Source: Phycisphaeraceae bacterium
GTDB taxonomy: Bacteria > Planctomycetota > Phycisphaerae > Phycisphaerales > Phycisphaeraceae
Assembly (NCBI GenBank): GCA_029260655.1
Contig: JAJDCU010000036.1
Span: forward strand, 1 to 34,302
Direction of reading: 5' to 3'
DNA: 34,302 nucleotides
The position numbers and the translations under genes are program-made. The notes under the pieces were generated by a model, which had not been told where the DNA came from, ran no database searches, and saw only the letters and a list, made by a program, of their open reading frames with translations. The first letter of the stretch is position 1; the number at the start of each line of letters is the position of its first letter. Positions 1 to 34,302 of the stretch are shown one piece after another.

Positions 1-1
1 C

Positions 2-74
<73 letters not shown>

Positions 75-76
75 TT

Positions 77-106
77 AAAAAACCCCTTCGTGTGAAGGGG
101 TTTTTT
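77..106. terminator. Bidirectional rho-independent terminator
   Basis: CCCCTTC (83-89) pairs with GAAGGGG (94-100) around a GTGT loop. The stem is flanked by A6 on the left and T6 on the right, so it can stop the tRNA transcript on the plus strand and the convergent pseudopilin transcript (stop at 138) on the minus strand. Confidence 0.9.
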
Positions 107-137
107 GTTGGATCGCTAGGATGTGCCTGTCCCGTGC

Positions 138-1160
138 TTACTTATGCGGCGAGAGGTAGACGTCGCTGAAGGAATCGGCGCCGGAACTGGCGGCGTGGCC
201 GTCGGCGAAGGCGACGTTGATCTGATCGCTGTGCCGGTCGGCGGGGCCTTCGACATCCAGGTTGTCCGACAGCGGGATCCGCTGCCGGGCCCTGCTGTTC
301 TGCTCGACGGCGGAGAGCGTGCCGATGTCCCTGTCCTGGTCGTTTAGCCCGGTCGCCAGGAACGGGAGGGTGGCCGAGTAGAACAACTGATTCCCAGAAG
401 CGAGCAGATTTTCACCAAAATCCTTGCGCGTGCCGCAGTCGGCGTAGATCATGGTGTTGGAGGTGCTGCGGACCGAGTCCAGGCTGCCGTTGGTCACGTC
501 GCCTCTGTAGGGCCTGAGGTTCAATCCCCCAGCCCAAGTACCTGATTGGGCGGGGTCGTTGCCGTTGTTGTTGAAGGTGGTCGCGTCGGCGTTAATGCCG
601 TAGGAGATCGGCAGGTGGAGCTTGTCGATCGTGGCGCCGCCGGAGATGTTGTTGTGGATGGAGTAGCCCAGCTTCTCGGTTGAATAGCTCGACGGGTCAC
701 CGCCCTGGTTGCCGTCGCTGGGGCAGATAAAAGCCTTGGAGACTTTCTTGTTGATGGCCTCGAAGTCGTCTTCGTTGGCGCCGCCCATGTAGGGAACAAT
801 GGCGCTGCCCCAGTCCTTGATCCGGCCAGGCGAGGAAGGGTTCCCAGGCTTCGCGATGAAGGGGGCGACCTTGCCGCGCATTTCTGAAGGAATGGTCGTA
901 CCCCAGACCGTATCCGTGCTGGAGATCTGTATGTGGAAGCGGTGGTCGGCTGCGAAGGACATGGCGGCGGTGTCCATCTGCCGGATGTTGGAAAGGCACT
1001 GGGATTTCTGCGCGGTCCTTCGTGCGGCGCCAAGAGCCGGCAAGAGGATGCCTACCAGCAGCGCGATGATCGAGATGACCACCAGAAGTTCGATCAGGGT
1101 GAAGCCGTCTTGGCCCGTGGCCGGGCGCTTTGACGGGACGGGGAACAGGATGCGGTCCAT
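138..1160 (-). CDS. Pseudopilin-like protein, prepilin N-terminal methylation site with H-X9-DG C-terminus
   Basis: The protein is 340 aa. A short charged leader ends in G, followed by FTLIELLVVISIIALLVGILLPALG, the classical type IV/type II secretion prepilin motif (Gly-1, Phe+1, Glu+5) and hydrophobic helix. Near the C-terminus HSDQINVAFADGH is the H-X9-DG signature of the large pseudopilin-like families of Planctomycetota. Family knowledge says such proteins are cleaved and methylated by a prepilin peptidase and sit on the outer face of the inner membrane; the individual role is unknown. The reading frame stays open to a TTG at 1172, but the ATG at 1160 is preferred because GGAGG lies six bases upstream. 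It is convergent with the tRNA and shares its terminator. Confidence 0.9.
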   Translation of the reverse strand: MDRILFPVPSKRPATGQDGFTLIELLVVISIIALLVGILLPALGAARRTAQKSQCLSNIRQMDTAAMSFAADHRFHIQISSTDTVWGTTIPSEMRGKVAPFIAKPGNPSSPGRIKDWGSAIVPYMGGANEDDFEAINKKVSKAFICPSDGNQGGDPSSYSTEKLGYSIHNNISGGATIDKLHLPISYGINADATTFNNNGNDPAQSGTWAGGLNLRPYRGDVTNGSLDSVRSTSNTMIYADCGTRKDFGENLLASGNQLFYSATLPFLATGLNDQDRDIGTLSAVEQNSRARQRIPLSDNLDVEGPADRHSDQINVAFADGHAASSGADSFSDVYLSPHK

Positions 1161-1810
1161 GCGTGCCTCCAAGCATTGCGGGACGAATCGTATCAGTCGT
1201 CTTTAGTGAAACGGTTTAACGAATCTCTTGAAAAAAAACCGGCAAGCGGCCGGTGCCGGATCCACCTGTAACATCGTTGGGCGGGCCTGACCGCTTGTTC
1301 CATCCAGCCAAACAGGGCCTTAAGTACAGACAATTAAAGCCATCTACAATACCCAAGTTATGATATCGGCAACCGGCGTCACGTCAACCATTTTATCGCA
1401 GGCTGCGGTCTAATTTCGGCAACCTTTTTGTTAACAAGTACATACATTAGCTCGCCCTAGCGGGAGCCCCCGTCATATCGGCCTTGTCCCGATCTTGTCC
1501 CTCACCGGACAAAACAATCGATGGGCACCGGAATAGCTGTTAAAACCTTGATTTGGCTGGACTTTACTCCATTTTGGGCTATACATTAGCTTGACAGGAC
1601 AAGAAACTATTTTGGGATCGGCATCAGAAAAGAGTTGCTAAATCGGTTAAGCGCTGTTAATGTGGGGGGCGTCGAGGTGGTGTCGTTCACCATCAGGCGA
1701 CATTTTTGCAGGGTAAGAAGAACACGTCATCAAGTAGGATTACCCGTTGATCTGAACATCAACTGTCAGGTCCATCAGACCCACACACTTCATATTTAGG
1801 AGGATGAATC
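1161..1810. other. Long intergenic/regulatory region without a convincing gene
   Basis: About 650 bp separate two divergent genes and are less GC-rich than the coding DNA. Visible structure: four TTGTCC/GGACAA hexamers (1484-1489, 1495-1500, inverted at 1507-1512 and 1597-1602); an 11-bp direct repeat ATACATTAGCT at 1442-1452 and 1581-1591; a perfect -35-like TTGACA at 1591-1596 without a good -10; and a sigma-54-like GGGCAC-N5-TAGC at 1523-1537. An AGGAGG ribosome binding site at 1798-1803 serves the next gene. No open frame here has recognisable protein features. Confidence 0.6.
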
Positions 1811-3217
1811 GTGAAGCAGTATGCATTAGCTTTTTCCGTCTCGCTGATCTCAGCCGGGGCCGTCATGGCACAGCCTGTGATCGACGGGACCGCGGACGCG
1901 AGCTACGGCCCGGCGTTGTTCACCCAGAACACCGACACAGGATTCGGCAATAACGTCAACCCCGACCCTCGCAACTCGTCTGCCGGTTCCGAGATCGACC
2001 AGGTGTTCGGCACCGTGGACGGCGGGTTCCTCTACCTGATGATCACCGGGAACCTCGAGTCCATAGATGGCGAGGGTCCATTTAACAAACTGGAGATCTT
2101 CATCGACTCCGAGGCCGGCGGCGTAAACGTCCTAGATGGGTTAAACCTGCCGACGGCGGTCGACGGCCACTGCTGCAGGATCCCTTTCACACAGCTGCCA
2201 GACCCGACCAGCGGCGCCCTGCAGCGTCTAAGCGGCCTGACCTTTGACGCCGGGTTCACGGCAGATCACTACATCACCTTCTCCAACGGCATCGAAAGCG
2301 GCATCGGCGGGCCCCTGGGCGTCAGCGGCTGGATAGGCACCACCCACTACGCCGAGCTGGGCAACGGCTCGGCCGGCGCGTCCAGCGCGGTCGGCGGCGT
2401 GCTCGACCCGTTCGGCGATGCCCTGGCGGCGGACCGCACCACCACCCTGGGACTGCCCCTGGGCACGATCATCGACCAGACCAACAACGACCCGGTGGCC
2501 GACCCCATGCACGAGTTCTTCGAGCCGGTCGACCTGCTGCTGGATCCGAATAACGATCTGAACCACCGCGAAATGCTTAACGACATCGGCCTGCTGATGG
2601 CGGTCGATCAGACCAACATCACCGGCGTCAATGGCAGCGGCGGCCCCGATTTCTCCAACACGGGCGACCCCGAAAACGTCCTCACCGGCTTCGAGTTTGC
2701 CATCCCCCTGGCGCTATTGGGCAACCCCGCCGGCGATATCAAGGTCACCGCGTTCGTCAATGGCAGCGGCCACGACTTCCTGGCCAACCAGATCACCGGC
2801 GGTTTCGTGCCCGACCAGGACCCCCTGAGCCCGACCTTTGGGCAGGTCTTGGTAGGTAACCTGGCCTCGCCGAATTTGGTCAACCTCGCGACCCTTGACG
2901 GTGACCAGTTCGTCACCATCTCCCAGGCCGTGGCGGCGCTCGATGGCGATTACAACGGCGACGGGTTCGTCGGCATCGAGGACCTGAACCTGGTCCTGGG
3001 CAACTGGACCCTGATCGTCACACCCGGCAACCTGCTGCAAGGCGACGGCTTCGACGACCCGCTGAACCCCGGGTTCATCGGCATCGAAGACCTGAACATC
3101 GTCCTGGGCAACTGGAACGCGGGCGTCCAGCCCCCGCCGGGTTCGGTCGTGCCCGAGCCGACCACCCTGGCGCTACTTGGCCTGGGCGGCGTGGCGATGC
3201 TGAGGCGTCGTCGCTGA
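1811..3217 (+). CDS. PEP-CTERM exported protein with dockerin-like EF-hand pair
   Basis: The protein is 468 aa and starts at GTG with AGGAGG seven bases upstream. An N-terminal signal peptide (MKQYALAFSVSLISAGAVMA, cleavage near AQP) is followed by a roughly 350-residue domain I do not recognise, with alternating polar/hydrophobic stretches typical of secreted beta-rich folds. Near the C-terminus come DYNGDGFVGIEDLN and a second, less regular copy with an insertion (GDGFDDPLNPGFIGIEDLN), each followed by VLGNW. The tail VPEPTTLALLGLGGVAMLRRRR is a PEP-CTERM signal: PEP motif, hydrophobic helix, arginine cluster. Family knowledge says this tail is processed by an exosortase and sorts proteins to the envelope or extracellular polymer. 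A strong terminator follows. Two more proteins with the same C-terminal module lie downstream. Confidence 0.88.
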   Translation: MKQYALAFSVSLISAGAVMAQPVIDGTADASYGPALFTQNTDTGFGNNVNPDPRNSSAGSEIDQVFGTVDGGFLYLMITGNLESIDGEGPFNKLEIFIDSEAGGVNVLDGLNLPTAVDGHCCRIPFTQLPDPTSGALQRLSGLTFDAGFTADHYITFSNGIESGIGGPLGVSGWIGTTHYAELGNGSAGASSAVGGVLDPFGDALAADRTTTLGLPLGTIIDQTNNDPVADPMHEFFEPVDLLLDPNNDLNHREMLNDIGLLMAVDQTNITGVNGSGGPDFSNTGDPENVLTGFEFAIPLALLGNPAGDIKVTAFVNGSGHDFLANQITGGFVPDQDPLSPTFGQVLVGNLASPNLVNLATLDGDQFVTISQAVAALDGDYNGDGFVGIEDLNLVLGNWTLIVTPGNLLQGDGFDDPLNPGFIGIEDLNIVLGNWNAGVQPPPGSVVPEPTTLALLGLGGVAMLRRRR

Positions 3218-3299
3218 TACAACAATAAAGGCGGTGTGGACGGGAGGTAACGGTCCCAGCTACACATGCCCTTGGTTTTCAGTCATCAGACACTGATTT

Positions 3300-3334
3300 A
3301 CCGGGCGTCGTTCCCACGGCGTCCGGTTTTTTTT
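3300..3334 (+). terminator. Rho-independent terminator
   Basis: ACCGGGCGTCGT (3300-3311) pairs with ACGGCGTCCGGT (3316-3327) as a 12-bp stem with two G-T wobbles and a four-base loop, followed by seven more T. It ends the PEP-CTERM transcript 83 bp after its stop codon. Confidence 0.88.
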
Positions 3335-3593
3335 GCGCTCTTCCACCATCTGGGGGGCCGGGGCCAGAAATCCTTGACAATGACAGACACCCGGTTAGCT
3401 TAGTGTTGTCGGATCCGGGCGTTGGCGGTACTGGCATGGATCCGCCGAGGGGGGTGGATCCTCAACAGAGTGTCGACAAAAGGTGCCCAGGCATGGATTG
3501 CCTGCATCGGCCTGCAACGCGCGCCGCCGGGGCTTTTCGGCCGGTCCCGGTGAGGCGGGATGTCACACGGAGGTCATATCTGTAAAGGACGGG
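3335..3593 (+). promoter_or_regulatory. Upstream region of the metalloprotease gene, candidate promoter
   Basis: A perfect -35 hexamer TTGACA lies at 3374-3379, but the best -10 at about 16 bp spacing is only TAGCTT (3396-3401). The frame of the next gene is open back to 3483, but those codons look non-coding and precede a good signal peptide. A ribosome binding site AAAGGA is at 3584-3589. Confidence 0.35.
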
Positions 3594-6500
3594 ATGATGC
3601 GGACCCAATATCAGATGCGGAGCGTTGTTTCGACGGCATGCCTGCTTATTTGCCTGGGGGCCACGACACCCGCGAAATCGATCACGATCAACCTGACGTT
3701 CGATATCCTGGCGACGGATTTTCCAACCTTCGACCCGGTGGGCGCTCAACTGATCCCGGTGATGCAGGCGGCGGCGAATTATTGGGAAGACATCATCGAG
3801 GACACGTGGACAATCGACGTCGAGTTCTACTACGACGACTTGAGCGATCCTAATGGCACGTTGGCGGTGCATAATAATCTGGGCACGCTGGCCGGCAAGC
3901 CGACCGATGCGCGGGTCCGGTTCGACACGCAGACAGGCGGCGTCGAGCGTCTGTGGTATTTCGACCCGACCCCGACCAACCACTCGGAGTACAACCTCCA
4001 GCAGACGCTGTACCGTGACCTGACCGGGACGCAGCAGACCAACTGGTTCAACGGCGCACCGCCTGCGCTGCTGGAGGTCGGCTACCGGGGCAACACCGCG
4101 GGCGGGGCCCCCGCCGACGCGGTCAACGGGTTCGACCTGCTCAGTACGGCGATCCACGAGCTGGGCCACGCGGTCGGGCTGACCAGCAACGTCGCCGCGG
4201 GACAGGTCGCCGACGGGGATTACGACTATAACTCGGCGTTCGTCAACGGCGCGGTGATGTCGGTCGACGACAACAGCTTCCACATCGACCCGACGGTGTC
4301 GCTGATGTGCTCTGGGTGTGGGGCTGTCAACCTCCGTCGGATGCCGACCGCGACGGACGTGTTCGCCGCGGCGTCGGCGTCGGGGTGGACGACGATCGAC
4401 CTGCCCCGCCAGGACTTCCTGGGCGGCGTGAACTGGGGCACGGCCGGGAACTGGGAAGGGAATCAGGTGCCCGGTGCTGCGGACTGGGCTTTCCTGCGTA
4501 ACGGGGGGAATATCCAGCTCAATGTCAATGACACCGCTGCGCAGCTGTTTGTGGGCGAGGGGACGGACTTATTTACGAACGCTTTTCGCCTGGACATCTC
4601 GGGTACGGCCACGGTCGAGCACGACGGCGTCGCGGTTCGGCCCCAGATCTTTGTTGAGGCCGGCGGGGAGTTGGAAGCCAACCGCCTGGATCTAAATGGC
4701 GGTGAATTAGACATGACCGGCGGGCTGTCGGATATCAACGGCACCCTCGACATCAACACCACCAACGGCTTCCTCGGGCGGATCACGGGCAACGGCTCGG
4801 TCGATGTGTCCTCCACACTCATCAACGACGGCGAGATCGTCCCCGACGGCGGGACGCTGACGTTCACCAGCGCCGCGGCCAACCCGTGGAACCTCGACGG
4901 CGCGGGCTCGGGCATCGTCAACGCCGGCAACGGCGACATCAACTTCAACACCGGTGGGCTGGCGGATGCCTTCGACGGGACGATGACGGTCGGGGTTGGT
5001 CACAGCATCACGTTTGTCGAAGGCTGGGAGCACGGCAGCGGGGGCGTGTTGAATCTCAACGGCGGGACACTCACCGCCGACCGGGCCGAGGTCGACGGCG
5101 GGGCCATGGTCATCCGAGGCGATATCAACGTCGACAAACGCGGCGAACTCGACGGCGTGCTGACCTTCCACAGCACCGCCAACGTGAGCATCCCCCAATC
5201 TGACGACCGCCTGGACCTGGGCAACGCCATCGGCGACACGATCACCTACAACGGGGGCAGCTTCACCGGCGCAGGCACGCTCGTCCAGGACGGCGACGCC
5301 ACCGTCACCGCAGGCAACACCGTCACCATCGACGTGAACACCTTCGACTTCGACGGCGACACGATCAGCGACACCACGATCGAGGCCGGCGCGACCATGA
5401 ACATCACCGGCACGGGGATCAACGACGCCCACAACGGCGTGGTCACGATCAACTCCGGCACACTCAACGTCGCCACCGGGAACACCATCAGCCTAGGCGG
5501 CGGGCCCCCGATCTTCCTGCCCGCGGCCTGGGAGATGGCAGGCAGCCTGGTCTTTTTGGATAACGGGACCAACCCCGTCCTCACCGGGTCCAAGGTCAAC
5601 ATCACCGGCGCGGTCTCCGTCCCGATCACAGGGACCGGCGCGATCGACGCACCGGTCGAGTTCCACCCGAGTTCCAACACCGAGATCACCAGCGTCAGCG
5701 ACAGGCTCCAACTCAACGGCACGACCACCTTCAACGGCGGCGCGTTCACCGGGTTCGGCGAGCTCGAGCAGAACGGCAACGCCACCGTTACCAGCAATAC
5801 CACCCTCGGCCTCGGCAGATACGACTGGGACGGGTCCAGCGGCACCGTGGTCACCACCCTCAACGACGGCGTGACCTTCACTCTCAACGTTGGCACGATC
5901 GACGACGGCGTCGGCGGGTTCAACGGCACGGTCAACGTCAACGGCGGCACACTCGCGGTCAACACCACCGCCGCATGGGGCATGGACGGGACGATGGCGC
6001 TGGCGAACCAGGGCGTCGCAAGCCCGACGGTCAATGGTCAGCAGATGGATGTATCCGGGACGATCAACGCCACCGGCGGGCAGTCATTCATCAACGCACC
6101 GGTCAATTTCGAGGCCGGCGCGGTGGTCATCGTCGATGCCGGTTCCGAGCTCGAACTCAACGGCGTGACCACGTTCAACGGCGGAACCTACACCGGGGCC
6201 GGCACGATCCAGCAGGACGGGACCGCGACCGTCAGCGCCGCGACCACGATCGCCACCGCCGAGTACGACATGGACGGGACCGCCGGGACGAGCACAATCA
6301 ACCTCGACAACGACCTGACGCTGAACGTGACCAACATCGACCTGAGCTCCAACGTCTTCAACGGCACGATCAACATCAACAACAGCTCCAGCCAGATGGA
6401 CGTCAACACCCCCGCGCCCTGGACGATGGCCGGGGCATTGAACATCACCACCGGCACATCCCTGACCTTCCCCTCGATCAGCGGGCAGGACTTCACGCTC

Positions 6501-8054
6501 AACGGGACGACCAACATCAACGGCGGGACGCGCTTCGAAGCCAAGGTCGACCTGACCGCCATTGTGGTTTTCGCCACTGCCACATCAAGGCTGGCCGTGC
6601 TTGGCGGCGACCTGGTCAGCCCTAACACCATCACCGGTGCGAACATCTCCGGCCCGGCCGGGTCATCGCTGCGCACCACCTCCGGCCACGCGCTGGTCGG
6701 CGACGGGACTATCTTGGTCGCGCTGGACTTCCTCCCGGGCTCCGAGCTGCTTGCGGACAACGGCATCCTCAGCGTCCCCGGTAACTTCATCTCGATGGGC
6801 GTCATCGGCACCAACGACACCGACGGCAATCTCCGCGTCACCACCGCATGGAACACCAACACCGCCACCGAGTTGCAACTCAATGGCGGGCAGGTCAGCG
6901 GCGCCGCGATCAACAACGGCGGGCTGACCACCGGGTTCGGCACGATCGCCACCACCGGCGCGTTCAACAACGACGCCACCCTCACCGCCAACGGCGGCCT
7001 GCTCGTGCTTAACCCCGTGGGCGCATTGGACCTGGACGGCACCGGCAATACCGGCACGATCAACGCCCTAGCCGGCAGCGTTCGCGTCACCAAAAACATC
7101 GGTATCGCCAACTTCGCGGGCACGCTCAACGTCGGTGCGGGTGAGGTCTTTGCCATGGACTTCGGCGGGCTGGACAATAACGGCCAGGTCAACCTCACCG
7201 GCGGCAATATCACCGCCCCGGCCTTCCACCAGTTCAGCAACCTGACGGTCAACACCACCGCCTCGGGCCTTGCCGCCGCCAACACTTTTGAGGCCGCAAG
7301 CACCACCACCCTCAACGCCGACCTCAATCTCCTGGGCGATACGCTGGTTCGCCCAGGCGCGGGCTTCACCGGGCTGTCATCCCTGAACGTCACCGCCGGC
7401 ACGACATTGACTGCGCTGGACGGGGCAATCATCGACGTAACGGTCACGAATGACGGCGGCGTCATCGTCGGGTCGTCCCCGGGAGCACTGAGGATCAACG
7501 ACTTCACTCAGACAGCGATTGGCTCGATCGAGTTTGAACTCCAGGGCCTGGCGCAAGGCGCAAGTTACGATTGGCTTAAGGTCGGCAACCTCGCCACGCT
7601 CGACGGGCTCCTGGACGTGCTGCTGATCGGCGGGTTTGTTCCAAGCCTCAACGACAGCTTCGAAATCATCTCCGCCGGCAGCGGCATCACCGGCGTGTTC
7701 GGCAAAACCCTGTTCCCGGCCATCCCCAACATCGGGCTGGGGATCACCTACGGCGCCAACACCGTCACGCTCAACGCCGGGCTGCTGGGCGATCTCAATG
7801 CAGATGGGTTCGTTGGGATCGAAGACCTGAACATTGTCCTGGGGCAGTGGAACAATAACGTCGACGCAGGCGTCTGGCTTCTGGGCGATCCGACCGGCGA
7901 TGCGTTTGTCGGGATCGAAGATCTGAACGTCGTGCTGGGCAACTGGAACGCGGGCACCCCACCGCCTGTCGACGCACTTGCTCTTATACCCGAGCCGGCG
8001 TCGCTAGCGCTACTGAGTCTTGCCGGACCGGCGTTACTTCGGCGGCGACGATGA
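3594..8054 (+). CDS. Giant secreted zincin-type metalloprotease with beta-rich repeats, EF-hand pair and PEP-CTERM tail
   Basis: The product is about 1486 aa. ATG at 3594 or 3597 is chosen because AAAGGA precedes it and a signal peptide follows (SVVSTACLLICLGATTPAKS). Residues about 30-260 form a zincin-like domain with HELGHAVGL (His188, Glu189, His192 counted from 3594). The usual third ligand of HExxHxxGxxH is Ser here; planctomycete PEP-CTERM metalloproteases with divergent third positions exist, so activity is plausible but not shown. Residues about 290-1390 are Asn/Gly/Thr-rich with repeated NGGTFTGAGT-like strands, suggesting a beta-helix or autotransporter-like stalk, including four units of about 150 aa. 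The C-terminus carries DLNADGFVGIEDLN, DPTGDAFVGIEDLN, VLGNWNAG and the tail IPEPASLALLSLAGPALLRRRR. Likely an envelope-sorted or matrix-associated protease or adhesin; the substrate is unknown. Confidence 0.85.
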   Translation: MMRTQYQMRSVVSTACLLICLGATTPAKSITINLTFDILATDFPTFDPVGAQLIPVMQAAANYWEDIIEDTWTIDVEFYYDDLSDPNGTLAVHNNLGTLAGKPTDARVRFDTQTGGVERLWYFDPTPTNHSEYNLQQTLYRDLTGTQQTNWFNGAPPALLEVGYRGNTAGGAPADAVNGFDLLSTAIHELGHAVGLTSNVAAGQVADGDYDYNSAFVNGAVMSVDDNSFHIDPTVSLMCSGCGAVNLRRMPTATDVFAAASASGWTTIDLPRQDFLGGVNWGTAGNWEGNQVPGAADWAFLRNGGNIQLNVNDTAAQLFVGEGTDLFTNAFRLDISGTATVEHDGVAVRPQIFVEAGGELEANRLDLNGGELDMTGGLSDINGTLDINTTNGFLGRITGNGSVDVSSTLINDGEIVPDGGTLTFTSAAANPWNLDGAGSGIVNAGNGDINFNTGGLADAFDGTMTVGVGHSITFVEGWEHGSGGVLNLNGGTLTADRAEVDGGAMVIRGDINVDKRGELDGVLTFHSTANVSIPQSDDRLDLGNAIGDTITYNGGSFTGAGTLVQDGDATVTAGNTVTIDVNTFDFDGDTISDTTIEAGATMNITGTGINDAHNGVVTINSGTLNVATGNTISLGGGPPIFLPAAWEMAGSLVFLDNGTNPVLTGSKVNITGAVSVPITGTGAIDAPVEFHPSSNTEITSVSDRLQLNGTTTFNGGAFTGFGELEQNGNATVTSNTTLGLGRYDWDGSSGTVVTTLNDGVTFTLNVGTIDDGVGGFNGTVNVNGGTLAVNTTAAWGMDGTMALANQGVASPTVNGQQMDVSGTINATGGQSFINAPVNFEAGAVVIVDAGSELELNGVTTFNGGTYTGAGTIQQDGTATVSAATTIATAEYDMDGTAGTSTINLDNDLTLNVTNIDLSSNVFNGTININNSSSQMDVNTPAPWTMAGALNITTGTSLTFPSISGQDFTLNGTTNINGGTRFEAKVDLTAIVVFATATSRLAVLGGDLVSPNTITGANISGPAGSSLRTTSGHALVGDGTILVALDFLPGSELLADNGILSVPGNFISMGVIGTNDTDGNLRVTTAWNTNTATELQLNGGQVSGAAINNGGLTTGFGTIATTGAFNNDATLTANGGLLVLNPVGALDLDGTGNTGTINALAGSVRVTKNIGIANFAGTLNVGAGEVFAMDFGGLDNNGQVNLTGGNITAPAFHQFSNLTVNTTASGLAAANTFEAASTTTLNADLNLLGDTLVRPGAGFTGLSSLNVTAGTTLTALDGAIIDVTVTNDGGVIVGSSPGALRINDFTQTAIGSIEFELQGLAQGASYDWLKVGNLATLDGLLDVLLIGGFVPSLNDSFEIISAGSGITGVFGKTLFPAIPNIGLGITYGANTVTLNAGLLGDLNADGFVGIEDLNIVLGQWNNNVDAGVWLLGDPTGDAFVGIEDLNVVLGNWNAGTPPPVDALALIPEPASLALLSLAGPALLRRRR
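5025..6848 (+). repeat. Four internal repeats of about 150-168 codons
   Basis: Units start at a Trp codon in the context W-[EGT]-M/H-x-G (Trp codons at 5025, 5529, 5976, 6420; a related WNTN at 6849), giving periods of 504, 447, 444 and 429 bp. Each unit holds a strand pattern such as NGTTTFNGGAFTGFGELEQNG or NGVTTFNGGTYTGAGTIQQDG. The repeats are diverged at protein level, so duplication is not recent. Confidence 0.6.
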
Positions 8055-8100
8055 GCGCGACTTCCAATAGAAAATCGGATTTAGACCGCCAGCCCCATGC

Positions 8101-8106
8101 TATAAT
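8101..8106 (+). promoter_or_regulatory. Consensus -10 box directly ahead of the amylase start codon
   Basis: TATAAT matches the bacterial -10 consensus perfectly and lies six bases before the ATG at 8113. If it is used, transcription would begin at or within a base of the start codon. The -35 region is weak (TTAGAC at 8081-8086, short spacing). No Shine-Dalgarno sequence is present in the 58-bp gap. Confidence 0.5.
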
Positions 8107-8112
8107 TGGGCG

Positions 8113-9720
8113 ATGATGTGGCACAGATGTTTTGTGTCCGGGCTGATCTTGTTCTGCCTCGTTACGGCCCACGCGGAGGCGGTTCCCGCACCGCAGGATG
8201 TCGTGATGTACGAGGTCAACCTCCGCGCGTTCAGCCAGGCGGGCGACCTCGCCGGGGTGACGGCACGTCTCGATGAGATCCAGGCCCTGGGGGCGAATAC
8301 CCTCTGGCTGATGCCGATCCATCCGATCGGACAGGTGAATATGAAGGGCGAACTCGGGTCGCCGTACTCGGTGCGGGACTACGGGGCAGTCAGCAGCGAA
8401 TACGGGCAGCTTTCGGACCTGGCCACGCTGGTCGATGCGGCGCATCAGCGCGGCATGTTCGTGCTCATGGACTGGGTGGCGAACCACACGGCCTGGGACC
8501 ATCCATGGATCAGCGCTAACCCCGACTGGTACACACAGGACGGGCAGGGGCAGATCATCCACCCGCCGGGGACCAACTGGACCGACGTCGCGGACCTGAA
8601 CTTCGACAACCAGGCGATGCGTTCGGCGATGATCAGCGAGATGCAGTACTGGGTCTCGGATGTAGGGATCGACGGGTACCGCGCCGACGTGGCGGACGGC
8701 GTGCCGTTCGACTTCTGGGAGCAAGCCATCACGACGGTACGCGGCAGTACCGCTCGGCCGCTGCTGATGCTCGCCGAAGGTGCCCGCGGCGATCACTACG
8801 CCGCGGGCTTTGACCTGACCTTCGGCTGGAACTTTTACAACACGGTCAAGTCGGTCTTTATCTCCTCGAACTCGGCGACTGATCTAGGCACGGCGCACAC
8901 CTCGGCGTTTGCGAGCGTGCCTGAAGGCTCGAGCATCCTGCGGTTTACAACCAACCACGACGAGAGCGCCTGGGACGCGACGCCTGTGCAGTTGTTTGGA
9001 AGCCTGCAAGCATCGCTGGCGGCGTACGCGGTAACGGTCGCGTATGGCGGGACACCGCTTGTCTACAACGGCCAGGAGATCGGGTGGGCGGACAACGTCC
9101 CGTTCTTCTCGAAGTCGCCGCTGGACTGGACGACCGGGCAGGACACGGCCCAGTGGTACACGCAACTGTTAGGCGTCCGCGCCGATCACCCGGCCCTTCG
9201 TTCAGGCACGCTGACCGATCAGAGCAGCAGCGACGTGGCGATATTGATGCGTGAACTGGATGGCGACCAGGTGCTCGTGCTCGTTAACACGCGCGATCAG
9301 GCGAGCCAGGTGGAGGTGCCCTCTGAGTGGCAAGGCGACTGGTTCAACCTGCTTGGCGAACAGGCCGAGGTTTTGTCGGCGTTGCACTCTCTGGCACCCC
9401 ACGAGGTCCTGATCCTCGGCGCGGCCCCAAGTCTGCTGGGCGATTTAGACGGCGACGGGTTCGTGGGGATCACGGACCTTAACATCGTCTTGGGCAACTG
9501 GAACCAGAGCGTCCCGCCGGGTGATCCGCTGGCAGATCCCAGCGGCGACGGATTCATCGGGATCGAAGATCTCAATATCGTGCTGGGCAACTGGAACGCA
9601 GGCACACCACCTCCGCCCGAAGCGCTGGCGTTGATCCCCGAGCCGGGCACAATGGGACTCACGGCGCTTGGTTCTTTCCTTGTCATCTCACAGCGCCGGC
9701 GCAGCGCATACTCAGCGTAA
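8113..9720 (+). CDS. GH13 alpha-amylase-family glycoside hydrolase with EF-hand pair and PEP-CTERM-like tail
   Basis: The protein is 535 aa. A signal peptide (CFVSGLILFCLVTAHAEA) precedes a GH13 barrel. All conserved regions are visible: DWVANH (Asp120, Asn124, His125), GYRADVAD with nucleophile Asp192, LAEGAR with acid/base Glu222, and TTNHDE with Asp283. It should cleave or rearrange alpha-glucosidic bonds outside the cytoplasm; exact specificity cannot be read from the sequence. After a short all-beta domain come two EF-hand loops (DLDGDGFVGITDLN, DPSGDGFIGIEDLN), VLGNWNAG, then IPEPGTMGLTALGSFLVISQRRRSAYSA, a PEP-CTERM tail with a longer end after the arginines than its two neighbours. 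It starts 58 bp after the metalloprotease stop, with a perfect TATAAT and no ribosome binding site ahead. Confidence 0.92.
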   Translation: MMWHRCFVSGLILFCLVTAHAEAVPAPQDVVMYEVNLRAFSQAGDLAGVTARLDEIQALGANTLWLMPIHPIGQVNMKGELGSPYSVRDYGAVSSEYGQLSDLATLVDAAHQRGMFVLMDWVANHTAWDHPWISANPDWYTQDGQGQIIHPPGTNWTDVADLNFDNQAMRSAMISEMQYWVSDVGIDGYRADVADGVPFDFWEQAITTVRGSTARPLLMLAEGARGDHYAAGFDLTFGWNFYNTVKSVFISSNSATDLGTAHTSAFASVPEGSSILRFTTNHDESAWDATPVQLFGSLQASLAAYAVTVAYGGTPLVYNGQEIGWADNVPFFSKSPLDWTTGQDTAQWYTQLLGVRADHPALRSGTLTDQSSSDVAILMRELDGDQVLVLVNTRDQASQVEVPSEWQGDWFNLLGEQAEVLSALHSLAPHEVLILGAAPSLLGDLDGDGFVGITDLNIVLGNWNQSVPPGDPLADPSGDGFIGIEDLNIVLGNWNAGTPPPPEALALIPEPGTMGLTALGSFLVISQRRRSAYSA

Positions 9721-9796
9721 TCCGTAAGCGATCGCTCGTATGACGCCAGTTCTGAGTAGTAGCCGTGCGGACACGAAGATACTAAGGGGTGTTGGC

Positions 9797-11656
9797 CTAC
9801 GGTGTCTTTGGCGCAGAGATAGGGCCGGTGCCGTTACTGGCCTGATCCAAACCTACATACTTCCACAGCGCAAGCGTTTCCTTGTAATCGTGCTGGAACG
9901 TGGTGACCTGCTGATACCCGGTCCGGCGCAAGACCCGCTTGGCGTCATGCGCAAGCGGCGCCATCACATACGCGCTCGATGAGCTGCTCTGACCGAACTC
10001 AGCCAAGCCCCTGGGACGGACCGGCTCGACGATCCGGCGGGCGTAGAGCAGGAACTCCTCGTTTGGGATGATCCTGTTTCCTCGGGTCTTCAGGCAACGC
10101 AGCACCCCGTCATCGATCATCTCAGAGGTCTCTTGCGCCGAAACCCTGAGCGGATTCCTCCCGCGCTCGCCTGTCGACCAGGCGTACCAGGTCAGCGTCA
10201 TGAGCACGGCCGACCACGCCGCGGTCGCCAGGCAGGCGTGCATCGGCTTCCACTTGAAGTGCCACCACGCACCCGCCACCGCCAACACGGTCAGCACCAC
10301 GCCCGCCGTTGCCGCGACAACCTGGGGGACATCCCCGACCGGCAGCCTGTCAAACCAGCCCTGCTCAAGCATCCACCCCTGGCTGACAAAGAACGGCCAA
10401 GCCGCCAGCGACACCACGATCACCCCCAGCCAGTGCGGGATACGCAGCAGGTTCACGCCCGGATCGACCTCGCCGCGCTGGGCAAGCGATTCGTGGTAAC
10501 GCCAAAGCTGACCGATCAACAGCGCCGCGGCCGGTACGATCGGCAGGATGTAGCGCTGCTGCTTGGCGCCTGGGATCGAAAACACCACGAAGATCAACGC
10601 GAACCAGGCCCAGGCAACCATCAACTTGCGGCGCGACTCGCCGGCCGGCCGCATGAACGGCTGGAGCAGCCCCCCCACCAGCCAGATCGACCAGGGCAGC
10701 ATCAGCCCGATCAGACCCAGGTAGTAATACGGCGCCTGAAACTCTACCCGCTCGGCCTGGTACTCGTGCACCCACAGCCCGCCGGCATTGGCGACGACCG
10801 TATTCGCGTAGATGTACCACGGCGCGGTTAGTACCGCCGCAACAAAGAGCATCCCAAGCAGCCCGATCAGGTTTGGTCTCGACCGGCGTTTGACCACAAC
10901 GATCGTGCATAGCACCGGTGCCGCTGCCACCAGCAGCGCAAGTGGCCCCTTGCTCATGAATGCCCCGGCAAGCGCCGCCCCCGCCAAACACCAGCCCGCC
11001 GCCTGACGCGCACTCCCGGGCGCCGGGCCAAACGGCCGCATCGCCCACAGCGCCGACGCCACCGTCAGCGTGGCCCAGCCGGTCATGTGCATGTCGTACG
11101 AAGCGATCCGCGCCTGGCGCAGCAGGAACAGGCTCGTCCCCGCAGCGAGCGCCGCCATCACCGCCAGCTTACGGTCGCCCAGCACCAGCCCGATTAAGTA
11201 GACCCCCGCCACCACCACCAGCCCCATCCCGACCGTGACCAGCCGGGCTCGGTGGATCAGTTGCTCGGTCGTCGAGGTTTCTGGCGTCAGCCCGGTCCAC
11301 GCCAGCATGTCCATCCAGATGACCAAAGGCGGCTTGACGATCCGCGGGTTGCCGTTGCGCGTCGGCATCAGCCAGGCCTGGGGGTCCGCCTCAATGTCCT
11401 GCCAGCCGTGCTGGCGCAGCCAGGTCTCCTGTGCGCTGAGCACGGCGATATTTTCCATCGTCCGCTTCGAATCGCCCCGCCCCACCGCCACCATCATCGG
11501 CACGGCACAGACCACCAATACGGCCAGCAGCAAAAGCCAATCCGTCAGCGCCCCGCCCCGGTCAGCCGGCAGGGCCGAGGAGCCGGAGTCTATCCCCGCT
11601 TGTGTTAGTCTGGATGCGCCGCTGGATTGAAGTTCACTCATGGATCGTGAAGACAT
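9797..11656 (-). CDS. Multi-pass membrane glycosyltransferase, ArnT/GT39-like (GT-C fold)
   Basis: The protein is 619 aa with about a dozen hydrophobic segments. After the first membrane span, the periplasmic loop contains acidic residues and the motif NGNPRIVKPPLVIWM, matching the R/EKPPLxxW signature of ArnT and dolichyl-phosphate-mannose mannosyltransferase relatives. Such enzymes move a sugar from a polyprenyl-phosphate donor to lipid A, protein or another acceptor outside the membrane. The C-terminal 130 residues form a soluble domain. The ATG at 11656 is taken as start; an in-frame ATG at 11641 is possible and neither has a strong ribosome binding site. It is convergent with the amylase gene and divergent from the lipoprotein hydrolase. 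Donor and acceptor are unknown. Confidence 0.8.
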   Translation of the reverse strand: MSSRSMSELQSSGASRLTQAGIDSGSSALPADRGGALTDWLLLLAVLVVCAVPMMVAVGRGDSKRTMENIAVLSAQETWLRQHGWQDIEADPQAWLMPTRNGNPRIVKPPLVIWMDMLAWTGLTPETSTTEQLIHRARLVTVGMGLVVVAGVYLIGLVLGDRKLAVMAALAAGTSLFLLRQARIASYDMHMTGWATLTVASALWAMRPFGPAPGSARQAAGWCLAGAALAGAFMSKGPLALLVAAAPVLCTIVVVKRRSRPNLIGLLGMLFVAAVLTAPWYIYANTVVANAGGLWVHEYQAERVEFQAPYYYLGLIGLMLPWSIWLVGGLLQPFMRPAGESRRKLMVAWAWFALIFVVFSIPGAKQQRYILPIVPAAALLIGQLWRYHESLAQRGEVDPGVNLLRIPHWLGVIVVSLAAWPFFVSQGWMLEQGWFDRLPVGDVPQVVAATAGVVLTVLAVAGAWWHFKWKPMHACLATAAWSAVLMTLTWYAWSTGERGRNPLRVSAQETSEMIDDGVLRCLKTRGNRIIPNEEFLLYARRIVEPVRPRGLAEFGQSSSSSAYVMAPLAHDAKRVLRRTGYQQVTTFQHDYKETLALWKYVGLDQASNGTGPISAPKTP

Positions 11657-11768
11657 CCTGGATGGTCTATCGCCCTGCTGCTACGATCTGTATCGTCGCA
11701 TATCCACCGGCCACTGCAAGCGCAGAAGAGGTGCGATGGCTTGACGACCAACTGCCTGGAATTATTGC

Positions 11769-12620
11769 ATGATAAAGACGGGCCGAACTGACTCCCCGCC
11801 TCGCTGCCGACCAGCGCCCGGCTGGTATGTGCTTGTGATGTCTCTCGCGGTGCTGCTTGGCGGTGGCTGTGCCGGGCCGCGCGTCAACCCGTCGTATCCA
11901 CTGACCCTCCACCGGGCGGAGTTGGAGCTTAACCAGATGGAACACGACCCCAAGGCGTTGCCGCGCCCGGTCGTGGTGCTGGGCGGCTGGGGCGACGTGC
12001 TGGGCCTGCCGCCGGCCTACCTGGCCGAGCAACTTCGGCTGGCGACCGGGGATGACCACATGATCTCGATCGGCTTCGGCGGGCGTGTCAGCTTCGATGA
12101 ATGTCGCCGGCGCGTGATCGAGCGGATCGAGGAGGCGTTCCCATCGGACGATCCCGACTGGACCACCGAGGTCGATGTCGTGGGTTATTCGATGGGCGGG
12201 CTGGTCGCAAGGTACGCCGCTTCGCCCCAGCCCGATGGCGACGTGTCTCTCAAGCGCCTGCGGATTGCAAGGCTTTACACGATCAGCACACCCCACCGCG
12301 GGGCGCTGATGGCCAAGATCGCGCCGCCCGGCTCGCTGGCCGAAGATATGCAAGCCGGCTCGGCCTTCCTGCAACATCTCGACGAGGCATTGGTGTCGGC
12401 CCGCTACCCGATCACCCCCTACGTCCGTCTCGGCGACGCCATCGTCGGCGCATCCAACACCGCCCCGCACGGTCAAACCCCCTGGTGGGTGCCCCGCCGA
12501 CCATACTCCCGGTCACACAACGACGCCTTCAAAGACCCCCGCCTCATCGCCGACATCGCACGGAGACTCCGTGGCGAGACGCCATACACCACCGGGCCGG
12601 CCGAGCCGGTTCCGCAGTAG
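11769..12620 (+). CDS. Putative lipoprotein, alpha/beta-hydrolase (lipase/esterase-like)
   Basis: The protein is 283 aa. An unusually long charged N-region leads into VLVMSLAVLLGGGC, a lipobox with Cys at about residue 34. VVVLGGWGD is the usual first strand, GYSMGG holds the nucleophile Ser141, and an HG-like ISTPHRGA follows. Asp in RLGDAIVG and His in RSHNDAF could complete the triad. The family includes triacylglycerol lipases and PGAP1-like esterases; the substrate is unknown. The start is uncertain: TTGACG (11741-11746) and TATTGC (11763-11768) form a possible promoter abutting the ATG at 11769, in which case the in-frame ATG at 11838, just before the hydrophobic core, would be the real start. 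Confidence 0.78.
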   Translation: MIKTGRTDSPPRCRPAPGWYVLVMSLAVLLGGGCAGPRVNPSYPLTLHRAELELNQMEHDPKALPRPVVVLGGWGDVLGLPPAYLAEQLRLATGDDHMISIGFGGRVSFDECRRRVIERIEEAFPSDDPDWTTEVDVVGYSMGGLVARYAASPQPDGDVSLKRLRIARLYTISTPHRGALMAKIAPPGSLAEDMQAGSAFLQHLDEALVSARYPITPYVRLGDAIVGASNTAPHGQTPWWVPRRPYSRSHNDAFKDPRLIADIARRLRGETPYTTGPAEPVPQ

Positions 12621-12636
12621 TTCGGTTGATAACGAT

Positions 12637-12776
12637 TCAGTCGCCGGTGTAGATCATGTACGCGTCGTCGTCCCCTGCAGGTTCGAAGAGATTGTCATCG
12701 ATGTTCTGCGGGCCGTTCTTGCCGTAGCGGGTGTCGAGCAGGTGTGTTGGTTCAATCCCAGCACGCCCATCGTTCC
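12637..12776 (-). pseudogene. Out-of-frame C-terminal segment of the pilin-like gene
   Basis: In the frame shifted by one base, this stretch encodes 46 residues typical of the end of planctomycete pilin-like proteins: WNDG at the start, TRYGKNG in the middle, DDNLFEPAGDDDAYMIYTGD at the end, then TGA at 12637-12639. It lacks its own start and continues the frame read from 13322. If intact, the gene would end 16 bp from the convergent hydrolase gene. Confidence 0.8.
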
Positions 12777-13322
12777 AACTGACTGCCCTTGCCATGAGCC
12801 TGGCGATGTTGTCTGTAGACTCTGTACATTTGCCTGGGTGTCGGACCCGGTGTTGCGGTCAGACATCACGGCGGCTTCGGGGCTAAGACTTAACCGCCAC
12901 TCCTGGCGGCGGCCGGTGCTGCTGTGCTTCCAGACCTCGCCGTCAAGCTTGAGCATCGCGTAAGAATAATTGGCGCTGCTGACCGGGCCGGTAGTCCAGG
13001 CCGTCTTTTGATCGTAAGGGCTTATCACATAGTTTCCGGAGAAGTAGTTCTGATCCAGCATCAACCAGTACCGGTACTCGACCGTTGCATCGACCAGCTC
13101 TCCTTTGGCATTGACCCCGATGTAGTAGCCATTATTCGAGCCGGCGTAGGCTGCCATACCCAGTGTAATACCTCGTACTTGGGTTATATTACTCATGGGA
13201 TGATGTGAGCGTCGACGGGGCCGCATCGATACTATCATCATCAGCGCACTAATCATCAGCACACCCATCACGATCGTCATCAGGTCGACCAGCGTCCATT
13301 GTGTGCCCGAAGATTCTGACAT
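12654..13322 (-). CDS. Pilin-like membrane-anchored protein, C-terminus frameshifted
   Basis: The frame as read gives 222 aa. ATG at 13322 is chosen because GGAGGG lies about five bases upstream; the frame is also open to a GTG at 13343. The N-terminal helix TLVDLMTIVMGVLMISALMMIV is pilin-like, but the cleavage Gly is Gln, Phe+1 is Trp and Glu+5 is Asp, so it is probably an uncleaved membrane anchor. The middle (ITLGMAAYAGSNNGYY, AAVMSDRNTGSD, GSWQGQSV) resembles the pseudopilin-like proteins of Planctomycetota. After GQSV the frame runs into Thr/Arg-rich nonsense. Restoring one T (minus strand) between 12777 and 12776 gives VWNDGRAGIEPTHLLDTRYG and an ending in GDDDAYMIYTGD, stop at 12637, 228 aa in all. 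It is either a recent pseudogene or a base-call error. Confidence 0.8.
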   Translation of the reverse strand: MSESSGTQWTLVDLMTIVMGVLMISALMMIVSMRPRRRSHHPMSNITQVRGITLGMAAYAGSNNGYYIGVNAKGELVDATVEYRYWLMLDQNYFSGNYVISPYDQKTAWTTGPVSSANYSYAMLKLDGEVWKHSSTGRRQEWRLSLSPEAAVMSDRNTGSDTQANVQSLQTTSPGSWQGQSVGTMGVLGLNQHTCSTPATARTARRTSMTISSNLQGTTTRT

Positions 13323-13377
13323 GCGGCCCTCCGGCGGTAACACTCAGATCATAGGGGATGTAACCTAAATCCGTCCA

Positions 13378-13407
13378 TAAAAAAGCCTCGGGATTCCTCC
13401 CGAGGCT
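13378..13407 (-). terminator. Rho-independent terminator of the ahcY transcript
   Basis: AGCCTCGGGA (13384-13393) and TCCCGAGGCT (13398-13407) form a perfect 10-bp stem with a TTCC loop. On the minus strand the hairpin is followed by a run of T, 40 bp after the ahcY stop codon. Confidence 0.9.
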
Positions 13408-13446
13408 TGAGGTTGCGAGTGTGCCGCTAAGATCGCCTGAGCGGGT

Positions 13447-14952
<1,506 letters not shown>

Positions 14953-15018
14953 GGTGGGGGTCCTTGGGTCAGGGGGTTCAGGGGTTAAGTTTCAGGGTAT
15001 GGAGGTTAGGGTCTCTTG

Positions 15019-15978
15019 TTAATCATCGGATCGGGTAGCGGTGGCCAATAGTAAGGCCGGGCCTTTGGCTTGCGGGTGCGGAGGAATCGGCTTACAGGAC
15101 GCGGCGGTTAGCCCGGCTGCTTCCAATAACGTGCAGACCTCCGACGGCTCATAGCCCATATTTTCCTGGCCCATCTGCCGGCGGAAATCTTCTCGGTCGT
15201 GACGCATCACATCCACGATAACGACCCTGCCTCCCGGACGGATGATCCGCGCCATCTCATTTAGCGCCTGTGCGGGCTCGGTCAGATAAGTCAGCACCAG
15301 CACCATCAGGGCCGCGTCGCATTCGCTATCTTCGATCGGCAGCGCTTCGAGGTCGCCCTGGCGCAGGTCGATGTTGTCCATCCCGCCGATGCGCTGGTTG
15401 GCGGCGTCGAGCATCGCGGGGGTGTTGTCGACGCCGATGACCCGTCCGACGAATCGCGCCAACTCGGCACTTAGCGCCCCGGTGCCACAGCCCAGGTCGG
15501 CCACGGTCCACTGCGGCGGGAGCAAGGCGAGCAAGGCGTCGCCGCCGAACGACGGGCCGTACATCTGCTCACGCAGCTGGTCCCATTGGTCGGCGGCATC
15601 GGTGAAGAAGGTCTGGGAGGTCTTCGCCCGCTGACGCAGCCGCTGGGTCACGCGGACCTGGTCCTGGCTCAGCGCCGCCCAGCCATCGGTCTGCTCCCTT
15701 GCCAGCAGCCACATCTGCCGCTGGGCCGGGTCCAGCTCATCCAGCAACATCCGGTACAGGTTGGTCGTGCCCCGGCGTCGGTTGATGGTCCAGCCCTCAT
15801 CGCCCAGGAGCTTGAGGTGCCGGCTGACCGTGGATTGGGGCAGTTGCAGGACCTCACACAGGTCTGAGACGCCCAGCTCGTGGCGTTCGACCAGACGCAG
15901 CAGCCGGAGCCGGGTCGCGTCAGCGAGGCTGGCCATCCATCTCAGGAGGGCGTCAGGTTGGGTGGTTTGTGTAACCAT
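15019..15978 (-). CDS. ArsR-family HTH regulator fused to a SAM-dependent methyltransferase
   Basis: The protein is 319 aa from the ATG at 15978; an open extension to 16050 is rejected because it runs through the AT-rich promoter. Residues about 10-75 form a winged helix of the ArsR type (LADATRLRLLRLVERHELGVSDL, then the recognition helix LPQSTVSRHLKLL). Residues about 125-315 form a class I methyltransferase with motif I ADLGCGTG at 160-167, VIGVDNTPAML, and ARIIRPGGRVVIVD. Fusions of this kind occur next to methionine/SAM-cycle genes in several bacteria, where ArsR-type regulators such as SahR respond to S-adenosylhomocysteine. Placement directly before ahcY suggests it senses SAH or SAM and regulates the operon. 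Whether the methyltransferase domain is catalytic or only a sensor is open. Confidence 0.88.
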   Translation of the reverse strand: MVTQTTQPDALLRWMASLADATRLRLLRLVERHELGVSDLCEVLQLPQSTVSRHLKLLGDEGWTINRRRGTTNLYRMLLDELDPAQRQMWLLAREQTDGWAALSQDQVRVTQRLRQRAKTSQTFFTDAADQWDQLREQMYGPSFGGDALLALLPPQWTVADLGCGTGALSAELARFVGRVIGVDNTPAMLDAANQRIGGMDNIDLRQGDLEALPIEDSECDAALMVLVLTYLTEPAQALNEMARIIRPGGRVVIVDVMRHDREDFRRQMGQENMGYEPSEVCTLLEAAGLTAASCKPIPPHPQAKGPALLLATATRSDD

Positions 15979-15990
15979 CAGTCTATCCGG

Positions 15991-16000
15991 ATTAAATAAT
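15991..16000. promoter_or_regulatory. AT-rich dyad, candidate autoregulatory operator/promoter
   Basis: ATTAAATAAT is a palindrome of two 4-bp arms around AA, embedded in an AT-rich stretch 12 bases before the start of the ArsR-methyltransferase gene in otherwise GC-rich DNA. On the minus strand the stretch reads TATATTATTTAAT, which can also supply a -10 box. A site for the encoded ArsR protein is inferred. Confidence 0.35.
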
Positions 16001-16139
16001 ATATCGGTCAGCCCGCAGGTCAAGCCCAGCCAAATCCTGATCTGGGACAAATTTCCCCTTTGCGGGTAAAATCACCGAAGATAGGCCTCACGCCCCCACC
16101 GAATCCCTGGCCCGGATACCTCAGCCCAACGAACCACCC

Positions 16140-16934
16140 ATGAAATTGCGCTGGCATCACTGCTATTTGATTGTCGCCCTGGCCGTCCTGATCCTGGGCT
16201 GTGAGATGGAAACCCGCGTCATCAGCAGCTCCTGGGACAACCTCCCAGCCGACCCCAAGCCCAGACAGACCCCCGATGCCTACAAGGACCCCGCCGGGGG
16301 ACAGGGCTGGGCGATCCAGGTCATCCAGCTCCCCGGGCCCAGCCGGCACACCGAGGCAATAGAGCTGGTCAAACAGCTTCGAGCTAAATCATCGCTGGCT
16401 GATCTTTGGGTCCTGGACGATGGCCAAGTCGCCACCATCTACCACAGCCGATTCACCCGGGCGTCGGACCCGGCAATCCCGGACGCGCTGGCGAAGGTGC
16501 AGCAGATCGAAATCGAAGGCGTCAAGCCGTTCGCTCAAAGCCAGTTGGTCCCGCTGGTCGGCGGCAGCCGGGCGATCGCCGACCCGTTCGACCTTAGGCA
16601 GTTCATCGGCTACTACTCACTACAGATCGGGTTCTACGACCAGAACTTCGGCGGCGGCTTCCGCGAAGCAGCCGAACAGGCCGTCCGCTCATTGCGCGAA
16701 GACGGGCACGAAGCGTACTACTACCACGGCCCCTACCGCTCGATCATCGCCGTCGGCGTGTTCGACTACGACCAGGCCTTCGTCAACGCCGGGACGGTTG
16801 ACACCTACGCACCACAGATCCGCGAGCTACAACAGACTTTCCCCTTCAACCTCGGCAACGGTGTCACGCTATTGCAAAAAGAAGCCGGCAAAGACATCGG
16901 CGAACAGAAGAGCTCGTTGATCAGGGTGTTTTAG
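16140..16934 (+). CDS. Putative lipoprotein with two SPOR-like segments
   Basis: The protein is 264 aa. The signal YLIVALAVLILGC is a lipobox with Cys21. Two segments look alike: WAIQVIQLPGPSRHTEAIELVKQLR...LWVLDDGQVATIYHSRF, and YSLQIGFYDQNFGGGFREAAEQAVRSLRE...EAYYYHGPYRSIIAVGVF. Both have the beta-alpha-beta pattern (hydrophobic strand, helix with regular Ala/Leu, strand) of SPOR peptidoglycan-binding domains, but similarity is only by eye. It may bind denuded glycan strands in the envelope. There is no clear ribosome binding site. The last 14 bases overlap the 3' end of the convergent glycosyltransferase gene. Confidence 0.7.
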   Translation: MKLRWHHCYLIVALAVLILGCEMETRVISSSWDNLPADPKPRQTPDAYKDPAGGQGWAIQVIQLPGPSRHTEAIELVKQLRAKSSLADLWVLDDGQVATIYHSRFTRASDPAIPDALAKVQQIEIEGVKPFAQSQLVPLVGGSRAIADPFDLRQFIGYYSLQIGFYDQNFGGGFREAAEQAVRSLREDGHEAYYYHGPYRSIIAVGVFDYDQAFVNAGTVDTYAPQIRELQQTFPFNLGNGVTLLQKEAGKDIGEQKSSLIRVF

Positions 16935-18354
16935 ACGCCCCTCGTCGCAGACTCAGCAGCGCCGACCACGCCAGCAGCGCGTAGACAGGGGCGTATTCAC
17001 CGATCACGATCGATGAGGGGACTTGGTACCCCTCGGGGTTGATGTGCGCAAAATAGGACGCGGCGATGGTCAGGCTGAACACCCACATCGGCAGGCTGAA
17101 CCACAAAGGCAGCAGCGCCAAAGCCCACAGCAGGTACCAGGGGTGGACGGTGCTGGATAGCAGCAGTGACGCGAGCAGGAACGCCCCGGCCGACCGCGCC
17201 GCGTCGCCCGGCTTCTTCGCTGTGACGAGTAAGATGACCACAAGCAAAATCCCGGCCATGGTGTCGACCGTGGGTTTGCTGGCGATCCACTGCGAAGCGA
17301 AGACGTAAGCCGAACCGTTAAACGCCCACTTATCGACGAAGGTCCTGGCCGTGTCCATCATGCCCGTCAGCCCGCCGTCCATCATCATAAATGGCAGGTA
17401 GACCACCGCGGCGGCCAACAACGACGCGCCGGCCGCCGCGACAACCCGGCCCTGGTATCGTTTTAGATGCCACGCCAGCGCCAGCGCGATCGGCGCGGCG
17501 ATCGGCTTCACCGCCACCGCCAGCCCAAACGCCGCCCCGGCCGCCAGGGTGAAAAACCATCTGCTGCGGGCGGTGTATTGATCCTTGTCGATCCGGGTCG
17601 AAAGCGCCAGCGCCAAAACCAACAGCACGATCCCCAGCACGTCCTGATGCCCTGTCCCGGCGGTCTCGCTGATCGCCAGGGGGTGCCAGCCATACACCGC
17701 CGCCCACCAGGCGCTGCGCCCCATCCACCGCAGTTGCCAAAGCAGGATCACCACCAACACAACGTCCAGCAGCGAAAAGCCAAGCCGAAATACCTTGTCG
17801 TGATCCGGGTCCCAGCGCTGCACCCACGCCGGGCTCGCCGACCACACACGGTCAAGCACCGAAAACGTCCACTGGCTCATCGGCTGATAGATCGTCACCA
17901 TCTGCGCGTTGTTGATCCGATCGAGAACCTGGGGCACGGGCGCGTCTTCCGGGCCCAGGTCCCCCGGCGCATGGACATACGGGTTGCCGCCGCGGGCGAC
18001 GGTTGCGCCGTCGTGGATGTACCGCCAGATATCATCGCTGAGCACGGGCTGGGTCGTCACCACCACCGCCAGCCGCGCCGTCAACGCAACCAGCAGCACG
18101 ATCCACACCGCGCAACGGCCCGACTGTTTCCAGGTTTGACCCGCCGCCTGATACAGCAAGAGCCCAAGCGTCAGCCACGACAGGGCATACACCGCCCAGT
18201 ACGGCTGCATCGGCCCAAGCAGGTCGCCGTCACCCCGCGCATCGCCCCAGACCGCCGACTGGTAAGCCAATGCCGAAACGAATAGCGCCGCCGACCCCGC
18301 CGCCAGCGTGATCCACCACCACCGGACCCTGCCTGTCTTTTGCCTGTCATCCAT
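16921..18354 (-). CDS. Multi-pass membrane glycosyltransferase, GT-C type (GT87/DUF2029-like)
   Basis: The protein is 477 aa with about ten to twelve membrane segments. The first large periplasmic loop contains SDDIWRYIHDGATVARGGNPY, matching the D-x-x-R-Y...G-x-NPY signature of polyprenyl-phosphate-sugar-dependent mannosyltransferase-like enzymes; KPIAAPIAL and STVHPWYLLWALALLPLW further on are also typical. Donor and acceptor are unknown. ATG at 18354 is preferred to an in-frame TTG at 18381; it overlaps the lipB stop by eight bases (ATGGATGA), which points to translational coupling. The 3' end overlaps the convergent lipoprotein gene by 14 bp. Confidence 0.82.
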   Translation of the reverse strand: MDDRQKTGRVRWWWITLAAGSAALFVSALAYQSAVWGDARGDGDLLGPMQPYWAVYALSWLTLGLLLYQAAGQTWKQSGRCAVWIVLLVALTARLAVVVTTQPVLSDDIWRYIHDGATVARGGNPYVHAPGDLGPEDAPVPQVLDRINNAQMVTIYQPMSQWTFSVLDRVWSASPAWVQRWDPDHDKVFRLGFSLLDVVLVVILLWQLRWMGRSAWWAAVYGWHPLAISETAGTGHQDVLGIVLLVLALALSTRIDKDQYTARSRWFFTLAAGAAFGLAVAVKPIAAPIALALAWHLKRYQGRVVAAAGASLLAAAVVYLPFMMMDGGLTGMMDTARTFVDKWAFNGSAYVFASQWIASKPTVDTMAGILLVVILLVTAKKPGDAARSAGAFLLASLLLSSTVHPWYLLWALALLPLWFSLPMWVFSLTIAASYFAHINPEGYQVPSSIVIGEYAPVYALLAWSALLSLRRGASKTP

Positions 18355-19072
18355 CACGGTGACCCACCCAAGCTGTTTCAACCACCCGGCCCATCTGCTT
18401 CACCAACCCCGTTTTCACCCTGTCCATCATCGGCGTGGCCTCGCCCAGCAGTTCACAAAGGCTCGTCACAGGCCGGCCGCCAAGGCCACAGGGGTCGATT
18501 GTCTTGAAATGCGTCAGGTCGGTTGTGACATTCAACGCCAGGCCGTGCATGGTGGTGTTCTTACGGACACGCACGCCCAGAGAGCATAGCTTCGCCAGCC
18601 CCGGTTCCAGCCCATGGTCGGACCGCTGAACCCACACCCCGGTCGCGTCGGGGTCGCGCACGCCCGCCACACCCAGGTCTTGCAGCAGATCGATCACCAC
18701 CTGCTCGAGCAGACGCATGTAGCTGCCCAGGTTCAGCCCCAACGGGTTGAGCTTGAGGATCGGGTACGCCACCAACTGCCCCGGGCCGTGGTAGGTCACG
18801 TCCCCGCCGCGGTCGGTGATCTGCACGTCGATACCCAACTCGTCCAGTTGTGCCGGCGTCGCCAGCAGGTGGTCCCATGTGCCGGTTCGGTGGCTGACCG
18901 TGACGACCGGGTCGTGCTCGACCAGCAGCAGCGTCGCGTCGGCTTGGCCTTGAGAGACGGCCCGATTCACACTGCGCTGTAGCTCAAGGGCCCTGACGTA
19001 ACCCATCCGTCCAAGGTCGTTGACCACGAGCGTGGCCGGGTTGCTCTGATCGCCTGATCCGGTCAATGACAT
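18347..19072 (-). CDS. lipB: Lipoyl(octanoyl) transferase
   Basis: The protein is 241 aa. LipB moves octanoyl from acyl carrier protein to lipoate-dependent enzyme domains, the first step of lipoate synthesis. The signature GGDVTYHGPGQLVAYPIL is present, as are the catalytic Lys in GLAKLCSLGVRV (about residue 161), HGLALNV, and the catalytic Cys195 in TIDPCGLGG followed by VTSL. The frame is open far upstream but family alignment puts the start near the ATG at 19072, which has AAGGGAG immediately before it; an ATG at 19099 is an alternative. A -10-like TATGAT lies at 19124-19129 on the minus strand. The gene overlaps the downstream glycosyltransferase and is divergent from lpxA. No lipA is in the window. 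Confidence 0.95.
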   Translation of the reverse strand: MSLTGSGDQSNPATLVVNDLGRMGYVRALELQRSVNRAVSQGQADATLLLVEHDPVVTVSHRTGTWDHLLATPAQLDELGIDVQITDRGGDVTYHGPGQLVAYPILKLNPLGLNLGSYMRLLEQVVIDLLQDLGVAGVRDPDATGVWVQRSDHGLEPGLAKLCSLGVRVRKNTTMHGLALNVTTDLTHFKTIDPCGLGGRPVTSLCELLGEATPMMDRVKTGLVKQMGRVVETAWVGHRDG

Positions 19073-19207
19073 CTCCCTTGCAATGGCACTACGGCCCATT
19101 ATGGCAAGACCCGTCGATGCCTTATCATACCGGGCTCTGCGGCCAGGCCCGACATCCGCCCAGCACGCGAACCCGGCCCCCAGGCCCCGAACCCGGAATA
19201 TGCGACC

Positions 19208-20008
19208 TTGCCCACGATCCACCCCACCGCTTTTGTCGATCCCAAGGCCGACCTGGCCGACGACGTCTCCGTTGGCCCCTACTGCATCATCGAGGGCCGG
19301 GTCACGATCGGCCCGGGCTGCCGTCTGGTCTCCCACGCCTGCCTCAAGGGGCCGCTGACCCTCGGTCAGGACAACGCTGTCTACCCCTTCGCATGCATCG
19401 GGTTCGACCCCCAGGACAGAAAGTACGGCCACGACTTCGAAGGGGTCGGCACCGTCATCGGCGACCGCAACATCCTCCGCGAATCCGTCACCGTGCACCG
19501 CGCCACCGGCGAACACCCGACCACCCTCGGCCACGACAACTACCTCATGGCCAACGCCCACGTCGCACACGACTGCAAAATCGGCAACGAATGTATCTTC
19601 GCCAACAGCGCCGTCATCGCCGGACACGTCCAGGTCGCCGACAAGGTCATCCTCGCAGGCGGCGCGGGCGTCCAGCAGTTCTGCCGCGTCGGCAGGCTCT
19701 CCATGCTCTCGGGCAACGAGGGCATCACCAAGGACCTGCCACCCTTCTGCATCGTCCATCACACCAAGCGCGTCGGCTCGCTGAACGTCATCGGCCTAAG
19801 ACGCAACGGCTACCGCGAGAATATCAAACCCCTGCAACAGGCCTTCGACCTGCTCTACAAATCCGGCCTGACCACACCCAAGGCCGCCGAACAGATCGAA
19901 CACAACCTCAGCGACGACCCACTGTGCGCCGAGCTCGCCCAATTCCTACGCACCGCCGACCGCGGCGTCACCCAGTACGCCGGGGCAGACACGATGTATA
20001 GCGCGTGA
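19208..20008 (+). CDS. lpxA: Acyl-[ACP]--UDP-N-acetylglucosamine O-acyltransferase
   Basis: The protein is 266 aa, the usual length. It attaches a 3-hydroxyacyl chain to UDP-GlcNAc, the first step of lipid A synthesis. The N-terminus PTIHPTAFVDPKADLADDV is typical and sets the start at TTG 19208. Hexapeptide repeats of a left-handed beta-helix follow. GFDPQDRKYGHDFEGVGTVIGDRNILRESVTVHRAT and NYLMANAHVAHDCKIGN (holding the catalytic His) match LpxA, and the helical C-terminal domain is complete. It stands alone, without lpxD, fabZ or lpxB nearby, and is divergent from lipB across about 135 bp. It indicates an outer membrane with lipid A-type lipid. Confidence 0.95.
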   Translation: MPTIHPTAFVDPKADLADDVSVGPYCIIEGRVTIGPGCRLVSHACLKGPLTLGQDNAVYPFACIGFDPQDRKYGHDFEGVGTVIGDRNILRESVTVHRATGEHPTTLGHDNYLMANAHVAHDCKIGNECIFANSAVIAGHVQVADKVILAGGAGVQQFCRVGRLSMLSGNEGITKDLPPFCIVHHTKRVGSLNVIGLRRNGYRENIKPLQQAFDLLYKSGLTTPKAAEQIEHNLSDDPLCAELAQFLRTADRGVTQYAGADTMYSA

Positions 20009-20030
20009 ATCCTCTCTTGGAGAGATACAT

Positions 20031-20465
20031 ATGCGTAGGCGGACAATCATCACATTATTGATCACCTCAAATGTGATCCTTCTAATGCTTCTTTTTCTTC
20101 CGGCGCGGCCCGACGCAAACGACTTACGGGATAGCTACCGCGGCATCGCAATCGGGGACCCTGAATCCAAATTGCTGCAGATGATCGACTCGCCAGATTT
20201 ATTCCTGGTTGGTGTGGCAGAGCAGACCACAGATGGTCCAACATGGACACTGGATTGGGTGCAAGACGGCCCCATCAAGTCACTACTGACGGCAGACGAC
20301 CTCAAGAAGAACGCCTTCTGGGAACAACTCGGATGGACTTATCCCGTCCATCCGTTGACTGGCCGTGTGATGGTGATCGGGGAGAGATCATTCTCTAGTA
20401 ACTACATATACGCTTATATTGACGCCTCGCAAAAGGTCGCCGCAATCTATGTGGGGGGAAGCTGA
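20031..20465 (+). CDS. Small membrane-anchored protein of unknown function
   Basis: The protein is 144 aa. ATG at 20031 has TGGAGAG about seven bases upstream. MRRRTIITLLITSNVILLMLLFLP is an arginine-led anchor or signal helix. The segment YRGIAIGDPESKLLQMIDSPDLF has the G-D-x-E-x-x-x-L-x-x-x-x-x-S-P pattern of BamE/SmpA-like small outer-membrane-assembly folds, but this is weak. The DNA is visibly richer in A and T than its neighbours. It follows lpxA by 22 bp and may be cotranscribed with it. Convergent with comEC, 16 bp apart, with no hairpin between. Confidence 0.7.
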   Translation: MRRRTIITLLITSNVILLMLLFLPARPDANDLRDSYRGIAIGDPESKLLQMIDSPDLFLVGVAEQTTDGPTWTLDWVQDGPIKSLLTADDLKKNAFWEQLGWTYPVHPLTGRVMVIGERSFSSNYIYAYIDASQKVAAIYVGGS

Positions 20466-20481
20466 ATACAAAGTTTGAATC

Positions 20482-23037
20482 CTAACGCTGCATGGTGGAA
20501 TCAACTTCCTCCAGTGTCCATATGGCGCTATTCCCATCACTTCCAATCCGCACCTGCGACATCCCATCGCGTGCGGTGATCAGGCGTGTGACATCCATGC
20601 CCTGCATAATCCCCGGCCAGCGGTCCTGGTAGAGGCGGGTTCGGCCGCAGGATTGCAGCACGACGGACGGGGCGACAGCGCTGAGCCAGGCGGGGGATGC
20701 GTCGACGATCCCGCCGTGGTGCGGCAGGTCGGTGATGTCGGCGGACAGGTCTTCCAGTTCCATCAGGTGGCCGATCGCCTCGTCCTGGATATCGCCGTTG
20801 AGGAGAATCCGTCGGCCGGCGACGTGGATGCTTAACACGACCGAGGTGTCGTTGGCGCGGTGCGAGGTGAAGTCGGCGGTCGGCCAGAGGGTTTGCAGAT
20901 CGGCTCCCCCAATCAACTGTGACCAACCGCGCGTGATCGGCTTTGGCGGCAGGCCGCGCTGTGTGAGCCCGTCGACCAGGAACGCGGTGGAGGAACCGGG
21001 ATCCTGACTGGCTTCATCGAGCAATTGCGGGGGGACGAACACCCGGCCGACGGGGATGCTGTCTACCAGGTCCAGGCTCCCGCCGAAGTGGTCGAGGTCG
21101 GCGTGCGAGAGGATCAGCGTGTCGATGCGGGTCACGCCCATGATCTTCAGCGTGGGCATGATGCTGGCGTGTGTGACGTCAAAGTATTGCTGGGAGCCGC
21201 AGTCGAACATCAGCGTGTGCCCGGGCAGTTGTAGCAGGTAGCACGAGCCATCCCCAACAGCGAACATGGTCAGCACCGCCGCGAAGACTTGGGGTTGCGG
21301 CGTCCCCAACCATCCGTCTGTCGGCCTGGCTTGTGCGATGAGCGTCCACATGACCAGCACCATCGCCACGGCGGCTAGCGCCCGGCGTCGCTCGGCAAAA
21401 ACGCCCGACAGCACCGCGACCACAACCGACACCGCCGCCACAACCCAGGCAATCGTTGGCGCACGCACCAACTCGATCGAAGCCCCCGGCCAATCCCCCG
21501 CTCGCTCGACCAGGCCCAGCATCGTGTCGGCGACCCATGCCAACGGCCCGCTGAGCACCAGTGAGGCGCTGGGCAGCGCCAGGCCAATAAGGATCTTGAA
21601 GTAGCCCACCCCAAGTAGCGCGGTGAGTACCGGCAGCGCCATCACCGATAGCAGCACCGACAACGGGTTGACCATCTGAAAGTGGTAAGCCACCAGCGGG
21701 AAGACCACGGCGAACGCGACGATGCTGACCGCCAGGTAGTCGGCGCACCATCGGCCGACCACCCAGCCGACGCCGGCGTGCCCGGTCATCACCGGCGGCG
21801 GGGGCCAGAGCCAGTCCGACACCTGGCGGACAAACACGAGCAAGCCCGCGACCGCGGCGAAGCTGAGTTGAAACCCCGGCGAGAACAAGTCGCTTGGCCG
21901 CCACAGCAGAACGACAAAGGCCGCGAACGAAAGCACCTGGGTCGGACGCACCTGTCTACCGGACGCATACGCGCCGCAAAAAAGCCCGGCCATGATCGCC
22001 GACCGCACGATCGGCACGCGCCAAGGCACGGCCAGCATGTATAGCGCCAGCACCACCAGCACGATCAGCGCGGCGCGCGGCGGATACGACACGAACAGCC
22101 GCGCCGCCAGCCAGACCAGCCCAAGCAGGATCCCCAGGTGCGCGCCGCTGATCGATAATAGATGCGCCAGGCCCACTTCCCTGAACGCCCGGCGGACCTG
22201 GCCGGTGGACCGGTCCTTGCGCCCAAGCAGCATCGTTTCGAGCAGGCCAAGCGCCGGGCTGTCGTTGTGCATCCCAAGGCGAAGCGACCCAACCGCCCGG
22301 TCCGCGCACCAACTGCGCAACGAGCGCAACGATCGCAGAAGACTCGGCATCGGGCTTACGTCGCTGACGGGTTGCCAGTTGTCGCGGTGTTTGAGTGTCA
22401 GCCGGCCGACGATGCCTTTTCGGTTCATGTACGTTTGGTAGTCAAACTCCCCGGCGTTGCGTGGCCCGGAGATCGCGCCCAGCCAGCCGGTCGCCTGGAT
22501 TAACTGCCCGGGCTGGGGGCGGTGGTCTGCCTGGTCGATCCGCACCAGCAGATCACCGGAAGCCGGGACGCTTTGGCCTTTCACCTGGACAGACTGAACC
22601 CGCAGGTCAAAGCGTGTGCCGGGACTTTCGTAACTGAACTTTGCAAACGCGCCGCGCGCCGGGTCGCCTGTCGATGCCGGCCCGATCACCTCGCCGACGA
22701 CGTGCGCCAGTTGCGACTCACGGCCGATGTAGGCTGAGAGATCATCCCCGGGGGTGTGCTGGGTATGGACGATCAGCCATGAAGCGCCCCATGCAAACAA
22801 GCACAAGGTTCCCCACGTCCGCACACCCCTTTGTCGGGCCCGGGCAAACATCCACAGGGTGACGCCTAAGCAAAGCGCCGCCGCCGCCAGCCAGGCCCAC
22901 AGCCAAGGCGCCGCGCTGCCAGCCAGGATCCCGAGCATGAGCGCACCGGCCAGGGTGGTCATCGGTCCCGGGGGCGCTGCCTGCCGGTCAAGGACGCGCG
23001 GATCGGCGGGATCAGATGTGAGGTTATCCACTGCCAC
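20482..23037 (-). CDS. comEC: ComEC/Rec2-family DNA internalization protein
   Basis: The protein is 851 aa with all three modules. An N-terminal pair of membrane helices and a soluble OB-like DUF4131 domain come first (residues about 30-220). The Competence membrane domain follows, with the signature LAHLLSISGAHLGILLGL. The C-terminal metallo-beta-lactamase-like domain has AVGDGSCYLLQLPGHTLMFDCG, the metal motif SHADLDH near residue 640, LLNGDIQ and LPHHGG. ComEC forms the inner-membrane channel for single-stranded DNA during transformation, with the C-terminal domain proposed as nuclease. The start is a GTG at 23037; ATG at 22962 is an alternative. No comEA or comF is nearby. It lies 38 bp after the DUF4159 gene in the same direction. 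Confidence 0.93.
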   Translation of the reverse strand: MAVDNLTSDPADPRVLDRQAAPPGPMTTLAGALMLGILAGSAAPWLWAWLAAAALCLGVTLWMFARARQRGVRTWGTLCLFAWGASWLIVHTQHTPGDDLSAYIGRESQLAHVVGEVIGPASTGDPARGAFAKFSYESPGTRFDLRVQSVQVKGQSVPASGDLLVRIDQADHRPQPGQLIQATGWLGAISGPRNAGEFDYQTYMNRKGIVGRLTLKHRDNWQPVSDVSPMPSLLRSLRSLRSWCADRAVGSLRLGMHNDSPALGLLETMLLGRKDRSTGQVRRAFREVGLAHLLSISGAHLGILLGLVWLAARLFVSYPPRAALIVLVVLALYMLAVPWRVPIVRSAIMAGLFCGAYASGRQVRPTQVLSFAAFVVLLWRPSDLFSPGFQLSFAAVAGLLVFVRQVSDWLWPPPPVMTGHAGVGWVVGRWCADYLAVSIVAFAVVFPLVAYHFQMVNPLSVLLSVMALPVLTALLGVGYFKILIGLALPSASLVLSGPLAWVADTMLGLVERAGDWPGASIELVRAPTIAWVVAAVSVVVAVLSGVFAERRRALAAVAMVLVMWTLIAQARPTDGWLGTPQPQVFAAVLTMFAVGDGSCYLLQLPGHTLMFDCGSQQYFDVTHASIMPTLKIMGVTRIDTLILSHADLDHFGGSLDLVDSIPVGRVFVPPQLLDEASQDPGSSTAFLVDGLTQRGLPPKPITRGWSQLIGGADLQTLWPTADFTSHRANDTSVVLSIHVAGRRILLNGDIQDEAIGHLMELEDLSADITDLPHHGGIVDASPAWLSAVAPSVVLQSCGRTRLYQDRWPGIMQGMDVTRLITARDGMSQVRIGSDGNSAIWTLEEVDSTMQR

Positions 23038-23075
23038 CGGTTCATCATACCGCCGGGCCCCAATGGTCCGAAGTA

Positions 23076-25295
23076 CTACTGGCCGGCTTGTCCATGTTCT
23101 AGAACAGGCTGCTTTTCAAACGGCTTCACCGGCAAAGACTGTGCGGCGTAGAGGAGGATGTTCGTCAGCAGGCTCCGCGCCGAATCGACGTCGTAGCCGT
23201 TGACCCCCCACCTGCGGTCGCCGAGGACACCCAACGAAAGGTCTTCGTGCGATGCGATCACAGCCGCCCGGCCCCCGACCTCGATCGCGGTCAGACGCGG
23301 CGTGTTGACCAGCCCCATGTTCAGGACACTGAAGCGTCGGTAGCCGGCCTCACGGTCGTCAAACCCCCCGGTCAACCCTACACCTGTGAGGATCGGGCTG
23401 TCCGACCCGATGGGTGCGGCCTGGGTATTGAATACCGCCTCGAGTTGGCGGATGACCTGCTCGGCGTAATCGCTTAAGCCACCGACGGACTCGACCAGGA
23501 CCGTGCCGCCGCTGCCGACGAAATCGGCCAGCGCCCGGACCTGCGCGGGGGTGAGCCGTCCCTCCCCGACACCGCCGAGATAGACCAGCGAAGCGCCCGA
23601 CCCGTTGACGTTTTCAATCGAACGGTCGTGTATCTCCAGCTCCAGGCGCGTGCGGTTAAAGAACCGGTTGCGCAGCGGCGCCCATGCCAGCGGTTCCACC
23701 GGTGGCTTACCGGGCTCGGTGTGACGCAGGACGATGAGCTTGCCAACCGGCTCGGCGTCACGGCGCTGCACGAACGGGAAGGTCAGGCGGTCGTCGACCC
23801 TGCCGAGGTCGGTGATCAGTGCGTGGAGGTTGGTCATGATCCGCCGGGCGCCGACCCGGTGTTCGAGCTTGCCGGATTGCAGGGACATCCCCCAATCGCT
23901 TGGCGCCAGGACGATCAAGTCACGGACGCCGTTGGACAAGACCCACGGCCGTTTGTTCTCAGGAAGTCCCACGGGGTAGACCAGCCCCAGCAGCGGGTGG
24001 TCCGGGCCGATGCGCTCGAAACGGTATGCCGGGTAGAGCCTGTGGGCGAGTTGGATCACCGAGTCGACAAACGGCTGGGGATCGCTATCGGGTGTCGCCA
24101 CAAGCACGCCGCCCAGATCGAGGTAGGCCTCGAGGTTCGCCATCGCTTTGGCGCTAAGATGCACCGGCCTGTCCGACGCCAGGTAGGCCACCGGCGCGTT
24201 GAGCCAAACACCCAGGTCGTCCTGGACGGCCACGACCTGCCAGTTCAGTTCCTGCTCCAACTGATCGCTCATCTTACGGGTGAGGATGTTCAGGTCGTTG
24301 GGGCGGTTGTTCCATTGTTGCCCTGTCAGGCGCAGCTTGTTGATCCAAACCGGGACGCGCCCGCGTGAAAGAAACAGCAGTGCGAACGCGGTATCGACGA
24401 CGTTGTTGTTTACCGAGCCGGAGCCTGCTTCTTCTTGTAGGATCTGCCGGGCCCCCTGGTCGAACCAATCCTTCCCGCTGAAGGTTTTGATCCCGCTGGC
24501 GAGGGCAACCCGTTCGAGCGAGGCGAGGTAGTACATCGCCCGGCTGCCGCTTGAGATGTTGCCGCCTGATTCGGCGAAGGCGTCGAGCCAAAGGATCCCG
24601 GCCTCGATCGCCTCGCTGACCTTCTGCGGGGGCCGGTGCATGCTCAGGTACAGCCGCTCCTGAGCGATGAGCAAGGCGGTCAGTCCGGCGGCGGTCATGG
24701 CTGGCGAAGACTGATCCCCCCGCGTGTAGCCCCACCCCCCGTCGGGGTTCTGGACCTCGGTGAAATGCTTGATGGTGTTGCGCCAGACCCCGCTGGCCGT
24801 CGGGCCACGGCGTTTGGCGGACTCCCACAGACCCAGCAGGCCATACTGCGTGACGGAGTGATCGAACCGGGGCCCGTTGCGTGGGCCGTAGTTAAACAGC
24901 CCGTTTTGCTGGGCTTTCAAAAGCCAGCGTGCATCGCGCGTCAGCCTGGGCCGGTACCCGTTGGGAAGCGCAGCCCAGCAGTGTGACCGTAGTGCGATGG
25001 CGTAGGTCCCGTTCATTGGGACGTCTTCAAGGAACCGGATGCCGCGCTGCATCTGCGGGTCCTGGGCGCTGAGGCCGCTTTGTAAGAGTGCGAACATCAC
25101 CAGCGCCGACTCGCCGCCGCGGTGGTATCTGCTGCTTGCGTATTGATCGTCCCAGCCCCCGGTGTCCGGGTCCTGCCGGCCAAGGAGGTAGGTTTGCATC
25201 CGGTCGATGGCGTCGCCGACTTGCGCTTCGGTCACCGCCCTGGCGTCGCCTGCCAGCAACACAAGCACGATGAGGAATGAGAGTGCCCTTGCCAT
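23076..25295 (-). CDS. Exported alpha/alpha-toroid plus DUF4159 protein
   Basis: The protein is 739 aa from the ATG at 25295, which begins a signal peptide (MARALSFLIVLVLLAGDARA); the frame extends to a GTG at 25337. Residues about 25-330 carry prenyltransferase/squalene-cyclase-like toroid repeats such as DTGGWDDQY, NPDGGWGYT and HSVTQYGLLGLW. Residues about 350-560 and 570-720 look like a DUF4159 domain: LDLGGVLVATPDSD, SLVYLGGVGEGRLTPAQVRALADFVGSGGTVLVES, and the end VNGYDVDSARSLLTNILLYAAQSLP. DUF4159 proteins are common in Planctomycetota and often lie near MoxR/von Willebrand genes; their function is unknown. Here it sits between a protein kinase and comEC in one direction. No catalytic residues can be assigned. 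Confidence 0.82.
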   Translation of the reverse strand: MARALSFLIVLVLLAGDARAVTEAQVGDAIDRMQTYLLGRQDPDTGGWDDQYASSRYHRGGESALVMFALLQSGLSAQDPQMQRGIRFLEDVPMNGTYAIALRSHCWAALPNGYRPRLTRDARWLLKAQQNGLFNYGPRNGPRFDHSVTQYGLLGLWESAKRRGPTASGVWRNTIKHFTEVQNPDGGWGYTRGDQSSPAMTAAGLTALLIAQERLYLSMHRPPQKVSEAIEAGILWLDAFAESGGNISSGSRAMYYLASLERVALASGIKTFSGKDWFDQGARQILQEEAGSGSVNNNVVDTAFALLFLSRGRVPVWINKLRLTGQQWNNRPNDLNILTRKMSDQLEQELNWQVVAVQDDLGVWLNAPVAYLASDRPVHLSAKAMANLEAYLDLGGVLVATPDSDPQPFVDSVIQLAHRLYPAYRFERIGPDHPLLGLVYPVGLPENKRPWVLSNGVRDLIVLAPSDWGMSLQSGKLEHRVGARRIMTNLHALITDLGRVDDRLTFPFVQRRDAEPVGKLIVLRHTEPGKPPVEPLAWAPLRNRFFNRTRLELEIHDRSIENVNGSGASLVYLGGVGEGRLTPAQVRALADFVGSGGTVLVESVGGLSDYAEQVIRQLEAVFNTQAAPIGSDSPILTGVGLTGGFDDREAGYRRFSVLNMGLVNTPRLTAIEVGGRAAVIASHEDLSLGVLGDRRWGVNGYDVDSARSLLTNILLYAAQSLPVKPFEKQPVLEHGQAGQ

Positions 25296-25541
25296 TTCGG
25301 CGCCTGTCTCGCAAGACTTTGCCGGGTATCTCAACACCCCGGCCGGTATCGGTTCGTTCGGTTGAGGGTTCTTGTCGTCCGCGTCGGGCTATGTGGACAC
25401 AGCCGGGGAGCAAGGCCTATGGGACCGCGGGTCTGCTTAGCGGGCGATCGCCGATCTTTGGCCTGTTGGACCAACCCCGGTTTGACCAACCGTTATTTAA
25501 CGCCGGCAACTCGGCCTGGTTTCGCACGATGCCGGCAAGAC

Positions 25542-26489
25542 CTAGCTGGCGTTGCGTTTCGCGGCGCCGTCGGAGCCACCTTTGACGCCGTTGTTAGCAC
25601 CACCTTTGGCACCATCCTTGGCGTCGCCTTTAGGCTCACCGTTTTGTCCGCCGTTGTTGCCGTTCTGGTCGCGTCGCTCGAACTGGCGTGCGGCGATCTC
25701 CAACCGATCCGCGACCTGGACCATCGTGTCCGGGCGTTTGGGCGCGTCGGTCTGGATGCAGTCCATGACCAGGCTGGACAGGGCCGGGGGCACCAGCTCG
25801 TTCACTTCGATCGGGGTTTTGCAGGTGTCCTCGGTTCGCAAGCTGATCCCGGCGGAACCTTTGGGGATCAGGGTCGGCACGTGCTTGCTGGTCAACAGCC
25901 AGTACATCGTCGCGCCCAGGTTAAAGACATCGGTCTGCGGCGTGATGCTGCGGCGCTGCACTTGCTCGGGGGCGATGTAATCGGGCGTGCCCTGGATCCG
26001 TTCCTTGACCGTCCCGATCGGGCAGCTCTGGCCGAAGTCGATGATCTTGATGTGCCCCTTGTCTGTGATCATGATGTTGTTGGGCTTGATGTCGGCGTGG
26101 ACGTACCCGCCCTTATGCATCACGCCCAGGCCCTGGGCAACCTCTCGGCAGAGCTGGCACAAGGCCCCCAGGTTCTCGGGCTGGTGCTTCTCCAGGGTCG
26201 CGCCGTCGACCATCTCCATCAGCACAAGGATCTCGCTGGTGCGGATGAAGTTGCGCTGACGGATCAGCTTGATGCTTTTACGGAGGGTGGGGTGATCGAA
26301 CTTCTGGGCGACCTCGTGCTCGGAGATCGCCTGGTCGACGAATCGCTGGTCGCTGGGCGAACTCTTGACCACGCGCTTGAGCGCAAAGAGCTGGCTCTTG
26401 CCGTCTTTGACGGCATAGATGGTGCTCCGCGCCCCAACACCAAGCGTTGCAAGGACTTCGTACCCGAGGATTTCACTGAACTCGGCCAT
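25542..26489 (-). CDS. Hanks-type serine/threonine protein kinase
   Basis: The protein is 315 aa from ATG 26489; an in-frame GTG lies at 26522. Kinase landmarks: glycine loop LGVGARSTIY (16-25), ATP-binding Lys38 in FALKRV, a helix-C glutamate near 57-59, catalytic VHADIKPNN (His131-Ala132-Asp133, Lys135, Asn138), metal-binding Asp151 in DFGQ, and YIAPE at 171-175. Ala replaces Arg of the HRD motif, so this is a non-RD kinase, which in other families means no need for activation-loop phosphorylation. There is no transmembrane segment or sensor domain; the last roughly 40 residues are a hydrophilic Gly/Asn/Lys/Asp tail. It precedes the DUF4159 gene by 246 bp, in which I see no gene. Substrates are unknown. 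Confidence 0.92.
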   Translation of the reverse strand: MAEFSEILGYEVLATLGVGARSTIYAVKDGKSQLFALKRVVKSSPSDQRFVDQAISEHEVAQKFDHPTLRKSIKLIRQRNFIRTSEILVLMEMVDGATLEKHQPENLGALCQLCREVAQGLGVMHKGGYVHADIKPNNIMITDKGHIKIIDFGQSCPIGTVKERIQGTPDYIAPEQVQRRSITPQTDVFNLGATMYWLLTSKHVPTLIPKGSAGISLRTEDTCKTPIEVNELVPPALSSLVMDCIQTDAPKRPDTMVQVADRLEIAARQFERRDQNGNNGGQNGEPKGDAKDGAKGGANNGVKGGSDGAAKRNAS

Positions 26490-26956
26490 AACATCGCACG
26501 GGCAGGATGAAACGGGATGCACCTAAAAAAAGTATGCGCAAACCGTCACAACGCCCTATATCCCCCGCCAGATTGTCCGAATAACCGAATAAAACTATGT
26601 CCCTACTGTATACGACGGCCACCCATCACACAACGGCCAGCCCGGTTTTAATCGTCCCACACATGGGAAAACTTGATCTCCCGGGCCTTTATTCGCCTAA
26701 CCTCATCGCTTTGAGGGGCCTGACCCTGCCCCCTGCCCCTGCCCCCTGCCCCCTGCCGGGTTGTAGTCGCAGACACCGCCGGCCCATGGCAGGTGTAACG
26801 CACTAGAGCGCTCAATATTGACCCCGAAACCCCGCAATTGACTGTCCGCACGATTAAGCCGGCATCCCGGCCGACAGGGGCATAAGTGCGGTCATAGGCA
26901 TCCCGCCGGCGGTCTCGGCGGACCGTGCCGTGGGGATGGAGGGTGCTACAGGTGGA
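26490..26956. other. Intergenic region without a supported gene
   Basis: About 470 bp between two minus-strand genes. The stretch next to the kinase is AT-rich on the plus strand (AAAAAAA at 26525-26531) and may hold its promoter. The middle contains a C/T-rich tandem repeat. The remaining GC-rich part has the repeated phrase GGCATCCCG but no open frame with protein features. No clear terminator was found. Confidence 0.5.
26724..26757. repeat. Short tandem repeat, unit CCCCCTG (6-7 bp)
   Basis: The stretch consists of five imperfect copies of CCCCCTG/CCCCTG in a row in intergenic DNA. Copy number of such tracts is often unstable. The minus strand is G-rich (runs of four to five G), so it could form a quadruplex-like structure. 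Confidence 0.7.
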
Positions 26957-27559
26957 TCAGTTCAGCAACTGCTGACGGAACCAAGCGTCGGGGAAGCTGG
27001 TTGTGGCGGTCTGGGACCCGATTTGAGCGAAAACGCTCTCCTTGGTGATCCCGTGACGCTGTTGAAGCTGCTGGACCAGGCGGACGAGTTGACCGAGCTG
27101 GGCCTCGGTGAATCGGCCTCTTTCACCGTCGCCGATCAGGCAGATGCCGATGGCGTCGGGCCAGGGCTCGGCCTGGTGGTCAAAGAAGCTGCCGGGGGTC
27201 TGCCCCGACCAGCGTGACCCGACCTCGATCTTGCCGTCGTCGGCACCCGGGCCGTTGTCGATCACGAAGTGGTAGCCCAAGCCCCCCCGTCCGAGCTGGC
27301 GGTGAACGTGGTCCAGGGTCATGGCCGACCCCTGGGGGGTTCGGCTGTCGTGGATCACGATCGAGCCCCAACGGGCCTGCTCGACATCGGTCTGGACAAG
27401 CGTGTCCTGAGACTGGCTGGCAACATCAATCGACTGCAAGGCGACCCCGGCCCCTGACGCGATCGGGCCAGGCTCCAGGACCATGAGCATACCGCTGGTC
27501 ACCGTCATCGCGACGACCAGAGCCCCCAGCACCAGCATTGTTCGACGATCCGGAACCAA
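26957..27559 (-). CDS. Membrane-anchored amidase_2/PGRP-fold protein, probably degenerate
   Basis: The protein is 200 aa. A TTG at 27559 is taken as start because it adds the Arg-Arg stretch before the membrane helix MLVLGALVVAMTVTSGMLMVL; ATG at 27538 is the alternative. The domain resembles N-acetylmuramoyl-L-alanine amidase type 2: WGSIVIHDSRT with the first zinc-ligand His, GLGYHFVIDNG with the conserved Tyr-His, and IGICLIGDGERGRFTEAQLGQL. The usual closing motif GHrD...CPG, which supplies the other two zinc ligands, is replaced by IGSQTATTSFPDAW. It may therefore bind peptidoglycan without cutting it, as non-catalytic PGRPs do. A minus-strand TATAAT lies 50 bp upstream. Confidence 0.8.
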   Translation of the reverse strand: MVPDRRTMLVLGALVVAMTVTSGMLMVLEPGPIASGAGVALQSIDVASQSQDTLVQTDVEQARWGSIVIHDSRTPQGSAMTLDHVHRQLGRGGLGYHFVIDNGPGADDGKIEVGSRWSGQTPGSFFDHQAEPWPDAIGICLIGDGERGRFTEAQLGQLVRLVQQLQQRHGITKESVFAQIGSQTATTSFPDAWFRQQLLN

Positions 27560-27608
27560 CGGCTTCCCATCACTTAAAAGGTGTTTACCTTGCCAATACT
27601 AAATCTAC

Positions 27609-27614
27609 ATTATA
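27609..27614 (-). promoter_or_regulatory. Candidate -10 box of the amidase-like gene
   Basis: The minus strand reads TATAAT, a perfect -10 hexamer, in an AT-rich patch 50 bp before the TTG start. No convincing -35 is seen at 16-18 bp. The start of transcription would leave a leader of about 43 nt. Confidence 0.4.
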
Positions 27615-27686
27615 TTCGGCCGTACACCTAACGTTCTTTGAATTTCAAGCCCATTTTAGTGTGATAACCCACAAAAAGTCCGGTTA

Positions 27687-27908
27687 TCAGCGTTGTTCCA
27701 ATGGCGCGAGCCTTTGCCGAAGCGCCGGCCGATCCTCCCCCAAAGGCGTTGTCTGTCTGGGCGGACGATACTCCCCGCGCAGCGACTGGTAACGCTCGAA
27801 GGGCGTTCGCGGTGTCCCATCAACGAATAACGCCTTCTGACACCCCCCCGCCAGCAGCAGCGCCGCCAGCGCCAGACCCGACCCAATCCATCGACCTGAT
27901 CGCTTCAT
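27687..27908 (-). CDS. Small lipoprotein of unknown function
   Basis: The protein is 73 aa from the ATG at 27908. MKRSGRWIGSGLALAALLLAGGC is a classic lipoprotein signal with lipobox LAGGC. The mature part QKALFVDGTPRTPFERYQSLRGEYRP is hydrophilic and arginine-rich; the RTPFERYxxLRGxYRP phrase is one I associate with short planctomycete lipoproteins of unknown role, a recollection and not a search result. A perfect 7-bp inverted repeat GATAACC/GGTTATC (27663-27669 and 27682-27688) covers its stop codon and might act in termination. Confidence 0.7.
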   Translation of the reverse strand: MKRSGRWIGSGLALAALLLAGGCQKALFVDGTPRTPFERYQSLRGEYRPPRQTTPLGEDRPALRQRLAPLEQR

Positions 27909-28114
27909 TGCCGGATTGTAGCCCTCGCTATCTCCGTCTACAACCATAGATTATCACACCCGCCAGTTATCCCCGTCCCGCCAGGTACTCAGCCGCCTCA
28001 GCCCGGCACCTGCCTAGCCATGGCCGGCGCCCGTTTAGCCGCGGCCGCCTGGCTGTGCCAGCGGGCAACCCACGCCAGCACCCACACCTCCAATAACCAC
28101 CCCATGAACGAGGC

Positions 28115-28996
28115 CTATCGATGATCAATCCGCCCCGTCGCCCCCATCAGTTCATCCATGACGCCCCATTGCCGCCGGACCACTCGCCAGGTCGCCGCCC
28201 ACAGCCAAAGCAGCACCCCCGCCCACCCCAGCGCCCCCGCCATCGGCAGCCAAACCGTCTCCCACCTCCCGGCTACCCAGCCCAGAGAGACCAACCCAAA
28301 GAACACACCGAACATCCCCACCAACACAACCAGCGCCAAGACCCAACACCGCTCGAGCCTGCGCCAGGCGTCCGTCAACAACCTGTCTCCTGCGCGCTGC
28401 GCCACGATCCGAAGATACCGCCAGGCCGACAGTAGCCCCAGCAGATACATCGCGTGCGCGAAAAGAAACAGCACATCAAACGCCGGCACCCCCGGTATCC
28501 CCGGCGCCCCCGCCCCGCCGGGTTGCCATTTAATATCCCAGCTCCCAAACAGCTTCTGCTCGCCAAACAACACCGCCGCCACCGCGCCCAACAGCAGCAG
28601 CAACAGCATCGCCGCCCCAACCATCGTCCCAACCCGCGCCCCGACCCGGTAGCCCCGATCTAACGCCGGCTCCACCCGACCCGGCTGCGCCCGCGTCAAT
28701 AACCAAAACCCGTAAGCCGACACACACACACCCACATATACGATCGGCAGAGCCACGAACACCGACGCACGCAGCCACCACGCCCCCCGCCAAAGCCCGC
28801 CAAGCCAATCCGCCGGCGCGCTGGCCAACCGGTCACCCCGGGCCGACACCACCACCAGCATCCCGCACTCCGGACAACTCGCCGATAGCGCAAGCGTCCG
28901 CAGGTTGTACCCGCACTCGGCGCACACCAGGTCTCCCGCAATCCGCCCGTCGACGATTGGGGCGATTTCAGTGATGGGTGCTCTGGACGAAGACAT
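28115..28996 (-). CDS. Zinc-ribbon multi-pass membrane protein of unknown function
   Basis: The protein is 293 aa from the ATG at 28996; the open frame upstream to 29203 runs through a non-coding repeat and is rejected. Residues about 25-50 are a zinc ribbon (CAECGYNLRTLALSASCPECG), the form seen at the front of many planctomycete membrane proteins. About six hydrophobic segments follow, with a glycine/proline-rich loop (PGGAGAPGIPGVP). Function is unknown. The minus strand has TATTAT seven bases before the ATG and no Shine-Dalgarno sequence. Between its stop and the small lipoprotein (27909-28114) I see nothing firm, only a 35-codon open frame at 27998-28105. Confidence 0.75.
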   Translation of the reverse strand: MSSSRAPITEIAPIVDGRIAGDLVCAECGYNLRTLALSASCPECGMLVVVSARGDRLASAPADWLGGLWRGAWWLRASVFVALPIVYVGVCVSAYGFWLLTRAQPGRVEPALDRGYRVGARVGTMVGAAMLLLLLLGAVAAVLFGEQKLFGSWDIKWQPGGAGAPGIPGVPAFDVLFLFAHAMYLLGLLSAWRYLRIVAQRAGDRLLTDAWRRLERCWVLALVVLVGMFGVFFGLVSLGWVAGRWETVWLPMAGALGWAGVLLWLWAATWRVVRRQWGVMDELMGATGRIDHR

Positions 28997-29003
28997 GCCA
29001 GAG

Positions 29004-29009
29004 ATAATA
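29004..29009 (-). promoter_or_regulatory. -10-like box directly ahead of the zinc-ribbon gene
   Basis: The minus strand reads TATTAT, then CTCTGGC, then ATG (28996). A transcript starting seven bases after the hexamer would begin at the start codon. No good -35 is visible. Confidence 0.35.
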
Positions 29010-29068
29010 CGAGCCGCCAACAAGGCCGGTTCGTATCGGAAGCAAAAGAGATTCCGAAAAAGAACGGT

Positions 29069-29193
29069 TTCACCACAGAGGCGCCGAGGCCGCAGAGAAA
29101 ACCGCGGAGGGGTAGGTGTCCACAAATTGCGCAGATGACGCAGACTAAGAACCGGCGAGCAAACGTACGACTCCCCATCTGCGCAATCCGCGG
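29069..29193. repeat. Intergenic repeat-like element with inverted repeats
   Basis: The left part reads TTCACCACAGAGGCGCCGAG then GCCGCAGAGAAA, a phrase type (CACAGAGGC...GCAGAGAAA) that I recall from dispersed intergenic repeats of several bacterial phyla. The right part has TTGCGCAGAT (29127-29136) and its exact reverse complement ATCTGCGCAA (29177-29186) around a 40-base loop, each near a CCGCGG. It fills the gap between two minus-strand genes. Confidence 0.5.
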
Positions 29194-29215
29194 ATACCGT
29201 CACTCCGGCGGATCA

Positions 29216-30214
29216 TTATTTGTCGTTATCCATAACCAGCCGCTTCGCCTCGATCAGGCCGCCGGCCAGGCCGATGAGCAGGGTCGTGACAGCGAAGACA
29301 AGAAGCGAGAACGCCAGAGCGTCTTCGTTCTCTATCCCGGGGTAGGTCGTCAACAGCAGCAGTGCCGCCCCCTCGCGCAGACCCAGCCCCGCCACGCTGA
29401 TCGGGATCATCGTCGCCAGGATCATCGCGGATCGTATCCACCCGATCGAGACTAACGACAGCTCCAACCCAAGCGACTGGCTCAGCAGGTACCAGCCGGC
29501 CACGCCCATCAGGTGGGCCGCGACCGAGAGGGTGTAGACCAGGAAGGTTTGCCGACCTGAGAGTTGGCGAGAGTCTCGGACGGCCTGGCGCAGTGTGTTC
29601 AGCCTGACCCCGCCGAGTTTGCCGACCATGCCGCGTAGTTTCGAAACAACCGGGCCGGGCGACCGGTCGAACAGGATCACCAGCGCCAAGACCATGACGA
29701 GCAAGGCTGAGAGGATCGCAACAAGCGCCTGCCATGACCCGTCGGGGCGCTCCAGCATCCAGAACACCGCGCCCAGCGCGCACAGTGACACGGTTGCGGC
29801 GATGCGGTCGTAGAACAAGGCCACGGCGGTGCCCAAGTAATGCTTATGATCGCCGGAGAGTTTGTAGAAGCGTATGGCGATGCCCGTGAAATTGCCGCCG
29901 GGCAGGAACAATCCGTAGAAGCGGGTCGCGAGGTTGATCTGGAAGATCTGCCCGGTACCCCAGCCGTGCCCGTGCGCGTTACAGAGCCGCCTGAGTCGGT
30001 CTGCGGTGGACCATTGCATCAGGAGAGCCAGGGCCGCAGCGCCCAGCACGAGAGACCAACGTGCGGTCGTGATTGTGTCCCACACATCGGTGATCGGGAC
30101 CTTGTAGAACAGCACCGCCAGGACCGCCAGACCGATCACGACGCGCAAGAGCCTGCCCCACAGCGGCTTTCGTCTAGCCGGTCCGGCGTCGGTCTGCGTC
30201 GGCGCCTTAGGCAT
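29216..30214 (-). CDS. Lysylphosphatidylglycerol-synthase-TM / UPF0104-like membrane protein
   Basis: The protein is 332 aa with about eight membrane helices. ATRFYGLFLPGGNFTGIAIRFYKLSGDHK matches the conserved core of the LPG_synthase_TM family (the flippase-like half of MprF and related proteins such as archaeal AglD), and PISVAGLGLREGAALLLL is the typical second motif. These proteins move or shield lipids across the membrane; no catalytic aminoacyl-transferase domain is attached. ATG at 30214 lies six bases after the stop of the phosphodiesterase-like gene, so it is the last gene of a tight operon. Its lipid substrate is unknown. Confidence 0.87.
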   Translation of the reverse strand: MPKAPTQTDAGPARRKPLWGRLLRVVIGLAVLAVLFYKVPITDVWDTITTARWSLVLGAAALALLMQWSTADRLRRLCNAHGHGWGTGQIFQINLATRFYGLFLPGGNFTGIAIRFYKLSGDHKHYLGTAVALFYDRIAATVSLCALGAVFWMLERPDGSWQALVAILSALLVMVLALVILFDRSPGPVVSKLRGMVGKLGGVRLNTLRQAVRDSRQLSGRQTFLVYTLSVAAHLMGVAGWYLLSQSLGLELSLVSIGWIRSAMILATMIPISVAGLGLREGAALLLLTTYPGIENEDALAFSLLVFAVTTLLIGLAGGLIEAKRLVMDNDK

Positions 30215-30220
30215 GGCTCG

Positions 30221-31486
30221 TCACGCCCCCGCGGCGGAGACGTCGACCGCCCGATTGTTTGGGATGAACACGGCCCGGCCGGTCATATGCTCGGCGGGCC
30301 GTTCGCCCAGCAGCGACATGACGGTCGACGCGAAGTCGGTAAGCAGCATCGGTTCGTCCGTCACGTCATACCCCTTCTCGCCCATCACGAGGTACCCCTC
30401 CTCGGAGGGGTGGTCAGGCAGGTGGCCGTGGTTTCCGCGGTGGCGGGCGCTACGCAACCGTGGCCGCAGCAGCCGGTCTGTGAGCCCCAGGAAGAGGTTC
30501 GCCAGGGGGTTGTAGAAGTCGTGCGGGAAGAATGTGTGCCCGTGGTCCGCGAAGCAGTAGAGTTCACCGTGGCGCGGGTGATCGAAGCATATCCCGTACT
30601 CGTGCATCTGCCGGTGCGTATGCACGGAGGTGTGCTCGAGGCCTTCGAGCAGTCGGGTAATCGCGATGCGGGCGCGCTCGGTCTTGAACCAGAAGCGCAC
30701 GGCGGAGACCTCCGCGAAGTAGACGTACTCATCACGGGGGACGCCGCTATGCTTGAGCAGCCTCTTGATATTGACCGACGAACGGATCGGCTCCTGGCCG
30801 TGGTCGACCAACAGCATCATCGTCACCCCGACCTCCCGGCAGCGCGCGTGCAGCCGTTCAATGAAGCCGTCGACGTAGCGGAGCTTCTCCGTGGTCTTGT
30901 CCATCTGGTCCAGGTGCCAGTGCGAGTACAGGTCGAACCCGTAAAACTCGACGAAGTCCAGCCGCTTACCCGCGCGTGGGAAGATACTCAGTCCTTTTTC
31001 CATATCAATGAAGTGCTTGCAGAAGACGTAACCGGCGTCCTTGGGCCCCAGCTCGTGGAGGATCGATGTGTGGCCGCCGATCTCGTCCAGGCACTTGGGG
31101 TCGGTCTCCCTTCGTGTGTACTTCATCCGGTGTTGATTGAACTGGCGTCGACGCCGCCAGGGCACGGCGGGCAGGTCGTTGCTGCTGTCGATCAGGTGCA
31201 TGAAGCACTGAGCGGTTGTGGTGACGCTGTCGGGCAGGAGGTTCAGGAACTTGCTCATCGCCGACAGCGGCGCGTCGTCTTTGAGGCTGACCTGCCAGAT
31301 CAGGTTCTTGTGCGGCCCGACCCCGGTCAAGAGCGTGGGGGTCAGCTCGGTGCTGGGGATGGTCCGCATGCGGCAGGATGGATAGTCTTGCAGCAGGCCG
31401 TGGACATAGGGCGTGTGCTCCAGCCCCACGCGCCGACGGTCAAGCCCGGGCACGTAGCACACAAAGAGTTTCGTCGTGTCCGACAT
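30221..31486 (-). CDS. Type I phosphodiesterase/nucleotide pyrophosphatase-like protein (alkaline phosphatase superfamily)
   Basis: The protein is 421 aa; GGAG lies five bases before the ATG at 31486. No signal peptide is seen, so it is probably cytoplasmic. Alkaline-phosphatase-superfamily metal sites are visible: VPGLD near the N-terminus, STELTPTLLTG with a candidate Thr nucleophile, FYGFDLYSHWHLDQ (Asp and His), LLVDHGQE (Asp-His), and RGNHGHLPDHPSEEGYLVMGEKGY (last His). The middle is longer and more divergent than in typical nucleotide pyrophosphatases. It sits 15 bp after a glycosyltransferase gene and 6 bp before a flippase-like gene, suggesting a phosphate-ester step in lipid or glycan-lipid metabolism. 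The substrate cannot be read from the sequence. Confidence 0.82.
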   Translation of the reverse strand: MSDTTKLFVCYVPGLDRRRVGLEHTPYVHGLLQDYPSCRMRTIPSTELTPTLLTGVGPHKNLIWQVSLKDDAPLSAMSKFLNLLPDSVTTTAQCFMHLIDSSNDLPAVPWRRRRQFNQHRMKYTRRETDPKCLDEIGGHTSILHELGPKDAGYVFCKHFIDMEKGLSIFPRAGKRLDFVEFYGFDLYSHWHLDQMDKTTEKLRYVDGFIERLHARCREVGVTMMLLVDHGQEPIRSSVNIKRLLKHSGVPRDEYVYFAEVSAVRFWFKTERARIAITRLLEGLEHTSVHTHRQMHEYGICFDHPRHGELYCFADHGHTFFPHDFYNPLANLFLGLTDRLLRPRLRSARHRGNHGHLPDHPSEEGYLVMGEKGYDVTDEPMLLTDFASTVMSLLGERPAEHMTGRAVFIPNNRAVDVSAAGA

Positions 31487-31501
31487 CGAGTCTCCATCAT
31501 G

Positions 31502-33112
31502 TCACGGCGTTTCTGGGTCCGAGAGTGTCTGGCCCACTGGGCCCCAGCGGAAGGCCTTGACGCCCGTGGCTTGTGGAAGTTCTATCGGCTGTGTGTGGTT
31601 CTGGATGTATAAAGCCGTCTCGGTGGGGACGAACCACCGGGCGCCGAAGTGGTCCGCCTCGATCACGATCAGCCCTGATGGGTGCTCCTGGATGAGGCGT
31701 TGAACCGACTCGGCCGTGGTAATGACCGGCCTGCCCGTAATTCTATGGTCCGTGAACTCATCCCGGCCGGCGGCCTGGCTGACGCTGAGTTCCACGTCGA
31801 GTCGCCCAAGGTAGTAGACCGCCTTGGGGGGTTCCGAGCAGACGACGAACCGTGTCTCCCGGGCGATCGACTCGAGCGTCTTGGCGGCAGTCGTCCAGTC
31901 CTCCCGGGCGTACGGCCCAAACGCCTGACCGGTAAGCATCTTCCGTGACAGCTTGTACTCGGGACTGACCCACGCGGCGCATAGCAGCCCGAACACCAGG
32001 AACGCCCACACCGCATGGCCGACCCACCGGCGTAACGCAAAGGGCTCGCCGAACACCTGCCCGAGCACCGACCTCGCCGAGGTGTGCAACCACAAAAGCA
32101 GCCCGTCCAGCGCGATCGCCCACAAGGCAAAGAAGAAAGGCCAGGCGTATGCCAGGTACCGCATGTTCTTGAAGGGCATCAACGAATGGATGATCAACGC
32201 GGCTACAAATACGACCAGACAGAACCAGGCCGGTCGCCTCCTTGTCGCCAGCGCCGCCACCGCCGCAAAGATGAACCCCGTCCATAGAAGCGGGTACGAG
32301 TCGCCGAAAAAACGGTGGTAGTAGGCGACCTCGCCGCGCTGCGGTATCGACCACAGCCGTGGTGTCTGAAATTTCTCGACCATCTGCGACAGCGCGCCGC
32401 TGAACTCAAGGCCCAGCCAGACGGCCGGGACGCCTGCCGTTATGACCAGCACCAGCCACACGACGGCCCGTCGGCGCTGCTCCCGGTCGCACCGTACCAG
32501 TAGCCCCACGAACTCGGACCCCGCCCAGAGCGTCAGCACCAGCGCGGCGATCGCCGTGGTCGTCTGAAGATGCCACGCCAAAAGCCCGCAGACCAGTGCC
32601 AGCGCGCCTACCACGATCCGGCCCGTGCGCGCCAGTTTGCCTGTCACGATCGCGTACACACACACCGCCGTCAGCCAGACCAGCAGCGCGTGGGGCATGT
32701 AGAACCGGACCATCGAGGAGAACCCGATCACGTCCGATGCCATCCCGAGCAGGAATGCGCCGATCCACGCAGCCCGTCGACCCGCCACGCGCCCAAGCCA
32801 GCCGAACACCGCCGTGACCAGCAGCGCCCCGGCGAGAAGCGACGGCAGCCGCGCCGACGCCCAGCTCTCGCCGAACAACCGGTAGCAGGCCGCGACCGCG
32901 TAGGTGTACGCCCTGGCCCGTGTGTACGGACCGCCGCCCTCGTTAATCATCAGCGTCCCGTCATCGACCAGCGACCGGGCCGACAGGACGTGCAAAAACT
33001 CATCGATGTGGGGCGTCGGGCTGATGAACTGGGACATGACCGCCAGCGCGATGACGAAAACCGCCAGCATCTCGAGGCAGGTCACTACGAGGCTGGGCCG
33101 GCTGTTTTCCAT
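31502..33112 (-). CDS. Multi-pass membrane glycosyltransferase, GT39-like (GT-C fold)
   Basis: The protein is 536 aa from the ATG at 33112; the frame is open to a TTG at 33157 and the start is uncertain. About ten membrane helices are seen. The first outer loop has SPTPHIDEFLHVLSARSLVDDG with acidic residues at the catalytic place, followed by GPYTRARAYTYAVAACYRLFGESWASARLPSLLAGAL, the arrangement of GT39/PMT-2-type enzymes. SLMPFKNMRYLAYAWPFFF resembles the R-Y motif near the later helices. A soluble C-terminal domain of about 140 residues follows. It is the first gene of a three-gene operon with the phosphodiesterase and flippase-like genes. Confidence 0.8.
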   Translation of the reverse strand: MENSRPSLVVTCLEMLAVFVIALAVMSQFISPTPHIDEFLHVLSARSLVDDGTLMINEGGGPYTRARAYTYAVAACYRLFGESWASARLPSLLAGALLVTAVFGWLGRVAGRRAAWIGAFLLGMASDVIGFSSMVRFYMPHALLVWLTAVCVYAIVTGKLARTGRIVVGALALVCGLLAWHLQTTTAIAALVLTLWAGSEFVGLLVRCDREQRRRAVVWLVLVITAGVPAVWLGLEFSGALSQMVEKFQTPRLWSIPQRGEVAYYHRFFGDSYPLLWTGFIFAAVAALATRRRPAWFCLVVFVAALIIHSLMPFKNMRYLAYAWPFFFALWAIALDGLLLWLHTSARSVLGQVFGEPFALRRWVGHAVWAFLVFGLLCAAWVSPEYKLSRKMLTGQAFGPYAREDWTTAAKTLESIARETRFVVCSEPPKAVYYLGRLDVELSVSQAAGRDEFTDHRITGRPVITTAESVQRLIQEHPSGLIVIEADHFGARWFVPTETALYIQNHTQPIELPQATGVKAFRWGPVGQTLSDPETP

Positions 33113-33482
33113 AAGAACCCACTGCAACCCCCGTCCGAACAGGGCCGAAAGCCTCAAAAGCCGCCTGGCAGAAGTGGTCTATAAAAACGACGTCGCGTGG
33201 ACAGACGGCCAGGACACCGACGGCACCGGGCGGGCGTCGCTTAGGGCTGCTCCGATCAAGGCCTGACCCGGTTCACAAGCCTACCCTTGCACCGGGCCCG
33301 GCCGCCTGTCCTCGCGACGGTTGTCGGCGGGCCGCCTAAGCAACCTGCCGACCCATCAGGGACGAGAAACGATAACCACCGGGGATAAGGCTGGCAAATC
33401 CCTTGGCCTTTGGCGTGTTTGGGCGTATGCTTTAGCAATATATCTCGTCGGGGTGCGTACATCTATATAAGGATCGCAATTT
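33113..33482. other. Divergent intergenic region
   Basis: About 370 bp between the minus-strand glycosyltransferase operon and the plus-strand PIN-domain gene. It contains no supported gene. The right third is AT-rich and holds a candidate promoter and a ribosome binding site AAGGA at 33469-33473 for the PIN-domain gene. The left part presumably carries the operon promoter, but I could not identify it. Confidence 0.55.
33403..33431 (+). promoter_or_regulatory. Candidate sigma-70-type promoter of the PIN-domain gene
   Basis: TTGGCC (33403-33408) and TATGCT (33426-33431) each match four of six consensus bases with an exact 17-bp spacer. The predicted start near 33438 gives a leader of about 45 nt containing AAGGA nine bases before the ATG. 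Confidence 0.45.
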
Positions 33483-34302
33483 ATGATTCTATACATCCTG
33501 CGTGGGGCTTTCATCCTCCTTGCCTCGGCTGTCGCGTCGCTTTACCTGCTGTCAAACCAGTGGGGCGCGAACGTTGACTTTCCTAAGTTTGTTTTGATCC
33601 TGGGCGTGACGGTCGGGCTCAGCGCGGCGATCATCACCATCGACGCGGCGACCCGCCACAAGAAGCTGTCCGCGATCTCCGGGGTCTTCCTGGGCCTGGT
33701 CGCCGGGCTGCTCGCCGCCTTCGCCCTGTCGTTCGTGGTGGACCTGATCGGCGTGCTGACAGCGCCAGACAATGACCCGGGGCGGGCGGCGTTCCTGAAC
33801 CTGCTGCGCGGGGTCAAGGTGGTCATCGGCCTGATCACCTGCTACATGGGCATCTCCCTGGTGCTGCAGACCAAGGACGACTTCCGCTTTGTGATCCCCT
33901 ATGTAGAGTTCGCCAAGGAGATCCGCGGCAGCCGGCCCATCCTCCTGGACACCTCGGTGATCATCGACGGGCGTATCCTGGACATCATCCAGACCCAGGT
34001 GATGCAGGGAACGCTGATCGTCCCCAAGTTCGTCCTCAACGAGTTACAGCAGATCGCCGACTCGAGTGACAAACTCAAGCGGGCGCGTGGTCGCCGTGGC
34101 CTGGACATGCTCCAGAAGCTGCGGGAAAACCATGTCGTCGAGGTGGTCATGGACGATACGGATGCGGAAGGCACGGTCGTCGATCAGAAATTGATTTCGC
34201 TGGCCCTGCAGGTCCGAGGCCGGGTGATGACCAACGACTTCAACCTCAACAAGGTCGCCACGCTGCGCGGCGTGGACGTGATCAACCTCAACGACTTGGC
34301 CA
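33483..34302 (+). CDS. PIN-domain membrane protein, YacL-like (partial, runs off the window)
   Basis: The frame is open from ATG 33483 (AAGGA nine bases upstream) through the last base, 273 codons without a stop. Four hydrophobic segments occupy the first roughly 125 residues (ILRGAFILLASAVASLYLL; VLILGVTVGLSAAIITI; GVFLGLVAGLLAAFALSFVV; VIGLITCYMGISLVL). A PIN nuclease domain starts at RPILLDTSVIIDGRILDI with the first metal-binding Asp, then FVLNELQQIADSSD (Glu, then DKLKRARGRRGLDML) and VDQKLISLAL...VMTNDFNLNKVA with the later Asp residues. This is the layout of Bacillus YacL-type proteins, which usually end in a TRAM RNA-binding domain that would lie beyond the window. Likely a membrane-linked RNase; the target is unknown. 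Confidence 0.9.
   Translation, partial: MILYILRGAFILLASAVASLYLLSNQWGANVDFPKFVLILGVTVGLSAAIITIDAATRHKKLSAISGVFLGLVAGLLAAFALSFVVDLIGVLTAPDNDPGRAAFLNLLRGVKVVIGLITCYMGISLVLQTKDDFRFVIPYVEFAKEIRGSRPILLDTSVIIDGRILDIIQTQVMQGTLIVPKFVLNELQQIADSSDKLKRARGRRGLDMLQKLRENHVVEVVMDDTDAEGTVVDQKLISLALQVRGRVMTNDFNLNKVATLRGVDVINLNDLA

What the first reader, a model, noticed from the sequence alone, without database searches (positions are those of the whole stretch)
29216..33112. Tight operon: GT39-like glycosyltransferase, phosphodiesterase-like enzyme, LPG-synthase-TM protein
Gaps of 15 and 6 bp show cotranscription. A membrane glycosyltransferase, a soluble alkaline-phosphatase-superfamily enzyme with divergent middle region and a flippase-like protein could together make and export a phosphorylated or glycosylated lipid. 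I do not recognise a named pathway with this trio. It is my best candidate for an undescribed system in the window.
Basis: partly seen in the sequence, partly recalled or inferred. Interest (0 to 1): 0.55.

Follow-up and report, generated by a model that had tools for sequence, protein, structure and literature searches.

The report
Rare three-gene envelope sugar-transfer cassette
Three neighbouring genes that probably work together to attach a sugar to a lipid or polysaccharide on the outside of the cell form a rare cassette found in a few planctomycete bacteria and in one distant lineage, and its middle enzyme does not fit the known versions of such systems.

Summary
On the minus strand lie a polytopic glycosyltransferase (31502-33112), a soluble NPP-fold hydrolase (30221-31486) and a PF03706 flippase-like protein (29216-30214), with gaps of 15 and 6 bp. 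The trio is real but rare. The hydrolase occurs in 8 of 101 relatives, in 3 of 397 genomes of the class and in 2 of 387 of another lineage's phylum. Where it occurs, a PF03706 gene follows it directly in 9 of 10 loci, spanning two groups that RpoB places far apart. The first gene differs: a GT-C enzyme like ArnT in Phycisphaeraceae, a DUF6798 membrane protein without detectable similarity in the other lineage. One genome has the hydrolase alone. Predicted folds match ArnT/ALG12 and ENPP/NPP enzymes. The hydrolase keeps the Ser/Thr nucleophile position and five metal ligands, lacks the usual first Asp and has an invariant Arg/Lys-rich stretch. Best reading: a variant of the multi-component transmembrane glycosylation systems, with an NPP-type hydrolase where those have a polyprenyl-phosphate-sugar synthase. 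Substrates and function are inferred.

The parts
31502..33112 (-). Polytopic GT-C glycosyltransferase (ArnT/PMT/ALG12-like fold), 536 aa; D37-E38 in the loop after the first helix invariant in 7 of 7 relatives
   Evidence: PMT_2 below cut-off; alignment; model pLDDT 80.9, pTM 0.80; fold matches
30221..31486 (-). Soluble NPP/ENPP-fold hydrolase of the alkaline phosphatase superfamily, 421 aa, no signal peptide or membrane segment by hydropathy
   Evidence: PF01663 24.2 bits; model pLDDT 77.1, pTM 0.80; ENPP/NPP matches; hydropathy; conserved residues
29216..30214 (-). PF03706 / TIGR00374 flippase-like integral membrane protein, 332 aa
   Evidence: 103.4 bits; TIGR00374 47 bits over cut-off 43.2
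33113..33482 (.). Region between the trio and the divergent PIN-domain gene; probable place of the operon promoter (a TTG start at 33157 lies in it)
   Evidence: one search lists one 9-of-12 sigma-70-like site on the minus strand inside it (33397-33369) and one at its edge (33514-33486); consensus matches only

Best explanation
The three genes form one operon that adds a sugar to an envelope glycan or lipid on the outer face of the inner membrane. Proposed steps: (1) In the cytosol the NPP-fold hydrolase cleaves a phosphodiester or phosphate ester on a membrane-bound, negatively charged precursor, probably a polyprenyl-phosphate-linked (phospho)sugar, using a Ser/Thr nucleophile and a two-metal site, with the Arg/Lys-rich stretch holding the substrate. 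(2) The PF03706 protein flips the trimmed lipid-linked sugar across the membrane. (3) The GT-C enzyme uses its Asp-Glu pair to transfer the sugar to an acceptor outside. The donor would be charged by one of the GT2 enzymes encoded elsewhere in the genome. In the second lineage a DUF6798 membrane protein takes the place of the GT-C enzyme. Shown: gene order, conservation, predicted folds, conserved residues. Inferred: every catalytic step, the direction of transport, and the substrates.
For: Same three-gene order in 7 of 8 hydrolase-bearing relatives, and hydrolase then PF03706 in 9 of 10 loci over two RpoB-distant groups. Flippase matches of 371 bits or more occur in 7 of 101 relatives, all with the hydrolase; the next match is at 84 bits. 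GT model matches ArnT with undecaprenyl phosphate and ALG12 (VIA Z 24.6 each), enzymes with lipid-linked donors. Hydrolase model matches ENPP/NPP (Z 26.1-27.8); S/T45, D185, H189, D228, H229, H353 kept in 10 of 10, and R112-R114, R120, K122, R125 invariant in 10 of 10. Published three-component systems pair a flippase with a GT-C enzyme, and one includes a phosphatase module acting on undecaprenyl-phosphate-ribose-5-phosphate (PMC8035078 and PMC11127046, passages seen). GT homologues without the hydrolase lie beside WecG in L138; a distant one in G013 lies between a PF03706 gene and WecG. 28 GT2 matches in the own genome.
Against: No substrate evidence of any kind. The fold match does not choose between phosphodiesters, pyrophosphates and phospholipids. 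The usual first metal Asp is Val/Ile in 10 of 10, so activity is not assured. One of 10 hydrolases (G013) has no neighbouring partner. The first gene of the second lineage is not detectably related to the GT, so step 3 may not be general. No donor synthase lies in the operon. The loci are not independent (five from one genus, two from another).
Confidence: 0.45

Rival explanations
1. Glycolipid route: the hydrolase trims a phospholipid head group on the cytosolic side, the PF03706 protein flips the resulting lipid, and the GT-C enzyme glycosylates that lipid outside. The flipped molecule is the acceptor, not the donor.
For: Best fold matches include the phospholipid-acting ENPP7, ENPP6 and autotaxin; the sister clade A7 matches ENPP7 best by sequence, E 8.7e-8. 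ArnT, the top Foldseek match of the GT, glycosylates a lipid. The PF03706 family is named after the lipid-handling MprF region.
Against: AMP-bound and nucleotide-acting ENPPs are tied in Z with ENPP7. GT homologues without the hydrolase lie in polysaccharide-type loci.
Confidence: 0.22
2. The hydrolase is a side enzyme: it destroys or recycles a nucleotide sugar or a misloaded lipid-linked sugar in the cytosol, while GT and flippase alone do the glycosylation.
For: NPP-fold enzymes include nucleotide pyrophosphatases. GT homologues work without the hydrolase in 6 of 14 relatives with a strong GT match.
Against: The cognate flippase is found only with the hydrolase (7 of 7), and their adjacency outlasts exchange of the first gene, so the hydrolase looks tied to the flippase.
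Confidence: 0.15
3. The middle protein is a catalytically dead or strongly altered NPP-fold protein that binds a lipid-linked substrate or the flippase and regulates or escorts the cargo.
For: The first metal Asp of the sister clade (D12) is Val/Ile in 10 of 10; an unusual invariant basic stretch.
Against: Nucleophile position Ser/Thr and five other metal ligands are kept in 10 of 10, and D16 is invariant and near enough to stand in, which is unlikely in a dead enzyme.
Confidence: 0.1
4. The genes are neighbours without a shared function.
For: G013 holds the hydrolase alone; GT homologues occur without it; five of the ten loci come from one genus.
Against: Hydrolase-flippase adjacency holds at 35-38% hydrolase identity in a lineage outside the window's phylum by RpoB, with 4-bp overlapping reading frames.
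Confidence: 0.05

Closest known systems
Multi-component (three-component) transmembrane glycosylation systems, e.g. GtrB/GtrA/Gtr* and CsbB/GtcA/YfhO (PMC8035078, passages seen)
   Same: A flippase-type membrane protein encoded with a GT-C-fold enzyme
   Different: Flippase is PF03706, not GtrA- or Wzx-type; no GT-A polyprenyl-phosphate-sugar synthase in the operon; a cytosolic NPP-fold hydrolase instead
Pentofuranose three-component system of Citrobacter O antigens and mycobacterial arabinan pathway (PMC11127046, passages seen)
   Same: A cytosolic phosphohydrolase step before flipping, then a GT-C enzyme outside
   Different: There the phosphatase is HAD-type or Rv3807c, the flippase MATE- or SMR-type, and a polyprenyl phosphoribose synthase is encoded alongside; none of these was found in this operon
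ArnT (GT83), aminoarabinose transferase to lipid A
   Same: Closest solved fold by Foldseek (5f15, E 1.1e-8; VIA Z 24.6)
   Different: About 15-17% identity; no sequence-level match in the PDB search; the rest of the arn pathway was not searched for
NPP/ENPP phosphodiesterases (Xac NPP, ENPP2, ENPP4-7)
   Same: Fold, Ser/Thr nucleophile position, five metal ligands
   Different: First metal Asp not at the usual place; no signal peptide; invariant Arg/Lys-rich stretch; PF01663 score barely over the cut-off
EboF of the ebo operon (PMC5133447, passages seen)
   Same: A PF01663 enzyme of unknown substrate in a small conserved bacterial operon
   Different: The ebo genes as described there include no GT-C or PF03706 gene; EboF matches PF01663 with high confidence, this protein barely. 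No EboF sequence was compared

Membership tests
Multi-component transmembrane glycosylation system | GT-C-fold glycosyltransferase | tested here: met
   Predicted fold
Multi-component transmembrane glycosylation system | GtrA- or Wzx-type flippase (as listed in PMC8035078) | tested here: not met
   The only transporter-like gene of the trio is PF03706
Multi-component transmembrane glycosylation system | GT-A polyprenyl-phosphate-sugar synthase encoded in the operon | tested here: not met
   No GT2 gene in the trio; 28 GT2 matches elsewhere in the genome, some synthase-like by eye
Multi-component transmembrane glycosylation system | Sugar is transferred outside the cytoplasm from a polyprenyl-phosphate donor | not testable with these tools
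   Needs biochemistry
NPP/ENPP branch of the alkaline phosphatase superfamily (PF01663) | NPP fold | tested here: met
   All 50 listed VIA-align entries are ENPP/NPP-type enzymes, Z 26.1-27.8
NPP/ENPP branch of the alkaline phosphatase superfamily (PF01663) | Ser/Thr nucleophile | tested here: met
   S or T at 45 in 10 of 10, aligned by hhalign with invariant S42 of clade A7
NPP/ENPP branch of the alkaline phosphatase superfamily (PF01663) | Six metal ligands incl. the Asp after the first strand | tested here: inconclusive
   D185, H189, D228, H229, H353 in 10 of 10; usual first Asp is V/I12; D16 invariant but its role unproved. Ligand assignment by analogy and motif, partly recalled
LPG_synthase_TM / TIGR00374 flippase-like family | Sequence match over the curated cut-off | tested here: met
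   PF03706 103.4 bits against 33.4; TIGR00374 47 against 43.2
LPG_synthase_TM / TIGR00374 flippase-like family | Lipid flipping activity | not testable with these tools
   Not shown here for this protein
ArnT / GT83 | Sequence membership | tested here: not met
   Profile of 7 GTs finds no ArnT chain among PDB sequences up to E 1
ArnT / GT83 | L-Ara4N transfer to lipid A | not tested
   No search for the rest of the arn pathway was made

The most novel reading that the evidence does not exclude
A new kind of transmembrane glycosylation module whose core is a cytosolic NPP-fold hydrolase paired with a PF03706 flippase: the hydrolase edits the lipid-linked cargo and so licenses its flipping, while the outer-face enzyme is interchangeable (GT-C in one lineage, DUF6798 protein in another). 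The cassette has moved between phyla.
Probability: 0.2. Interest if true: 0.68.

Novelty: new variant of a known kind. Interest (0 to 1): 0.42.

Why it matters
Many PF03706 proteins have no known cargo (recalled). A flippase whose close relatives were found only with a soluble hydrolase would let the cargo be found by assaying a soluble enzyme, which is far easier than assaying a flippase. It would also show that outer-face glycosylation in bacteria can include a head-group-editing hydrolase of the NPP type, known mainly from secreted or surface enzymes (recalled). Envelope glycan chemistry of Phycisphaeraceae is little known (recalled).

Tried and rejected
A single-sequence search of the hydrolase against PDB sequences found nothing meaningful. 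Its alignment profile found only short C-terminal matches to phosphoglycerate mutases, best E 0.0039, read as shared superfamily and not function. The GT profile found no solved relative by sequence.

Viral contigs, phages and plasmids hold no relative of the hydrolase at those sensitivities, so there is no evidence of carriage by a mobile element.

EboF was considered because a paper search brought up the ebo operon. It was set aside because the described ebo genes include no GT-C or PF03706 protein; no EboF sequence was compared.

The zinc-ribbon ORF 28115-29203 was considered as a fourth gene. Rejected: only a short zinc-ribbon stretch finds relatives, and in L012 the next gene after the flippase reads by eye as UvrA.

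Long plus-strand ORFs opposite the trio (for example 29840-31612, 590 aa) are read as chance frames of GC-rich coding DNA; not tested further.

The DUF6798 protein was tested as a hidden GT relative by HMM and hhalign without success. An earlier 420-bit match was circular, as that profile contained the sequence. An Asn-Glu pair after its first helix (by eye) is suggestive only.

The many weak phylum-wide matches (E 1e-3 to about 1e-5, short stretches) were taken as general superfamily matches and not counted. In some searches only 4 candidates per genome were scored, so absences there are less certain than.

A scan for promoters and terminators gave only consensus matches and no support for the operon's ends.
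Full report
OBSERVATION. On the minus strand the window holds three ORFs in order: 31502-33112, 30221-31486 and 29216-30214, with gaps of 15 and 6 bp. The window is the whole of contig C36 of a 3.5 Mb, 83-contig assembly, 95% complete. Pfam gives PF03706 for the last gene (103.4 bits), PF01663 for the middle one just over the cut-off (24.2 against 23), and only a sub-threshold PMT_2 match for the first. NCBIfam adds TIGR00374, flippase-like, for the last.

IS THE TRIO CONSERVED? With the hydrolase as a single query, 8 of 101 relatives match, all in the window's family: the window's genome, 4 of the 5 other members of its genus, two genomes of a second genus (44-45% identity) and G013 (37%). 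A profile found only G000 and G018 at full length among 392 genomes drawn from the phylum, and 3 of 397 drawn from the class. In 7 of these 8 the order is GT, hydrolase, flippase. It is complete in the window, L012, L013, L014 and L016. In L017 the contig ends inside the flippase gene. In G004 the contig ends 65 codons into the flippase gene, and another contig of that genome starts inside the same gene with 14 shared residues. In G013 the hydrolase lies beside a SecA-like ORF (by eye) with neither partner. The sixth genome of the genus, G001 (76% complete), has only a GT fragment at a contig end, with the PIN-like gene beside it.

A SECOND LINEAGE. A scan of named genomes returned 7 loci: six MAGs labelled Phycisphaeraceae, Phycisphaerae, Phycisphaera or Planctomycetota, and one 'uncultured bacterium' (L026, LaPlata_bin-2000; G462). 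L026 and a relative of it, G503 (L084), carry a three-gene row with 4-bp overlaps: a polytopic membrane protein, the hydrolase (38% and 35% identity to the window's) and a PF03706 protein. Profiles built without L026 find its hydrolase (505 bits) and flippase (139 bits), and those of L084 (461 and 151 bits), but not the first gene. That first gene is a DUF6798 protein, and hhalign gives 0.1% probability of relation to the GT. Only these two of 387 genomes drawn from that lineage's phylum have the hydrolase. An RpoB tree of 20 genomes (21 searched, one without a match) places G462, G503 and three of their relatives apart from all 15 genomes of the window's phylum, with 100/100 support on a long branch. 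Their phylum is not named. A hydrolase tree groups G013's orphan copy with G462 and G503 (100/100) and not with its own family. This suggests transfer between lineages, but the program warns of long branches for L018 and L084 and of unusual composition in L026.

CO-OCCURRENCE. With the flippase profile, matches of 371 bits or more occur in 7 of 101 relatives, all holding the hydrolase; the next match has 84 bits (threshold E 1e-15). With the GT profile 15 of 101 match at E 1e-10: 14 at 265 bits or more and G013 at 53 bits. Seven of the 14 hold the hydrolase, one is G001, and six do not. So the hydrolase and the cognate flippase go together, while the GT is more widely used. L138, a GT without the hydrolase, has WecG (183 bits) directly after it. 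In G013 (L143) the distant GT relative follows a PF03706 gene and precedes WecG (188 bits). L140, L141 and L142 look polysaccharide-related by eye; L137 and L139 do not. The ten hydrolase loci are not independent: five come from one genus, two from a second, and G013, G462 and G503 form one branch.

GLYCOSYLTRANSFERASE. The AlphaFold model has pLDDT 80.9 and pTM 0.80. Foldseek's best match is ArnT with undecaprenyl phosphate (5f15, E 1.1e-8). VIA-align gives Z 24.6 both to ALG12 (rmsd 4.2, 413 aligned) and to ArnT (rmsd 4.6, 431 aligned). D37-E38 in the loop after the first helix are invariant in 7 of 7; the catalytic role of such an acidic residue in GT-C enzymes is recalled.

HYDROLASE. All 50 listed VIA-align entries are ENPP/NPP-type enzymes at Z 26.1-27.8, so the fold is clear but does not choose a substrate. 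A sister clade of about 385 aa (A7) bridges it to ENPP7 by sequence: A8 against A7 by hhalign 99.5%, E 2.4e-22; A7 against ENPP7 E 8.7e-8. Ten of ten cassette-type hydrolases have S or T at 45 and D185, H189, D228, H229, H353, and also D16, R17, R18, R112-R114, R120, K122, R125; H119 and R126 are kept in 9 of 10. Literature passages give Thr as the ENPP nucleophile and Ser in ENPP6 and alkaline phosphatases (PMC11677397). Where the sister clade has an invariant Asp (D12), this family has Val or Ile in 10 of 10; the register there is my own reading, as hhalign starts at column 23. By hydropathy 8 of 9 hydrolases scanned have no membrane segment; L026 has one borderline internal segment at 390-408, read as part of the fold. 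The protein is therefore taken as cytosolic.

FLIPPASE-LIKE PROTEIN. An ordinary PF03706 membrane protein; a PGGN segment is invariant in 7 of 7. Two other PF03706 proteins lie elsewhere in the genome.

CONTEXT OF THE SISTER CLADE. None of 16 loci with A7-type or similar distant enzymes carries the trio's flippase or GT by profile (9, 7). Beside one of them, L085, a weak nucleotidyltransferase match was found (E 0.0031, under its cut-off), and in L091 a GT4 and a polysaccharide pyruvyl transferase gene lie nearby. So the wider family is used in glycan loci, but the trio is specific to the cassette clade.

MECHANISM. The anatomy matches the logic of multi-component transmembrane glycosylation: a lipid-linked donor made in the cytosol, a flippase, and a GT-C enzyme outside (PMC8035078, passages seen). 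Here the cytosolic gene of the operon is an NPP-type hydrolase and not the donor synthase. A known parallel is the pentofuranose pathway, in which a phosphatase module acts on undecaprenyl-phosphate-ribose-5-phosphate before flipping (PMC11127046, passages seen). I therefore propose that the hydrolase edits the lipid-linked cargo. The donor synthase would be one of 28 GT2 matches elsewhere in the genome, some of which look like polyprenyl-phosphate-sugar synthases by eye. All enzymatic steps are inference.

NOVELTY. Paper searches on DUF6798 (0 papers), on the trio's family names and on the flippase family listed no paper on such an operon; apart from the papers named above only the listings were read. 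PMC7801869 was opened for GT-C motifs and gave only general passages. The library holds only open-licence PubMed Central papers. I file it as a new variant of a known kind: it works like a transmembrane glycosylation module, but two of that family's features were tested and not met (flippase type, synthase in the operon), so I do not call it a member.

Noticed in passing
L026:6376-7965 and L084:8224-9762: DUF6798 (PF20604) polytopic proteins as first gene of the cassette in the second lineage; no paper in the library holds the term DUF6798, and an outer-face enzyme function would be new.
   Followed up: partly
L058, L059, L062, L063, L085-L089, L091: A sister clade of about 385-aa NPP-type enzymes, sequence-related to ENPP7, in glycan-type neighbourhoods of several lineages; no known substrate.
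   Followed up: partly
L143:6073-9495 (G013): A PF03706 gene directly followed by a distant relative of the GT and by WecG, away from G013's orphan hydrolase: a flippase-GT pair without the hydrolase.
   Followed up: partly
window 33483-34301: Divergent gene for a membrane-anchored PIN-domain protein, 86-88% identical and beside the GT in L012, L014 and L015.
   Followed up: no
window 28115-29203; L012:12144-12701; L019: Membrane proteins with an N-terminal CxxCGYNLR-type zinc-ribbon recur near these loci.
   Followed up: no
window 25542-26522: A serine/threonine protein kinase (PF00069, E 4.7e-39) with a Gly/Asn-rich C-terminal tail.
   Followed up: no
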